Assembly (NCBI RefSeq): GCF_009659535.1
Contig: NZ_VJZZ01000002.1
Coordinates: 186,001 to 250,000, forward strand
DNA: 64,000 nt
Origin: Aggregicoccus sp. 17bor-14
Lineage (GTDB): Bacteria; Myxococcota; Myxococcia; Myxococcales; Myxococcaceae
Direction: 5' to 3'
Part shown: positions 1-64,000 of the stretch, piece after piece
How the letters are laid out: each line of letters begins with the position of its first letter
Position numbering within the stretch: position 1 is the stretch's first letter
The notes under the pieces: model-generated
Told to the model about the DNA's origin: nothing
Databases searched by the model: none
Seen by the model: the letters and a program-made list of their open reading frames with translations, nothing else
Program-made: the position numbers and the translations under genes

Positions 1-1
1 G

Positions 2-1036
2 AAGCGCCAGCCGCAGGCGCGCGGCGAGCTGCAGGTGCGCGGCCGGCCCTGCGCGCCGGGCGCCGCGTGTGCGCTCGGCATGTCCTACCAGCTGACGAGC
101 GACGACATCGAGTTCGACTCCGGCTCCATCTTCGCGAGCGACCCGAAGTTCGTGGACATCGGCCTGTCGGGCGCGACCGAGCCGGATGCGATCAACATGG
201 GCTCTTTGCTCGGCTTCTACCTGGGCGAGGTGCGGGCGAACACCGCGTTCAGCTCCCTGCGCGCGCGGCGCTCGACGCAGCTGAAGGGGTTCTACGTGGC
301 GGGCCGCAACACCGAGGGCCTCGCGCTGGCGATGAACTGGCCCTCCCGGGTGTGCCGCGTCTCGGGACAGCTCGTGGGACAGGCGGTGGGAGACGGTGAC
401 GAGGGGACGCTCGACGCGCAGGTGGACGTGGCGCTCGATGGGCTCATCGTCAACCAGCCGCCCGTGCCGAACGCGGGCCTGGACCGGACGGTGGAGTGCA
501 CCTCGCCGAGCGGCGCCTCCGTCACGCTCGACGCCTCCGGCAGCACGGACGCGGACGGCAACCTCTCCTTCTACGAGTGGCGGCGCGGCGCGCAGCAGCT
601 CGCGGCCCCCTCGGCGAGCCCGCTGCTCACGGTGCAGCAGGCGCTCGGCGAGCAGACCTACAACCTGCTCGTCGCCGACCGCGGGCTCTCGGCAGACCGC
701 GACGCGGTGGTGGTGCGCGTGGCCGACACCACGGCGCCGCAGATTGCGTGCAACGCGCCCGCGACCGTGACGCCCAGTGACGTGCCGGGCAAGGGGTTTC
801 CGGGCCCGTCCTGGACGGCCACCGCGACGGATGCCTGCACCGGGGTGGCGTCGCTCACGGCGAGCGGCGTGACCTGCACCGGGCCCGGGCAGTGCAAGGC
901 CGTGCCGAGCGGCGCTACCTTGACGCTCTACCAGACGGGCGGCGTGGGGAACGTGATTCGCTGGACGGTGCAGGCGCGCGACGCGGGCGGCAACACGCGC
1001 CAGCAGACCTGCGAGGTGCGCGTGGTGAAGAAGTAG
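2..1036 (+). CDS. PKD/Ig-like domain surface protein, 3' part
   Basis: The frame is open from the window edge (codon at 2) to TAG at 1034, so the gene begins upstream; a GTG at 35 is probably internal. About the first 150 residues are not recognised. Next comes a PKD-like beta-sandwich domain with the hallmark pieces NAGLDRTVEC, LDASGSTDADGN and YEW, then a second Ig/HYR-like domain opening with DTTAPQIAC and containing paired cysteines. This architecture is usual in secreted or cell-surface proteins of myxobacteria, where such domains act as spacers or adhesion modules next to a catalytic or binding N-terminus. That N-terminus lies outside the window, so no specific activity can be given. 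The frame continues after the stop into an SDR remnant. Confidence 0.7.
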   Translation, partial: KRQPQARGELQVRGRPCAPGAACALGMSYQLTSDDIEFDSGSIFASDPKFVDIGLSGATEPDAINMGSLLGFYLGEVRANTAFSSLRARRSTQLKGFYVAGRNTEGLALAMNWPSRVCRVSGQLVGQAVGDGDEGTLDAQVDVALDGLIVNQPPVPNAGLDRTVECTSPSGASVTLDASGSTDADGNLSFYEWRRGAQQLAAPSASPLLTVQQALGEQTYNLLVADRGLSADRDAVVVRVADTTAPQIACNAPATVTPSDVPGKGFPGPSWTATATDACTGVASLTASGVTCTGPGQCKAVPSGATLTLYQTGGVGNVIRWTVQARDAGGNTRQQTCEVRVVKK

Positions 1037-1228
1037 GAGGGCGCCTCCGTCCTCCTGACGGCCTCGGGCATGGCGCACCAGGGCAGCGCCATCCTGCAGC
1101 GCGTGGTGCTCAGGCGCTTCGGGCAGCCGGAGGAGGTGGCCGAGGCGGTGCTCTTCCTCGCCTCCGCGCGCTCCTCCTTCATGACCGGCGCGGAGCTGTG
1201 CGTGGACGGCGGGATGGCGCAGCTGTAG
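1037..1228 (+). pseudogene. Short-chain dehydrogenase (SDR) remnant
   Basis: Directly after the stop of the PKD-domain gene, and in the same frame, 63 codons read as pieces of an [13 protein letters not shown] segment resembles the beta-5 strand region. It is followed by an unmistakable SDR C-terminus: [18 protein letters not shown], then [18 protein letters not shown], then TAG at 1226. The Rossmann glycine motif and the YxxxK catalytic pair are absent, and the two pieces are joined with the middle of the enzyme missing. No start or Shine-Dalgarno is convincing. This is best read as a decayed, internally deleted gene. What is seen is the motif order; the deletion history is inferred. Confidence 0.7.
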
Positions 1229-1245
1229 GGGCCCGTGAGGTGCAG

Positions 1246-1274
1246 CTGACCGGGCACGGCGGGTGCAATACGCT
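1246..1274 (+). promoter_or_regulatory. Leaderless-type promoter for the 1281 gene
   Basis: TACGCT (1269-1274) ends 6 nt before the ATG at 1281, and CTGACC (1246-1251) lies 17 nt upstream as a -35-like hexamer. There is no Shine-Dalgarno. The spacing would put the transcript start at or next to the start codon, and it favours 1281 over the in-frame GTG at 1263. Confidence 0.45.
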
Positions 1275-1280
1275 CCCGCC

Positions 1281-1955
1281 ATGCTCCACCGACTGTGGCC
1301 GCTCGCCCTCGCCCTGTGGACTGGCTGCGCCAGCCCGCGTGCGGTGGTTCCGCCTTCGCCGACGTCCGACGAGAAGCCCCTTCCGCCGCTGCCGCGCGTC
1401 TTCGGGGACCTGAAGTGGACGACGACCGCGGCCGAGCTGCGCGCGCGCTTCCCCAAGGCCGTGGTCGCCGAGGACGAGCCCTTCGAGACCTTCTGGAAGG
1501 ATGAGGTGACGGGGCGCCCCCTGGTGGACGGGGGGTTCACGGTCAACGGCGCCGAGCTCGCACCGCTGGGCAGGGTGGAGGTCGTCTTCGAGGGCTTCCA
1601 GGGACGCGCGTCTGCGGCCATCGCCGTACACCGCAAGGAGACCGTCGAGTGCTGGCCAGACGGTGTGTCCGAGGAGGAGGGCCAGGCGTGCAGCGATCGC
1701 CAGGAGGAAGAGCGCCGCGCCGCCTATGAGCAGCTCGCCGGTCAGCTCACGGCCCTCTACGGCGAGGGGACGCTCCATCACCTCGAGAGCAACGCGGCGG
1801 AGACCGACGCCGACCCCATCGAACCGGGCCAGGCCGAGCGTTGCTGGACGCCCACGGGGCTGAGGGTGTGCCTCGCCCTCGGCATCGACCCGCGCACGGA
1901 CTTCACGCGCACCGTGCGGCTCCTGGTGGTGCGCGACGACCGGATGCGCTGGTAG
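1281..1955 (+). CDS. Putative lipoprotein of unknown function
   Basis: 224 residues from ATG 1281. The N-terminus (MLHRLWPLALALWTGCAS) has a positive residue, a hydrophobic core and a cysteine in lipobox-like context (WTGC; the usual -3 Leu is replaced by Trp), so an envelope lipoprotein is likely. The mature part begins with a Pro/Ser-rich linker (about residues 20-35), then a mixed alpha/beta region with GDLKWTTTAAELRARFPKAV, an arrangement common in lipoproteins that compute a residue-level correction. A cluster of acidic residues and cysteines (ECWPDGVSEEEGQACSD) sits mid-protein. No family is recognised. It stands alone between decayed genes, with a leaderless-type promoter just upstream. 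Confidence 0.7.
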   Translation: MLHRLWPLALALWTGCASPRAVVPPSPTSDEKPLPPLPRVFGDLKWTTTAAELRARFPKAVVAEDEPFETFWKDEVTGRPLVDGGFTVNGAELAPLGRVEVVFEGFQGRASAAIAVHRKETVECWPDGVSEEEGQACSDRQEEERRAAYEQLAGQLTALYGEGTLHHLESNAAETDADPIEPGQAERCWTPTGLRVCLALGIDPRTDFTRTVRLLVVRDDRMRW

Positions 1956-2062
1956 GCAGGTGGGCAATCAAGCCCACCGCCGTGACGGCCTTGGCTGAGC
2001 TGTCATCGAGCGGCCTGACACCGCATTGACCCGGTGTTCGGGCGGATGAATAGTCCTCTCGA

Positions 2063-2287
2063 ATGGCCGAGCGATCCGCGACAGACCTCGATTCCTTCAC
2101 GTCCGAGTGGTCGCGGGCGAGCCTGCCGTCGTACGGACCTGACTGGGACCGCGCGATCGACTTCGGCATCGATGTCACGCTGCTGCTCGAGAACCTGGCG
2201 CTGAGTCCCGCCGAGCGCTTGCGACGCCTGCAGCAGGTCGTCGAGTTCCACGAGCTCTTGAGGGACTCGCGCCGTGCCGACGAATGA
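2063..2287 (+). CDS. Small helical protein paired with nucleotidyltransferase
   Basis: 74 residues, acidic and predicted mostly helical, with ERLRRLQQVVEFHELLRDSRRADE at the C-terminus. It overlaps the following gene by 14 nt (GTG start 2274, stop 2285-2287), so the two are translationally coupled. Small proteins in this position before AbiEii/DUF6036-like nucleotidyltransferases are often the partner (antitoxin-like or scaffold) of the pair. I do not recognise a named family. Function as a partner is inferred only from overlap and size. Confidence 0.65.
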   Translation: MAERSATDLDSFTSEWSRASLPSYGPDWDRAIDFGIDVTLLLENLALSPAERLRRLQQVVEFHELLRDSRRADE

Positions 2288-2771
2288 CTTTCTCCAGCTC
2301 CTCCAGCGACTCACGGAGGCACGCGTCGAGTTCGTGGTCGTCGGAGGAACAGCGGCGGTCCTGCATGGCTCGTCCATGGCCACGTACGACCTGGACGTCC
2401 TCATGCCATTCACCGAGGCGAACTGTGAGCGGCTGCTCGAAGCCGTGGCAGGCCTTCAACCTCGCCTCTCCCACACGGTGGACAAGCGTCCGCTGCAGCT
2501 GACCGCGGGCGAGCTGTCGAGCTTCAGGAATCTCTACCTGCTCACCGACCTTGGTCGCCTCGACGTGCTGGGCAGCCTGCCGCCCGTCGAGGACGTGGCG
2601 GCGGTCTTGCGAGACGCGGAGTGGATGGATGTCGGCGGACTGAAGGTTCGGGTGCTTCCGCTCGAGGTGCTCATTCAGGTGAAGGCAGCCATGGGGCGGC
2701 CCAAGGACAAGCTGACGGAGACGGAGCTGCGCGCCATCGCGAACGTGAAGGGCGCGGCGAAGAAGCCGTGA
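2274..2771 (+). CDS. AbiEii/DUF6036-like nucleotidyltransferase
   Basis: 165 residues from GTG 2274. The N-terminal half has the minimal nucleotidyltransferase signature: VVVGGTAAVLHG (residues about 20-31) followed by TYDLDVLMPF, that is GG...G...T.DLDV with the first two metal-binding Asp residues. The C-terminal half (KVRVLPLEVLIQVKAAMGRPKD) matches the usual helix of DUF6036/AbiEii-type proteins, where Lys and Arg follow the sheet. Family members transfer nucleotides or act as toxin-like partners; the substrate here is unknown. It is coupled to the 74-residue gene. GC and codon use are somewhat less extreme than in neighbouring genes, and decayed genes lie on both sides, suggesting an accessory patch. 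Confidence 0.7.
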   Translation: MPTNDFLQLLQRLTEARVEFVVVGGTAAVLHGSSMATYDLDVLMPFTEANCERLLEAVAGLQPRLSHTVDKRPLQLTAGELSSFRNLYLLTDLGRLDVLGSLPPVEDVAAVLRDAEWMDVGGLKVRVLPLEVLIQVKAAMGRPKDKLTETELRAIANVKGAAKKP

Positions 2772-2790
2772 GTCGCACTCGGCGCGACCG

Positions 2791-3078
2791 GCCACCAGGT
2801 TCCACGGCCCGCGCCTCCTCTACGTCGCTGCGCACGGAGGAGAGGCTTCGAACGACCACCATCCGCAGTACCAGCTGCTCTTCGAGCCCAGGCCCAGTGG
2901 CGGCTGGCGCCTCGCGGCGCCCACTCGGTACTTCATCGACGTCGCCGGGGTTGAATTCCTGGAGTGGCCCGTAATGTTCCTCATGTTCCTGCCGCTCTCG
3001 TTTGCACTCTGCGAGGTCGCCAGGCTCATCTGGAAACGGCTGCGCAGAAGTGCAGCCGGCCCACTCGTCACCGCGTAG
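2791..3078 (+). pseudogene. 5'-truncated membrane-protein fragment
   Basis: Frame 1 from 2791 to TAG at 3076 reads as a coherent protein tail: YVAAHGG, YQLLFEPRPSGGWRLAAP, RYFIDVAGVEFLEW, then a hydrophobic helix (VMFLMFLPLSFALCEVARL) and a basic end (IWKRLRRS). The only in-frame ATG is at 2974, within the hydrophobic helix, so a normal start is missing. The fragment begins about 20 nt after the nucleotidyltransferase stop. It looks like the C-terminal third of a one-pass membrane protein whose 5' part was lost. The family is not recognised. Coherence by eye is the sole evidence, so a small intact protein starting at 2974 cannot be excluded. Confidence 0.4.
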
Positions 3079-3113
3079 CGCGAGCCGCAACGACTCACGC
3101 CGATGCCGCGCCC

Positions 3114-5588
3114 CTACCTGCGCCCCCGAACGTTCTCCGCCACGCGCAGCACGTCCGCGAGCACGCCCGCGGCCGTCACGGCGCCCCCCGCTCCCGCCCC
3201 ACGCACGATGAGCGGATAGTCGCGGTAGCGCTCGGTGAAGAAGGCGACCAGCGCCTCCGCGCCGCGCAGCCCCGTCGCGGGGTGCTCGGCGTCCACCGCC
3301 ACGGGCCCCACGCGCAGCCGTGCGCTGCCCGAGGCCCGCATCTCCAACTGCGCGAGGTAGCGCAGGCTGCGCCCCGCAGCCCGGTATCCCGCCACCTGCG
3401 CGGACACCTGCGCGTCATGTGCCTCCAGCGCGCGCAGGAAGCGCTCGGGGTCCTCCTCCGCGAGCAGCGCGCGCGGCACGAGCGGCTCCACCTCCACGTC
3501 CGAGAGCTCCAGCGCGCAGCCCAGCTCGCGCGCGAGGATGAGGGCCTTGCGCGCTACGTCCAGGCCGCTCAGGTCATCGCGCGGGTGCGGCTCGGTGTAG
3601 CCGAGCGCGCGCGCGGTGCGCACGGCCTCGGACAGGGGCGTGCCGGCCATCAGTTGGTGGCAGAGGTAGCCCAGCGTGCCCGAGAAGGAGCCCTCGATGC
3701 GGCCCACGCGGTCTCCCGTGCGCACCAGGTTCTTCAGCGTCTCGATGACGGGCAGGCTCGCGCCCACGGTGGTCTCGTAGTGGTAGGCGCGGAAGTGCTC
3801 GCGCGCCGTCGCGTGCAGCGCGCGGGCCTGTGCGAGCGGCAGCGTGAGGGGCTTCTTGTTCGCCGCCACCACGTGCACGCCCTGCGCGAAGGCTGCCGCG
3901 TACAGCCCTTCCATGGCGTCTGCCGCAGTGCAGTCCACGAGCACCGGGTTGGGCAGGCGCGAGAGCGCAGGGAGCAGCGCTTCCACGACCGGGCCTTCCC
4001 GCGCCTCGGCGAGCTGCGCGAGAGGGCGCTGCAGGCCCCCCGCATCGAACACCGCGCGGCGCCGGTCCGCGAGCCCCACCAGACGCAATGCCACGCCGTG
4101 GCGCTCGCGCAGCGCGACGGCGTTGGCCTCGAGCTGCTGCAGCAGGTGACCGCCCACGGTGCCCTTGCCGAGCAGCAGCACGTTGACCTCCGCGTGGGTG
4201 AGGTTGAAGGCCGCGTGCACGGTGCGCACGGCGAGCGCGGTGTCCTCCGCGGCCACCGCGCAGGAGATGCTACGGCTCGTGGCGCCCTGAGCGATGGCAT
4301 GCACATTGACGCCCACGTTGCCCAGCGCGGCGAAGAAGCGCCCGGCGACATTCGGGCGGTGGCCCATGGCCTCGGCCACCAGGGTGACGAGGGTCACGGG
4401 CGTGCGCGGGGCATTCACACGCACCTCGCCCCGCGCGCGCTCCTCACGCAAGGCCGACTCCAGCAGCGTGAGCGCGCGCGCACCCTGCGCCTCCGGCACC
4501 ACAAGGCTCAGTGACTTGCCGAGCGCGGAGAGGCTGCTCATCCACACGGCGACACCGGAGGACTCGAGCGCGCGCAAGAGCGCAGGCCCCAGCGCGTCCG
4601 TGGGCCCGGCGCGCAGGCTCTCCACGGAGAGCAGGGCGAGCCGCTCCAGGCTCGTGACGCAGGTGGGCCGGTGCGGGTCCGGGTTGCCCACGGCGTCGAT
4701 GCGCGTGCCCTCCCGCTCGGGCTCCGCCGTGCTGCGGATGTGCAGGCTCGCGCCGGCGTCCAGCAGGGGAATCATGGTGCGCGGGTGGAAGAGGCGTGCG
4801 CCGAAGTGGGCGAGCTCGATGGCCTCCGCGTACGTCATGCGCGGCACGCGCTGCGCGTCCGCCACCAGCGCGGGGTCCGCGGTCATCACCCCCGCCACGT
4901 CCGTCCACACCGTCACCTCGCGCGCGCCGAGGAACTGCGCGAGCAGGGTCGCGGTGTAGTCGGAGCCGTTGCGCCCCAGGGTGGTGGTGCGCCCCGCGCG
5001 CGAGCGGGCGATGAAGCCGGTGACGACGGGCACCGCGCCCTCCCAGCCCGCGCTCGCCGCGAGCACGCGCCCGTGGCTCTCGGCCAGCTCTACCTGCGCA
5101 GCGCCCGCGGTGCCATCCGTCACGAGCAGCTCCCGCGCATCCACCGCGAGCGCCCGCGTGCCGCTGGCCTCGAGCGCGCGGGAGAGCAGCTCGGCGCTGA
5201 TGCGCTCGCCCATGGCCATGACGTCGTCCAGCGTGGCCGGGCTGCACTCGCGCGTGAGGGCGATGCCGGTGAGCAGCCGCTCGAGCGGCGCGAGCAGCCC
5301 CTCCAGCGCGCGCTCGAAGCCGCCGAGTGTCTCCGCGGACAGCACCTGCGCGGCCGTGTCCCGCGCGAGCGCCCGCACGCGCGCGACGTGCGCCTCGACA
5401 GAACCTCCCGCCTCGGCGGCGCGCGCCGCCTGGATGAGCCAGTCGGTGGAGTCGCCGAGCGCGGAGACGACCACCGCGAGGGGACGGGGCGCGGCGGCCA
5501 CCCGCGCGAGGACGCGGGGCAGGCGCCCGGGCGTGCCGAGCGAGGAGCCGCCGAACTTGTACACGTGCCAGGGAAGGGGAGAGGTCAT
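3114..5588 (-). CDS. thrA: Bifunctional aspartokinase/homoserine dehydrogenase
   Basis: 824 residues, the usual length for ThrA/MetL fusions. It catalyses the first and third steps from aspartate to homoserine, the precursor of Met and Thr. The N-terminal aspartokinase shows KFGGSSL (about residues 10-16), VTGFIARS and LGRNGSDYTA. Two ACT-type regulatory segments follow (GNVGVNVHAIAQGATSRSIS is the ThrA-like effector signature). The homoserine dehydrogenase starts with the nucleotide-binding GKGTVGGHLL, then AANKKPL, YETTVGASLPVI, GSFSGTLGYL and HPRDDLSGLDVARK. The start overlaps the metX stop in ATGA (5585-5588), so translation is coupled. An intact ACT region suggests feedback control by a pathway end product. 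Its place behind metY-metX suggests that this copy feeds methionine synthesis. Confidence 0.93.
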   Translation of the reverse strand: MTSPLPWHVYKFGGSSLGTPGRLPRVLARVAAAPRPLAVVVSALGDSTDWLIQAARAAEAGGSVEAHVARVRALARDTAAQVLSAETLGGFERALEGLLAPLERLLTGIALTRECSPATLDDVMAMGERISAELLSRALEASGTRALAVDARELLVTDGTAGAAQVELAESHGRVLAASAGWEGAVPVVTGFIARSRAGRTTTLGRNGSDYTATLLAQFLGAREVTVWTDVAGVMTADPALVADAQRVPRMTYAEAIELAHFGARLFHPRTMIPLLDAGASLHIRSTAEPEREGTRIDAVGNPDPHRPTCVTSLERLALLSVESLRAGPTDALGPALLRALESSGVAVWMSSLSALGKSLSLVVPEAQGARALTLLESALREERARGEVRVNAPRTPVTLVTLVAEAMGHRPNVAGRFFAALGNVGVNVHAIAQGATSRSISCAVAAEDTALAVRTVHAAFNLTHAEVNVLLLGKGTVGGHLLQQLEANAVALRERHGVALRLVGLADRRRAVFDAGGLQRPLAQLAEAREGPVVEALLPALSRLPNPVLVDCTAADAMEGLYAAAFAQGVHVVAANKKPLTLPLAQARALHATAREHFRAYHYETTVGASLPVIETLKNLVRTGDRVGRIEGSFSGTLGYLCHQLMAGTPLSEAVRTARALGYTEPHPRDDLSGLDVARKALILARELGCALELSDVEVEPLVPRALLAEEDPERFLRALEAHDAQVSAQVAGYRAAGRSLRYLAQLEMRASGSARLRVGPVAVDAEHPATGLRGAEALVAFFTERYRDYPLIVRGAGAGGAVTAAGVLADVLRVAENVRGRR

Positions 5589-6781
5589 CGCAGGGGCTCC
5601 GGGAGCGCGAGGGCGCGGGTGACGAGCGGAGCGAGCTGCTCCCACTCGATGAGGAAGGCGTCGTGGCCGTGGGGGCTCGCGAGACGGGCGCGCTCCACGT
5701 GCGTGCCCGCGGCCTCCAGCGCTCCGGCGAGCGCGGCGGACTGCGCGGGGGTGAAGAGCTGGTCCGAGTCCACCTCCACCACCAGGCTGCTCGCGCGGAT
5801 GCGCGCGAGGGCCGGAGCACCGTGCTTTCCGGGCGGCGGCTGGAAGAGGTCGTGCGCGTCCATCGCGCCCAGCTGCTGCAGGTAGGCGCGCGCATCGAAG
5901 CGCAGGGAGAGCTTCAGCCCCTGGTGCTCGAGGTAGCCCTGGATGCGCGGAGCACCCGGCGTGCTGGTGGGCTCGGGCGGGAGGTGGCGGCCCTGGCGCT
6001 GCTCGAGGCCGCTCTCGGCGCGGTAGGTGAGCATCGCGAGCTGGCGCGCGAGCTCGAGGCCGCGCTCGATGCGGTCGGGGTAGCCCGGGTCCAGCCGCAG
6101 CACCTCGCGCGCCACGTGGTTGAAGCCCACCACCCACGCGCTCGCGGTGGCGCTGGTGGCCACCGGCAGGAGGCGCCGCACGCGCGAGGGCGAGAGCGCG
6201 CCGAGCGCGAGCGACACCATGCCGCCGAGCGAGCCTCCGGCCACGAGCGCGAGCGGCCCCACACCCAGCGCGTCCAGCGCCTGCAGGTGGGCGCGCGCCT
6301 GGTCCCACGGCGTCACCTCTGCCTGCGCGGGGAAGCCCGGGTCCAGCGGGCCCGAGCTGCCGTAGCAGGAGCCGAGGTTGTTGAAGCAGAGCAGGCGCAC
6401 GCGGGAGGGGTCCAGCGGGCGCCCGGGGCCGATGAGGGGCGCCCACCAGCCGCCCTCGCCGCCCGCGCGCGCATCGCCGGTGAGGGCGTGCACGAGCAGC
6501 ACGGTGGGCACGCGCGGGTCGAGGCCGCTGCCCATCGCGTCCAGGGGGCGGGGTGGAGGCAGCGGCTCGGGGCGCCGCACGACGCCCTGGCTCTCGGAGA
6601 GCCGCAGGGCGGCGGCCGAGAGGGAGCGCGTGCGGGCCGCGAGGACGGGGAGGTCCTGCTCGGGGCCCCACCACCAGCCGCGGGCGTGGTGGGGCTCCAC
6701 CGTGCCGCCGCGGGAGAGCGGCAGCGCGGGCAGGCGCAGGTCGAAGAGCCGCGGGGCATCCGCAGCACGGAACGCTGACAT
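5585..6781 (-). CDS. metX: Homoserine O-acetyltransferase
   Basis: 398 residues, alpha/beta-hydrolase fold. It transfers an acetyl (possibly succinyl) group to homoserine, giving the substrate of MetY. Visible pieces are VLLVHALTGDARAGG (oxyanion region), the nucleophile elbow AGGSLGGM with Ser184 (most family members have GGSMGGM), a catalytic Asp in VDSDQLFTP (about 338-340) and His373 in SPHGHDAFLIEW. ATG 6781 (MSAFRAAD) is preferred over GTG 6793. It lies 79 nt downstream of metY, a gap holding one copy of the palindromic repeat, and overlaps thrA by 4 nt. The acyl donor cannot be settled from these motifs alone. Confidence 0.88.
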   Translation of the reverse strand: MSAFRAADAPRLFDLRLPALPLSRGGTVEPHHARGWWWGPEQDLPVLAARTRSLSAAALRLSESQGVVRRPEPLPPPRPLDAMGSGLDPRVPTVLLVHALTGDARAGGEGGWWAPLIGPGRPLDPSRVRLLCFNNLGSCYGSSGPLDPGFPAQAEVTPWDQARAHLQALDALGVGPLALVAGGSLGGMVSLALGALSPSRVRRLLPVATSATASAWVVGFNHVAREVLRLDPGYPDRIERGLELARQLAMLTYRAESGLEQRQGRHLPPEPTSTPGAPRIQGYLEHQGLKLSLRFDARAYLQQLGAMDAHDLFQPPPGKHGAPALARIRASSLVVEVDSDQLFTPAQSAALAGALEAAGTHVERARLASPHGHDAFLIEWEQLAPLVTRALALPEPLR

Positions 6782-6806
6782 GAGTGGCCTCACATCCCCG
6801 TCAAGT

Positions 6807-6841
6807 CCCCTCTCCCTCTGGGAGAGGGAAAGGGTGAGGGA
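6807..6841. repeat. Palindromic repeat family, copy 1
   Basis: CCCCTCTCCCTCTGGGAGAGG hairpin followed by GGGTGAGGG, lying between metY and metX within the operon. The RNA would fold into a stem of about 8-9 bp, which could modulate the metY/metX expression ratio. Confidence 0.8.
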
Positions 6842-6860
6842 TAGACGCAGTTGAGTTGCG

Positions 6861-8147
<1,287 letters not shown>

Positions 8148-8300
8148 GGTCGTCTCTCCGGTGTGAGGGGTACGGCGGGTGGAGCTGCGGTGAAGGCGCG
8201 AGAGGGCGCGCGGGGGACGCAGGGCCACGACGGGAGAGGGCGAGCGGAGCGACGGTGGGAAAAGGCGCAGCGTCTCGGGTGAACGCGCGCGCGGGCCGTG

Positions 8301-8342
8301 CCGCGGGCCGCCTCAGGTCGTGAGGAACCCGGGCACCCGCGG
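8301..8342 (-). promoter_or_regulatory. Stem-loop in the metY leader
   Basis: Outer arms CCGCGGG (8301-8307) and CCCGCGG (8336-8342) pair around an inner hairpin CCTCA (8311-8315) / TGAGG (8321-8325). It begins about 22 nt after the stop of the leader peptide at 8364. No U-tract follows, so it is not an ordinary intrinsic terminator. It is positioned to be opened or formed depending on whether ribosomes stall on the upstream cysteine codons. Confidence 0.45.
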
Positions 8343-8363
8343 TCCGTCAGTCGGTGAGGTCAG

Positions 8364-8423
8364 CTAGCGACAACAGCTGGGACAACACTCACCCGCGAAC
8401 GCGCGCATGCCCGGGCCACGCAT
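8364..8423 (-). CDS. Cysteine-rich leader peptide of metY operon
   Basis: A 19-codon ORF, MRGPGMRAFAGECCPSCCR, stop TAG at 8364-8366. GGAGG lies 8 nt upstream of the ATG at 8423, an ideal Shine-Dalgarno. Four of the last seven codons are Cys (all TGT, a rare choice in such a GC-rich genome). The frame also extends upstream through five more Met codons (at 8450, 8444, 8438, 8429 and within), so longer Met-rich forms are possible. It precedes the metY-metX-thrA operon by about 215 nt. Polycysteine leader ORFs are known to mediate cysteine-responsive attenuation in actinobacteria; a similar role is inferred here. The frame contains no other recognisable domain. Confidence 0.55.
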   Translation of the reverse strand: MRGPGMRAFAGECCPSCCR

Positions 8424-8504
8424 GAGCATGGCCTCCATGGACATCGGCATTCGGGAACGGATGAGCGTCACGGGGGGCAAGGTAAGGGCGGGACCCCGCG
8501 GGTG

Positions 8505-9428
8505 TCAAACGGGATGCGGCGCGAGCAGCGCGCGCGAGGCTGGATCCCAGCGCCAACCGGACGCTGAGGGCTCGGCCAGGCAGGTGCCTCCCCACCACGC
8601 GCGCGCGCCGCTGGCGCCCGAGAGCTCCGCGCCGCCGCGCAAGAGCGCGCGGCCCGTGTCGGTGAGCTGCCAGCCCTCGGGCGCGAGCGCGACGGCGCCC
8701 GCGTGCGCGAGCCCCCGCAGGTGCAGCAGCAGCGTGCTGTCGCCCATCCAGGCGAGCGCCTCGAGCGAGGACCAGCGCACGAAGAGCGAGGGGAAGGGGA
8801 GGGGCCCCGCGGCGAGCACCTGCAGCAGCTGGCGCTCCGTGCGCGGCAGGCCGGAGCCCGGCGCGGGCAGCTCCTCCAGCCAGCGCTCCCACGCGGCACG
8901 CAGGTGGGGCAGGGCGCTGAGGTCCGTCTCCAGCAGTGCGGCGGCGGGGCGCGGGTCGGGCGCGCAGAGGGCCGCCCACGCGCGCACGGCCAGCGCGAGC
9001 GCATCGTCCCCGAGGGCAAGCGCGTTGGACTCCATGCGCGCGCGGGCCTCGGCGTTGGGGATGCGCAGCGGCGGAGGGGCCTCGACGAGGCGCCAGGTGC
9101 CCGCGCCCGAGGGGCGTGAGGCGAGCATGGCGAGCACCTGCACCAGCTGCAGTTGATCGTAGAGGTCGTGCTCGAACCAGAGCGTGCCCTCGTGGGCCTC
9201 GAGCAGCGCGGCGTCGCGCTCGTGCAGCAGGGCGAGCGCCTCGGCGAAGTCGGTCCAGCCGTGGCTCGCGAGGAAGGCGGCGCGCACGGCGGCGAGCGCC
9301 TCCACCGAGAGCCCGGCCGGGACGGGGCCCGCGTGCAGCACGTCCCGCCAGACGACGAGCGGCAGGGCGCCGCAGGACCGCAGCGCGTCCGCGCAGACAT
9401 CCCCGTTGGTCACGTGCACAGGCCCCAT
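8505..9428 (-). CDS. DUF1835 domain protein
   Basis: 307 residues from ATG 9428. The N-terminus MGPVHVTNGDVCADALR is the DUF1835 hallmark (HVTNGD), followed by WRDVLHAGPVP and LWFEHDLYDQLQLVQVL, both conserved in the family. The C-terminal half (FPSLFVRWSSLEALAWMGDSTL, GRALLRGG) resembles the winged-helix-like DUF3658 tail. Family members are cytosolic and of unknown biochemical function. TACATT 6 nt before the start suggests a leaderless transcript; no Shine-Dalgarno is present. It is divergent from msrA, and the shared 204-bp intergenic region contains repeat copy 2. Confidence 0.85.
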   Translation of the reverse strand: MGPVHVTNGDVCADALRSCGALPLVVWRDVLHAGPVPAGLSVEALAAVRAAFLASHGWTDFAEALALLHERDAALLEAHEGTLWFEHDLYDQLQLVQVLAMLASRPSGAGTWRLVEAPPPLRIPNAEARARMESNALALGDDALALAVRAWAALCAPDPRPAAALLETDLSALPHLRAAWERWLEELPAPGSGLPRTERQLLQVLAAGPLPFPSLFVRWSSLEALAWMGDSTLLLHLRGLAHAGAVALAPEGWQLTDTGRALLRGGAELSGASGARAWWGGTCLAEPSASGWRWDPASRALLAPHPV

Positions 9429-9434
9429 GGCCCG

Positions 9435-9440
9435 AATGTA
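9435..9440 (-). promoter_or_regulatory. -10 element TACATT, leaderless type
   Basis: TACATT on the minus strand ends 6 nt before the ATG at 9428 of the DUF1835 gene. No clear -35 is seen. Confidence 0.4.
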
Positions 9441-9474
9441 CACATGACGTCCTCCTCTGCCCTCCGCCGTGTCC

Positions 9475-9509
9475 TCCCTCTCCCTCTGGGAGAGGGTCGG
9501 GGTGAGGGA
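9475..9509. repeat. Palindromic repeat family, copy 2
   Basis: TCCCTCTCCCTCTGGGAGAG followed by GGTCGGGGTGAGGGAA: the most complete copy in the window, in the divergent DUF1835/msrA intergenic region. Its flanks (CCGTGTCC on the left, GAAGTGCG on the right) are shared with the in-frame copy at 24401. Confidence 0.85.
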
Positions 9510-9632
9510 AGTGCGGCGGAGCTGTGAGCAACCGAGCACCCGAGCGCCCCCATCCGACCGCGGCGCGCGGTGCGTAACCGCGTCACGAGAGCAGCGTATC
9601 GAGAGGCACACGTCCCACGTCTGGAGCCCCCC

Positions 9633-10256
9633 ATGAGTCTGCGCAGTCTCCTTCTGGCCCTCACCCTCGCGCTGCCTGCAGCGGCGCAGACGCCGCCGGC
9701 TGCGCCGCAGGACAAGCCGGTGGTGGAGTACGCGACCTTCGCGGCTGGCTGCTTCTGGTGCGTGGAGGCGGCGTTCGACCCGGTGCCCGGGGTGATCTCG
9801 ACGACCTCGGGCTTCACGGGCGGGACGAAGAAGAACCCGAGCTACGAGGAGGTGAGCGCGGGGGGCACGGGCCACGCGGAGGCAGTGCAGGTCGCGTACG
9901 ACCCGAGCAAGGTGACGTACGCGCAGCTGCTGCAGGTGTTCTGGCACAACGTGGACCCCCTCACGCCGAACGCGCAGTTCTGTGACCACGGGGAGCAGTA
10001 CCGCTCGGCCATCTTCGTGGCGAACGCGGAGCAGCGGCGGCTCGCGGAGGAGTCGAAGCGGCAGCTGGAGCAGAGCAAGCGCTTCGACAAGCCGATCGTG
10101 ACGCAGATCGTCCCGACGTCGGCGTTCTACCCGGCGGAGGAGTACCACCAGGACTACTACCGGAAGAACCCGGTGCGGTATCACTACTACCGCTTCGCCT
10201 GCGGGCGCGACGCGCGGCTCAAGGCGCTGTGGGGCAAGGACGCCGGCCACTCCTAG
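9633..10256 (+). CDS. msrA: Peptide-methionine (S)-S-oxide reductase, exported
   Basis: 207 residues from ATG 9633. A signal peptide (MSLRSLLLALTLALPAAAQ) precedes the catalytic domain, so this MsrA acts in the periplasm, repairing oxidised methionine in envelope proteins. The catalytic motif AAGCFWCVEAAF places the nucleophile at Cys40; GFTGGTKKNPSYEEVSAGGTGHAE, FWHNVDPLTPNAQFCDHGEQYRSAIF and QIVPTSAFYPAEEYHQDYY follow in family order. No MsrB domain is fused. A recycling Cys may be the one in YRFACGRD near the C-terminus. The stop is 2 nt from the stop of the convergent hydrolase gene, so the two transcripts probably overlap. Confidence 0.93.
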   Translation: MSLRSLLLALTLALPAAAQTPPAAPQDKPVVEYATFAAGCFWCVEAAFDPVPGVISTTSGFTGGTKKNPSYEEVSAGGTGHAEAVQVAYDPSKVTYAQLLQVFWHNVDPLTPNAQFCDHGEQYRSAIFVANAEQRRLAEESKRQLEQSKRFDKPIVTQIVPTSAFYPAEEYHQDYYRKNPVRYHYYRFACGRDARLKALWGKDAGHS

Positions 10257-10258
10257 GG

Positions 10259-11080
10259 TCAGGGTGAGGGATGACCGCCCGAGTGCTGCGCCAAGAACTC
10301 ACTCAAGGCCTGATTCACGAGCGCCGGCTCCTCCACCGTCGAGCTGTGCCCGCCGCGAGGCAGCTTCACCAGCTTCGACCCCGCGATGAGTGAATGGATC
10401 CGCTCGGCCTTCGCGGGCACGGTGGCCACGTCCTCCGCGCCCACGAGCACGAGGGTCGGCGCCTTCACCTTGCCCAGCTCGCTCTCGATGGGCTCGCGCT
10501 CCACCACGCCGAGCACGGCGCGGTAGATGGAGCGCTCGTTCTTCAGCAGCCGTTGCCGCCACGCCTCGCGCTCCTCGGCACGCGCGGGGTCGGTGAGGAA
10601 GCTCTTGCCGAACATGATGGGCATCACGCGGCTGGCCAGCAGCCGCACGCCGAGAAAGCGCGCCACGGTGGCCATGGCGCGGTAGCGCGGGGCGTTCTGC
10701 GGCGGCTCGGGCTCGGCGCTGGTCTCGAGCAGCGCGAGCGAGCGCACCAGGTCCGGCCTGCGCGCGGCGAGGCGCATGCCGACGAAGCCGCCCATGGAGA
10801 GGCCCACGAAGTGACACGGGCCCACGCCGAGCTTCTCGATGAGCGCGACGGCGTCCTCGTACACGGTCTCGATGGGGACGCTGTGCCCGCCGGGCTTCGC
10901 GCTGCGCCCCTGGCCGCGGTGGTCGTAGGCGATGCAGCGGTAGCGGCCGCGCAGCGCCTGCACCTGGGGCTCGAAGAGCTCGGTGCTCCAGAGCAGGCCG
11001 TGGCTGAACACCACGGGCTCTCCGCTGCCGCCGCTGTCCTCGCAGTAGAGCTGCGTCCCGTTCACCGCGAGCATGGGCAT
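10259..11080 (-). CDS. Alpha/beta hydrolase
   Basis: 273 residues. Fold markers: VVFSHGLLWSTELFEPQ (oxyanion HG), YDHRGQGRSAKP, nucleophile elbow GLSMGGFVG (Ser95), Asp in LVGAEDVATVPAKAE (about 218) and His in LPRGGHSSTVEEP (about 247). The cap region is short. These features match the 3-oxoadipate enol-lactonase / haloperoxidase-like group, but the substrate is not predictable. TATGCT 8 nt upstream of the ATG suggests a leaderless promoter. Alternative start: the ATG at 11074, two codons later. Confidence 0.8.
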   Translation of the reverse strand: MPMLAVNGTQLYCEDSGGSGEPVVFSHGLLWSTELFEPQVQALRGRYRCIAYDHRGQGRSAKPGGHSVPIETVYEDAVALIEKLGVGPCHFVGLSMGGFVGMRLAARRPDLVRSLALLETSAEPEPPQNAPRYRAMATVARFLGVRLLASRVMPIMFGKSFLTDPARAEEREAWRQRLLKNERSIYRAVLGVVEREPIESELGKVKAPTLVLVGAEDVATVPAKAERIHSLIAGSKLVKLPRGGHSSTVEEPALVNQALSEFLAQHSGGHPSP

Positions 11081-11088
11081 GGCCCGGC

Positions 11089-11094
11089 AGCATA
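11089..11094 (-). promoter_or_regulatory. -10 element TATGCT, leaderless type
   Basis: TATGCT on the minus strand lies 8 nt before the ATG at 11080. No Shine-Dalgarno is present. Confidence 0.35.
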
Positions 11095-11142
11095 CGACTG
11101 CAGGGTGGCCTGCGCAGCAGCGCTGCCCTAGAACGTCGTGCC

Positions 11143-12936
11143 GTGACGGCGCCCCGCTCCGAGCGCGCAGAGACCTGGACCGCCTGCGCGCTGCTCGTCG
11201 CGGCCTGCGCGGGGCTCGTCGCGCACGCGCGCTACCTCGGGGTGCCGGTGGTGGACGACGCGGCGATCTCGCTCGCGTACGGGCGCACCTTCTTCGAGGG
11301 CGCGGGGCTGCGGGTGACGCCCCTCTCGCAGCCGGTGGAGGGCTTCAGCAACCCGCTGTGGACGCTGCTGCTCGGGCTCGCGTTCCCGCTGCACCTGGAC
11401 CCCGAGCGCTACGCCGCGAGCCTCGGGCTGCTGCTGGGCACGCTCGCGCTCCCGCTCTTCGCGCTCTGGGGCCCTGCCGCGGAGGGGCGCCGGCTGCGGC
11501 TCGAGGACGCGCTGCCCGCGCTCGTCGCCAGCGCGAGCCCCACCTACGCCGCGTGGGTGTGCAGCGGGATGGAGACGGGGCTGCAGGCGCTGCTGCTCGC
11601 GCTCGCCGGGGCGTGGGGCCTGCGCGAGCTGCGCACGGGTCAGGACGCCCGCGCGGGCTGGGCGCTGGGGCTGCTCTGCCTCACGCGCCCCGAGGGACTC
11701 CTCTACGCCGGCGCCGCGGGCGCGCTGTGGCTGGGCGTGCGCACGCTGCAGCGCCGGGCGCCCGGGAGGCAGGAACTGCGGCAGCTCCTCGGACTGCTGG
11801 TGCCGGTGCTCGGCTGGCTCGCGGTGCGCTGGGGGTACTTCGCGGACCTGCTGCCCAACACGTACTACGCGAAGCGACTGTGGGAGTTCGGCGCGGCGGC
11901 CTATCTGAGCAACTTCCGCACCGCGCACCCGGCCCTCACGCACCTCGCGCTCGGGCTGCTCGCACTCGGGCTGCTCGTGCCCTCGCCGGTGCGCCGGCGC
12001 GCGCTGCTCACGCTGCTGCTGCTCGGGGCGGGCGTGCTCTTCGTGTACCAGTCGAAGGGGGACTGGATGCGCGAGTGGCGCTTCCTTGCGCCGCTGGTGC
12101 CCCTGCTGGGCTGCGCACTCGCCGCGGGACTCAGCGCGCTGCGTCCCGCGCTGCAGGGCGTGCTGCCTGCGGTGGGTGCGCTCGCGCTGCTCACCGGGGC
12201 CGTGGGCGCGGAGGGCCTGCACCGCTCGCCCGCGGTGCGCCGCAGCCCGGAGCTGCCGTACCGCTACGTGGCGCAGCAGTTCGAGGGCGTGCGCGCGCAG
12301 GCGCAGGCGCTCGGGCAGCGCCACGCGCTGCTGGGCTTTCCGGACCTCGGGGGCCAGGCGCTGCTGCTGCGCGAGGCCGAGGTGGTGGACGTGGCGGGGC
12401 TCGCGGACTACGCGCTCGCGCACCACGCGGGAAACCTCCGGGCGCTCGACGACTACCTCGTGTCCGAAGGCCCGCCGGTGCTGCTCGATGCGCACGGCCC
12501 CAGCGGCCACCTGCGGGAGCTCAGGGGGCTGATGGCCCGCTTCGAGCGCGATGGCAGCGGGCGCTACGTGCTGCGGGGCCTGAGCGCCTCGGAGGACCCG
12601 CGCTGTCCGGGCGGCAAGGCGGCGACCCTCGCGCTGGCCCCGCCTGCGCAGGTACAGGCCTTCGCAAAGGACGTGGCGGAGGACGCGCCCGAGCAGGCCC
12701 TGGGCCGCTGGCGCTGCCTGCGCGCATATCTGGACGATGCGCAGCTGCCCTCGCGGGAGGGGCGCGAGCAGCTGGCCCGACAGGCGGAGGCCCGCGCCGA
12801 GGCGCACCTGGCCGCAGGCGAGCGACTCCCCGCGCTGCGCCACCTCTCGCTCGCCACGCTGCTCTCGGACGGGGATGCCCACCGGCGCCGGCGCACCGAG
12901 CAACTGAGGGCGGAGCTCTTCCCCCGCGCCCCCTGA
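11143..12936 (+). CDS. GT-C-like polytopic membrane glycosyltransferase
   Basis: 597 residues from GTG 11143. About nine hydrophobic helices fill the first 370 residues, then a soluble C-terminal domain. After the first helix comes VPVVDDAAISLAYGRTFFEG, with the DD motif typical of GT-C enzymes, and then PVEGFSNPLWTLLLG. Later pieces CSGMETGLQALLL, LTRPEGLLYA, LLPNTYYAKRLWEFG and SKGDWMREWRFLAPLVPLL match the arabinosyltransferase AftB-like group of membrane transferases, which use polyprenyl-linked sugars on the periplasmic face. The donor and acceptor are unknown; a role in surface polysaccharide or LPS decoration is inferred. TAGAAC 8 nt upstream may be a weak leaderless -10. Confidence 0.7.
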   Translation: MTAPRSERAETWTACALLVAACAGLVAHARYLGVPVVDDAAISLAYGRTFFEGAGLRVTPLSQPVEGFSNPLWTLLLGLAFPLHLDPERYAASLGLLLGTLALPLFALWGPAAEGRRLRLEDALPALVASASPTYAAWVCSGMETGLQALLLALAGAWGLRELRTGQDARAGWALGLLCLTRPEGLLYAGAAGALWLGVRTLQRRAPGRQELRQLLGLLVPVLGWLAVRWGYFADLLPNTYYAKRLWEFGAAAYLSNFRTAHPALTHLALGLLALGLLVPSPVRRRALLTLLLLGAGVLFVYQSKGDWMREWRFLAPLVPLLGCALAAGLSALRPALQGVLPAVGALALLTGAVGAEGLHRSPAVRRSPELPYRYVAQQFEGVRAQAQALGQRHALLGFPDLGGQALLLREAEVVDVAGLADYALAHHAGNLRALDDYLVSEGPPVLLDAHGPSGHLRELRGLMARFERDGSGRYVLRGLSASEDPRCPGGKAATLALAPPAQVQAFAKDVAEDAPEQALGRWRCLRAYLDDAQLPSREGREQLARQAEARAEAHLAAGERLPALRHLSLATLLSDGDAHRRRRTEQLRAELFPRAP

Positions 12937-12996
12937 TGCAATCGCGCCGGGCGGCGCGCGTAGGGAGGCTGACGGCCTTCTTCTGGAGCCCTTTGA

Positions 12997-14166
12997 ATGA
13001 TGCCCGCCCTCCTGCTCACCGCCCTGGTGAGCGCAGACCCCGTGCTCGCGGCCCCCGGTGTGTCCGGCGCGCGCGCGACGGGGCCGCACCTGCCGGCCCT
13101 GAGCGGGCCGCACGCGGTGGGGCGGGTGCTCCTGCGCTGGGTGGACCGGACGCGCGTGGACCCGGTGGGAGGGGGCAGCGCGCGTCAGCTGCTCGCGTGG
13201 GTGTGGTACCCGGCGCAAGGGGCGGACGGCGGGCTGCCGGAAGTGGCGCTGCCGGGGACCTGGGGCGAGCGGCGCGCGAGCTTCAACCGGCGCACCTACG
13301 GTGACCGTGCGGCGCAGGCGCTCGCGGGGCTGCGCGTGCACGCGGTGACGGGGCGCGCGCCGGCGCCCGTGCGCTCGCCGGTGGTGCTGTTCAGCGCCGG
13401 GGCGGGACAGCTGCCCACGGACTACAGCCTGCTCATCGAGGACCTGGTGAGCCACGGCTACGTGGTGGTGGGGCTCGCCTCGCCGTCGCTCGCGTGCGTG
13501 GTGCGGCTGCCGGACGGGCGCGAGGTGACGCAGGCGCCGGGCCTGCCCGAGCGCCTCGCGCTGGAGGACCTGCTCTTCGCGCGCACGCAGCTCGCGGCGC
13601 TGGACCTGGAGCAGGACAGCCCGCTGCACGGGCGGCTGGACCTCGCGCGCGTCGCGGCGGTGGGGCACTCGCTGGGCGGGGTGGCCTCGGTGGCGGCCTG
13701 CGGCGAGGCGCCGGCCCTGCGCGCGTGCGTGAACCTGGACGGGGACTTCGTGGGCGCGGCGCTCGAGGGCGAGGCGCGCCAGCCGCTGCTCTACGTGACG
13801 ACGGATGCCTCGCCGCTCTCGGACAGCCTGCACTGGTGGCAGCTGCCCTTGGGGTGGAACGAGCGGCGCCGCACGCATGCGTGGACGGCGGCCTCGCGCA
13901 GCGCGAGCGCGGCGGTGCGCGCGCACGTGGCGGGCACGCTGCACGGCAACTTCCAGGACGCGGCGCTGCTGCCCTCGAGCTGGATGCAGGAGGACAAGCG
14001 CGCGGAGAGGCTGGGGCCCATCGGCGGCGAGCGCGGCATCCGCCTGACGGGAGAGCTGATGCGCACCTTCCTCGAGCACCACCTCTCGGGCCGCGGCAGC
14101 GAGCTGCCCGACTTCCCGGCCTGGCACGCGGCCGAGGTCTCCGCCACGGCCAAGAACTCCCATTGA
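12997..14166 (+). CDS. Secreted PAF-acetylhydrolase-like serine esterase
   Basis: 389 residues with an N-terminal signal peptide (MMPALLLTALVSADPVLA). The core has VWYPAQG, SPVVLFSAGAGQLPTDYSLLIEDLVSHGYVVVG and the nucleophile motif AAVGHSLGGVASVAAC, then ACVNLDGDFVG (Asp) and GTLHGNFQDAALLP (His). This order matches isoform II PAF-acetylhydrolases (PF03403), which hydrolyse short or oxidised acyl chains of phospholipids. Export fits action on lipids outside the cell or in prey, though that is inference. The ATG at 12997 may be replaced by the next codon ATG (13000). Confidence 0.75.
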   Translation: MMPALLLTALVSADPVLAAPGVSGARATGPHLPALSGPHAVGRVLLRWVDRTRVDPVGGGSARQLLAWVWYPAQGADGGLPEVALPGTWGERRASFNRRTYGDRAAQALAGLRVHAVTGRAPAPVRSPVVLFSAGAGQLPTDYSLLIEDLVSHGYVVVGLASPSLACVVRLPDGREVTQAPGLPERLALEDLLFARTQLAALDLEQDSPLHGRLDLARVAAVGHSLGGVASVAACGEAPALRACVNLDGDFVGAALEGEARQPLLYVTTDASPLSDSLHWWQLPLGWNERRRTHAWTAASRSASAAVRAHVAGTLHGNFQDAALLPSSWMQEDKRAERLGPIGGERGIRLTGELMRTFLEHHLSGRGSELPDFPAWHAAEVSATAKNSH

Positions 14167-14190
14167 GGGGAGCGAAGTGGGCGAAGCGAT

Positions 14191-14225
14191 CCCCTCTCCC
14201 TCTGGGAGTGGGTCGGAGTGAGGGA
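14191..14225. repeat. Palindromic repeat family, copy 3
   Basis: CCCCTCTCCCTCTGGGAGTG then GGTCGGAGTGAGGG; two changes from the consensus (GAGTG for GAGAG, GAGTG for GGGTG). It lies between two convergent genes and could act as a weak bidirectional stem. Confidence 0.75.
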
Positions 14226-14284
14226 GCTGGGCGAAGCCGTGAGACCGCTCCCACTCCGCTCGCGAGCGCCGAGGGGCACTGCGC

Positions 14285-14794
14285 TCAGCGGGCCATGACG
14301 ACGGCGCCCGGGAGTCGCTGGGAGAAGAAGCGTGCGGCGCGCGCGGCCTCGGCGCGCTGGTGGCGCTCGAGCAGCGCACCGGCTGCGCCCGCGAGCAGCA
14401 TGACCCCGATTGCTGGCAGGAGCAGGAGCGGCATCGCACGCACGAGTGCCATCCCCGTCAGCACCACAGCGATGAAGCCTGCCTCCGCGAGCAGGACCGC
14501 TGGGGGAAACCCAGCGCTCACCCGGAGCTGGACGCGCGCTCTCCCGCCGAGCGCATACACGTATCCATCGACCGTGGGATTCCACCGCGCGAGCACCGTC
14601 GACGGAGTGCGCCACGCCGAGAAGTGAGCGGAGTCGAAGCGACCGAAGTAGAGCTGGTCGAGCCGCCCGAGCACGGACAGGTCCTCACGTGCGATGTCCG
14701 GGTGCGCGATGCTGCGCCGAAGCTCGCGCAACGCCTGCTCTGGGGAAAGCGGGACATCGAGGTCGAGGTCGAGGGTCATGGAGCTCAGCGGCAT
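14285..14794 (-). CDS. Small membrane protein of unknown function
   Basis: 169 residues from ATG 14794. The N-terminal half is soluble and acidic (TLDLDLDVPLSPEQALRELR, HPDIAREDLSVLGRLDQLYFG). The C-terminal half carries two adjacent hydrophobic helices (VLLAEAGFIAVVLTGMALV and LLLLPAIGVMLLAGAAGALL), followed by a basic tail (ERHQRAEAARAARFFSQRL). No family is recognised. It is divergent from the GNAT gene with only 53 nt between the starts, so promoters overlap. Confidence 0.65.
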   Translation of the reverse strand: MPLSSMTLDLDLDVPLSPEQALRELRRSIAHPDIAREDLSVLGRLDQLYFGRFDSAHFSAWRTPSTVLARWNPTVDGYVYALGGRARVQLRVSAGFPPAVLLAEAGFIAVVLTGMALVRAMPLLLLPAIGVMLLAGAAGALLERHQRAEAARAARFFSQRLPGAVVMAR

Positions 14795-14831
14795 GTTAAC
14801 TCCGCCCAAGGGACGCCGGCGAGGAGCGCAG

Positions 14832-14837
14832 TAGAGT
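14832..14837 (+). promoter_or_regulatory. -10 element TAGAGT for the GNAT gene
   Basis: TAGAGT ends 10 nt before ATG 14848; there is no Shine-Dalgarno, so a leaderless or nearly leaderless transcript is likely. Confidence 0.4.
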
Positions 14838-14847
14838 CCCCACCGCC

Positions 14848-15405
14848 ATGCCCCCAACCGCCTTCACAGCGCTCGACACCCCGCGCCTGCGCCTGCGCCG
14901 CTTCCGCGACACGGACCTGAAGGCCTTCGTGGCCTACCGTGCGCTGCCCGAGGTGGCGCGCTTCCAGAGCTGGAGCGACTACGACGAGGCCCGTGGCCGC
15001 GCGCTCATCGAGAGCATGCAGGCGCTGCAGCCCGGAACCCCGGGCCAGTGGTTCCAGTTCGCGCTCGAGGAGCGCGCGAGCACCACGCTGGTGGGAGACC
15101 TCGCCTTCAAGGTGAGCGAGAGCGAGCCGCGCGAGGCGGAGGTGGGCTTCACGCTCTCGCCCGCGCACCAGGGCCGCGGCTACGGCACGGAGGCCCTGCG
15201 CGCCCTGCTCGACTACGCCTTCGGAACCCTGAAGCTGCACCGTGTCATCGCCATCACGGACGCGCTGAACGCCCCGGCCGCCGCGCTGCTCGAGCGCGTG
15301 GGGATGCGGCGCGAGGCGCACTACGTGGAGAACGTCTGGTTCAAGGGCGCGTGGGGCAGCGAGTTCCTCTACGCACAGCTCGCGCGCGAGTGGTCGGTCC
15401 GCTGA
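14848..15405 (+). CDS. GNAT acetyltransferase, RimJ/RimL type
   Basis: 185 residues. It opens with the RimJ/RimL-type TPRLRLRRFRDTDLKAFVAY and shows the acetyl-CoA pyrophosphate-binding loop in VGFTLSPAHQGRGYGTEALRALLDYAF (Q-x-R-G-Y-G-T), then LHRVIAITDALNAPAAALLERVGM, the conserved Asn-x-x-S/A-x-x-(L/V)-x-E-(K/R)-x-G-(F/M) ending. It probably N-acetylates a protein N-terminus, an amino acid or a small amine; the acceptor is unknown. It is followed by a 210-nt gap with no gene. Confidence 0.88.
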   Translation: MPPTAFTALDTPRLRLRRFRDTDLKAFVAYRALPEVARFQSWSDYDEARGRALIESMQALQPGTPGQWFQFALEERASTTLVGDLAFKVSESEPREAEVGFTLSPAHQGRGYGTEALRALLDYAFGTLKLHRVIAITDALNAPAAALLERVGMRREAHYVENVWFKGAWGSEFLYAQLAREWSVR

Positions 15406-15615
15406 TCCGCGCAGGGACCGCTGGTCACGGTGAGGTCACACAGCGGGAGCGGGCGGGTCCCCCTGGACCCTCTGATTGGGGTCCTCGGAGGATCCGCGAG
15501 CCGAGTTGCGCTAAGAAGGCCTCCGCGCCTGGCTCAGGATGCCCGTCCACTTTCTTCCCGACAGGGAGAGCCGGGGTTATGTGCGCTCTGTCGCTGGTTC
15601 ACCTTGGAGATATTC

Positions 15616-17307
15616 GTGCGCAACTGGAAGATCCTGACTGCGGTCCTCGCCTCCGTCGCCCTCGCGGCCTGCGGTGGCCGGGATGACAACACCGACAACA
15701 ATCCTCCTCCCCCCGCCTCGACCTACTCGGTCGGCGGCACCGTGTCGGGTCTCTCCGGCACCGGCCTGAAGCTGAAGAACAACGGCGGCGACGAGCTGAC
15801 CGTGACCGGCAGCACCTTCACCTTCGCGACCAAGATCGCCACGGGCGGCGCTTACGCCGTCACCGTGTCCGCGCAGCCCAACGGCCAGACCTGCACCGTG
15901 GCCAATGGCACGGGCACCGTCGGTACCGCGAACGTGACCAACGTCGCGGTCACCTGCGCCAACAACCCCGTCAACACCTTCTCCGTGAGCGGCAATGCGT
16001 CTGGCGTCTCCGGCCCGGGCCTCAAGCTCAAGCTCAACAACGGCGCGGACCTGGATGTGACGGCCAACGGTGGGTTCACCTTCCCCACGCCCATCGCCTC
16101 CGGTCAGCCGTACAGCGTGACGATCTCCGGGCAGCCCCAGGGCCAGACCTGCACCGTGGCCAACGGCTCGGGCACCATCGCCAACGCGAATGTGACCAAC
16201 GTCACGGTGACCTGCGCGACGGCGCAGCCGGTGGTGACGCCGAACGCGATGGTGCTTCGCGTGGGTGACGGCACGGGTGCTCCCGCGAGCGGCACCTCGG
16301 TGGCTGTCTCGCTGCAGGAGTTCGCCCCGACTGCGGCTTCCGCTGCGGTGAAGACCGTCGCTGTGGATTCTGCCCAGGTCTCCCTCACGTACACCTCGAC
16401 CACCGAGGGTGGCCTGACGCGCTCGGACAACGGGAAGCTCGTGGCGTTCGGTGCGTACCGTAAGCCGGCGGGTACCGCGAGCGTCACCGCCACGGCCACT
16501 GCCGCGACCCGCTCCGCCGTGGGCGTGGACGCGGCGGGCAATGCCACCTACGTGGACTTCCCCGGCGCCTTCGCCAACAGCAACATCCGCAGCGCCACCA
16601 CGGTGGACGGGACGGGTTACTGGGCCGCGGGTACGAGCAACGTGAGCGGAACCTTCTCGGGTGGCGTGTGGTTCAACACCAACCCGACGGGCACTCCCGT
16701 CCAGATCACCAGCACGCCGAACAACTCGCGCTGGGTGAGCATCTACGGCGGCCAGCTCTACGTCTCCTCCGCCCAGACCTCCGGCACGACTCCCTTCGTC
16801 GGCGTGGTCTCCGTGGGCACCGGCATCCCCCAGACGTCTGGCGCCTTCGCCAAGGTCGTCGCGAACTCGGCCAATGCCTCTTCGCCCAACGGCTACGCCT
16901 TCGTGGACAGCGACGGCAACGGCAGCGTGGACGTGCTCTACCTCGCCTCGGACAACCAGCCTGCCAACAAGGATGCGCTGAACGTGACGAAGTTCACGCT
17001 CAACACCGCGGACAACACCTGGGTGGCTGTTGCCGACTTCGTGCCGGCGCTTCCGGCTGCTGACTCGACCATTACCAAGGGGACGGGCGCCCGCGGGCTC
17101 GCGGCCGCGCGCGCTGCGGATGGCACGGTCATCGTTTACGTCACCACGGGCTCCTTCGTGCAGACCGGCGACCCAGCCAACGCGAACGACAACAAGCTCG
17201 TGTTCTTCAACGACAACGGGACGAACAAGACTCCTGCTGTCAGCGTGATCGCGGCGGCCGACACCGGCTACAACTTCCGCGGCGTGGCGCTCGCGCCGAA
17301 CCCGTAG
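15616..17307 (+). CDS. Lipoprotein with two tandem beta repeats
   Basis: 563 residues from GTG 15616, chosen because GGAG lies 7 nt upstream and the signal sequence (MRNWKILTAVLASVALAACG) starts here; lipobox LAAC gives an acylated Cys19. After an Asp/Asn/Pro linker come two 80-residue repeats, roughly 36-118 and 119-200. Each has GLKLK.NNG.[DE]L.VT, F.T.IA.G..Y.VT and QGQTCTVANG.GT...ANVTNV.VTC; the two are clearly homologous, an arrangement common in extracellular proteins of this group. The C-terminal 360 residues have beta-propeller-like segments (TSGVWFNTNP, WVSIYGGQLYVSS, YAFVDSDGNGSVDVLYLAS). No enzymatic motif is visible. An intrinsic terminator follows. The last codons and terminator are duplicated at 20316. 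Confidence 0.8.
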   Translation: MRNWKILTAVLASVALAACGGRDDNTDNNPPPPASTYSVGGTVSGLSGTGLKLKNNGGDELTVTGSTFTFATKIATGGAYAVTVSAQPNGQTCTVANGTGTVGTANVTNVAVTCANNPVNTFSVSGNASGVSGPGLKLKLNNGADLDVTANGGFTFPTPIASGQPYSVTISGQPQGQTCTVANGSGTIANANVTNVTVTCATAQPVVTPNAMVLRVGDGTGAPASGTSVAVSLQEFAPTAASAAVKTVAVDSAQVSLTYTSTTEGGLTRSDNGKLVAFGAYRKPAGTASVTATATAATRSAVGVDAAGNATYVDFPGAFANSNIRSATTVDGTGYWAAGTSNVSGTFSGGVWFNTNPTGTPVQITSTPNNSRWVSIYGGQLYVSSAQTSGTTPFVGVVSVGTGIPQTSGAFAKVVANSANASSPNGYAFVDSDGNGSVDVLYLASDNQPANKDALNVTKFTLNTADNTWVAVADFVPALPAADSTITKGTGARGLAAARAADGTVIVYVTTGSFVQTGDPANANDNKLVFFNDNGTNKTPAVSVIAAADTGYNFRGVALAPNP

Positions 17308-17374
17308 TCGAAGTTCGTCGCTGAAGTCTCGAGGCCCCCTGTCCCGCGAAGCAGCGGGACAGGGGCTTCTTCTT
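17274..17374. repeat. 101-bp direct repeat, copy 1 (gene 3' end plus terminator)
   Basis: It spans the last 11 codons of the lipoprotein gene (CTTCCGCGGCGTGGCGCTCG onward), its stop and the intrinsic terminator. A near-identical copy is at 20316-20417. The pair flanks 2.94 kb of less GC-rich DNA. Confidence 0.85.
17336..17374 (+). terminator. Rho-independent terminator of the lipoprotein gene
   Basis: CCCCTGTCCCGC (17336-17347), loop GAAGCA, GCGGGACAGGGG (17354-17365), then CTTCTTCTT: a perfect 12-bp stem with a T-rich tail. Confidence 0.85.
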
Positions 17375-17402
17375 GGCGCACGGCGACCGGCCGTCGGCGG
17401 TC

Positions 17403-17983
17403 TCAACCGGTCATCGCGACGGCCCTGGCGAAGAGCTCGGCGGGCGTCTTCCAGTCGAGCGTCTGGCGGGGGCGGGTGTTGAGGGAGTGGGCGGCGGCGT
17501 CGAGCTGGGCGGTCGAGACAAGGCTCAAGTCGGTGCCCTGGGGGAAGTACGGGCGCAGCAGTCCGTTGGTGCTCTCGTTGCTGCCGCGCTGCCAGGGGCT
17601 GTGGGGGTCGCAGAAGTAGACTTGGACGTCCGTGTCGACGGTGAAGCGCACGTGCTCGGCCATCTCCTTGCCCTGTCCCAGGTGAGGCTGCGGCGCAAGG
17701 CTTGCGGCAGTTGCTGAATTTTCTGGGTGAGGGCCTCGCGCACGCCGGGGGCGGTGCGCCCGGAGGGCAGCAGCAGCACGTAGCGACTGGTGCGCTCCAC
17801 GAGGGTGGCGATGGCGCTCTTGCCCCGCTTGCCCACCAGCAAGTCGCCCTCCCAGTGGCCAGGCACCGCCCTGTCCTCGGCCTTGGGCGGCCTCTCTCTG
17901 AACATGACGCGGTCGGGTAGCTGGCCAGGGCAGGGGCACGCTCGATGGCGGTGGGGGCTATCAGCCCCCACCGCACCTATCAA
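17403..17983 (-). pseudogene. IS30-family transposase remnant, frameshifted
   Basis: Two overlapping minus-strand frames together give the catalytic part of an IS30 transposase. The 5' frame reads PGHWEGDLLVGKRGKSAIATLVERTSRYVLLLPSG (first catalytic Asp in GDLL) up to SLTWD. The 3' frame continues QGKEMAEHVRFT, YFCDPHSPWQRGSNESTNGLLRPYFPQGTDLS (second Asp and Glu) to AELFARAVAMTG. The junction GACAGGGC near 17674-17677 lacks one C relative to GACCAGGGC, a one-base deletion. The N-terminal HTH region is missing upstream of about 17950. The DDE residues are present but the gene is broken twice, so it is inactive. It lies inside the repeat-flanked islet. Confidence 0.85.
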
Positions 17984-18046
17984 ACTTGCCGCACGCTCAT
18001 GTGATTTCAGCAGGAACAGGCGCTTCCCATCCCTTGGAGGCGGTCC

Positions 18047-19789
18047 CTAGCAATCGCTTTCCAACGCACCAATGTCGCCCGCTCCGCCGCACACGGTTTT
18101 TCCCGGATATGCGGTTGCACTATTGCGCGCGGGAGAGAGCGGTTGGGTGTAGAAATCGTTGACCTCTGGATTTGTCACAAAGAGCGGGGAGCCAACCTGA
18201 GTCCCGTAGTACTCAAGATTGAAGTCGCCACGCTCGTTTCCACACCAATGCCAATCCTCGAGCCCAACAGCATTGAACTGGCACCGGAATTGCGGAGCGC
18301 CAGAGCTCCGATAATGGAGGTTGTGAAACGTCTCAATGTCGATTGCGTAAAGCCACGCCAGGCCCATCGAGTAGTCAACGTTACTGAAAATATTGTTGAA
18401 CACGTACACTTCCCCCACATGCATGCCCGCTTGGGTGTACTGCTCTGCGAGCGAGATTCCTGCTCCCGTAATGTTGTGGAATGTGTTCCAGCCAATGTCA
18501 GCCTCGTGCGTTTTCCCCAGTACAATTCCACCACTCGACTTGGGACAGCCGGAGCCGAGGCCGTAGAATCTGTTTCTGCGGAAGACGAGGTTTGTTACTT
18601 GGTCGTTGGCGCTGTTTCCGGTTCCGATTCCGCCGCACGAATCGTGGATTTTCACATCCTCCACCAACACCTTGTTTGCTCCAAAGTGCATCACGATCGC
18701 TTGGTTTGAACTCTCGCCCTTAGGTTCGTAAAACCCGTAGAAGTTCCCCCCTGAGACGGATACCTGGTCGCAGTCCTTGATGTCGACGGCGTTCTCAACC
18801 ACTCCTCTGGCAGATGCAGTACCGTAAGCGGTGTTGTTCTTGAAGGTGATGTTGTATGGGCGTGTCGTTCCTCCCCCGCCCGTCGCTGGACCTTGACACT
18901 GAATGGCGTCGCCAGAGTTGTCGAACATCGTGTTTTCTTCGACCGTCACATCTCTGGATTCGCCAATGACACCAACGGCATGCGCATCCGCGCGTTTTCT
19001 GCAGATGTTTTCGTAACTGCAGAAGTATTGTGAGCCGCAATCCGAGTGAGTCGAGCAAGTTCGGACGCTGCCATTCAACGTGCCCACGCAGAGATTGCTG
19101 CTGGATTCGCATGTGCCGCTTGTCCCGCAGCCTTCTGGAACTGGTTCGTCGCACCGCTGCGCTTGGTAGTTGTCGTGGATTTTGTTCCACCGAACGACGA
19201 TATCGTGCGCGCCCTTTTCAATCTGAATTGCCGTCCCATTGGTACTGCGACGCACCTCTGACCCGATGAGCGCGGAGTGGTGCGCGCCTGCAGTTGTGAA
19301 CAAGACGGCTGCTTGCCGCTGGTTGTTCATGTCGATTGTCAGGTCGCGCAAGATCCAATAGCTCTTTGTGACGGTAAACATCGCCTTGATGGGCGACCCG
19401 ACGAGAATTGGCTTGGACTCGCCAATTGCTCCCATGATTGTGATAGGGGCACTCGACGAGCCGTCAACTGCGCCATCGAGAGTAACAACCATATTGTTGT
19501 ATGTGCCCGCGTGGATAAATAGCGTCTGTCCCGGCTGAAGTCGGCTTACGGCATAAGCTATCGTTGCCCATGGGGCCGCAACGGTTCCTCTCGAAGGTTG
19601 GTCGACACCCCCGAGCGCCACATGGCGAATGTTCGAAGGGTCTAGGTTTGTCAGGCCGGTGAATCCGGTCTCGGTTGCGATTTGCGATGCAGTCCGAGCA
19701 TCGCCGGCCACGACAACTCCAGAGGGACTCGCAGCAACTGAGGTCGCGAGGGCTAGTCCCACAAGTACGGCAAAACGTTTTTGGAGCAT
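18047..19789 (-). CDS. Secreted right-handed beta-helix protein with Cys-rich insert
   Basis: 580 residues from ATG 19789; signal peptide MLQKRFAVLVGLALATSVAA. PWATIAYAVSRLQPGQTLFIHAGTYNN (74-99) is the DUF1565/pectate-lyase-like opening. The rest is a long parallel beta-helix with rungs such as YWILRDLTIDMNNQ, HDIVVRWNKIHDN, RDVTVEENTMFDNSGDAIQ, YNITFKNNTAYG and VFRRNRFYG. Between rungs, residues 213-263 hold eight cysteines (CDEP...CRKR), including the STHSDCGSQYFCS motif frequent in exported myxobacterial proteins. The C-terminus SPARNSA, GDIGALESDC resembles typical beta-helix ends (usually DIGAxE). It could be a polysaccharide lyase, epimerase or passive surface protein; no catalytic pair is clear. 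GC and codon use are markedly lower than the surroundings, indicating transfer. Confidence 0.8.
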   Translation of the reverse strand: MLQKRFAVLVGLALATSVAASPSGVVVAGDARTASQIATETGFTGLTNLDPSNIRHVALGGVDQPSRGTVAAPWATIAYAVSRLQPGQTLFIHAGTYNNMVVTLDGAVDGSSSAPITIMGAIGESKPILVGSPIKAMFTVTKSYWILRDLTIDMNNQRQAAVLFTTAGAHHSALIGSEVRRSTNGTAIQIEKGAHDIVVRWNKIHDNYQAQRCDEPVPEGCGTSGTCESSSNLCVGTLNGSVRTCSTHSDCGSQYFCSYENICRKRADAHAVGVIGESRDVTVEENTMFDNSGDAIQCQGPATGGGGTTRPYNITFKNNTAYGTASARGVVENAVDIKDCDQVSVSGGNFYGFYEPKGESSNQAIVMHFGANKVLVEDVKIHDSCGGIGTGNSANDQVTNLVFRRNRFYGLGSGCPKSSGGIVLGKTHEADIGWNTFHNITGAGISLAEQYTQAGMHVGEVYVFNNIFSNVDYSMGLAWLYAIDIETFHNLHYRSSGAPQFRCQFNAVGLEDWHWCGNERGDFNLEYYGTQVGSPLFVTNPEVNDFYTQPLSPARNSATAYPGKTVCGGAGDIGALESDC

Positions 19790-19822
19790 TGCGTTCTCCC
19801 GGCTTCAAATGTCCGGGCGGAC

Positions 19823-19836
19823 GCAAGCATGCTTGC
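19823..19836. promoter_or_regulatory. 14-bp palindrome upstream of the beta-helix gene
   Basis: GCAAGCATGCTTGC is a perfect palindrome, 33 nt upstream of the ATG of the minus-strand gene. It could be an operator. A second smaller complementarity (CTTGCT/AGCGAG) follows. Confidence 0.35.
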
Positions 19837-20315
19837 TTGCTAAGCGAGCAGGGGAATTGCTGATGCAATAGTTGAATGGGAAATGTCAAACATAATCTGT
19901 GTTGGGATTTCGACGGCGGACTCTCCCATTCGTCGAACTGGCACTTTGGTTCAAGTGTCCGCGACCGTCGGAGATGAGCCGGAGGCGGATGCCACATTAG
20001 GTGGTGCCGCGCAGACTGCAGACCTCTCTCGCTGATCGATGATGTCCGGCGCATTTGGTCTGGCGCAACTCCGTTGCCCTCACTCGCGCTAACGTCAGCA
20101 GGCGGCTTCGCGTGTGTGGACAGCGGTGGTGGCATGGAAGCGTGCGGTCCGGCGGCCCATTGCGCGGTGATGGCGTGTACGTTGAACAAGGCGCGCCCGC
20201 TTCGGATGGGGCAACGCCTCCCGAAATTGCCAACAAACTGTTGTCCTTCGATGACGCTTGAGCGACTCACGTCCCAGGAATGAAGGTCATCGCAACGGGC
20301 GCACGCGAACCACAG
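19837..20315. other. Intergenic, no recognisable gene
   Basis: About 480 nt of mixed composition within the islet. Short open frames exist (for example 68 codons at 20055-20261 on plus), but none has a Shine-Dalgarno, signal sequence or known motif. AT-rich stretches at 19860-19910 may hold the promoter of the minus-strand beta-helix gene. GGCGCACG (20298-20305) next to repeat copy 2 matches GGCGCACG (17375-17382) next to copy 1. Confidence 0.5.
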
Positions 20316-20417
20316 CTTCCGCGGCGTGGCGCTCGCGCCGAACCCGTAGTCGAAGTTCACAGCTGAAGTCTCTCGAGGCCCCTGTCCCGCGAAGCAGCGG
20401 GGCAGGGGCTTCTTCTT
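20316..20417. repeat. 101-bp direct repeat, copy 2
   Basis: It repeats the C-terminal codons, stop and terminator of the 15616 lipoprotein gene with a handful of changes (GTCG to ACAG after the stop, CTC duplicated, one C/A shift in the stem). Here it is an orphan: no gene on the plus strand reads into it. Confidence 0.85.
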
Positions 20418-20419
20418 TT
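20378..20419 (+). terminator. Orphan rho-independent terminator in repeat copy 2
   Basis: GCCCCTGTCCCGC (20378-20390), loop GAAGCA, GCGGGGCAGGGGC (20397-20409) with one G-T wobble, followed by TTCTTCTTTT. It ends 20 nt before the DUF2867 start codon. Confidence 0.8.
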
Positions 20420-20427
20420 CGTTCGGC

Positions 20428-20433
20428 TAGGGT
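20428..20433 (+). promoter_or_regulatory. -10 element TAGGGT for the DUF2867 gene
   Basis: TAGGGT ends exactly 6 nt before ATG 20440 and starts 9 nt after the terminator T-tract, so the gene should be transcribed as a leaderless message from here. Confidence 0.5.
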
Positions 20434-20439
20434 GGGGCC

Positions 20440-20847
20440 ATGGAGCCACTGCCCTTCGTCGACGAGCACTCCCGCCGCGTGAACGCCACGCCCGAGCGCC
20501 CGTGGAAGGCCCTCGTGGGCCTCGTGCGCAGCCGGATGTCGGACCCTGCGGCCCGGGCCTTCGTGGCGGCGTGGCGGCTGGAGCCCGCGAGTGGCTTCGG
20601 CATCGCGGAGCAGGTGGAGCCGAGCCAGCTCACGCTGCGCGGCAGGCATCGCTTCTCGCGCTACGAACTCGCCTTCCACCTCGAGCCGGGGCCCGACGGC
20701 GTCATCGTGAGCGCGCGCACCTCCGCGGACTTTCCGGGGCTCGCGGGCCGCACCTACCGCGCGCTCGTCATCGGCACGCGGATGCACAGGTTCTTCGTGC
20801 GCCAGATGCTGGCCAGCGTCGCTCGCGAGGCGGAGCGCGCGGGTTGA
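20440..20847 (+). CDS. DUF2867 family protein
   Basis: 135 residues. HSRRVNATPERPWKALVGL, RLEPASGFGIAEQVEPSQLTLRGRHRFSRYELAFHLEP and the ending RTYRALVIGTRMHRFFVRQMLASV are the DUF2867 landmarks (SRPBCC-like fold; function unknown). It is cytosolic, with no signal peptide. The terminator of the direct repeat and the -10 element sit immediately upstream, leaving no room for a leader. Repeat copy 4 follows the stop. Confidence 0.8.
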   Translation: MEPLPFVDEHSRRVNATPERPWKALVGLVRSRMSDPAARAFVAAWRLEPASGFGIAEQVEPSQLTLRGRHRFSRYELAFHLEPGPDGVIVSARTSADFPGLAGRTYRALVIGTRMHRFFVRQMLASVAREAERAG

Positions 20848-20858
20848 AGCGGCGGACA

Positions 20859-20893
20859 TCCCTCACCCCGTCCCTCTCCCAGAGGGAGAGGGG
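20859..20893. repeat. Palindromic repeat family, copy 4 (inverted)
   Basis: CCCTCACCCCG then TCCCTCTCCCAGAGGGAGAG: the opposite orientation to copies 1-3, between convergent genes. Confidence 0.8.
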
Positions 20894-20930
20894 ACACTGA
20901 CGCGGCTTCGTCCGGCTCTCCCACGTTCCC

Positions 20931-22118
20931 TCAGCGCACGTCTCGCGGCGCCTCGGCGTAACCCGTGAGCTCCGCGTAGCCGCGGCCCTGCACGGGCTTG
21001 CCCTCGCGCGTGCCCTCCACGCGCACCGCGCCCTCCCAGTAGCGCACGCTCACCGGCAGCTCCTGGTCCGCGAGGCGCGGCGTCACCGTGAGCTGCAGCC
21101 CCGCGGAGGGCACGCTCACGCGCCACTTCGCCGGGTAGCGCGAGCCGCCGCGCGGGCTCTCCCACGTGTCCTGCACCTCGAGCTGCAGCGACTCGCGCCC
21201 CAGCCGCGTCACCTCTCCACCCGGAGACACGAGGCTCCCCGCGCTCAGCGGGTCCGCGCGGCCGTCCTTGCTGCGCAGCTGGTAGTACATGAGCTCGCTG
21301 CCGTCCGAGAGCTGCAGCGCGAACCAGTCCCAGCCCACCTGTCCGCCGGACAGCGCGCTGGTGCTCCACTCGCGGTCCATCCAGCTCTCACCCGTCACGG
21401 CGAAGCGCTGCTCGCCCACGCGCACCTCGCCGCGCGAGGGCATGCGAGTGAGCGAGTAGTAGTAGGACGCATTGCCCGCTTCCGGGCCCTTCTGGCTCAG
21501 GCCGCGCTCGCCCTGCAGCACCGGCGCCTTGCCCTCCTCGAGCGTGAGCCGCAGCGCCACGTCGCCCGCGCGCGCGCTCAGCACCACGGGGGAGAAGCCC
21601 GGGCCCGTGCTCCTCGCCTCCCAGTCCTCCACCCAGACGCGGAACGGCGCGCCCTCTGCGCCCGCGAGCCCCTGCGCCTCGCGCGCGAACTTCTCGAAGG
21701 CGTGGAAGCGCTTGCCCGCGACGTCCGTGAGCGTGAAGTGGGCCATGTACACCTGGCGCGCGCCCCACTGGCTCTCGCGCTCGGGCGCACGCGGCGCGAG
21801 CGCGCTGCGGAACATGGTCAGCTGGTAGCCGAAGGCGCGCCCGTCCTGCGTCTCGAGGTTCCCGGTCCAGTACCACCACTCGGTGCGAAAGCCCGCGTGC
21901 GGCCCGTGGTCCTCGGGGAAGTGGAACTCACGGGGGCCGAGCGCGCGCGCGTAGCCCTCGTCGCTCGTGCCGCCGAGCGCCTCGGCGACCTTCAGCGTCG
22001 GAGCCGGCGCGGAAGAGACGCTGTCGCTGCGGGTCACCCACCACGCACCCACGGCGAGCAGCAGCAGCGCGAGCGCCACGCCCACCACGAGTCCGCGTCC
22101 GGGATGGCGGCGCTGCAT
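20931..22118 (-). CDS. AttH/CrtC-type lipocalin-like protein
   Basis: 395 residues from ATG 22118. An N-terminal anchor (RGLVVGVALALLLLAVGAWWV) is followed by a two-domain lipocalin-like fold. FHFPEDHGPHAGFRTEWWYWTGNLE is the signature of AttH/carotenoid 1,2-hydratase-like proteins, with GYQLTMFR, VYMAHFTLTD, GESWMDREWST and GWDWFALQLSDGSELMYYQLR following. The gene overlaps the upstream permease stop by one base (TGATG) and is the last gene of an ABC operon. In the AttEFGH arrangement this type of protein works with the ABC transporter at the outer face of the inner membrane; the ligand is unknown. A carotenoid hydratase role is possible but less likely here given the ABC context. Confidence 0.8.
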   Translation of the reverse strand: MQRRHPGRGLVVGVALALLLLAVGAWWVTRSDSVSSAPAPTLKVAEALGGTSDEGYARALGPREFHFPEDHGPHAGFRTEWWYWTGNLETQDGRAFGYQLTMFRSALAPRAPERESQWGARQVYMAHFTLTDVAGKRFHAFEKFAREAQGLAGAEGAPFRVWVEDWEARSTGPGFSPVVLSARAGDVALRLTLEEGKAPVLQGERGLSQKGPEAGNASYYYSLTRMPSRGEVRVGEQRFAVTGESWMDREWSTSALSGGQVGWDWFALQLSDGSELMYYQLRSKDGRADPLSAGSLVSPGGEVTRLGRESLQLEVQDTWESPRGGSRYPAKWRVSVPSAGLQLTVTPRLADQELPVSVRYWEGAVRVEGTREGKPVQGRGYAELTGYAEAPRDVR

Positions 22119-24673
22119 CACTCCTCCCTCAGGGCGAGCGCGGGGTTGGCGCGAGCCATCTTCCACGCGGGGTACAGCCCGGCGAGGGCGGCTGCCGCGA
22201 GCGCGAGCACCACCGCCTGCACCAGCACGGAGGAGGAGAGCGCGAGCTGCAGCGTCCAGCCGAAGCTGCGCTGGTTGATGGCGTGCACGAGGATGAGCGC
22301 GAGCGCCACGCCCAGGGGCACCGCGAACAATCCCGCGAAGAGCCCGAGCATCCCCGTCTGCAGGGACACCATGCCCCAGAGCTGGCGCGGGGTGAGGCCG
22401 GTGGCGCGCAGCACGGCGAGCTCACGGGCACGCTCGAGCTGCAGGGCCATCAGCGCGCTGAGCACGCCCACGAAGGCCACGCCCACGGCGAGCAGCCGCA
22501 GCACCTGGGTGATGGTGAAGGTGCGGTCGAAGATGTCCAACGACGCGCGGCGCAGCGTGGCGTTGGCGCGCACGTTGAGCGCCTGCGCCCCGCCCGCGCG
22601 CTCGCGCACGCGCTGCACCAGCGTCTCCGGGGACACGCCGGGCTGGGCGATGAGCGCGAGCCCGCTCACCCCGCGGTCGTCGAAGAGCCGGTCGTACACG
22701 TCGCGGCGCATCAGCAGTGCGCCCACGTCCGAGCCGTAGTCGTAGTAGACGCCCACCACGCGCAAGGGGCGCACGCCGCGGTCGGTGGACACCTGCAGCA
22801 CGTCGCCGCGGTGCACGTTGCGGTGGAAGCCGAAGGGCTCGGAGACGAGCACGGCGTCCGGCGCGCGCAGCGCCTGCCACACCTCGGAGGCCTCGCCCTC
22901 CTTGAAGCGGTAGGGGCGCACCTCGGTGCGGCCCAGGTCCACGGCAATCAGCTCCGCGTCCCGGCCGTTCACGCGCGTGCTCACTGCGCGCACGGTGCTG
23001 CTGTCCTTCACGCCGGGCGTCTGCCGCAGCCGCTCGACGAGCCCTGGCGCGAAGGTGGTCTCCCCGCGGCGAAACACGTAGCCGGGAGGGGAGATGTACA
23101 CGTCCGCCTGCAGGCTGGCCTCGAGCCAGGCCACCACGGTGCCGCGGAAGGAGGACACCATCAGCCCCACGCCCACGGTGGTGGCCACGGCCACGGCGAG
23201 CGCGGCGAGCGCGACGGCGGTGCGCGAGAGGCTCGCCGTCACCCCGCGCGCCGCGAGCCGGCCCACGGCGCCAAAGGCAGCTCCAAGCGGCCGCACCAGC
23301 GCGCTCGCGAGGTGCGCGGTCACCCAGGGCACCAGCAGCGCTGCGCCCAGCAGCACGGCGAAGAGGCCCGCGTAGGCGGGCAGCAGCGCGTGCGTGGGGA
23401 GGAGCAGGAGCGCGGTGCCCAGTGCGAGCACGCCCACGCCGCCCAGCGCGAGCAGCGGGGCGCGCCTGCGGGCGCTCTCCTCGACGGTGGAGGCGCGCAT
23501 CGTGACGACGGGCGCCGCGTGGGCGGCCTCCCACGCGGGGAACAGCGCCGCGAGCACGGTGGCGCCGAGGCCCAGCAGCAGGCCCTTCGCGAGCGTGAGG
23601 GGCTCGAGCGTGAGGCCGCGCACGCTCACCACGAAATAGAGGTCGTTGATGGTGCGGGTGACGAGCCCCACGAGGCCGCGGCCCAGCAGGATGCCCGCGA
23701 GCAGGCCGCCCACGGTGCCCACGGCGCCGAGCACCGCCGCTTCCCCCAGCACCAGCGCGAAGAGCTCGCGGCGGGTGACGCCGAGCGCGCGCAGGCGCCC
23801 GAGGAGGCCGCGGCGCTGCACCACGGAGAAGGTCATGGTGTTGTAGATGAGGAACATCCCCACCACGAGCGCGAGCAGGCTGAGGGCGGTGAGGTTCGTG
23901 CGAAAGGCCCGCGTCATCTGCGCCACCGTGCCGGCGCGCGCCCCCGCGGGCACCAGCTCCACGCCCGGGGGCAGGCTCGCGCGCACCGTCCCTTCCGCGC
24001 CCGGGGTGAGGATGAGGTCGATGCGGCTCAGCCTTCCCACGCGCCGCAGCAGCTCCTGCGCGCTGGAGAGGTCCATCATCAGGAGCCCGTCGAGCGCGCT
24101 GCCGCTCCCTGCGTCCGCCGCACCCACCAGGCCCACGATGCGCACGCTGTGCGGCACGCCCTCGGCCGCGACGCTCAAGGTGTCCCCGGCCTTCACCCCG
24201 AGCTCGCGCGCGGTGGACGCCGCGAGCAGCGCGGTGCCGGGCTCGGTGAGCAGTGCGGAGAGGTCGCCGGGCGAGTCGCCGCGCACGTAGGGCCGGAACG
24301 CGCCTTCCGAGAAGGGGTCCACTCCGAGCACGGTGAGCGTGCGCCCGTCCGCCCGGGCCCGCACGTAGCCCTCGACGACCGGCGCCGCCGCGACCGTGTC
24401 CTCCCTCTCCCCCTGGGAGAGGGAAGTGCGTCCGAGCTTGAGCTCCGTGAACACCGACTCCGCGACCCCCGAGCTCCCGCCCACCACCTGGTGCGTCGCC
24501 GCGCCGGTCAGCGTCTCCGTGGACCGCTCGAACGCGCGCGTCGCGCTCGTGTTCGCGAGGTCGATGGACACCACCACGGCCACCCCCAGCGCAATCCCCA
24601 GGAGGGACAGCGCCGTGAGCCACGGATGCGCCCCCAGGTGGCGCAGGGAGCTGCGCACGAGCAGGCCCCTCAT
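22118..24673 (-). CDS. ABC permease, duplicated FtsX/LolE type
   Basis: 851 residues from ATG 24673. An N-terminal helix (PWLTALSLLGIALGVAVVVSIDLANTSATRAFE) and a periplasmic MacB_PCD-like domain are followed by FtsX helices; then a second set (RLAARGVTASLSRTAVALAALAVAVATTVGVGLMV) repeats the pattern, giving eight to ten helices. This is the AttFG-like fusion of two half permeases. It probably extrudes lipids or lipoproteins, powered by the ATPase encoded just upstream (ATGA overlap at 24670-24673). Residues 82-93 (RTSLSQGEREDT) are encoded by a dispersed palindromic repeat; the frame is kept. Confidence 0.85.
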   Translation of the reverse strand: MRGLLVRSSLRHLGAHPWLTALSLLGIALGVAVVVSIDLANTSATRAFERSTETLTGAATHQVVGGSSGVAESVFTELKLGRTSLSQGEREDTVAAAPVVEGYVRARADGRTLTVLGVDPFSEGAFRPYVRGDSPGDLSALLTEPGTALLAASTARELGVKAGDTLSVAAEGVPHSVRIVGLVGAADAGSGSALDGLLMMDLSSAQELLRRVGRLSRIDLILTPGAEGTVRASLPPGVELVPAGARAGTVAQMTRAFRTNLTALSLLALVVGMFLIYNTMTFSVVQRRGLLGRLRALGVTRRELFALVLGEAAVLGAVGTVGGLLAGILLGRGLVGLVTRTINDLYFVVSVRGLTLEPLTLAKGLLLGLGATVLAALFPAWEAAHAAPVVTMRASTVEESARRRAPLLALGGVGVLALGTALLLLPTHALLPAYAGLFAVLLGAALLVPWVTAHLASALVRPLGAAFGAVGRLAARGVTASLSRTAVALAALAVAVATTVGVGLMVSSFRGTVVAWLEASLQADVYISPPGYVFRRGETTFAPGLVERLRQTPGVKDSSTVRAVSTRVNGRDAELIAVDLGRTEVRPYRFKEGEASEVWQALRAPDAVLVSEPFGFHRNVHRGDVLQVSTDRGVRPLRVVGVYYDYGSDVGALLMRRDVYDRLFDDRGVSGLALIAQPGVSPETLVQRVRERAGGAQALNVRANATLRRASLDIFDRTFTITQVLRLLAVGVAFVGVLSALMALQLERARELAVLRATGLTPRQLWGMVSLQTGMLGLFAGLFAVPLGVALALILVHAINQRSFGWTLQLALSSSVLVQAVVLALAAAALAGLYPAWKMARANPALALREE
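24401..24425. repeat. Palindromic repeat family, copy 5 (inside a gene)
   Basis: CTCCCTCTCCCCCTGGGAGA with GGG, inside the permease coding frame. Compared with copy 2 it lacks 13 nt (TCGGGGTGAGGGA-like) between two GAGGG sequences, while the outer context CCGTGTCC and GAAGTGCG is the same. It encodes TSLSQGERED. Confidence 0.75.
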
Positions 24674-25371
24674 GCCGCGCGGCTCCGCTCGTGCAGCTGT
24701 CCCTGCTCGAGGATGAGCACGCGGTCCGCGCGGGCCATCAGTCCCGGGTCGTGCGTCACGACGAGCGCGCAGGCCTTGTGGTGGCGGGTGAGCTCCTCGA
24801 GCAGGTCGAGCACCCTGCGTCCGGTGTCCTCGTCCAGGTTGCCGGTGGGCTCGTCGGCGAGCAGGAGCGGAGGCTCGTGGGCGAGCGCGCGGGCCACGGC
24901 GACGCGCTGCTGCTCTCCACCGGAGAGCCGGTCCGGGAAGCTGTCCTCGCGCCCCGCGAGCCCCACGCGGCCGAGCAGCTCGTGCGAGCGCGCGCGGGCC
25001 CGTGCGCGCTCGTGGCGGTTGAGCTCGAGCGGCAGGCGCACGTTCTCGCCCACGGTGAGGGTGGGCAGCAGGTTGAAGGCCTGGAAGATGAAGCCGATGC
25101 GCTCGCGCCGCAGCAGGGTGCGCTCCTGCTCGCTCAAGGTGGCGAGGTCGCGGCCGAGCACCATCACCTGCCCGCTGCTGGCGAGGTCGATGCCGGACAG
25201 GAGGTTGAGCAGGGTGCTCTTGCCCGAGCCGCTGCGCCCCAGCAGCACCACGAACTCGCCCGGGTAGAGGGTGAGCTGCACGTTGCGCAGCACCTCCCGG
25301 ACGGCCTCGCCCTCCCGGTAGGACTTGGAGACGCTGCGCAGCTCGAGCAGGGGGGCGGAGTGGGCGGGCAT
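24670..25371 (-). CDS. ABC transporter ATP-binding protein, LolD/MacB-like
   Basis: 233 residues from ATG 25371. Walker A is GRSGSGKST (about residues 46-54), then a Q-loop in IGFIFQAFNLLPTLTVGENVRLPL, the signature LSGGEQQRVAVARAL, Walker B LLLADEPTGNLDE and the switch His in VVTHDPGLMARADRV. The length and the IGFIFQ.FNLLPTLTV pattern place it in the LolD/MacB/AttE group, which drives mechanotransmission transport by FtsX-type permeases. It couples to the next gene by a 4-nt overlap and begins the three-gene operon. The start region faces the divergent cstA gene. Confidence 0.92.
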   Translation of the reverse strand: MPAHSAPLLELRSVSKSYREGEAVREVLRNVQLTLYPGEFVVLLGRSGSGKSTLLNLLSGIDLASSGQVMVLGRDLATLSEQERTLLRRERIGFIFQAFNLLPTLTVGENVRLPLELNRHERARARARSHELLGRVGLAGREDSFPDRLSGGEQQRVAVARALAHEPPLLLADEPTGNLDEDTGRRVLDLLEELTRHHKACALVVTHDPGLMARADRVLILEQGQLHERSRAA

Positions 25372-25553
25372 GAGGGCGGTACGGGGTGGATGCGCAGGTG
25401 GACGCGTCGTTGCTGAGGAGCCATTCCGGCGGGGCCCGCACCTGCCTGGCGCGGGAGGGGGCAGGAGGGCGGACCCTGCACCAAAGCGGGGTGCATCTCC
25501 ACCCTCAGGTGTACAGGCGCGGGCGCGAGCGTGCTTGCGCTGCGGGAGGCTGC

Positions 25554-27614
25554 ATGAAAGCGGCAGCAGGCAAGCTGGCGTGGGTGCTCGTCGCATTGCT
25601 CGCAGTGGGCTGTCTCGCGGTGGTCGCGCTGCACCGCGGCGAGACCCTCAACGCGACCTGGCTGGTGGTGGCCTCGGTCTGCACCTTCTTCACCGCCTAC
25701 CGCTTCTACGGGCGCTTCGTTGCGCACCGCGCGCTCGGGGTGGACCCGGCGCGCACGACGCCGGCGCGCCGCCACGACGACGGGCTGGACTACGTGCCCA
25801 CTGACCGGTGGGTGCTCTTCGGCCACCACTTCGCGGCCATCGCGGGGGCGGGCCCGCTGGTGGGCCCGGTGCTCGCCGCGCAGATGGGCTACCTGCCGGG
25901 CACGCTGTGGATTCTCGTAGGCGTGGTGCTCGCGGGCGCGGTGCAGGACTTCATGGTGCTGGTGCTCTCGGTGCGCCGCGACGGCAAGAGCCTCGGGGAC
26001 ATGGTGCGCCTGGAGATGGGCAGCGGGGCGGGCGTGGTGGCGATGGTGGGCGTGCTGATGATCATGATGATCATCCTCGCGGTGCTCGCGCTGGTGGTGG
26101 TGAAGGCGCTCACCGGCAGCCCCTGGGGCACCTTCACGGTGGCGATGACCCTGCCCATCGCGGTGCTGATGGGCGTGTACCTGCGCTTCGTGCGGCCGGG
26201 CAAGGTGCTGGAGATCTCCATCGCGGGCTTCGTGCTCCTGATGCTCTCCATCTGGTTCGGCGGGCACGTGGCCGAGTCGCCCACGCTCGCGCCGCTCTTC
26301 ACCTTCGGCAGCAAGCCGCTCGCGTGGCTGCTCATCGCGTACGGCTTTTGCGCGTCCGTGCTGCCGGTGTGGCTGGTGCTCGCGCCGCGCGACTACCTCA
26401 GCACCTTCCTGAAGATCGGCACCATCCTGCTGCTCGCGGTGGGCATCGTGCTCGCGGCGCCGCACCTGCGGATGCCCTCGCTCACGCGCTTCACGGACGG
26501 CAGCGGGCCGGTGTTCGCGGGCAGCCTCTTCCCCTTCCTCTTCATCACCATCGCGTGCGGCGCGGTGAGCGGCTGGCACGCGCTCATCTCCTCGGGCACC
26601 ACGCCCAAGATGCTCGCGACGGAAGGGGACGCGCGCATGGTGGGCTACGGCGCGATGCTGATGGAGGCCTTCGTCGCCATCATGGCGCTCATCGCCGCGA
26701 GCGTGCTGGACCCGGGCGTGTACTTCGCCCTCAACTCGCCGGCGGGCGTCATCGGGACCACGGCGGCGCAGGCGGCGCACACCATCAGCGGGTGGGGCTT
26801 CACCATCTCGCCGGACGTGCTCACCCAGACGGCGAAGGACATCGGCGAGACGAGCATCCTCTCGCGCGCGGGCGGCGCGCCCACGCTGGCGGTGGGGATG
26901 GCGCAGATCCTCCACCGGCTCGTGTCGGGCGAGGGGATGATGGCCTTCTGGTACCACTACGCCATCCTCTTCGAGGCGCTGTTCATCCTCACCACGGTGG
27001 ACGCGGGCACGCGGGTGGGGCGCTTCATGATCCAGGAGCTGGCGGGGCTCGCGTACGCGCCGCTCAAGCGCACGGACTCGTGGGGCGCGAACCTCCTGGC
27101 CACGGCGCTGTGCGTGGCGGCGTGGGGCTACTTCCTCTACCAGGGCGTGGTGGATCCGCTGGGCGGCATCAACACGCTGTGGCCGCTGTTCGGCATCGCG
27201 AACCAGATGCTCGCGGCCATCGCGCTCATCCTGTGCAGCGTGGCGCTGGTGAAGATGAAGCGCGAGCGCTACCTGTGGGTGCCGGCGCTGCCCGCGCTGT
27301 GGCTGGTCATCTGCACGCTGACGGCAGGTTGGCAGAAGGTGTTCGGCGCGGACGTGAAGGTGAGCTTCCTCGCGCATGCGAGCACCTTCGCGCGCGCCGC
27401 GGAGGAGGGCCGGGTGCTCGCGCCGGCGAAGACGGTGGCGGAGATGCAGCAGGTCATCTTCAACGACCGGGTGGACGCGGGGCTCACCGCGCTGTTCATG
27501 CTGGTGGTGGTGGCCACGCTGGTGTTCGGCGTGCGCGCGGCGCTCGCGGCGAGGCGCTCGGCGGTGCCCACCGTTCACGAGACGCCGCCCATTCGCGCGA
27601 TGCCGGAGGTCTGA
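25554..27614 (+). CDS. cstA: Pyruvate/peptide transporter CstA
   Basis: 686 residues, close to the usual 690-720. About 16-18 membrane helices. Hallmarks: YRFYGRFVAHRALGVDPARTTPA, DGLDYVPTDRWVLFGHHFAAIAGAGPLVGPVLAAQMGYLPG, GAVQDFMVLVLSVRRDGKSLG, FLFITIACGAVSGWHALISSGTTPKML, LFGIANQMLAAIALILC. GGGAGG lies 7 nt before ATG 25554. CstA takes up peptides or pyruvate when carbon is scarce. YbdD follows 4 nt later, as in the conserved cstA-ybdD pair. No CRP-like site is evident in the upstream 180 nt. Confidence 0.94.
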   Translation: MKAAAGKLAWVLVALLAVGCLAVVALHRGETLNATWLVVASVCTFFTAYRFYGRFVAHRALGVDPARTTPARRHDDGLDYVPTDRWVLFGHHFAAIAGAGPLVGPVLAAQMGYLPGTLWILVGVVLAGAVQDFMVLVLSVRRDGKSLGDMVRLEMGSGAGVVAMVGVLMIMMIILAVLALVVVKALTGSPWGTFTVAMTLPIAVLMGVYLRFVRPGKVLEISIAGFVLLMLSIWFGGHVAESPTLAPLFTFGSKPLAWLLIAYGFCASVLPVWLVLAPRDYLSTFLKIGTILLLAVGIVLAAPHLRMPSLTRFTDGSGPVFAGSLFPFLFITIACGAVSGWHALISSGTTPKMLATEGDARMVGYGAMLMEAFVAIMALIAASVLDPGVYFALNSPAGVIGTTAAQAAHTISGWGFTISPDVLTQTAKDIGETSILSRAGGAPTLAVGMAQILHRLVSGEGMMAFWYHYAILFEALFILTTVDAGTRVGRFMIQELAGLAYAPLKRTDSWGANLLATALCVAAWGYFLYQGVVDPLGGINTLWPLFGIANQMLAAIALILCSVALVKMKRERYLWVPALPALWLVICTLTAGWQKVFGADVKVSFLAHASTFARAAEEGRVLAPAKTVAEMQQVIFNDRVDAGLTALFMLVVVATLVFGVRAALAARRSAVPTVHETPPIRAMPEV

Positions 27615-27618
27615 GGCG

Positions 27619-27819
27619 ATGCGTGCGCACGAGCACCTGCAGCACCTCTGGCAGCGCGCGGTGCAGACGGCGCGCCTGATGATCGGCGTGCCGGACTACG
27701 ACACCTACGCGCGCCACCTGCGCGAGCACCACCCGGAGCGGCCGGTGCCCACCTACGCGCAGTTCTTCGACGAGCGGCTGCGCGCCCGCTACCGCAACGG
27801 CGGCGGGCGCTGCTGCTGA
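27619..27819 (+). CDS. ybdD: YbdD/YjiX family protein
   Basis: 66 residues. LMIGVPDYDTYARHLREHHPERP and FFDERLRARYRNGGGRCC are the family signature with the terminal CC. It starts 4 nt after cstA and supports CstA-type transporter function or stability in other bacteria. It ends 12 nt before the convergent stop of the next gene. Confidence 0.92.
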   Translation: MRAHEHLQHLWQRAVQTARLMIGVPDYDTYARHLREHHPERPVPTYAQFFDERLRARYRNGGGRCC

Positions 27820-27831
27820 AGCGAGAGCGGG

Positions 27832-29379
27832 TCAGGGGGAGGGAAGGGGCTTCCCCTCACCGCGAGCCTGCGAGACCGCCGCCACCACCTCCGTCCACGG
27901 GATGGCCCCCGTGTGCATCGCGAACACGCGCTCGGGCTTCACCCCTTCGCGCGCCGCCGCATCGGAGAGCTCTGCGAGGTACTGCGGCGCGAAGAATCCG
28001 CCCTCCGGCCCGCGCTGCACGAGGTCGCTGCCGTAGAGCAGCCGCTGCCCCGGGAGCCACGCCATCAGCATGCGCTCGCCGCTCTCGCTGCGGATGGGGA
28101 AGAGCTCGAGCCGGTTGGGCCCGCTGCCCAGGGAGGTCTTCGCGGAGACGATGCGAAGGTCCGCGCGGCGGAGCGTGCGCTGCAGCGCATCCGGCACGCG
28201 CGTGTGGGGCGCGAGGAGCAGCCGCTGGACGATGGAGCGGTTGAGGTCCAGCAGGTACACGGGGACGCCGCGCGCCACGTACTCGCGCAGACCCCCGATG
28301 TGAGGCCACGCGTCGCTCGTGGAGACCACGGCCTTCACGCGCTTGCCGGGGAAGCGGCGCGCGGCCTCCTCGAGCACCTTCGCGCTGTAGCCCGAGGCGA
28401 GCGGCGCCTCGAGCACCACGACGCCGTCCTCCTGCGCCACCAGCGCCACGTTCCACGCGCCGGGCAGCTGCACCACGCCGGGGGCGAGCTCGGCGGGCGG
28501 GCTGCGCGGGTTGCCCAGCGGCATCGTGTCCAGCGTCTGCGCGCGGCGGGCCTCGAAGGCCGGGCGCAGCTCGGGCGCGAGCGCGAAGGCGCTCGCCTCC
28601 AGCGCCGGGTCCACCTGCACGGCGGTGTACGAGAGCGAGCGCGAGGGCACGCCGTTGCGCTCTACATCCAGCTGCTGCGGGTAGAGCAGCCCGCCGGGCA
28701 GCAGCGACCACTGGCTGAAGAGGGTGCGGGTGCGCACGTCGCCCCAGACGCTCCAGAAGGGGTCCGCGGGGAAGGCGTCGAGCGTCTCCACCGCGGTGGG
28801 CAGGTGGGTGTTCGCGTTGAGGTAGAGGCGCACGGGCACCTTCTCCGTCCCGCGCTCCCAGGTGAAGGTGAGCACGTGGTGCGGCACCCCCTGCAGCGGC
28901 TCGTCCGCGCCCTTCGCGAGGTCCTTCGCGTCCAGGGCGGTGAGCAGCACGCGCTCGGGCGAGAGGGCGAGCCGCTCCTGCGCCTCCGCGAGCTGGGTAG
29001 CGCCCGCGGGGCCGCGCTGTCCGCCGCGCTCCATCGCCGCCACGCCGTCGGCCATGATCGACACGGGGCCCTTCGTCCAGGCGGGCAGCCCCACCGCGCC
29101 CGAGCGCTGCTCGGTCTCCTCGCGCACGCGCCCCTGCGCCAGGTCGCGCAGCTCCACGCGCTGCTCGTACATCACCGCCCAGGGGCCTTCCGGACGCTCG
29201 GACTGCTCGAGCAGCACGCGGTGCCCGATGCCCTCCAGGCGCAGGGCCCGGAGCGCGCGCAGGCGCTCGAGGCCGCCCATCGCGCGCGCCGCCTCCTCCA
29301 GCGGGGCGCGAGGGGTGGGGGGCGCCGCGGCAGGCGCGGCGGTGCTGAGCAGGAGGGGCAGGAGCAGGACAGGGCGCAC
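27832..29379 (-). CDS. Degenerate MBL-fold protein, exported
   Basis: 515 residues from GTG 29379, with signal peptide VRPVLLLPLLLSTAAPAAA. N-terminal 250 residues form a domain with EEAARAMGGLERLRALRALRLEG, as found ahead of MBL domains in similar proteins. The C-terminal half has the MBL order: NVALVAQEDGVVVLEAPLASGYSAKVLEEAARRFPGKRVKAVVSTSDAWPHIGGLREYVARGVPVYL, then LLAPHTRVPD, LFPIRSESGERMLMAWLPGQRLLYGSDL, and PERVFAMHTGAIPW. In active members the segment before GGLREY is THHHxDH; here it is STSDAWPH, so the first two metal-binding His are gone and Asp and one His survive. A catalytic role is doubtful. Possibly a binding or structural protein. Confidence 0.75.
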   Translation of the reverse strand: MRPVLLLPLLLSTAAPAAAPPTPRAPLEEAARAMGGLERLRALRALRLEGIGHRVLLEQSERPEGPWAVMYEQRVELRDLAQGRVREETEQRSGAVGLPAWTKGPVSIMADGVAAMERGGQRGPAGATQLAEAQERLALSPERVLLTALDAKDLAKGADEPLQGVPHHVLTFTWERGTEKVPVRLYLNANTHLPTAVETLDAFPADPFWSVWGDVRTRTLFSQWSLLPGGLLYPQQLDVERNGVPSRSLSYTAVQVDPALEASAFALAPELRPAFEARRAQTLDTMPLGNPRSPPAELAPGVVQLPGAWNVALVAQEDGVVVLEAPLASGYSAKVLEEAARRFPGKRVKAVVSTSDAWPHIGGLREYVARGVPVYLLDLNRSIVQRLLLAPHTRVPDALQRTLRRADLRIVSAKTSLGSGPNRLELFPIRSESGERMLMAWLPGQRLLYGSDLVQRGPEGGFFAPQYLAELSDAAAREGVKPERVFAMHTGAIPWTEVVAAVSQARGEGKPLPSP

Positions 29380-29506
29380 GCAGGGTCTCCGGGGAAGCAG
29401 TGTGTTTGCGGGGTTCCAACCCGCAGGGGCGGAGTCTCTTCCCTTGCCAATGGGGCCCGCGAGAATGAAAGAGTCCCGTGCGTCCCCCCTCGCCAGGAGT
29501 CGGCCC

Positions 29507-29893
29507 ATGACCTCTCCCCAGTTCCTCGGGCTGCGCACCGTGACCTATGCCGTGGCGGACCTCGAGCGCGCCAAGGCCTGGTACGCGGACGTGCTGGGCG
29601 TCGCGCCCTACTTCGACCAGCCCTTCTACGTGGGCTTCAACGTGGGCGGCTTCGAGCTGGGCCTGCAGCCCGCGGAGGGCGCCCAGCAGCCCGGCGCCGG
29701 CGGCAGCACCGCCTACTGGGGGGTGCCGGACGCCGAGCGCGCCCTCGCGCAGCTGCTCACGCAAGGGGCGAAGGTCGCCCAGCCCCTGCAGGACGTGGGC
29801 GACGGCATCAAGGTCGCCGCCGTGAAGGACCCCTTCGGCAACGTCTTCGGCCTCATCCAGAACCCGCACTTCCCCAACACGCAGGGCGGGTAG
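29507..29893 (+). CDS. VOC (glyoxalase/bleomycin-resistance fold) protein
   Basis: 128 residues from ATG 29507, preceded by GGAG (about 9 nt). LRTVTYAVADLERAKAWYADVLGVAPYF is the VOC beta-alpha-beta-beta-beta opening, then GFNVGGFELGLQP (Glu typical for metal site), GGSTAYWGVPDAERALAQLLTQGAKV and VAAVKDPFGNVFGLIQNPHF (second metal Glu is replaced by Gly-Leu-Ile-Gln region). It may bind a small hydrophobic or metal-linked ligand, possibly as a dimer. The substrate is unknown. Confidence 0.85.
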   Translation: MTSPQFLGLRTVTYAVADLERAKAWYADVLGVAPYFDQPFYVGFNVGGFELGLQPAEGAQQPGAGGSTAYWGVPDAERALAQLLTQGAKVAQPLQDVGDGIKVAAVKDPFGNVFGLIQNPHFPNTQGG

Positions 29894-29908
29894 GGCGAGG
29901 CCGCCCCC

Positions 29909-32644
29909 TCAGCGCACCACCGGGGCCGCCTCGCCGAGGGCGGGCTCCGAGGGGCTGAGGTGGCCCACGTAGTACAGGCCGTCGAAGCCCTCGGGGCTCT
30001 TCTCCTTGCCCAGCTGCACGAAGGGCTTCACGCCGATGAAGGGGCGCTGGGTGGCGGTGCCCGTGAGGAAGCGCTTGCGCATCTCGAGCGGCGCGGCCTC
30101 GTTGTAGGCACCGCACTGCACCTTGCCCCCGGGCGCGAGCTTGCAGCTCCACGCGCCGCCGCCTCCGTGGTCCATGTCCAGCGCCACGAGCGTGGGCTCG
30201 CGCTGGCGCAGCAGGAAGCCCAGCGGCACGAAGTCCTTGTCCCACTCGGCTCCGCGCACGCTGCGCGCGTGGGTGTTGCCGGTGAGTACCACCATGAAGC
30301 GGCCGGGCTGACGGCTGCGCTCGGCGAGCAGCGCCTGGGCCATCAGCACGTCGTGGCCCGTGCCCTGTCCGGCCGAGTCGAAGGCGAGCACCTCGACGGG
30401 CAGCCCGCCCGCGCGCTGCTTGCGCACGCGCTCGAGCAGGCCGAGCATCGCCTTGCTGCTGCGCCCGTCCTGGTAGGGGCGGCTCCAGAAGGCACCGTTG
30501 AGCAGGCGGCGCAGGTCCTCGGGGGTGCCCTTGCTGGAGACGTAGCGGTTCACCCGCTTCTGCTCCACGCGCGGCAGCTCCAGGGCCAGCGTCACCGGCA
30601 GCTTGTGCGCGCCTGCCGCCTGGCACACCAGCTGCGAAACGAGCGCGGGCGCCTCCTGGCTGCCCTGGATCTCTCCCAGCAGCAGCAGCCCGCCGGCCTT
30701 GAGCAGCGGCTCCGAGCCGAACAGCGCCTCACCGCAGTCCTCGGCGGCCCGCGAAGCGTCCAGCGCCGCGGTGACGGGCGCGGGGGCCTCCTCGCCGTCG
30801 TCCTCCTGCGCCGTCACCGGGCCCCCGTCCGCGTCCACCGAGCGCGGCATCGCGCCGGCGGCCGGGATGGCCACCGCCATGGGCGGGCCGGCCATGTCGT
30901 CGGGGCCGGCGCTCGCGCTGCGGCGGCCGGCCTGCTCGCCGCGCGAGGGCACCGCCGGCAGGGACGCGCTGAGCGCGCCCACGTGCAGCACGCCGTGGAA
31001 GCCCGCGTCCGAGGCGCGGCCGCTCTCGAAGAGGGCGATGGCCGGGGCGACCCCCGGCGGCGAGTAGCTCGCCTCGGTGGGCGCCACGGCGTACACGCGG
31101 CACTCGGGCTCGCGCGCCAGGTTCACCGTGCAGGCCCAGCGCCGCCCGCGCGCGAACGCGGTGTCGAAGGTCTTGAGCACCAGCCCCTCGCGGGCGAGCC
31201 GCGCGCCGAAGGGCTCGAAGCGCGCGTTCCAGCTCGCGCCGGTGTCCACGCGCACGTGGTAGTTGCCGGCGAGCACCAGCATCACCGCCTGGGGAAGGGC
31301 GCGCCGGCGCTCGAGCAGCAGCGTGGCGATGGCCGCCTCGCGGCGGTTGTCGCGCATGTCGCGCGCGTCCATGGCCACCGGGTCCACCTGCAGCCCGGCG
31401 TGGCGCCAGGCGCGCACGCGCTCGAGCAGCACCAGCGTGGCGCGGCTGCTCTGGCCGTCGCGCGGGGCGAGGCGCCAGAAGTCGCGCGCGAGCAGCGCGT
31501 CCTCGGCCGCGCGGCCTCCCGCGCTCTTCATGTACGCATCCAGCGCGCCCTGCTCGTCGCGCGGGATGGGCAGCGCGAGCACCACGTGGCGCCCCTGTTG
31601 CGCGAGCTGGCAGGCCATGTTGCCCACCGCCGCGGGCACCTCGCGGGTGCCGGCCTGCTGGCCGATGAGCAGCGCGCTGCCCGGCGCGCCGAAGCCCTCG
31701 AGCCCGGCGACCGGCTGGCCGCAGGGCCCAGGGCCCTTGCTGAAGGGCCGCTCGCCGCCCTCCTTCGCGTAGGCCTCGGCGAGGCTCGGCGCGCCCGCGG
31801 GCGCGGCTCCGGCCGCGACGTCGTAGGCGCCGCCGGTGAACTCGAGCGAGGGGAACTGCTCGAGCCGCTTCACCAGCTCGCGCTCGAAGGTGCGGTCGCG
31901 GGTGCCGCGCTCGTTGCGCCCGCGCAGGTCCTCGCCCGTGGGCATCTTGCCCGAGTTGGCGAAGCGCGCGTCGTTCTCCAGCAGTTCATCGGTGTTCTGC
32001 TCCCACACCTGCTTGTCGCCGCCGTAGCCGTTGCCCGCCTTCTCCACGGGGTTGTTGAAGGCCTGCGCGCCCTGCGCGCTGAAGCTCGAGTCGCCGAGGA
32101 CTGCGCGCCGCTCCTCCTTCTCGTAGCGCCGCTCGCTCTCGTCGTTGAAGGCCTGCAGCTCGGAGGGGGGCTTCGCGCCCTGCGTGAAGCGGCCGCCGGG
32201 GTTCGTCTGGCGCGGCGCGCGCGCCATCACCGCCGCGTCGTCCGTGCGGGTGATGCGGAAGAAGCGCACCACGGTCTCCGTGGGGGACAGCACCACCGCC
32301 TGCACCCGCACGCCCTGCTTCAGCTGGCTCTGCCCGTGGCCGCCCTGCACCTGGTTGCCCAGCTTCCACGCTGTGTACAGCTCCGTCTGGCTGTTGGGGA
32401 CGGCGTACACATCGAAGCCCGCCTCCTGCAGCACGGCGCGCGCCGCGGCGAGCGCATCCGCCACGGGGTAGGTGAAGACGTGCTCGGTCTTGGGCTGCGG
32501 GTCCGCGCCCGGGTAGAGCGCGAGCGGCTCGGCGGCCGCGGCCTGCGGGGCGCCCTGGGCAGTGGGGCCCAGCGCGAGCCCTCCCAGGAGCAGCGCAGTG
32601 GGGCCAAGAAAGCGCGAGCGGCGGGTTCGACGGCCAGCGAGCAT
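29909..32644 (-). CDS. Exported protein with tandem ChaN/EreA-like domains
   Basis: 911 residues from ATG 32644, signal peptide RRSRFLGPTALLLGGLALGPTAQG. N-terminal domain (about 45-160): VADALAAARAVLQEAGFDVYAVP and VQAVVLSPTETVVRFFRI. Then two copies of a domain with the ChaN/EreA-like order. Copy 1 (about 350-500): ALLIGQQAGTREVPAAV, FWRLAPRDGQSSRATLVLLERVRAWR, AVMLVLAGNYHVRV. Copy 2 (about 660-830): LLLGEIQGSQEAPALV, FWSRPYQDGRSSKAMLGLLERVRKQR, FMVVLTGNTHARSV. Copy 2 keeps GE in the first motif while copy 1 has GQ, so copy 1 probably lost function. Both keep GNxHxR. Related folds bind haem, hydrolyse macrolide esters or cleave peptides; the role here is unknown, and its location is periplasmic or outside the cell. 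Confidence 0.7.
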   Translation of the reverse strand: MLAGRRTRRSRFLGPTALLLGGLALGPTAQGAPQAAAAEPLALYPGADPQPKTEHVFTYPVADALAAARAVLQEAGFDVYAVPNSQTELYTAWKLGNQVQGGHGQSQLKQGVRVQAVVLSPTETVVRFFRITRTDDAAVMARAPRQTNPGGRFTQGAKPPSELQAFNDESERRYEKEERRAVLGDSSFSAQGAQAFNNPVEKAGNGYGGDKQVWEQNTDELLENDARFANSGKMPTGEDLRGRNERGTRDRTFERELVKRLEQFPSLEFTGGAYDVAAGAAPAGAPSLAEAYAKEGGERPFSKGPGPCGQPVAGLEGFGAPGSALLIGQQAGTREVPAAVGNMACQLAQQGRHVVLALPIPRDEQGALDAYMKSAGGRAAEDALLARDFWRLAPRDGQSSRATLVLLERVRAWRHAGLQVDPVAMDARDMRDNRREAAIATLLLERRRALPQAVMLVLAGNYHVRVDTGASWNARFEPFGARLAREGLVLKTFDTAFARGRRWACTVNLAREPECRVYAVAPTEASYSPPGVAPAIALFESGRASDAGFHGVLHVGALSASLPAVPSRGEQAGRRSASAGPDDMAGPPMAVAIPAAGAMPRSVDADGGPVTAQEDDGEEAPAPVTAALDASRAAEDCGEALFGSEPLLKAGGLLLLGEIQGSQEAPALVSQLVCQAAGAHKLPVTLALELPRVEQKRVNRYVSSKGTPEDLRRLLNGAFWSRPYQDGRSSKAMLGLLERVRKQRAGGLPVEVLAFDSAGQGTGHDVLMAQALLAERSRQPGRFMVVLTGNTHARSVRGAEWDKDFVPLGFLLRQREPTLVALDMDHGGGGAWSCKLAPGGKVQCGAYNEAAPLEMRKRFLTGTATQRPFIGVKPFVQLGKEKSPEGFDGLYYVGHLSPSEPALGEAAPVVR

Positions 32645-32749
32645 CGGGACCTCCAGGACGGGGGGAAGCGGGGGATGCGCCGTGGCCGACAACGCCGGAG
32701 GCCTGCTCCGGATATCGCCGGGGCTTCCCTTTTTCCCTGCCTCTGCAGT

Positions 32750-33568
32750 CTAGCGCTCGCCACCCTCCAGCCGCACGCGATCGAAGAAGGCGCCCACCTC
32801 CTCGGCGAGAAGGGGCCCGCCCCGGTCGCGCGGGATGATGTGGAAGCCGTCCTGGATGTGGATGAAGCGCACGCTGGGGGCCTGGGTGAGCCGCTGCACC
32901 AGCAGCTTGCCGCCGCCCGGGTCCACCACGTGGTCCTGCGCCGCCACCGCCACCAGCACCGGGCAGCGCACCCGCGGCAGCGCCGCCCAGGCCGCGTCCT
33001 GCAGGGCCCACATGTCGTTGAGGCGCGCGCTGGGGAAGGCCTTCAGGATGGGCGCCTCGGCGAGCACCTCGGGACTCTCGATGTCCGTGCCGTTCTTCTC
33101 GATCCACGGCCGCAACCACTCGAGCAGCGGGTAGCGCCCCAGGCGCTTGAGCGCGTACATCGTGGGGCCGCGAAAGCGCAGCGCCGGGGCCACCAGCGCG
33201 AGCGCCCCCACGCGCTCCGGGTGGCGCGCCGCGAGCAGCACCGCGAGCAGCGCGCCCATGGAGAGCCCGCCGACGAAGACCCGGCCGCCCGTGGAGCGCT
33301 CCGAGAGCTCCGCGAGCGCCCCCTCCACCGCGGCCTCCCAGTCGCGCGCGCCCACGCTGCTCATGGCGCGCGGCGTGGTGCCGTGCCCGGGCAGCCGCGG
33401 GCAGCGCACCCGCAGGCCGCGCCCGGCCAGCGCCTCGCCCAGCGGCCGCAGGTCCCACGGGCTTCCGGTGAAGCCGTGCACGAGCAGGCAGGCGTCCTTG
33501 CCCGCCCCCAGCTCGAAGGGGGCGGTCTTCTCCAGGTCCATGCTGCGGTCGAGGGCGGCGAGGTCCAT
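32750..33568 (-). CDS. Est30-like carboxylesterase
   Basis: 272 residues. LLVHGFTGSPWDLRPLGEAL (oxyanion), RLPGHGTTPRAM, nucleophile GGLSMGALLAVLLAARHPERV (Ser at about 100), Asp in VAVAAQDHVVDPGGG (about 220) and His in HIQDGFHIIPRDRGG (about 250; the usual motif is SGHVIxxD, here DGFHII). This order matches monoacylglycerol lipase/Est30-type esterases. It is cytosolic. It divergently faces the DUF3467 gene. Confidence 0.85.
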   Translation of the reverse strand: MDLAALDRSMDLEKTAPFELGAGKDACLLVHGFTGSPWDLRPLGEALAGRGLRVRCPRLPGHGTTPRAMSSVGARDWEAAVEGALAELSERSTGGRVFVGGLSMGALLAVLLAARHPERVGALALVAPALRFRGPTMYALKRLGRYPLLEWLRPWIEKNGTDIESPEVLAEAPILKAFPSARLNDMWALQDAAWAALPRVRCPVLVAVAAQDHVVDPGGGKLLVQRLTQAPSVRFIHIQDGFHIIPRDRGGPLLAEEVGAFFDRVRLEGGER

Positions 33569-33634
33569 CAGGGCTCGGGCGAGGTTCAGCCCAAGCTAGC
33601 AACGGCCTCTTCCAAGCGATATGCCCACTGCCCC

Positions 33635-33925
33635 ATGTCGGACACTCCCAAGCCCCCCGATGCGCAGCTGCACATCCAGCTCGACGACGACGTCGCCGAC
33701 GGCACGTACGCGAACATGGCGCTGGTGAACCACACGGAGACGGAGTTCACCCTGGACTTCATCTACGTGCAGCCCCAGCAGCCCAAGGCGCGCGTGAAGA
33801 GCCGCATCATCACCAACCCCAAGCACATGAAGCGCCTGCTGCTCGCGATGCAGGACAACCTCGCCAAGTTCGAGGCCAAGTTCGGCACCGTCACGCTGTC
33901 CGAGGACGACAGCAGCATGCACTGA
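33635..33925 (+). CDS. DUF3467 protein
   Basis: 96 residues from ATG 33635. IQLDDDVADGTYANMALVNHTETEFTLDFIYVQPQQPKARVKSRIITNPKHMKRLLLAMQDNLAKFEAKFGTV is the DUF3467 core almost from end to end; family members are small cytosolic beta-rich proteins of unknown function. In the family this gene usually stands alone. It is followed by repeat copy 6 and hemF, so a joint transcript is possible. Confidence 0.88.
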   Translation: MSDTPKPPDAQLHIQLDDDVADGTYANMALVNHTETEFTLDFIYVQPQQPKARVKSRIITNPKHMKRLLLAMQDNLAKFEAKFGTVTLSEDDSSMH

Positions 33926-33931
33926 GGTTCG

Positions 33932-33957
33932 CCCCCCTCTCCCAGGGGGAGAGGGGA
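33932..33957. repeat. Palindromic repeat family, copy 6
   Basis: CCCCCCTCTCCCAGGGGGAGAG, hairpin part only without the GGTGAGGG arm, 9 nt upstream of the hemF start. It could fold into a stem near the hemF initiation region. Confidence 0.75.
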
Positions 33958-33965
33958 CTTTCGCC

Positions 33966-34871
33966 ATGAGCCCTCCTCAAGACGACATCGAGTCCCTGAA
34001 GGCCCGCATGAGCGCGTGGGTGCACGCGCTGCAGGACGACATCTGCACGCAGCTCGCGAGGCTGGACGGCGGCGCGGGCTTCCGCGAGGACGTGTGGGAG
34101 CGCGCGGCGGGCGGCGGCGGGCGCACGCGCGTGCTCGAGGACGGCCCGGTGCTCGAGAAGGCCGGCGTGCTGGTGTCCGTGGTGCACGGGGAGCTGGAGG
34201 AGGCCTTCGCCAAGCGCCTGCAGGGCGAGGGGCGCCAGTTCTGGGCCGCGGGCTTGAGCCTCATCCTCCACCCTCGCAACCCCCACGTCCCCACGGTGCA
34301 CGCCAACTGGCGCTTCATCGTGCAGGGCGGCAAGGCCTGGTTCGGCGGCGGCGCGGACCTCACGCCCTACTACCTGTACCCGGAGGACGCGGCGCACTTC
34401 CACCGCACCCTCAAGGCCGCGTGCGATGCGCACGACCCCACCTGGTACGCGCGCTTCAAGCAGACCTGTGACCGCTACTTCCGCCTCCCGCACCGCGACG
34501 AGGCCCGGGGCGTCGGCGGGCTCTTCTTCGAGAACGTGAGCGGACCCTCGCTCGAGGAGCAGCTCGCCTTCGTGCAGGACTGCGGCAGGGCCTTCCTCCC
34601 CGCGTACCTGCCCATCGCCGAGCGCCGCAAGGACACGCCCGTCACCCCCGCCCAGCGCCACTGGCAGGAGGTGCGCCGCGGGCGCTACGTGGAGTTCAAC
34701 CTGCTGCACGACCGCGGCACGGTGTTCGGCCTGGAGACGCGCGGGCGCACCGAGAGCATCCTCGTCTCGCTGCCGCCGCAGGTCCGCTGGCGCTACGACT
34801 ACCACCCGGAGCCTGGCAGCCCCGAGGCCGCGCTGCTCGAGGTGCTGCGCACCCCGCGCGAGTGGGTGTAG
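33966..34871 (+). CDS. hemF: Oxygen-dependent coproporphyrinogen III oxidase
   Basis: 301 residues, typical HemF length. It converts coproporphyrinogen III to protoporphyrinogen IX with O2 in haem synthesis. Conserved blocks: [166 protein letters not shown]. The catalytic His in the HANW and LPHR blocks are present. It is followed with a small gap by a membrane protein. Confidence 0.96.
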   Translation: MSPPQDDIESLKARMSAWVHALQDDICTQLARLDGGAGFREDVWERAAGGGGRTRVLEDGPVLEKAGVLVSVVHGELEEAFAKRLQGEGRQFWAAGLSLILHPRNPHVPTVHANWRFIVQGGKAWFGGGADLTPYYLYPEDAAHFHRTLKAACDAHDPTWYARFKQTCDRYFRLPHRDEARGVGGLFFENVSGPSLEEQLAFVQDCGRAFLPAYLPIAERRKDTPVTPAQRHWQEVRRGRYVEFNLLHDRGTVFGLETRGRTESILVSLPPQVRWRYDYHPEPGSPEAALLEVLRTPREWV

Positions 34872-34882
34872 AGAGCGCCTCC

Positions 34883-35419
34883 GTGACCGAGCCCGCCGCC
34901 ACGCCGCCCCCGCCGCCGCGCCCGCCCCGCCTCGCGCTCTGGAAGCGGGTGCTGCTCGCCCTCGCCGCGCTCGTGCTGCTGCTCGCGGTGGGGCTGGGCA
35001 CCTTCGCCTGGCTGTACCTGCGCCGCATCCGCCACGAGGCCGAGGAGGCCGCGGCCGCCGCCCGGGTGGGCACCCAGGAGGCGCGCACCAACGTCTCGCT
35101 CCTGTGCGACGCGGTGGCCGAGCACCAGGCGGAGACGGGCACCTACGCCCCCGCAGGCCCCACGCCCGCCCAGGTCCCGAGGGGCCAGGCGGTGCCCTTC
35201 CCGAAGGACCCCGCCTTCGAGGCGCTGCACTTCGATCCCGGCCCCACCACGCACTACCAGTACCAGGTGACGGTGCAGGAGGGCAGCGTGGGGGACGCGG
35301 AGGTGGTGTGCCTCGCGCGCGGCGACCTGGACGGGGACGGGCAGGTGTCCGTGTTCCGCGTCACCCTGGACGCCAACGGGATGAAGAGCCCCGTGCAGGT
35401 GGAGCGGGAGAACGAGTAG
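34883..35419 (+). CDS. One-pass membrane protein, pilin-like size
   Basis: 178 residues from GTG 34883 (GTG 34862 is an in-frame alternative overlapping hemF). A Pro-rich cytoplasmic start (PAATPPPPPRPPRLALWKR) leads to a single helix (VLLALAALVLLLAVGLGTFAWLY). The outer part has RHEAEEAAAAARVGTQEARTNV, LLCDAVAEHQAETGTYAPAGPTPAQVPRGQ, FDPGPTTHYQYQV and CLARGDLDGDGQVSVFRVTL. This resembles type IV pilin-like proteins whose GDLDGDG.VSVF ending is common in myxobacteria, but no prepilin peptidase site is seen. A periplasm-facing role is likely. Weak evidence for family. Confidence 0.6.
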   Translation: MTEPAATPPPPPRPPRLALWKRVLLALAALVLLLAVGLGTFAWLYLRRIRHEAEEAAAAARVGTQEARTNVSLLCDAVAEHQAETGTYAPAGPTPAQVPRGQAVPFPKDPAFEALHFDPGPTTHYQYQVTVQEGSVGDAEVVCLARGDLDGDGQVSVFRVTLDANGMKSPVQVERENE

Positions 35420-35457
35420 GCGCCGGCGATTCTTTTCGCGGGTGGGCCCACGTGCGC

Positions 35458-35463
35458 TAGGGT
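35458..35463 (+). promoter_or_regulatory. -10 element TAGGGT for the sigma factor gene
   Basis: TAGGGT ends 10 nt before GTG 35474. No Shine-Dalgarno and no clear -35; the transcript would be leaderless or carry only a few nucleotides. Confidence 0.45.
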
Positions 35464-35473
35464 CAGAGGCCTC

Positions 35474-36091
35474 GTGGCAACCGACGATCTCACCCTCGTC
35501 AAGCGCGTGCGCGGCGGGGACCAGCGGGCCTTCAAGCTCCTCGTGGAGCGCTACCAGCGCAAGGTGTACGCCGTGGCGCTGGGCATGCTCAAGAACCGCG
35601 AGGACGCGATGGACGTCTCCCAGGAGGCGTTCGTCAAGGTCTACAAGTACCTCGACCACTTCAAGGGCGACTCGTCCTTCTACACGTGGCTCTACCGCAT
35701 CACCGTGAACATCTGCATCGACGTGCTGCGCAAGCGCGCGGGCGGCGGCGGGGAGCCGGTGGAGTACGACGAGAGCGTGCCCATGGACCTCTCCGAGGCG
35801 AACATCGGCGCGCTCGGCACCCGCCTGGGGACCAACCCCCAGAAGAGCGCGCTGCGGCGCGAGCTGGCGGAGAAGATCCAGGAGGCCCTGGCCACCGTGC
35901 CCGAGAAGCACCGCGCCATCCTGCTGCTGCGCGAGGTGGAGGGCATGTCCTACGAGGACCTCGCCCGCACGCTCGAGATCCCCAAGGGCACGGTGATGAG
36001 CCGGCTCTTCCACGCGCGCGCCAAGGTGCAGAAAATCCTCAGCGAATACCTGGAGTTGGACGAGGCGAAGAGCGGGGTGGGGAACGAATGA
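35474..36091 (+). CDS. ECF sigma factor, RpoE type
   Basis: 205 residues from GTG 35474. Region 2 (about 12-85): LVKRVRGGDQRAFKLLVERYQRKVYAVALGMLKNREDAMDVSQEAFVKVYKYLDHFKGDSSFYTWLYRITVNICID. Region 4 (about 130-190): ALATVPEKHRAILLLREVEGMSYEDLARTLEIPKGTVMSRLFHARAKVQKIL. It lacks region 3, as in ECF sigma factors. The next gene encodes an anti-sigma factor with a zinc motif, so envelope or redox signals probably control it. It resembles RpoE1-like factors of myxobacteria, but a more exact name would need comparison. Confidence 0.93.
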   Translation: MATDDLTLVKRVRGGDQRAFKLLVERYQRKVYAVALGMLKNREDAMDVSQEAFVKVYKYLDHFKGDSSFYTWLYRITVNICIDVLRKRAGGGGEPVEYDESVPMDLSEANIGALGTRLGTNPQKSALRRELAEKIQEALATVPEKHRAILLLREVEGMSYEDLARTLEIPKGTVMSRLFHARAKVQKILSEYLELDEAKSGVGNE

Positions 36092-36179
36092 TCGCGAATA
36101 TTCGGCGTGGAATATCCGCCTCGCGCTCCCGTCCCACCCCCGAAGCCCCTCTTCGCAGAGCAGCCCGAAGGTAAAGCCC

Positions 36180-36815
36180 ATGGCCGGAAATCCCGCGTGC
36201 ACGCGCTACGTCCCCCTCCTCTCCCCGTACATCGACGGGGAGCTCAGCCCCGCCGAGCGGGTGACGCTGGAGCGCCACCTGGCCGCCTGCCGCGACTGCA
36301 CCGGGCGCACCGCGGACCTGCGCGCCGAGAGCGCGCTGGTGCGGGTGGGGCTGGAGATGGCCGCGGACGAGGTGGACTTCAAGGACTTCGCCCAGAAGGT
36401 GATGGCGCGCGTCACCCCCGAGCGCCCGCCCCTGCTCGAGCGGGTGCGCCTCAGCTTCTCGGAGATGATGCGCTACCAGCGCACCGCCTTCGTGTCCTCG
36501 CTGGCCACGGCCGCCGTGGTGCTGCTCGTCGCCATCCCGCTGCTCACCCGCGGCCGCGCCCCGGTGGGCTACGCGAGCGAGCGCATGATGGTGCAGGCGG
36601 TGCGCGCGAGCAGCGGGGCGCAGGTGGCCCCGGTGGTGATGGAGGCCGAGGACGGCAACGCCATCATCTGGCTGGTGGACGAGCAGAAGGTGAAGAAGGA
36701 CGGGAAGTCCACAGACGAGAGCACGAGCGACGAGCTGGAGATGGACGGGGACGCCCCGGCGCTCAAGGCTCGCCCCAAGCCGAAGCCCCAGCCGCAGCAG
36801 GGAGGTGAGCTGTGA
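36180..36815 (+). CDS. Zinc-finger anti-sigma factor, membrane-bound
   Basis: 211 residues. The cytosolic N-terminus carries the ZAS motif YIDGELSPAERVTLERHLAACRDC with His33, Cys37 and Cys40 (HxxxCxxC), followed by a sigma-binding helix. A single transmembrane helix (about 103-123; FVSSLATAAVVLLVAIPLL) leads to a periplasmic part with VMEAEDGNAIIWLVDEQK and a Lys/Pro-rich end. It starts 88 nt after the sigma factor gene. It probably sequesters the upstream ECF factor until an envelope signal. The last 4 nt (GTGA) are shared with the next gene's start. Confidence 0.9.
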   Translation: MAGNPACTRYVPLLSPYIDGELSPAERVTLERHLAACRDCTGRTADLRAESALVRVGLEMAADEVDFKDFAQKVMARVTPERPPLLERVRLSFSEMMRYQRTAFVSSLATAAVVLLVAIPLLTRGRAPVGYASERMMVQAVRASSGAQVAPVVMEAEDGNAIIWLVDEQKVKKDGKSTDESTSDELEMDGDAPALKARPKPKPQPQQGGEL

Positions 36816-37270
36816 AGTCCGGAGCGTCTCACGTGACGTCGCGCGGCGCGCTCGCCGCGCTGCTGCTGCTGCTGCTGCCCACGCTGGCGCTCGCGCAGGG
36901 CGAGAAGGTGCCCGTGCAGGTGGAGGTGGTGCTCGCCTCGAACAAGGGCAGCGAGGTGCAGCCGCCCGAGCTCTCGAAGATGAAGGCCACCTTCCAGAAG
37001 CAGAACTTCAGCTTCACCTCCTTCAAGCGCCTGAGCCTGCAGACGCTCGAGGTGACGGCGGCGAAGCCCACCGAGGTGAAGCTGCCCAACGGGGTGAACG
37101 CGAGCCTGCGGCTGCTCAAGTTCGAGAAGGGCACCGCCACGGTGCGCGTGGACGTGCCGCAGCTGACCGCGACGGACGTGGAGCTGGGCCGCCAGGGCTC
37201 CATCTACCAGCTCGCCGGCGACCACGTGGGCGGCAAGCTCATCCTCGTCCTCAGCCAGCCCAGGTCGTAG
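36812..37270 (+). CDS. Exported protein of the sigma/anti-sigma operon
   Basis: 152 residues from GTG 36812, overlapping the anti-sigma stop in GTGA. Signal peptide GALAALLLLLLPTLALA, then a small beta-rich domain: VPVQVEVVLASNKGSEVQPPELSKM, FSFTSFKRLSLQTLEV, KLPNGVNASLRLLKFEKGTATVRVDVPQL, GGKLILVLSQP. The domain is of unknown family. The tight coupling suggests that it is part of the signal or response of the ECF system in the periplasm. Confidence 0.75.
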   Translation: MKSGASHVTSRGALAALLLLLLPTLALAQGEKVPVQVEVVLASNKGSEVQPPELSKMKATFQKQNFSFTSFKRLSLQTLEVTAAKPTEVKLPNGVNASLRLLKFEKGTATVRVDVPQLTATDVELGRQGSIYQLAGDHVGGKLILVLSQPRS

Positions 37271-37470
37271 CAGCCGTGGGTCCGAGCGCCTTCCCAGGCG
37301 TTCCCCGCGAGTTCCCACCCGTCGGAAAAAAGCTCAGCCCTCCACGCTGGCGCCCGCCCTCCGGGGCAAGGGCGCACGCGCACTTACGTGCAGGCACGCC
37401 GGTTGCTCTCCCGAGGGGCACGTGAGGCAGGGTGGTGGGCGAGCGGGCGACGCAGGGGGGGAGCACGGGC

Positions 37471-37698
37471 ATGGCGAAGCAGGGACGGCGTGCGCACGTG
37501 ATGGGGCGCAAGGTGCGTCGAGCGCGGGCGCACCTGAGGGCGGTACGGCGCGTCCAGCGCGTGCAGGTGACGCTGGGAGACCTCATCGCGGCCGCCTTCG
37601 ACAGCGTGGGCAGCGAAGTGCGGCGCGTGGCCGCCGTCCTCTCCAGCGCGGAGATGGCGCTCGCCACCGGGCGGCGCATCTTGATCACGCAGGCGTAG
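37471..37698 (+). CDS. Small basic helical protein
   Basis: 75 residues from ATG 37471, with a G-rich Shine-Dalgarno (GGGGGGAG) 7-8 nt upstream. The first 30 residues are very basic (KQGRRAHVMGRKVRRARAHLRAVRRVQRVQV), the rest amphipathic: TLGDLIAAAFDSVGSEVRRVAAVLSSAEMALATGRRILI. It could bind nucleic acid or membrane. GTG and ATG upstream in the same frame (37432) are less likely because they lack an SD. It lies before the phospholipase D gene with 37 nt between; a shared transcript is likely. No family is recognised. Confidence 0.65.
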   Translation: MAKQGRRAHVMGRKVRRARAHLRAVRRVQRVQVTLGDLIAAAFDSVGSEVRRVAAVLSSAEMALATGRRILITQA

Positions 37699-37735
37699 TC
37701 CTCCCGGGCCGGCAGCGTCGAAGGAACGAGCAACC

Positions 37736-39409
37736 GTGAAGAAGATCGTGTCTCCAGGCGAGAACTGTTGGGCCGTGGCCGAGGCCAGCGAGGCCGGCGT
37801 GCTGGTGGACGCGCGCGACTACTACCGCGCCTTCTACCACGCGGCCCAGAAGGCCAAGCGCTACATCGTGGTCACCGGCTGGCAGTTCGACAGCGACGTG
37901 GCGCTGCTGCGCGGCGAGGACCTGAAGGAGGCGAAGAGCGACGTGCGCATGCTCCCGATGCTCAAGGAGCTGTGCGAGAAGAACCCCGAGCTGCGCGTGT
38001 ACATCCTCGCGTGGGACTTCAGCCTGCTGCTCGCGCTCGAGCGCGAGTGGATGCAGCACATCCTGTTCAACTGGACGACGAGCGATCAGATCGTCTTCCG
38101 CTACGACGCCTCCAGTCCGCTGTACGCGGCGCACCACCAGAAGCTCGCGGTGGTGGACGGCGTGGTCGCCTTCACCGGCGGCATGGACATCTGCGACTGC
38201 CGCTGGGACGACCGCGACCACCCGGCCGAGTGCCAGAACCGCTGCGACACGGGGCGCGACCCGCACGGCCCCTACCACGACGTGGGCGCGGTGCTCACCG
38301 GCCCCATCGTGCGCAAGCTCGCCGAGCTCTTCGAGGCGCGCTGGGTGAAGAGCGGCGGCGGCGACCTGCACCTGCCCGAGCCGCTCGCGCGCGACGACGT
38401 GCAGCTGCAGTACACGCTGCCCCTGCCGCCCGGCCCCGTGGCCATCAGCCGCACCTTCGGGCGCACCCTCATCCCGCCGCAGGAGGCGGTGCAGGAGGTG
38501 CGCGCGCTCTACCTCGCGGCGATCGACGCGGCCGAGCGCTTCATCTACCTGGAGAACCAGTACTTCAGCTCGCGCGCCATCTTCCAGGCGCTGGTGCGCC
38601 GCCTGCGCGCGGAGGACCGCTCGAAGCTGGACGTGGTCATCGTGCTGCCGCGCCAGGCGGAGGCGCTGCGCGAGCAGGTGGCCATGGGCGTGGCCCAGGT
38701 GAAGCTGATGCGCCGCCTGCAGGAGGTGGCGCGCGAGACGGGGCACCGGCTCAACGTCTACTGCACCGCGGCCACCGACTCCGCGGGCAACGAGCGCTTC
38801 ACGTACATCCACTCGAAGCTGCTGGTGGTGGACGACCGCTTCCTCACCCTGGGCAGCGCGAACACCACCAACCGCAGCATGGGCCTGGACTCCGAGCTGA
38901 ACCACAGCTGGGAGAGCGATTCCGAGGCGTCGGATGCGCTGCAGCGAGCCATCCGCAAGCTGCGGGTGAGCCTGCTCGCCGAGCACACCGGGCTCTCGGA
39001 GCGCGCCGCGCTGCGCGCCTTCGCGCGCGGGGAGGGGATGGTCACCTTCCTCGACCGCGTGGGCGCCGCGCGCCTCGGCCGGCTGCGCCTGCACCCGCTG
39101 GACACCGTGTTCGACCAGAAGCCGGTGCTCAAGTCCTTCGCCCCCGAGGACCTGCTCATCGACCCCGAGGACTCGGTGCTCGACGAGAAGCTCTTCGAGA
39201 CCCTGAAGAAGGACAAGGAGGGCTACTTCGCGAGCGCGGTGAGCCTCCTCACCGACATCTTCGTGGGGAAGGTGACCCGCGAGCCGCTTGCCTCCCTGCC
39301 CGTACAGGGAGGCGCCGCGGCGCTGGCCGAGGCGGAAGCGGACGCCGAGGTCGAGGCGGAGCTGGAGGCGGAGCTCTCCGTCGGCACGCCGGACGCCCAG
39401 GCGGGGTAG
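37736..39409 (+). CDS. Phospholipase D-like protein, two HKD motifs
   Basis: 557 residues from GTG 37736. Two HKD catalytic motifs: HHQKLAVVDG (His134, Lys136, Asp141) and IHSKLLVVDD (His359, Lys361, Asp366), spaced as in bacterial PLDs. Between them YLENQYFSSRAIFQALVRRL is the usual conserved helix. VVTGWQFDSDVALLRG and YILAWDFSLLLALERE are also PLD-family landmarks. The region after the second motif (ANTTNRSMGLDSELNHSWE) is diagnostic. It is cytosolic or associates with the membrane (no signal peptide). The last 60 residues are rich in Ala and Glu. It may be a phosphatidyl transferase (cardiolipin synthase) or phospholipase. Confidence 0.92.
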   Translation: MKKIVSPGENCWAVAEASEAGVLVDARDYYRAFYHAAQKAKRYIVVTGWQFDSDVALLRGEDLKEAKSDVRMLPMLKELCEKNPELRVYILAWDFSLLLALEREWMQHILFNWTTSDQIVFRYDASSPLYAAHHQKLAVVDGVVAFTGGMDICDCRWDDRDHPAECQNRCDTGRDPHGPYHDVGAVLTGPIVRKLAELFEARWVKSGGGDLHLPEPLARDDVQLQYTLPLPPGPVAISRTFGRTLIPPQEAVQEVRALYLAAIDAAERFIYLENQYFSSRAIFQALVRRLRAEDRSKLDVVIVLPRQAEALREQVAMGVAQVKLMRRLQEVARETGHRLNVYCTAATDSAGNERFTYIHSKLLVVDDRFLTLGSANTTNRSMGLDSELNHSWESDSEASDALQRAIRKLRVSLLAEHTGLSERAALRAFARGEGMVTFLDRVGAARLGRLRLHPLDTVFDQKPVLKSFAPEDLLIDPEDSVLDEKLFETLKKDKEGYFASAVSLLTDIFVGKVTREPLASLPVQGGAAALAEAEADAEVEAELEAELSVGTPDAQAG

Positions 39410-39535
39410 CACCCGCGCGCGCAGCGCCCGCACGCACGGCTGCCTCCCAGGAAGCCCGGGGTCGGGCGGTTGTCGACTTCAGGTCCATCGTCACCTTGAG
39501 GGAAGAAACCAATTCCTCTCAAGGAGCGAACCCTC

Positions 39536-40294
39536 ATGAAGCGCACCCTGCTTGCTGCCCTGACCACCCTTGCCCTCGTGGGCTGCAGCCACGCGAAGAA
39601 CAGCACCGCCAGCGCCTCCAACGGCGGCAAGGACGAGCAGACCGAGTCGGTGGCCCACAGCGCGGATGAGCGCGTGCAGGCCCAGGACTCCCGCCAGGCC
39701 TCCGACAACACCGTGTACAAGGGCCCGGACGCGACCGGCGGCAGCGGCAGCGACGTCGTGACCGACCCCAACACGGGCGCCGCGACCCCCGTGGACAACT
39801 CTCCGAACCAGGGCAACCACGAGACGCAGTCGAACGACGGCGCGGGCGCGTCGGGCGTCGGTAGCTCGAGCGGCAGCACCACGCCCAACATGGCCACCCG
39901 CACGGACGGCTCGGGCACCGGCGGCAGCGGCGACGCGCAGGCCAAGAGCGAGGTGAAGGAGGAGGAGGGCACCGGCGGCTCTGGCTCCACCACCAGCTCC
40001 AGCACGGGCTCTACGGGCTCGATGAGCGGCTCGACGACCGGCTCGACGACGGACTCCTCGAGCACCGGCGCCGCCACCACGGGCTCCTCCACCCCGAGCT
40101 CCTCCACCACCACCGGCTCCTCGTCGATGGACTCCAGCATGGACGCGACGGGCGGCTCGGGCAGCACCGCGGGCACCGGCTCGATGGACACCAGCACCTC
40201 GACCAGCACCAAGAGCAGCAAGAGCTCGAAGAGCACCAAGGCTGCGCCCTGCCCCGACAGCAGCACGAGCAGCACCAGCAGCACCACGAAGTAG
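39536..40294 (+). CDS. Ser/Thr/Gly-rich lipoprotein
   Basis: 252 residues. AAGGAG 8-9 nt upstream of ATG 39536. Signal with lipobox LVGCSH (Cys17). The mature chain is of low complexity: Ser, Thr, Gly, Asp and Asn predominate, with STTGSTTDSSSTGAATTG and similar blocks, then a Ser/Lys stretch (STKSSKSSKSTK) and a CPDSSTSSTSSTT end with a single cysteine. No folded domain is seen. Such chains are likely to be disordered surface spacers, or stalks decorated by glycans. The gene is not obviously in an operon. Confidence 0.75.
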   Translation: MKRTLLAALTTLALVGCSHAKNSTASASNGGKDEQTESVAHSADERVQAQDSRQASDNTVYKGPDATGGSGSDVVTDPNTGAATPVDNSPNQGNHETQSNDGAGASGVGSSSGSTTPNMATRTDGSGTGGSGDAQAKSEVKEEEGTGGSGSTTSSSTGSTGSMSGSTTGSTTDSSSTGAATTGSSTPSSSTTTGSSSMDSSMDATGGSGSTAGTGSMDTSTSTSTKSSKSSKSTKAAPCPDSSTSSTSSTTK

Positions 40295-40405
40295 CCGCCT
40301 GAGCCCAGGCACCTGAAGCACCCCGCCCGAGCGCGGCCGGCCTCCCCCTCCGTGGGGCGTGCCGCGCCGCGCTCGCCGCTTTCTGGCCTCCGCTCTCCGG
40401 GCCGC

Positions 40406-40411
40406 TAGGGT
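40406..40411 (+). promoter_or_regulatory. -10 element TAGGGT for the 40421 gene
   Basis: TAGGGT ends 9 nt before ATG 40421; CTGGCC 17 nt upstream is a weak -35-like match. Confidence 0.4.
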
Positions 40412-40420
40412 TGCGGGTGC

Positions 40421-41737
40421 ATGCCCGGCGCCCTCCCGCTCCTGCTCCTCGCCACCCTCGCCCAGGCTCCGGCTGTCTCTGATGCAGGAGAGGTGGAAGG
40501 TCCGCTGCACCTGCGCGCCGCGCTCGAGCTCACCGCGGGCGCCGAGCCGCCGCCGGCCACGGGCGCCCTGCAGGACGGCGCCTTCGTCTCGGTGCTGCCC
40601 CTGCTCGCGCTGGACGGGGGCGAGGCGCTGGGGCTCGAGGTGGGCGCGCCGCTGCGCCTGCGCCTGCAGGGCGCCACGGACGGAAGCGGCACCCGCGCCG
40701 GCGGGCTGCGGCGCGAGGACTGGGACGAGCGCAGCGACTTCGGCCAGCTGCTGCGCGAGCTGCGGCTCGGGGCGCCAGACGGGGCGCTGTCCCTGCGCGC
40801 GGGGCCCCTGCCGCTCGCCACGTTGGGGCAGGGCCGCCTCGTCTCGCGCTACGCCAACACGCTCGCGGCGGACTACCACCCGGCGGGCGCGAGCGCCGCG
40901 CTGCACGCGGGCCCCGTGCGCGTGGAAGCGCTCGCGAGCGACGTGCTCGCCCTGCGCCTGCTCGCGGCCGAGGCGCGCGTGGACCTCGCGCGAGCGCTGG
41001 GCGCAGGCGCGGGCGCGTGGGAGCGCGTGCACGCGGCCGCCTCGCTCGCCTACGACGGGGGCCGCGCGCACGGGCGCACGGCTGCGCTGAGCGCGGGCGC
41101 GGTGGACCTGGATGCAGCGGTGTACCGCGGCGCACGGGCACAGCTGTGGGCGCTCGCCGGCGTTGGCGCGCGCCTGGACGCGACCGGGGGCACGGGCGCG
41201 GCGCTGGGGCTCGCGCTCGAGGCGCAGCCGCGCGCGCTCGCCGTGGGCGCGAAGGTGGAGCTGCGCCGGCAGGCCGGGGGCTTTCGCCACGGCCTCTTCG
41301 GCGCGGACCTCGAGCTCGCGCGCTTCAGCGCCACCGGCCTCGCCGAGGCGCCGCTCTCCGGGCAGCTGCTGCCGCCGGGCTACGCGGGCTACGCGGAGCT
41401 GCACCTGGCGACGGGAGATGCGGAGGGCGAGGCCGCGGAGACGGGCCGGCTCGGGCTCTCGCTCGCCGCGGAGCACTTCGCCTTCGGCCGCACGGACGTG
41501 GACGCCTCGCTGCTCCTGCAGCTGCCCGGAGGGCGGGCGAGCGCCACGCTGCGCGCGCTCGCCACCGACCTCGGCGAGCGCCCCCGCTACGCGCTGCAGG
41601 CCGAGGCGCGCGTGCGCCTCGCCCCCGCGCTCTACGCCGTGGCGAGCGGGGGCACCGTGCACACGCCCACCGCCGCGGGCGTGCTCACCCGCGGCCTCTA
41701 CGCCGCCGCGGGCCTCGGCCTCGACTTCGCCCGCTAG
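40421..41737 (+). CDS. Putative outer-membrane beta-barrel protein
   Basis: 438 residues from ATG 40421. Signal peptide PGALPLLLLATLAQAPAVS. After that, alternating polar and apolar strands run through the chain: LHLRAALELTAGAE, LPLLALDGGEALGLEVGAPLRLRLQGAT, GALSLRAGPLPLATLG, RVHAAASLAYDGGRAHGRTAALSAGAVDLDAAVYRG, ALAVGAKVELRRQAGGFRHGLFGADLELARFS, GYAELHLATG, RYALQAEARVRLAPALYAVASGGTV and the terminal GLYAAAGLGLDFAR, ending in an aromatic-free Arg (most OM barrels end in Phe). Length fits a 14-18 strand barrel. Function is unknown. Confidence 0.6.
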   Translation: MPGALPLLLLATLAQAPAVSDAGEVEGPLHLRAALELTAGAEPPPATGALQDGAFVSVLPLLALDGGEALGLEVGAPLRLRLQGATDGSGTRAGGLRREDWDERSDFGQLLRELRLGAPDGALSLRAGPLPLATLGQGRLVSRYANTLAADYHPAGASAALHAGPVRVEALASDVLALRLLAAEARVDLARALGAGAGAWERVHAAASLAYDGGRAHGRTAALSAGAVDLDAAVYRGARAQLWALAGVGARLDATGGTGAALGLALEAQPRALAVGAKVELRRQAGGFRHGLFGADLELARFSATGLAEAPLSGQLLPPGYAGYAELHLATGDAEGEAAETGRLGLSLAAEHFAFGRTDVDASLLLQLPGGRASATLRALATDLGERPRYALQAEARVRLAPALYAVASGGTVHTPTAAGVLTRGLYAAAGLGLDFAR

Positions 41738-41782
41738 CGCGCGCTCGCCCCTCCCTGGACCCGAAGGCAGGAGCGGGGGGCT

Positions 41783-41800
41783 TGACTACAGCTGTAGTCA
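41783..41800. promoter_or_regulatory. BlaI-type operator 1
   Basis: TGACTACAGCTGTAGTCA, a perfect 18-bp palindrome with the BlaI/CopY core TACANNTGTA. TTGACT (41782-41787), a good -35, lies inside it, so a bound repressor would occlude RNA polymerase. A weak -10 (TAGGTT, 41806-41811) lies between the two operators. Confidence 0.85.
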
Positions 41801-41816
41801 GGTCATAGGTTGTTTC

Positions 41817-41834
41817 TGACTACAGCTGTAGTCA
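41817..41834. promoter_or_regulatory. BlaI-type operator 2
   Basis: An identical copy, TGACTACAGCTGTAGTCA, 34 bp centre to centre from operator 1, between the -10 and the Shine-Dalgarno (AGGAGG, 41834-41839). The two sites are on nearly the same face (about 3.2 helical turns). Confidence 0.85.
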
Positions 41835-41847
41835 GGAGGCGTGCTCC

Positions 41848-42228
41848 ATGGCCAAGGCAGTGGGAGAGCAGGAGCTGGCGGTGCTGCGCTACGTGGCCGA
41901 GCACGGCCCGGCCACCGTGGGCGAGGTGGCGGAGCGCTACGGCGAGGCGCAGGGGCTCGCGCGCTCCACCATCCTCACGGTGATGGAGCGGCTGCGCGCC
42001 AAGGGGCACCTCACCCGGCGCAAGGTGGAGGGCGTCTTCCAGTACGCGAGCTGCGTGCCCACGGGCGAGCTGCTGCGCGGCGTGGTGGGGGACTTCGTGC
42101 AGCGCGCCCTCGCCGGCTCGCTCTCGCCCTTCGCCGCGTACCTCGCGGAGGCCGAGGCGGTGAGCGACGAGGAGCTCGCCCAGCTCCAGGACGTGGTCAA
42201 CCGGCTGCAGCAGCGCAGGAAGGGGTGA
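41848..42228 (+). CDS. blaI: BlaI/MecI-family repressor
   Basis: 126 residues. Winged helix: GEQELAVLRYVAEHGPATVGEVAERYGEAQGLARSTILTVMERLRAKGHLTRRKVEGVFQYASC (the 'STILTVMERLRAKGHL' helix is the DNA reader). The C-terminal dimer part is short (DFVQRALAGSLSPFAAYLAEAEAVSDEELAQLQDVVNRL). Repressors of this family dissociate when cleaved or when signalled by an M56 sensor. The twin operator upstream makes autoregulation of this blaI-M56 operon near certain. No beta-lactamase gene is nearby. Confidence 0.93.
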   Translation: MAKAVGEQELAVLRYVAEHGPATVGEVAERYGEAQGLARSTILTVMERLRAKGHLTRRKVEGVFQYASCVPTGELLRGVVGDFVQRALAGSLSPFAAYLAEAEAVSDEELAQLQDVVNRLQQRRKG

Positions 42229-42233
42229 GCGCG

Positions 42234-44531
42234 ATGAACCCGATGATCTCCGGCCTGTCCTCCTTCTCTCCCGCGCTCGAGCTCGCCGCCGAGCGCCTGT
42301 GGCGCGCCAGCTGGCAGGCCGCGCTCTGCGGCCTCGTCGTGCTGCTGCTCACGCGCGCGCTGCCGCGCCTCACCCCGGCCGTGCGCGCGGGGCTCTGGTG
42401 GTTCGTCTCGCTCAAGGCGCTGGTGGACGTGGTGGGACTCGCGCCCTTCGCCCTCCCGCTGCTGCCGCCCGAGCCCGCGGCGCTCGTACAGGCGGCGGCC
42501 CCTGCGCCGCTCGACCTCGCGGCCCCCATCGAGGATGCCCCGATGCCCGGCGTGCCGGTGGTGACCGCCTCCGACGGCCAGGGCCTCACCCGCGCGCTCA
42601 CCGGTGCACGCCTGCCCGTGCCGCCCCTGCGCACGGTGCGCGCCGCGCCCTCCGCCGATGCGTTCGGTCACCGCGCGCTGCCGACGCAGGACGCCCCGGC
42701 GCAGGTCTCGGCCGCGGCGTCCCGCTTCGACGCCGCGCTGAGCTTCGCGGCGGCGCCGGGAGGGGCCCCCGCGCAGCCCGCTGCGGCCGCGTCGCCGGCG
42801 TCCCTCTCGACCGCGCCGGAGCAGGCGCCCGCGGCCTCCGCGCACGTGCCCGCCGCGGCCGTCCTGCGCGGGCTCGCGGCGCGCGTGCTGCCGCTGCTGC
42901 TGCCCCTCGCGCTCGCCGCGTGGCTGCTCGGGGTGGTGCTGCACCTGGGCGCGCTCGCGCGGGGCTGGGTGCACGTGCGCCACGTGCGCCGCACGGCGCG
43001 TCCGCTGCACGCGCCGCAGCTGGAGCGCGATGCGGCCGAGCTCGCGCGGGGCCTGGGGCTCGCGCTGCCGCAGCTGCAGGTCGCCCGCGGCGTGCAGAGC
43101 CCGCTCGCAGTGGGGCTCCTGCGCCCCGCCGTCATCCTCCCGCCGCGGCTGCTCGCGGGGCTGAGCGCGCGCGAGCAGCGCATGGCGCTCGCGCACGAGC
43201 TGGCGCACCTGCGCCGGCGCGACCTGTGGCTCGGCTGGGTGCCGGCGCTCGCGCAGGCGCTCTTCTTCTTCCACCCGCTGGTGCGCCGCGCGGGGCGCGA
43301 GTACGCGCTCGCCCGCGAGGAGGCCTGTGACGCCGAGGCGCTGCTCGCCACGGGCGCCGCCCCTGCGGAGTACGGCCGGCTGCTGTTGGCCTTCGGCGTC
43401 GCGCGCCCCCACGGCGCGCTCGCCGCCCTGGGCGCGTCCGCCCACATCACCGCTCTCAAGAGGAGGTTGCACATGCTGGAGAACGTGGAGCTCGAGTCGC
43501 GCCAGGTGCGGCGCTGGATGAAGGTGGCGCTGTGCGGGGTGGGGCTCGTGGTGCTGCTGCCCTTCCAGGTGGTGGCGCGCCAGGCGCCCGCGCCCTCCCC
43601 GGCTCCGGACGCCGCGCCGGCCCCGAAGGCCGCGCCCGCTGCGAAGGCCGCGCTGGCCGCCGCTCCGGCCCCGAAGGCCGCGCCCGCTGCGAAGGCGGCA
43701 CCCGCCGCCGCGCCAGCGCCGAGCGCGGCCGCGGTGCCGGTGCCTCCCGGGACGCCTCGCGCTCGCGTGGCCGCGGTCGCGCCCGTGCCTCCGGTGCCTC
43801 CCGTGCCGCCGGTCGCGCCCGTGGCGGCGCGCGCGCCCGTGCCGCCGCGTCCCCCGACGCCGCCCACCGGCGGCATGCACGGCCTGCACGGCACCTTCAA
43901 CATGCACGGCAGCTTCTCGGACGCAGAGGAGGACGCCTACGCGCTCGTGAACGGCAACGAGTGGAACATCCGCGGCGACGGCGGCGACATGCGCAACGTG
44001 AAGCGCCTCCAGAAGAAGTACGACGGCGAGTTCCTCTACGTGCGGCGCGGCGACAACCACTACGTCATCCGCGACGCGGCCACGATCAAGGCGGCGCGCG
44101 CGGCCTTCGAGCCCCAGCAGAAGCTGGGCGAGCAGCAGGGCGCGCTGGGCAACAAGCAGGGGGCGCTCGGCATGCAGCAGGGCGAGCTGGGCAAGAAGCA
44201 GGCGGCGCTGGGGCTGCGCCAGGCGGAGCTCTCGCTCGAGCACGCGAAGCTCGCCCACCGCTTCGCCGGCACGGATGACGACCCCGCGGCCGAGCGCGAG
44301 CAGGAGCGGCTCGAGGCGGAGCTGGACAAGAAGCAGGAGGCGCTGGAGCGCGAGCAGGAGGCGCTCTCCGCCCAGCAGGAGGCGCTCGGGCAGCAGCAGG
44401 AGAAGCTGGGCGAGGAGCAGGAGAAGCTCGGCGAGCAGCAGGAGAAGCTGGGCGAGGAGTCCGAGCGCAAGCTCAAGGCCGTGCTCGACTCCGCGCTCGC
44501 CAGCGGCAAGGCGGAGCAGGTGCAGCCCTAG
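42234..44531 (+). CDS. M56 (BlaR1-like) membrane protease with long C-terminal coils
   Basis: 765 residues from ATG 42234, 5 nt after the blaI stop. N-terminal helices (SWQAALCGLVVLLLTRALP; LWWFVSLKALVDVVGLAPFALP; then after an Ala/Pro linker a pair LLLPLALAAWLLGVVLHLGAL), and the zincin motif LAHELAHLRRRDL (His321, Glu322, His325). HTIALK-like SAHITALKRRLHMLE follows, then a helix. From about 450 on it is not BlaR1-like: an Ala/Pro/Lys repeat (APKAAPAAKAA, several copies), PVPP-rich linker, a small domain (GNEWNIRGDG, YVRRGDNHYVIRD) and then heptad-like coils built of GEQQEKL/GALGMQQGEL repeats up to the end. No penicillin-binding sensor domain is present. It probably senses another envelope signal and cleaves BlaI. 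Confidence 0.85.
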   Translation: MNPMISGLSSFSPALELAAERLWRASWQAALCGLVVLLLTRALPRLTPAVRAGLWWFVSLKALVDVVGLAPFALPLLPPEPAALVQAAAPAPLDLAAPIEDAPMPGVPVVTASDGQGLTRALTGARLPVPPLRTVRAAPSADAFGHRALPTQDAPAQVSAAASRFDAALSFAAAPGGAPAQPAAAASPASLSTAPEQAPAASAHVPAAAVLRGLAARVLPLLLPLALAAWLLGVVLHLGALARGWVHVRHVRRTARPLHAPQLERDAAELARGLGLALPQLQVARGVQSPLAVGLLRPAVILPPRLLAGLSAREQRMALAHELAHLRRRDLWLGWVPALAQALFFFHPLVRRAGREYALAREEACDAEALLATGAAPAEYGRLLLAFGVARPHGALAALGASAHITALKRRLHMLENVELESRQVRRWMKVALCGVGLVVLLPFQVVARQAPAPSPAPDAAPAPKAAPAAKAALAAAPAPKAAPAAKAAPAAAPAPSAAAVPVPPGTPRARVAAVAPVPPVPPVPPVAPVAARAPVPPRPPTPPTGGMHGLHGTFNMHGSFSDAEEDAYALVNGNEWNIRGDGGDMRNVKRLQKKYDGEFLYVRRGDNHYVIRDAATIKAARAAFEPQQKLGEQQGALGNKQGALGMQQGELGKKQAALGLRQAELSLEHAKLAHRFAGTDDDPAAEREQERLEAELDKKQEALEREQEALSAQQEALGQQQEKLGEEQEKLGEQQEKLGEESERKLKAVLDSALASGKAEQVQP

Positions 44532-44555
44532 TCCCCCTGCGCTACAAGCGCCGCC

Positions 44556-45539
44556 ATGACGACGGCGCACGCCCGCGAGGGCAACCAGCAGTGGGCGCAG
44601 GGCCAGGTGGACGCGGCCCTGCGCAGCTTCCAGAAGGGGCTCGCACTCGAGCCGCAGGACGTGGACTGCCTCCTGGGCCTCGTGCGCTGCCACGGAGCGC
44701 AGGGCGCGCACGCGGCGGCGGAGGCGAGCGCGCGGCGCCTGCTCGCGCTGCGCCCCGACCACGCGGAAGGCCAGGCGCGGCTCGCGCTCGCCCGGGCGCG
44801 GCAGGGAGATGCGGAGGCGCTCGAGGCGCTGCGCGCGCTCGCGGCCGCCCCCAGCGCGGGCTTCGGCGAGCGCTTCGAGCTCGCGCTGCTCCTGCTCGAG
44901 CGCGCAGACGCCGCGGGCGCCGAGGTTGCGCTGCGCCTCGCGCTCGAGCGCGACCCGGACAGCGGCCCCGCCCACTTCGAGCGCGGGCGGCTCGCGCTCG
45001 CGCGGCAGGACGGGGAGGCGGCATTCGCGCACCTCGCGCGCGCGGCCGAGCTCACCCGCGACGAGCCGATGGTGCTGCTCTTCCTCGGCCGCGCACACGC
45101 GCTGCGCGGAGAGCTCGGGCGCGCGCTCGCGGTGGTGGGGCGCGCGGCGGCGGCAGCGCCTGCGTCCGCGCCGCTGCGCGAGGAGCTGCTGCGGCTCGCG
45201 CTCGCCGCGGGGCACCCGGAGGCCGCGGTGCGCGCCGCGCGGGAGCTGCGCGCGCTCACACCCGGAAGCGCCCACGCGGTGTACCTGGAGGGGCTCGCGC
45301 AGCTGGCCAGCGGGCAGTTCCCGCAGGCCGCCGAGCTGCTGCAGGAGGCGGTCTCCCAGGGGCTGCCCACGGCGCTCGCGCGCACGGAGGCGCAGCTCGC
45401 GCTCGCCCGGGCGCTGGGCGGGCAGGGCCAGCAGGGCGAGGCGCGCGCGCTGCTCGAGCGGGTGCTCGCGGAGGGCGCCGCCGGAAGCGCGCAGCTGGAG
45501 GCCCAGGCGCGCACTCTCCTCGGCCAGCTCAGCGGGTGA
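44556..45539 (+). CDS. TPR-repeat protein
   Basis: 327 residues. At least six tetratricopeptide repeats: EGNQQWAQGQVDAALRSFQKGLALEPQDVDCLLGLVR, AAEASARRLLALRPDHAEGQARLAL, GAEVALRLALERDPDSGPAHFERGRLALARQDGEAAFAHLARAAEL, LFLGRAHALRGELGRALAVVGRAAAAAP, AVYLEGLAQLASGQFPQAAELLQEA, LLERVLAEGAAGSAQLEAQARTLL. There is no signal peptide, so it acts as a cytosolic scaffold; the partner is unknown. TACAAG 7 nt upstream of ATG may be a weak leaderless -10; a transcript from blaI is also possible (24-nt gap). Confidence 0.85.
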   Translation: MTTAHAREGNQQWAQGQVDAALRSFQKGLALEPQDVDCLLGLVRCHGAQGAHAAAEASARRLLALRPDHAEGQARLALARARQGDAEALEALRALAAAPSAGFGERFELALLLLERADAAGAEVALRLALERDPDSGPAHFERGRLALARQDGEAAFAHLARAAELTRDEPMVLLFLGRAHALRGELGRALAVVGRAAAAAPASAPLREELLRLALAAGHPEAAVRAARELRALTPGSAHAVYLEGLAQLASGQFPQAAELLQEAVSQGLPTALARTEAQLALARALGGQGQQGEARALLERVLAEGAAGSAQLEAQARTLLGQLSG

Positions 45540-45653
45540 GGGTGCCTGGCTCCCCACCGTGCGGCCCTGCCTCCTGCGCGCCCACGCCCGCGTGCCCACC
45601 TTCCTCTTTTTCCCGCCCGCACGAGCGAGGCGGCGAGAGAGGGAGCACACGCA

Positions 45654-46175
45654 ATGGCGCAGCACGTGAAGGTGGCCTGTCTGCTGGGGGATGGCTTCGA
45701 GGACTCCGAGTTCCGCTCGCCCTATGACGCGCTGAAGGCGGCGGGCCACACGGTGGACGTCATCGGGGCCGAGGTGGGCAAGGTGCTCAAGGGCAAGTCG
45801 GGCAAGGAGGCGGTGAAGGTGGAGAAGGCCATCGCGGACGTGCGCCCGGAGGACTACGGCCTGCTCTTCATCCCGGGCGGCTACTCGCCGGACCACATCC
45901 GCGGCGACGCGCGCTTCACCGGCTTCGTGAAGGCCTACGACGCGCTGAAGCGCCCCGTTGCGGCCATCTGCCACGGGCCGCAGCTGATGATGAGCGCGGG
46001 CATCGTGAAGCAGGGCCGCACGCTCACGGCGTGGCAGACGGTGCAGCAGGACCTGAAGTACACGGGCGCCACGGTGAAGGACGAGGCGGTGGTGGTGGAC
46101 GGCAACTGGGTGACGAGCCGCAAGCCGGACGACTTGCCGCGTTTCAACGAGGCCACGCTGCAGGCGCTGCGCTGA
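45654..46175 (+). CDS. DJ-1/PfpI-family protein
   Basis: 173 residues. VACLLGDGFEDSEFRSPYDALKAAGHTVDVIG, DYGLLFIPGGYSPDHIRGDARFTGFVKAYDALKRPVAAICHGPQLMMSAGIVKQGRTLTAW, and KDEAVVVDGNWVTSRKPDDLPRF follow the PfpI/YhbO order. Nucleophile Cys106 with His107 (AICHGPQ) and Glu16 (GFEDSE) form the usual site. It probably acts as a deglycase/hydratase or stress chaperone on glycated amines, in the cytosol. A likely Shine-Dalgarno (GGGAG at about 45640) precedes the ATG. Confidence 0.92.
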   Translation: MAQHVKVACLLGDGFEDSEFRSPYDALKAAGHTVDVIGAEVGKVLKGKSGKEAVKVEKAIADVRPEDYGLLFIPGGYSPDHIRGDARFTGFVKAYDALKRPVAAICHGPQLMMSAGIVKQGRTLTAWQTVQQDLKYTGATVKDEAVVVDGNWVTSRKPDDLPRFNEATLQALR

Positions 46176-46190
46176 CGCGGCGGCCGTGAG

Positions 46191-46220
46191 TCCCTCTCCC
46201 TCTCCCAGAGGGAGAGGGAG
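46191..46220. repeat. Palindromic repeat family, copy 7
   Basis: TCCCTCTCCCTCTCCCAGAG then GGAGAGGGAG, between convergent genes. The GGTGAGGG arm is missing. It could fold into a strong hairpin in both transcripts. Confidence 0.75.
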
Positions 46221-46228
46221 GGCGCGGG

Positions 46229-47425
46229 TCAGTGGCGCCGCAGCCGCAGGATGCGGTCCCCGTCCGCGGGGCAGGTGCCGCGCCCGTCGCAGTTGCTGGT
46301 GGTGACGTAGAGGTGGCCGTCGGGCCCCATGATCACCTCGCGCAGCCGCCCGTAGGTGCCCTGCAGGTAGGCCTCGTGGCTCTGCACGCGGCCGGGGTTC
46401 GCGGGGTCGAACACCACGCGGTGCAGCTGCCGCGCCCCCAGCACGCCCACCAGCAGCGAGCCGCGCCACTCGGGGATGCTGGTGCCCGTGTAGAGCGCCG
46501 CGCCGCCGGGCGGGTGCGCGGTCTCCCAGGTGATGGACGGCGTGACGCGGCCCGCCTGCGTCTCGCAGGAGTAGATGTCCGGCCAGCCGAGGTTGTCGCC
46601 GCGGTGCGCGAGGTTCACCTCGTCGTGCGCGCGCCGGCCGCCCTCCGCGCCGCCGCCGCTGGGGCCGTGGTCCACGACGTAGAGCGTCTGCGCGTCGAGG
46701 AAGTCGAAGCCCTGGGTGTTGCGCACGCCGAGCAGGAACGCGGGCTGGCCGGGGAAGGGGTTGTCCTGCGGCACCGCGCCGTCCGGCGTGAGGCGCAGCA
46801 GCTTGCCCGCGGGCGTGTTCACGTCCTGCGCGCGGCTGGGCTCGGTCGCATCCCCCGTGCCCACGTAGAGCATGCGGTCGGGCCCGATGCGCAGGCGCCC
46901 ACCGTCGTGCACCACGGCGCCCGGGATGCTCTCGAAGATGACGCGCTCGAGGCTCGCGCTGCGCGCATCCGGCGCGAGCACCCAGCGCTCCACGCCGTTG
47001 CTGCGGGTGCTGCCCGTGCCGTGCGTGACGTAGAGGAAGAACTGGCGCGTGGTGGCGAAGTCCGGGTGCAGGGCGATGCCCAGCAGGCCGCCCTCGCCGT
47101 CCGTCACCTGCGTGTTCAGCGTGGCCACCGGCGTGGGCTGCAGCACGCCCTGGTGCACGAGCCGCACGCGGCCCGGGCGCTCGGTGACGAGCAGGTCTCC
47201 ATCCGGCAGGAAGGCGAGGCCCCAGGGCACCTCGAGCCCGCTCGCCACCGTCTCCACGTCGAAGGGCACGCTGCCCTGCGGCTCCACGCCGCTGGGCACC
47301 AGGATGCAGTCCGCGCCGGGCCCGGCGTCCGGCGGGCCGGCATCCGGCCCGCCTCCGCCGTTGCTGCTACAGCCCGCGGCGAGCAGGGCGGCGAGGGCGG
47401 CGGCGGTGGCGAGGTGGGCGCGCAT
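46229..47425 (-). CDS. PQQ-type sugar dehydrogenase-like lipoprotein
   Basis: 398 residues from ATG 47425. Lipobox LLAAGCSS (Cys19), Gly/Pro-rich linker, then a six-bladed propeller of the soluble glucose/aldose dehydrogenase (GSDH) type: VASGLEVPWGLAFLPDGDLLVTERPGRVRLV, GLLGIALHPDFATTRQFFLYVTH, VVHDGGRLRIGPDRMLYVGTGDA, GKLLRLTPDGAVPQDNPFPG, LGVRNTQGFDF, GPSGGGAEGGRRAHDEVNLAHRGDNLGWPDIYSCE, REVIMGPDGHLYVTTSN. The His and Arg that contact PQQ are in the HDGG and NLGWP regions. It would oxidise a sugar in the periplasm or be a passive propeller. Last gene of a three-gene operon. Confidence 0.85.
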   Translation of the reverse strand: MRAHLATAAALAALLAAGCSSNGGGGPDAGPPDAGPGADCILVPSGVEPQGSVPFDVETVASGLEVPWGLAFLPDGDLLVTERPGRVRLVHQGVLQPTPVATLNTQVTDGEGGLLGIALHPDFATTRQFFLYVTHGTGSTRSNGVERWVLAPDARSASLERVIFESIPGAVVHDGGRLRIGPDRMLYVGTGDATEPSRAQDVNTPAGKLLRLTPDGAVPQDNPFPGQPAFLLGVRNTQGFDFLDAQTLYVVDHGPSGGGAEGGRRAHDEVNLAHRGDNLGWPDIYSCETQAGRVTPSITWETAHPPGGAALYTGTSIPEWRGSLLVGVLGARQLHRVVFDPANPGRVQSHEAYLQGTYGRLREVIMGPDGHLYVTTSNCDGRGTCPADGDRILRLRRH

Positions 47426-47439
47426 GAGGGCTCGAAGAG

Positions 47440-48003
47440 CTAGAACACCAGGTCCGAGTAGTCGCCGCGGGCGTGCAGGCCCGCGCAGCCGCGCAGCTCC
47501 GGCGTCCAGTCGCGCGAGGGCAGGGCGCCGCTCGCCTTGAACACCAGCTCCAGGTCCTCGCCGCGGTTGAAGTCCAGCAGGTCCACCTCCTGGTCGCCGG
47601 TGAGCTCGAAGCGGTTGCTCGCGGGCGCGCCCGCGGTGCGCGTGAAGCTGAGCAGCACGGTGCCCGGGCCGGTGTCGCCCACGCGCCTGCCGGAGACGGT
47701 GGCGGTCTTGATGCCGCTCAGGTCGATGGTGGGGTCGGTGGCGGTGACGCTGAAGCTGCGCGCGCGCAGGATGAACTGCACGCTGCCCTTGGGCAGGGCG
47801 GTCTCGCCGAAGGCGCCCACGGGGAAGGGCAGCGAGCGCTCGAGGGTCGAGTCCACGGCGAGGGGCACGCCGCCGACCTGCTCGACCTGCTCGGTCTTGC
47901 AGACCTCGTCGGTCTGGGCGTCCACGAAGAAGAGGTTGTCACAGCCGGTGGCGAGCACGAGCGCGCTCGCCGCGCAGAGCAGAAGCGGAGGGGGGGTACG
48001 CAT
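47440..48003 (-). CDS. Lipoprotein of unknown function
   Basis: 187 residues from ATG 48003. Lipobox LATGCDN (Cys21 or so). The chain is beta-rich with SVQFILRARSFSVTATDPTIDLSGIKTATVSG, SFTRTAGAPASNRFELTGDQEVDLLDFNRGEDLELVFKASG and a WTPELRGCAGLHARGDYSDLVF end with a Cys pair. No family is recognised. It lies between an outer membrane protein and a PQQ dehydrogenase-like lipoprotein, 14 nt from each, so the three are one operon. Confidence 0.75.
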   Translation of the reverse strand: MRTPPPLLLCAASALVLATGCDNLFFVDAQTDEVCKTEQVEQVGGVPLAVDSTLERSLPFPVGAFGETALPKGSVQFILRARSFSVTATDPTIDLSGIKTATVSGRRVGDTGPGTVLLSFTRTAGAPASNRFELTGDQEVDLLDFNRGEDLELVFKASGALPSRDWTPELRGCAGLHARGDYSDLVF

Positions 48004-48017
48004 GGCGGGGGCTCGGC

Positions 48018-48674
48018 TCACAGGAAGAGGGTGAAGCCCAGCTTCACGCTGGGGCTGCTCATGCGCAGCGACACGGGGGCCACGGTGAGCGTGGGGTCGT
48101 CCGCGGCATCGCGCAGCGCGGGCTCGGCGTTGGCCGGGGAGAAGTCCCAGTAGCTCAGGCCCGCGCGCAGGAAGAAGGAGAAGCCGGACTGCGAGCCCAG
48201 CTCGAGGCCCACGCTCGCCGTGGCGAAGGTGTAGCCCACGTCCTTGAGCGTCGCGGCGGCCGTGTCCGAGCTCGCGCCGAAGCGGCGCGGCAGCTCGCTG
48301 TAGTCCGCCTTGAAGTAGTGGCCCACGTCCGCGTTGAGCGAGGGGGTGAGGAAGGCGTGGAAGGGCGCGATGCTCAGGCCCCCGCGCACTCCGAAGCCCA
48401 CCGAGTTCGTCACCGGGCCGGCGTTGAGCCGCAGCCACGAGAGCGGCCGCACCACGCCGGCGAGCCCCAGGCCGTCCGGCACGCCCACGTCCACCATCAG
48501 GCCGAAGGTGGGCAGGGACGCGCTGCCGGTGGACTGGGGCGGCGGGGCGCTCGCGCCCATGTCGGGGGTGGGAGCAGGAGTCTGCGCGGCTGCGGCGCCA
48601 CCCCAGAGGGTGAGCGCGGCGGCGAGCGCGGAGGGGAGGGGAGCACGGCAGAGGGGTTTCACGCGGGTGATCAT
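48018..48674 (-). CDS. Outer-membrane barrel-like protein
   Basis: 218 residues from ATG 48674. Signal peptide LPSALAAALTLWGGAAAAQ, then a Pro/Ala linker (TPAPTPDMGASAPPPQ) and alternating strands: LPTFGLMVDVGVPDGLGLAGVVRPLSWLRLNAGPVTNSVGFGVRGGLSIAPFHAFLTPSLNADVGHYF, GYTFATASVGLELGSQSGFSFFLRAGLSYWDFSP, and SSPSVKLGFTLFL with a hydrophobic C-terminal residue typical of a barrel. Eight strands are likely. Function is not known; it starts the envelope operon. Confidence 0.75.
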   Translation of the reverse strand: MITRVKPLCRAPLPSALAAALTLWGGAAAAQTPAPTPDMGASAPPPQSTGSASLPTFGLMVDVGVPDGLGLAGVVRPLSWLRLNAGPVTNSVGFGVRGGLSIAPFHAFLTPSLNADVGHYFKADYSELPRRFGASSDTAAATLKDVGYTFATASVGLELGSQSGFSFFLRAGLSYWDFSPANAEPALRDAADDPTLTVAPVSLRMSSPSVKLGFTLFL

Positions 48675-48727
48675 TCCCGAAGTCGCCCCGGAAGGGGAGG
48701 GGCTGGCCGCCCTGCTGTCAGCGGCCA

Positions 48728-48746
48728 CCCCGGTCCATGGACGGGG
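48728..48746. promoter_or_regulatory. Inverted repeat in the divergent region 48675-48807
   Basis: CCCCGGTCCATGGACGGGG (GTCCATGGAC is a perfect 10-bp palindrome with CCCC/GGGG arms, one offset). It lies between the envelope operon and the B12-binding gene, 80 nt and 61 nt from the two starts. A candidate operator. Confidence 0.35.
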
Positions 48747-48807
48747 TTGTGCGCACCCGCCATACATCCCTACGTCTTGCGTCAGGGGAGACGAGGGACG
48801 CACGGCG

Positions 48808-49842
48808 ATGGCGATGCAGCAGTGCCAGGACCTCGCCGGCCGGCTGGCCGGTGTGCGCACACGGGTGGTGGCGAGCGCCACGGCGTCCGCCTCTCGTGGC
48901 GAGCCGCGGCTGCAGGCGGCAGGCGAGGCGGCCTGCAGCGCGCTGCTGGGCGTGGGAACCCACGCCCTCACGCTCGCCGTGGCGCTCGACGACCCCGGCC
49001 TCTTCGAGGCGCACCTGCGCGGCCTGGTGCCCCTGCTCGTGCGCCGCGGCCTGGGGCTCGAGGCGCTGCGCGCCGCGCTGCGCGAGCTGGCCGCCGCGCT
49101 GCGTGCCGAGCTGCTGCCCGAGGATGCGCGGCAGGTGCTGCCAGCGCTCGAGGGAGCGCTCGCGCGGCTCTCCCCTCCCGGCGACGACCCGCAGCGGCTG
49201 CTGCTGCAGGCGCTGCTCTTCGGGGACCTGGAGGGCGCGCGTGCGCTCGTGCAGGCGGGGCTCCCGCGCGGCCACCTCTACGTCTACTCGCAGCTGCTGC
49301 AGCCTGCGCTCGAGGAGGTGGGCGAGCTGTGGCGCACGCACCGCATCGGCATCGCGGACGAGCACCTCGCCACCGCGGTGGCGCGCGCGGTGGTGGGCTC
49401 CCTCTACGCGAGCTTCCCCTGGCCCCGCTCGGGGCCCCGCGCGCTGGTGGCCTGCGTGGAGGGCGAGCTGCACGACTTCGGCGTGCAGCTGGTGGCGGAC
49501 CTGCTCGCCCTGCACGGCTGGGACGTGCAGAGCCTCGGGGGCAACACCCCCACCCGCGAGCTGGTGCGCTGGGCCTGCGAGGTGCACCCCGCCTTCGTGG
49601 GGCTCTCGGTGAGCAGCGTCGCGCAGCTGCCCGCGGCGCTGCGGGCGGCGCGGACCCTGAGCGAGGCGCTGCCCGGCGTGCGGCTCGTGCTCGGTGGACA
49701 GGTGCTGCGGCGAGAGCCCGGTCTGCAGCCCTCGGACCTCGGCGTGCACCTGCTCGCGCGCGACACGACCGAGACGCTGCGCGCGCTGGAGGCCTGGCGG
49801 GACGAGGCGCCGCGGTGGAGCGGGGCGTCCGCGAGCCTGTGA
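48808..49842 (+). CDS. Cobalamin-binding regulator-like protein (CarH/B12 fold)
   Basis: 344 residues from ATG 48808. The C-terminal part has both halves of the CarH-type B12 module: a helical bundle with ELWRTHRIGIADEHLATAVARAVVGSLY (Trp175 and His186 of the WxxxEH pattern) and a Rossmann-like domain VACVEGELHDFGVQLVADLLALHGWDVQSLGGNTPTRELV (ExHxxG with His222, then GGNTP), and VLGGQVLRREP. The N-terminal 125 residues are helical and lack a MerR-type HTH. In CarH, light or B12 controls DNA binding; this one could instead act by contacting a partner. It diverges from the envelope operon. Cytosolic. Confidence 0.85.
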   Translation: MAMQQCQDLAGRLAGVRTRVVASATASASRGEPRLQAAGEAACSALLGVGTHALTLAVALDDPGLFEAHLRGLVPLLVRRGLGLEALRAALRELAAALRAELLPEDARQVLPALEGALARLSPPGDDPQRLLLQALLFGDLEGARALVQAGLPRGHLYVYSQLLQPALEEVGELWRTHRIGIADEHLATAVARAVVGSLYASFPWPRSGPRALVACVEGELHDFGVQLVADLLALHGWDVQSLGGNTPTRELVRWACEVHPAFVGLSVSSVAQLPAALRAARTLSEALPGVRLVLGGQVLRREPGLQPSDLGVHLLARDTTETLRALEAWRDEAPRWSGASASL

Positions 49843-49854
49843 GCGCCCGGGACC

Positions 49855-51768
49855 TCAGCCGCCGCGCACGCCCTCCAGCGCTGCGATGAGCCCGGCGCGC
49901 TCCTGCGCGAGCCCCCGCGCGCGCAGCGCGAGCGCGAGCGCGAGCGGCAGGTCCAGGGCCCGCAGCCGCGCGAGGCGCTCCGTGTACGCGCGCTCGAAGT
50001 CCGGCGCCACGCGCAGGCTCCAGTTGTGCGCGCCCACCGTGCCGGGCGCGTTGTAGACGTCCGTGAGCCCGAGCAGGTCCGCGAAGAACACCATCACGTT
50101 GCGCGCCGGGCAGGCGAAGAGGTCCGCGAGCTTCGCCTGCACGAGCAGGCCCGCGTCCCGGGCGAGCGCGCGCGCGAAGGCCTCCCGCTCCCCGGGCTCG
50201 GGCTGCAGGCGCCACGCGAGGTAGTCCGCCTGCGCGCGCGCCTCTCCGCTCGCGCTCCAGCGCTCCGCGAGCCGCCAGATGGGCGGCGTGTCGTGGTTGC
50301 CCAGCATCACCCAGTCGGGTGGCTGCGCGTTCTCGCTGCGGTACACGTCCGCCGCGTTCGCGAGGTCCGCCTTCTGCGTGACGCGGAAGCGGCCGAGGCC
50401 GTGCTCCGCCATCACGCGCGCGAGCGGGTAGGGCTGGGTGCTGAGCACCTCGCACAGCACGTCCTCCAGCGCGCGTCCCTGGAGCCGCGCGGCCTCGAGC
50501 ACCGTGTCCAGCAGCGCGCCGTAGCGCTGCACCTGCGCGGGCTCGAGCGCGCGCACCCAGCCGTCCGCGTGGCGCGGCAGCGCGCGCTGCAGCTGCTCGG
50601 GCCGCGCGATGGCCCAGGCGCGCAGCTCGGGGTGGCCCGGCAGGTCCGGCGAGGAGAAGAGGCGCGCGCCGGCGCGCACCGCGGCGTGTGCGTCGCCAGC
50701 GCCCGGCGGGTACACCCACGGGTCCACCAGCCCGTGCGGGTGGTCCACGCGCACCCCGTCGAACTCCTGCAGCAGCTTGCCCACGCGCGCCTGCATGAAG
50801 TGGAGCACGGGCCCCGGGCTGCCGTCGGCGAGGCGGTAGCCGCGCGGGTCGAGCACCGGGTAGTTCCAGGGCTGTCCCTCGGGGTTGGTGCGGCTGGGCG
50901 GGGCGCCCATGAGGTAGCGCTCGAGGAAGAGGGCCTGGCGGCGCCACGCGTCCTGCGGCGCGTAGCCGATCTGCAGGTCGCCGAAGAGCTTCAGCCCCAG
51001 CGCGCCCAGCCGCGCGCGCAGGGCTGCGTGCTGCCGGTGGACGAGGAACTGCGCGAAGGCGTACTGCGCGAGCGCCTCGCCGCACTGCTCCTTCAGCTCG
51101 CCGCGGCGCGCCTCGCTCGCCGCCTCCTCGCCGGGGTGGGGCGCGTAGAGGCGGCGGTCCAGCGCGAGCGGCCAGTCGCGCCAGTAGGGCGCCCCGTGCA
51201 GCTGCGCGAGCGCGCCGTAGAGCCCGTCCGGCTCGAGCCACGCGGCATTCTCGCGCATGAACGTCTCCAGGCCGAGGGCGAGCTCGCCGAGCGGGCTGCC
51301 CGGGCGAGACGTGTGCAAGCGCGCGCGGAAGCTCTTCCACGCCTCCTGCAGTGCGGCCGCCTGGGCGCGATAGGCGAAGGTGTGCTGCGCGCGGTCCGCG
51401 GGGCCCGCGGGGCGCTGGGCGAGCAGCGCCTCGAGGCGCTCCTTCGAGAGCAGCGCCCCGTGCGCCTCCTCGGTGAGCGGAGGCAGCGCCACGTTGAGCG
51501 GGTTGCGGCTGAAGAGGGTGGAGTCGTAGGGGGAGGGGTTGTCCTCGCTCACGAGCCCCTGCGGGCCCAGCTGCACGCCGGTGAAGCCCAGCGCGTGCGC
51601 GAAGGCGAGGAAGCGCTGCGCTCCCTCCGAGTATGGAGAGCCCCGCCCCAGGTCCTCGTGTGGGAGGCCGGGGAAGCTCGGGTCGTGGAGGCTGAGCACC
51701 AGGTGGCGCACGCCGAGCGCGGCGAGCGCCTCGGCGACGAGGGAGCGCTGGGAGTCCGGGGGCAGCAC
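49855..51768 (-). CDS. malQ: 4-alpha-glucanotransferase
   Basis: 637 residues from GTG 51768. GH77 family, converting maltooligosaccharides by transferring glucan segments. Blocks: [113 protein letters not shown] (nucleophile Asp in RVDH), [25 protein letters not shown] (acid/base Glu), and [20 protein letters not shown] (stabilising Asp in NHD). Larger than E. coli-type cores but within the family range. TAGGGT 6 nt upstream of the start marks a leaderless promoter. Confidence 0.92.
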
Positions 51769-51774
51769 GCGCCT

Positions 51775-51803
51775 ACCCTATGGAGGCCCCCCGGCCCCGT
51801 CAC
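51775..51803 (-). promoter_or_regulatory. Promoter of malQ, leaderless type
   Basis: On the minus strand, GTGACG (51798-51803), 17 nt, TAGGGT (51775-51780), 6 nt, then the GTG start at 51768. Confidence 0.5.
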
Positions 51804-51938
51804 GTGCGCTCTGGTCTGTCCGTCCGTGGGACACACGCGTCCCAGGACCGCGCACGCAGGGAGGCGCGCCGGCGGGTGCCGTGCGGGGGCGGGAGGGAGC
51901 GGCACGCGGGTTGCGAGCGCTCCTGCCCGGAGGCTGCC

Positions 51939-54383
51939 ATGACCCCGCTGCAAGACCTGCGCTACGCGCTGCGCACCCTGTGGAAGAGCCCGACGTTCAC
52001 GGTGGTGGCGCTGCTCACCCTCGCGCTGGGCATCGGGGGCAACACGGCCCTCTTCACCGTGGTGAACGCGGCGCTGCTGCGCCCGCTGCCCTACGCCGAG
52101 CCCGAGCGCCTCGTGCACCTGTACGAGACGAAGGCCCAGGCAGGCGACTTCAGCGAGCACGAGGCCTCCTACCCCGACTTCCTGGACTGGCAGGCGAGCG
52201 CCCCGGCCTTCGCCTCGCTCGCGGGCTACGTGCCCAACCGCGTCACGGTGAGCGGACGGGAGGGCGCGGAGCAGGCGCCCGCGGCCGTCACCACCGGCGG
52301 CTTCTTCTCCACGCTCGGCGTGAGCCCCGCGCTCGGGCGCTTCTACGGCGAGGCGGACGACCACGTGGGCGCGGCGCGCGTGGTGGTGCTCAGCCACGAG
52401 GCGTGGACGCGGCGCTACGGCGCGGACCCCGGCGTGCTGGGGCGCAGCGTGACGGTGGACGGCGAGCCCATGGTCATCGTGGGCGTGCTGCCGGCGCGCT
52501 TCCACTTCGCGCCCCTGAGCCCCTCGGACTTCTGGATGCCGGCGGGGCCGAACGCGAGCTCGAGCATGCTGCAGCGGCGCAACCTCTTCTGGCTGCGGGT
52601 GGTGGGGCGGCTCGCGCCCGGGGTGAGTCAGGCCGCGGCGCAGGCGCAGCTCGCGCAGGTGGCCGAGCGGCTCGCGCGCGAGCACCCCGCCTCCAACGCG
52701 GGCAGCGGCGTGCGCGTGAAGCCCCTGCGCGAGGTGCTGGTGGGGCAGGTGCGCCCGCTGCTGCTCGGGCTGCTGGGCGCGGTGGGGCTGGTGCTGCTCA
52801 TCGCGTGCGTGAACGTGGCGAACCTGCTGCTCGCGCGCTCCACCGGGCGGCAGAAGGAGCTGGCCATCCGGCTCGCGCTGGGGGCGAGCCGCGGGCGCGT
52901 GGTGCAGCAGTTGCTCACCGAGAGCCTGGTGCTCTCGGTGCTCGGCGGGCTCGCCGGGTTGGTATGCGCGCAGTGGGCGCTGGAGGGGCTGCTCGCGGCC
53001 ATCCCCGCGCTGCAGCGCGCGAAGATGCCCTACCTGCAGGACCTCTCGCTGGACACGCCGGTGCTGCTCTTCACCGCGGGCGTGGCGCTGCTGACCGGGG
53101 TGCTCTTCGGGCTCGCGCCCGCGCTGCTCTCGAGCCGCCCCGAGCTGCACGGCACGCTCAAGGGCGAGGGGCACGGGCTGGTGGGCCCCTCGCGCCGGCG
53201 CCTGCGCAGCGCGCTGGTGGTGACCGAGATGGCGCTCGCGCTGGTGCTGCTGGTGGGCGCGGGGCTCTTGCTCAAGAGCCTGCTGCGCATGTCGGACGCG
53301 AGCCCGGGCTTCGAGGCGCGCGGGCTGCTCGCGCTCGAGCTCTCGCCTCCGGGAGACGTCTACGACACGGACCCCAAGGCGCTCGCGCTGCATGCGCAGG
53401 TGCAGGAGCGGCTCTCGCGGCTGCCGGGCGTGAAGGGCGTGGCGCTGGTGAGCCGGCTGCCGCTCACCAACGAGGGCAGCACCATCCGCTTCGTGGTCGC
53501 GGGCCGGCCGGTGCCGGTGTCCGGCGACGAGCCGGAGGCGAACATCCGCGCCATCAGCGCGAACTACTTCCAGGTGATGGGCGTGCCGCTCTCGCGTGGG
53601 CGCGCCTTCACGGAGGGTGACCGCGCGAACGCGCCGGAGGTGGTGGTCATCAACCGCACGCTCGCCGAGCGGCTGTTCCCCGGGCAGGACGCGGTGGGCC
53701 AGCGCGTGCGCTTCACCTTCGCGCCGGACCAGCCCCTGCGCGAGGTGGTGGGCGTGGTGGGGGACGAGAAGATGGGTGCGCTGGACCACGCCTCGCAGCC
53801 CGTCCTCTACACGCCGATGCTGCAGGACGCGGCGCTCAACGTGGGCGTGGCGCTGCGGGTGGACGGCGCGGAGGAGGTTCCGGTGGGGCTCGCGCAGGCG
53901 GTGCGCTCGGAGTTGCGCGCGCTGGACGCGGGCATGGTGGTGGGCCCGCTGCAGACGATGCAGGAGCGCGTGGACGCGAGCCCGTGGATGTTCCTGCGCC
54001 GCTTCCCCACGCTGCTGGTGGGCGTGTTCGCGGGGCTCGCGCTGCTGCTCGCCACGGTGGGCGTGTACGGCGTCATCGCGTACTCGGTGGGCCAGCGTGT
54101 GCAGGAGCTCGGCGTGCGGCTCGCACTGGGGGCGCAGCGTGGGCAGGTGCAGCGGCTCGTCGTGCGGCAGGGACTCGGGGTCGCGCTCGGAGGCGTCGCG
54201 CTCGGGGCGCTGGGCGCGCTCTTGCTCGGGCGGGTGCTGCAGAGCCAGCTCTTCGAGGTGAGCGCGGCGGACCCCGCGGTGCTGCTCGGAGGCGCGGGCG
54301 TGCTGCTCACGGTGGCGCTGCTCGCCAGCTGGCTGCCCGCGCGGCGCGCCTCGCGGGTGGACCCGGCGGTGGCGCTGCGCTGA
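51939..54383 (+). CDS. Orphan permease, ADOP (MacB_PCD-FtsX) type
   Basis: 814 residues from ATG 51939. It begins [56 protein letters not shown], the exact pattern of acidobacterial duplicated orphan permeases. Two MacB_PCD periplasmic domains alternate with FtsX helices: [52 protein letters not shown], then the second half with [45 protein letters not shown]. No ATPase gene is adjacent. A tail [15 protein letters not shown] is family-typical. Possibly involved in export of secondary metabolites or lipid stress; substrate unknown. Confidence 0.9.
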
Positions 54384-54419
54384 GGGCTCGACCTCGAGAG
54401 GACGAAGCTGCGTGAAGGT

Positions 54420-54455
54420 CCCCTCTCCACCTGGGAGAATGTCGGGGTAAGGGAT
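54420..54455. repeat. Palindromic repeat family, copy 8
   Basis: CCCCTCTCCACCTGGGAGAA then TGTCGGGGTAAGGGAT: degenerate (CACC, GAGAAT), 36 nt after the permease stop. It could serve as a weak terminator-like stem. Confidence 0.65.
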
Positions 54456-55154
54456 GCATCCGCCCCGCTGTGCCCCGCGCGCACCGGCTCTGTGGGAAAT
54501 CCAGGACGGGACGGGCTCCCCTCGCATCCGCCAAGCGCGCGCGGGCACCGTCCTGCGCCGCGCTCCGGGGATGCGCGAGCTCCTCGTCGCCATCCGCCTC
54601 TGCCTCTCGAGTGCCGCGACGAACTGCAATCCAGCTGGCAGTCGAAGGTCGAGGCCGGCTCGAACGACACCGGCTTTGCAAACACGCCCTCCCAGGCGCG
54701 GAGTCGCGCGCTCCTGTTCTGAGATGTCGGGGGTTTTCCGGTAGCTCTTACCGGCCTCGAGACCACCCTCTTTCGAGCGAGGGCCGCACTGGAGCGAGCG
54801 TTCATGCGGGTGCTCACCTGCGCCCGGGTAGCGCGGGAAGGCGCGGCGGGTGGAGGGGCCGGAGAGGGGCGCGTGCGCGGAGAACGCGCGCCGCTCGAGC
54901 TCTGAAAATTGTTCAGCAAAACCCCCGACATCTCAGAACAGGTGCGCACGGACCTGCCGCCGCCGAACCCGCACGCGCGTGCACTTCGGGAGAAGCGAGC
55001 GCAGGGAGCTCGAGAGGCCGCATCCCTTCCGTCGGAAGCGGGTCGGCTCCCGAAAATCCCCTGAGCGCCGCGCGCTGGCAGCGCCCCTTCGCGGAGGGCA
55101 CGAGCGCTCCGCCACCCATCCGGTCCTGACGCCCTACCGGCAAGCGGCGCCGCG
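54456..55154. other. Intergenic region without recognisable gene
   Basis: About 700 nt between the permease and the thioesterase cluster, holding repeat copy 8 at its edge and the 228-bp inverted-repeat element. Short open frames occur on both strands but show no SD, signal or family motif. The remainder is probably decayed DNA from an insertion. Confidence 0.5.
54714..54941. mobile_element. MITE-like element with 24-bp perfect inverted ends
   Basis: Left end 54714-54737 (CTGTTCTGAGATGTCGGGGG then TTTT), right end 54918-54941 its exact reverse complement. The 180-bp interior has no gene. The pattern (24-bp perfect ends, TGTTCTGAGATG start, under 300 bp) is that of a miniature inverted-repeat element mobilised by an IS elsewhere. 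No clear target duplication is seen at the junctions (GCGCTC left, GTGCGC right). Confidence 0.6.
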
Positions 55155-55628
55155 CTACCCCGCGACGCCCCGGCCGCTCAGGGTCATCATCGTCGCGAGG
55201 ATGGTGGCGACGGGCTTCGGGCCCGCGTCGGTCTCCGCGATGACGTCACCCGTGGTGACGGTGAGCGTGCGCCCGGGCTTCGTCACCCGTCCGTATGCGA
55301 AGAACCGGCGGCCCGCGGCAGGGGCGAGGAAGTTGACCTTGTACTCCACGGTGAGGACGCCAGCGTCCGCGGGCATCAGCGAGTACGCAGCGTAGCCACA
55401 CGCACTGTCGACGATGGCCGTGACGATGGCCGCGTGCAGGTACCCGTGCTGCTGCGTGAGGTCCTCGCGGAACGGGAGCGCGATGACCACCTCACCCGGC
55501 GTCACCGTCGTGAGCTCGGCGCCGAGGGTGGCCATGACGCGCTGGCGCGCGAAGCTCGAGCGGACGCGCTGCTCGAAGTCTGCGTCCGCCGGCGTGAAGG
55601 ACTGAGAAGGTGGCCGCGTCGTGCTCAT
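55155..55628 (-). CDS. PaaI-type hotdog thioesterase 1
   Basis: 157 residues from ATG 55628. Hotdog signature: QRVMATLGAELTTVTPGEVVIALPFREDLTQQHGYLHAAIVTAIVDSACGYAAYSLMPADAGVLTVEYKVNFLAPAAGRRFFAYGRV, TVTTGDVIAE. The HGYLH segment with His and the following Asp (IVDSA) fit the PaaI/YigI-like active site. Acyl-CoA thioester hydrolysis is inferred. The third of three adjacent hotdog genes, 26 nt after the second. Confidence 0.88.
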   Translation of the reverse strand: MSTTRPPSQSFTPADADFEQRVRSSFARQRVMATLGAELTTVTPGEVVIALPFREDLTQQHGYLHAAIVTAIVDSACGYAAYSLMPADAGVLTVEYKVNFLAPAAGRRFFAYGRVTKPGRTLTVTTGDVIAETDAGPKPVATILATMMTLSGRGVAG

Positions 55629-55654
55629 CGACGTGCTCCGTGGGAGCGAGGTGC

Positions 55655-56137
55655 CTACGCCGCGCTCGCGCCGCCCGCGACGAGGAAGAGCACGTTCGCG
55701 GTCGCGATGGGGCGCGCGCGGTCCTCCTGCCACGCCTCCACGCGCACGTTGGCCACGCGCCTTCCTGCGCGGGTGATGACCGCGTGGGCCCAGGTGTCCT
55801 GCGCCTTGCCCGAGCGCAGGTAGTCCACCGTGAGGGAGATGATCTTCGGCACGCGGTCGCTCGCGGCCTGGGCCATCAGCTCGAAGATGGCGGTGCTCTC
55901 CAAGAGCGCACCGAGGGTGCCGCCATGCAGCGCGGGCAGCGCGCTGTTGCCGATGAGCATGGGCTGATACGGCATGAGGCAGAGCCGCTCGCCCTCCACC
56001 TGCTGCAGCTTCAGCCCGAGGAAGCGCGCGTACGGAATGGCCTCGGTGAGCGGAGCCAGGTCTCCGGTCTCCCGCGCGCGGCGGATGAGCGAGAGCAGCG
56101 CGCCCTTGGCCGGGGTCTTCGTCGCCTCGTCGCTCAT
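55655..56137 (-). CDS. PaaI-type hotdog thioesterase 2
   Basis: 160 residues from ATG 56137. ALLSLIRRARETGDLAPLTEAIPYARFLGLKLQQVEGERLCLMPYQPMLIGNSALPALHGGTLGALLESTAIFELMAQAASDRVPKIISLTVDYLRSGKAQDTWAHAVITRAGRRVANVRVEAWQEDRARPIATANVLFL. LHGGTLGALLE is the hotdog helix with a catalytic Glu (ALLESTA, in place of Asp). Overlaps gene 3 of the cluster by 4 nt (ATGA at 56134-56137). Confidence 0.88.
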   Translation of the reverse strand: MSDEATKTPAKGALLSLIRRARETGDLAPLTEAIPYARFLGLKLQQVEGERLCLMPYQPMLIGNSALPALHGGTLGALLESTAIFELMAQAASDRVPKIISLTVDYLRSGKAQDTWAHAVITRAGRRVANVRVEAWQEDRARPIATANVLFLVAGGASAA

Positions 56138-56580
56138 TCGTCCACCAGGATGAAGGTGCCCTGCGCGCTGGCGATGGGGTCGTTCCCGTCCCCGTGCGAG
56201 GCGAGCGCGCGCACGAAGGCCACGTTGTGCGTGAGCTTGTAGCACTCGGCGTGGGCCACCACGTCCTGGCCGGGGCGCGCGGGGCGCAGGTAGTCGATGC
56301 GCAGGTCCAGCGTGGCGATGCGCACCATGCGGGTGAGCTTGAGCATCACCGCGGCGCCGCAGGCCACGTCGATGAGCGTGGTGATGCAGCCGCCGTGCAG
56401 CACGCCCGTCTCGGGGTTGCCCACGAGCTTCGCGTCGTAGGGCAGCTTCACCCAGGCCTCGCCGGTGCCCGCGTCCACCACGCGCAGGCCGAGCGCGCGG
56501 TTGTGCGGGATGTGCGCCTCGTAGAGTGCATTGAGGCTGTCGATGACCTGCTCTTTGTTCTCGAGGGGTTCGCGCGTCAT
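56134..56580 (-). CDS. PaaI-type hotdog thioesterase 3
   Basis: 148 residues from ATG 56580, the first of the operon. NRALGLRVVDAGTGEAWVKLPYDAKLVGNPETGVLHGGCITTLIDVACGAAVMLKLTRMVRIATLDLRIDYLRPARPGQDVVAHAECYKLTHNVAFVRALASHG. LHGGCITTLIDVACG is the canonical PaaI catalytic helix (Asp). It is followed by the DLRIDYLRPA motif shared with the middle gene. Divergent from the E2-like gene. Confidence 0.9.
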   Translation of the reverse strand: MTREPLENKEQVIDSLNALYEAHIPHNRALGLRVVDAGTGEAWVKLPYDAKLVGNPETGVLHGGCITTLIDVACGAAVMLKLTRMVRIATLDLRIDYLRPARPGQDVVAHAECYKLTHNVAFVRALASHGDGNDPIASAQGTFILVDE

Positions 56581-56611
56581 CGTCTCGCTGCCCTTAGCAC
56601 GGAGGGGGCGG

Positions 56612-56617
56612 TAGGGT
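56612..56617 (+). promoter_or_regulatory. -10 element TAGGGT for the E2-like gene
   Basis: TAGGGT ends 9 nt before GTG 56627; no Shine-Dalgarno. It lies between the divergent thioesterase operon and the E2-like gene. Confidence 0.45.
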
Positions 56618-56626
56618 AGCGCCGCC

Positions 56627-57454
56627 GTGACTGCTCCTGTGTCCCTCTCTGCGCGCCCGCGCGCCCTGCGCCCGCTGCAGCGCCTCGCGCTGAGCGGAGA
56701 GGGGCCGGGCGACCCCAACGCGTACGCGACGGTGGAGGTGCGCATGGACGCGGCGCTCGCGCGCATGGCCTGCGTGCACGCCGAGGAGGGGCAGCGGGTG
56801 ACGGTGACGCACCTGGTGGCCAAGGTGGCCGCGGACGTGCTGCGCCGCCACCCCGAGGCCAACGTGCTCTTGCGCTTCGGGCGCCCCTGGCTGCGCCAGC
56901 ACGTGACCGTGTGCTGCCTCGTGGTGCAGCGCGAGCGCGGCGGGAAGGTGGACCTGGGCACGGCGACCGTCGCGGACGCGGACCGGCTCTCGCTCGCCGG
57001 GCTCGCGCGCGAGCTGGAGCAGCGCATCGCGGACGTGCGGGCGCGGCGCGACCGGCGGCTCGAGTCGGGCAGGCGCAATGCGTCCTACGTCCCCGCCTTC
57101 TTCATGAACGGGGCGCTCGCGCTCCTCTCCTTCGTCTGGTTCACGCTGAACCGCGACCTGGGCTGGGCCGGCATGCCGCACGACCCCTTCGGCAGCGTGG
57201 CCGTCACCAGCGTGGGCTCGCTCGGCCTCGAGCGCGCCTACGTGGCCGCCGTGGGCTACACCCGGGTGCCCCTGCTGCTGGCCCCCGGGCGCGTGCGCAC
57301 CGAGCCGGTGGCCGAGGCCGGAGCCGTGCGCACCGGCCAGGTGATGACCCTCAGCCTCACCTTCGACGCGCGCCTCATCTCAGTGCCACTGGCGGCCCGC
57401 CTGCTCTCCGAGCTGAAGGCAGGGCTCGAGGCCCCGGACGCCCCCCAGGGCTGA
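56627..57454 (+). CDS. E2-like acyltransferase domain without catalytic His
   Basis: 275 residues from GTG 56627. Similar to the catalytic domain of dihydrolipoyl acyltransferases (PF00198): VTVTHLVAKVAADVLRRHPEANVLLRFG, VCCLVVQRERGGKVDLGTATVADADRLSLAGLARELEQRIADVRAR, FGSVAVTSVGSLGLERAYVAAVGYTRVPLLLAPG, then MTLSLTFDARLISVPLAARLLSEL. The last segment is where the enzyme has LSxDHRxxDG; here it is LTFDARLISV, so the catalytic His and the Asp-Gly are missing. No lipoyl or binding domains. A hydrophobic helix (NGALALLSFVWFTL) interrupts it. It may be a non-catalytic or different acyl-CoA binder, possibly working with the thioesterases. Confidence 0.8.
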   Translation: MTAPVSLSARPRALRPLQRLALSGEGPGDPNAYATVEVRMDAALARMACVHAEEGQRVTVTHLVAKVAADVLRRHPEANVLLRFGRPWLRQHVTVCCLVVQRERGGKVDLGTATVADADRLSLAGLARELEQRIADVRARRDRRLESGRRNASYVPAFFMNGALALLSFVWFTLNRDLGWAGMPHDPFGSVAVTSVGSLGLERAYVAAVGYTRVPLLLAPGRVRTEPVAEAGAVRTGQVMTLSLTFDARLISVPLAARLLSELKAGLEAPDAPQG

Positions 57455-57772
57455 CCTGCGCCAAGCCCCGGATAAGCCCCGCTTCGCCGCCTGCCCTGCG
57501 ATCGGGCGCGGAGGGGGCCCTGCGATTCGGGGATGCCCGATGTGGACATCGGGAGTAGGAGTCTGACCCTTCGCCCGGGTCGCGGCCATGAGCCAAGTGG
57601 CCGCTTTTCCCGGGCTTTTCACCCGCAGCATGGGGTGCCGGCCAGCAGCGGTTAAGTGCTGAACGGAGCAGAAGGCCCCCCCGGGCCATGGCATTCGACA
57701 AAGCCCCGCGATCCTTAGACAAGTTCCGCCTCAGGTCGCACGCCTTTCCAAAAGTTCCCGAGGAGCCCGTCC
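57455..57772. other. Upstream region of the HAMP kinase gene
   Basis: 318 nt with no gene. It contains the palindrome at 57536, a T-rich patch (CTTTTCCCGGGCTTTTC, 57603-57619) and a good Shine-Dalgarno AGGAG at 57761-57765. No clear -35/-10 pair, although TTAAGTGC (57652-57659) may be part of one. Confidence 0.5.
57536..57553. promoter_or_regulatory. 18-bp inverted repeat upstream of the HAMP kinase
   Basis: CCCGATGTGGACATCGGG: perfect 8-bp arms around GG, 220 nt before the kinase start. It may be an operator or a short hairpin in the leader RNA. Confidence 0.45.

Positions 57773-64000
<6,228 letters not shown>

Follow-up and report, generated by a model that had tools for sequence, protein, structure and literature searches.

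A candidate ribosome-mediated attenuator with methionine and cysteine codons before the metY-metX-thrA operon of Aggregicoccus sp. 17bor-14

Methionine operons are usually ascribed to SAM riboswitches, T-boxes or repressors, and the methionine codon also starts most proteins. In the leader-peptide attenuators of the trp, his, thr and ilv type a short open reading frame (ORF) with control codons stands before a biosynthetic operon, as in the locus which we describe here. Leader ORFs with cysteine codons have been described in Actinobacteria, including a mycobacterial polycysteine type (PMC1262725, PMC4633059); the latter is also treated by Canestrari 2020, as cited in PMC13236596. In Streptomyces lividans the leader metL, MSTTSDRTPATEATTTPGARCMCRRMCAF, which precedes metNIQ, is predicted to be leaderless and to mix methionine and cysteine codons (PMC8079986). 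Our literature search for leaders with methionine or cysteine codons gave this one predicted Met/Cys case in Streptomyces and none in myxobacteria.

The locus lies in a stretch of 64,000 nt of Aggregicoccus sp. 17bor-14, the whole of which we call the window. An initial annotation had described an ORF of 19 codons with a GGAGG sequence and four TGT cysteine codons, whose frame continues upstream through extra methionine codons, followed by a stem-loop and by the operon metY-metX-thrA. The ORF is present as described, and protein-family models confirm the operon, with the genes in that order after the leader. The promoter and coding features are:

8480..8508, minus strand: candidate promoter TTGACA-17-TTACCT
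8471-8364, minus strand: most likely full extent of the leader ORF, with a GTG start, reading MTLIRSRMPMSMEAMLMRGPGMRAFAGECCPSCCR up to the stop codon
8423-8364, minus strand: the ORF of 19 codons first described, reading MRGPGMRAFAGECCPSCCR up to the stop codon; an alternative internal start, whose ATG has a GGAGG 8 nt upstream
8382..8387, minus strand: first pair of cysteine codons, TGTTGT, conserved in four metY copies only
8370..8375, minus strand: second pair of cysteine codons, TGTTGT; the other three metY copies also have cysteine codons here, arranged otherwise
6861..8147, minus strand: metY, O-acetylhomoserine sulfhydrylase (homocysteine synthase)
5585..6781, minus strand: metX-like homoserine acyltransferase; the best models are MetX, under curated cut-offs
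3114..5588, minus strand: thrA, bifunctional aspartate kinase/homoserine dehydrogenase

A MetY search of genome contigs gave only relatives at 56-66% identity.

The upstream extension of the frame is real: beyond 8423 it stays open through four further ATG codons up to a GTG at 8471, which stands just after the candidate promoter, at a distance of 8 nt. The true leader therefore probably has 35 codons and is nearly leaderless. An in-frame start is found 8-12 nt after the -10 box in all four metY-type copies, and the homologous leaders are preceded by the same promoter layout; the window promoter itself is absent from the output of a strict consensus promoter scan. When the RNA is folded, hairpin I (see below) hides both the ATG at 8423 and its GGAGG; we therefore regard a start at this position as less probable than one at the GTG. 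All four cysteine codons of the leader are TGT; the seven clear genes of the window have 21 TGC and 3 TGT. The leader is enriched in methionine and cysteine with P = 4e-8; among 190 control windows the 5% level is 9.4e-3 and the lowest P 1.1e-4. An NCBIfam search with the leader peptide gave no match. For the gene upstream of the leader (307 amino acids, 8505-9428, minus strand) neither Pfam nor NCBIfam gives a model at E 0.001; the putative -35 box of metY overlaps the stop codon of this gene.

We consider it reasonably probable, at about 0.7, that the region 8508-8301 (minus strand) is a ribosome-mediated attenuator of metY-metX-thrA and a divergent member of a family-wide system of Met(/Cys) leaders. 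In our best reading methionine is the main signal, and cysteine a secondary signal in the lineage of the window.

Among the other 95 genomes of the family, three (G045, G081 and G082, which belong to two other genera) have a homologous leader. It stands 180-218 nt ahead of metY, which is followed by metX and thrA. The loss of the ORF beside metY in relatives, which had been proposed as a refutation, is thus not what we find; that it is a leader peptide of the metY operon is supported, and its setting is attenuator-like. After a conserved Glu each of the four metY copies has exactly four cysteine codons with altered spacing (CCPSCC, CCCGC, CCRRCC and CCRCC); therefore the cysteine tail is real and kept. 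It had been suggested that an alignment might show the cysteine ending conserved and the rest of the peptide not. The alignment gives another picture: the invariant residues include EAM.MRGPG.R..AGECC, in which EAM.MRGPG.R..AGE is about as constant as the tail.

A search with a peptide profile extends the set by strong matches in another genus, in each of its six genomes. There a core of about 60 nt stands about 215 nt upstream of thrA, which is followed by two PLP genes of cysteine/methionine metabolism. These peptides have no cysteine tail: they end in MRAFAGGWASSRF (or a close variant) or in MRAFA. Ten copies are thus available, four before metY and six before thrA, and the window-type form of the leader is known in these ten genomes only. 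The Met-rich frame is common to all of them and reads RMPMSMEAMLMRGPGM in seven. It is kept through indels of three, and in G082 the non-initiating methionine codons are down to two. The constant part of the ten leaders is the Met-rich frame RMPMSMEAMLMRGPGM with its surrounding RNA. Other candidates were discarded. The pattern MRGPG..CC, searched in 195 genomes of the phylum, gives mostly chance matches; the one in G155 continues as ECCRTPRN and a stop, with no promoter or Met frame seen ahead. The weak matches of the covariance model which were inspected (L219-L222, L230 and L231) also look like chance; most of them lie inside long open frames.

These comparisons bear on the mechanism first proposed, in which scarce charged tRNA-Cys would stall the ribosome on CC..CC and so increase the expression of metY, in the manner of the polycysteine leaders of mycobacteria; methionine would be incidental in this reading. 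The constancy of four terminal cysteine codons in the metY copies despite their altered spacing speaks for it, as does the presence of cysteine codons in most other leaders of the family. A full-length cysE is found in the genome of the window and in twelve relatives, but a search for it gave no match in G045, G081 and G082, so that these species may be obliged to make their cysteine from homocysteine; this absence is only suggestive, because two of the three assemblies are less than 96% complete. On the other hand, the six thrA copies have the same leader without the tail, several leaders of the family have no cysteine but two to five methionines besides the start, and the cysteine codons follow strand 2 (see below), where a stall would let hairpin I form again. 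A role of the cysteine codons in attenuation is partly supported, but cysteine as the main signal is not, and we hold this reading as unlikely.

The RNA around the ORF has the following elements; the stem-loop originally described, with outer arms of 7 bp and inner arms of 5 bp, is confirmed as hairpin II:

8384..8469, minus strand: hairpin I (strands 1 and 2), which covers most of the leader ORF, z -5.0
8414..8433, minus strand: apical stem-loop GGCCAUGC-UCAU-GCGUGGCC, invariant, which contains the ATG at 8423
8403..8415, minus strand: strand 2 (A), CCCGGGCAUGCGC
8328..8340, minus strand: strand 3 (B), GCGGGUGCCCGGG, with 12 of 13 pairs to strand 2
8301..8342, minus strand: hairpin II; its outer stem and strand 3 overlap

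A single long hairpin that spans the leader ORF can be folded in all ten copies (z-scores from -2.4 to -5.2 in the eight tested); in G006 the fold of a longer stretch pairs differently. At its base the sequence differs between groups and the pairing is kept, with eight pairs changed on both sides among the ten copies. The covariation score is 0.211, compared with 0.106 in shuffles, and none of 500 shuffles reaches it; since the alignment had been fitted to the model, it is biased towards the structure. The alternative pairing A:B over 13 nt can form in every copy, with 11-12 of 13 pairs and a gap of 59-62 nt. Shuffles reach it in 0 of 2000 cases for the window and in 187 of 2000 (9%) for G081, and its covariation is weak. 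When strand 1 is blocked in silico, as it would be by a ribosome on the methionine codons, the minimum-energy fold contains A:B in the ten copies. These models predict mutually exclusive pairings linked to the position of the ribosome. The leader also has a short translatable ORF which is conserved before orthologous operons, and its codons are enriched for an amino acid that the operon makes. A canonical terminator, a hairpin with a U-run, was searched in the window and two relatives and not found; hairpins II and III are present.

The strength and covariation of hairpin I, together with an apical part which is invariant at the nucleotide level, including synonymous positions, could also indicate a structured RNA which binds SAM or methionine, that is, a new riboswitch with the open frame as a by-product of the conserved hairpin. 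A known riboswitch does occupy the same place before metY, instead of the leader peptide, in three genomes of the family:

L092:3018-3133, G041: SAM-I/IV riboswitch RF01725
L089:3005-3125, G080: SAM-I/IV riboswitch RF01725
L127:1511-1631, G051: SAM-I/IV riboswitch RF01725

G041 has the riboswitch though four other members of its genus have the leader. However the ATG codons of the hairpin region are all in the leader frame in the ten copies, and this frame survives indels of three. In other genera the Met/Cys leader ORF persists within a quite different RNA, and the element is a bare extended hairpin with no obvious pocket. Rfam at gathering and permissive thresholds gave nothing credible for the window element: no family, SAM riboswitches such as SAM-I/IV (RF01725) included, matches it. 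A ligand-binding RNA appears quite improbable to us.

A related short ORF precedes most other metY genes of the family and starts about 10 nt after the -10 box; examples are MTSVAFASCRMCMPCGGLPPATG, MFVTSAMCMCSMPVPGGPKPAAAG and MTSLNAMCRMSMPGGLMPSRFG, each followed by a stop. The family gave 45 metY loci, including an overlapping pair from a single genome; at 36 of them the Met/Cys leaders fall below the control 5% level. In one genus the genomes without a close metY carry the leader before metX; one of these leaders reads MTSFFAMMMRRMSMRGGLPPASVG up to the stop, with five non-start methionines and no cysteine. Among 30 distinct leaders the mean number of non-start methionines is 2.9 and never below two, while for cysteine the mean is 1.3 and the minimum zero, which again goes against cysteine as the main signal. 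Three strands, GGTGGGC / GCCCA(C/T)C / GGTGGGC, are found at 31 of the 45 loci. When the Met region of such leaders is blocked, the minimum-energy structure of four out of five still has the 3:4 hairpin, and only L100 switches fully. In the sister family no such leader is found at any of 26 metY loci. The motif CGAATG...ATG is common to the window copy and to many of these leaders; from the layout and this short shared motif, we would place the window copy as a divergent form of the family-wide leader. That it is an unused ORF produced by chance in a GC-rich leader is very improbable: its exact form is limited to ten genomes, but it is conserved at two types of operon, shows covariation and has a Met/Cys enrichment far beyond controls.

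Some loci have other features. In the small genome G084 (L125) the region from 200 to 40 nt before metY has an ORF, MLSEAPPPWKCSMGMRRPGARVLVGRGLC followed by a stop. The sequence CCCGGGC occurs both within this ORF and downstream of it, and the locus may be a remote copy of the window-type leader. In one genus (L087, L090 and L091) metY has no leader and no Rfam match in the last 250 nt. In L087 the palindromes CATCCGCCATGGCGGATG and ATCGACGGATGTTCATCCGTCGAT, which contain GGATG, surround the promoter and are perhaps an operator.

From the conserved ORF with its in-frame methionine codons, the covarying hairpin I, the alternative pairing and the spread across methionine operons, we infer the following mechanism. 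The nearly leaderless ORF of 35 codons would be translated through the long hairpin, most of its methionine codons being in strand 1 and the apical loop. Under a shortage of charged tRNA-Met the ribosome would stall on these codons and free strand 2, which could then pair with strand 3; hairpin II would be broken and expression would proceed. With ample methionine the ribosome would cover strand 2, hairpin II would form and expression would be attenuated. The output may be transcriptional, either intrinsic or Rho-dependent, or translational. In the four metY copies the cysteine codons after strand 2 might add a cysteine-dependent stall acting in either direction; its effect could even be opposite, because a stall after strand 2 leaves strands 1 and 2 free to pair again. 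More tentatively, a single leader might read two sulfur amino acids, methionine in strand 1 and cysteine after strand 2, with the switch responding differently to a shortage of the one and of the other. The cysteine arm would then be confined to operons that begin with metY (direct sulfhydrylation) and be absent before enzymes of the transsulfuration type. This extension is possible, but we regard it as doubtful.

If the main reading is correct, a leader peptide which counts methionine (and cysteine) is found family-wide before metY, metX or thrA, and within one genus it and a SAM riboswitch replace each other from species to species. It would be a natural system in which to ask how a cell senses methionine when the codon read for this also initiates translation.

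In comparison with known systems, the trp, his, thr and ilv attenuators have strands 1-2-3-4 with two exclusive pairings, as in the window element, which differs from them by its methionine (with cysteine) control codons, its nearly leaderless start and a last hairpin with no clear U-run. The mycobacterial polycysteine leaders are likewise short ORFs that end in cysteine codons and stand upstream of sulfur genes, but no sequence resemblance is seen, and here six of the ten copies lack the cysteine tail whereas the methionine codons are constant. The metL leader of S. lividans is known from prediction only, controls uptake and not biosynthesis, and its sequence does not resemble that of the window element; however it shares with it the lack of a clear intrinsic terminator and the presence of a leaderless Met/Cys leader before a methionine gene (PMC8079986).
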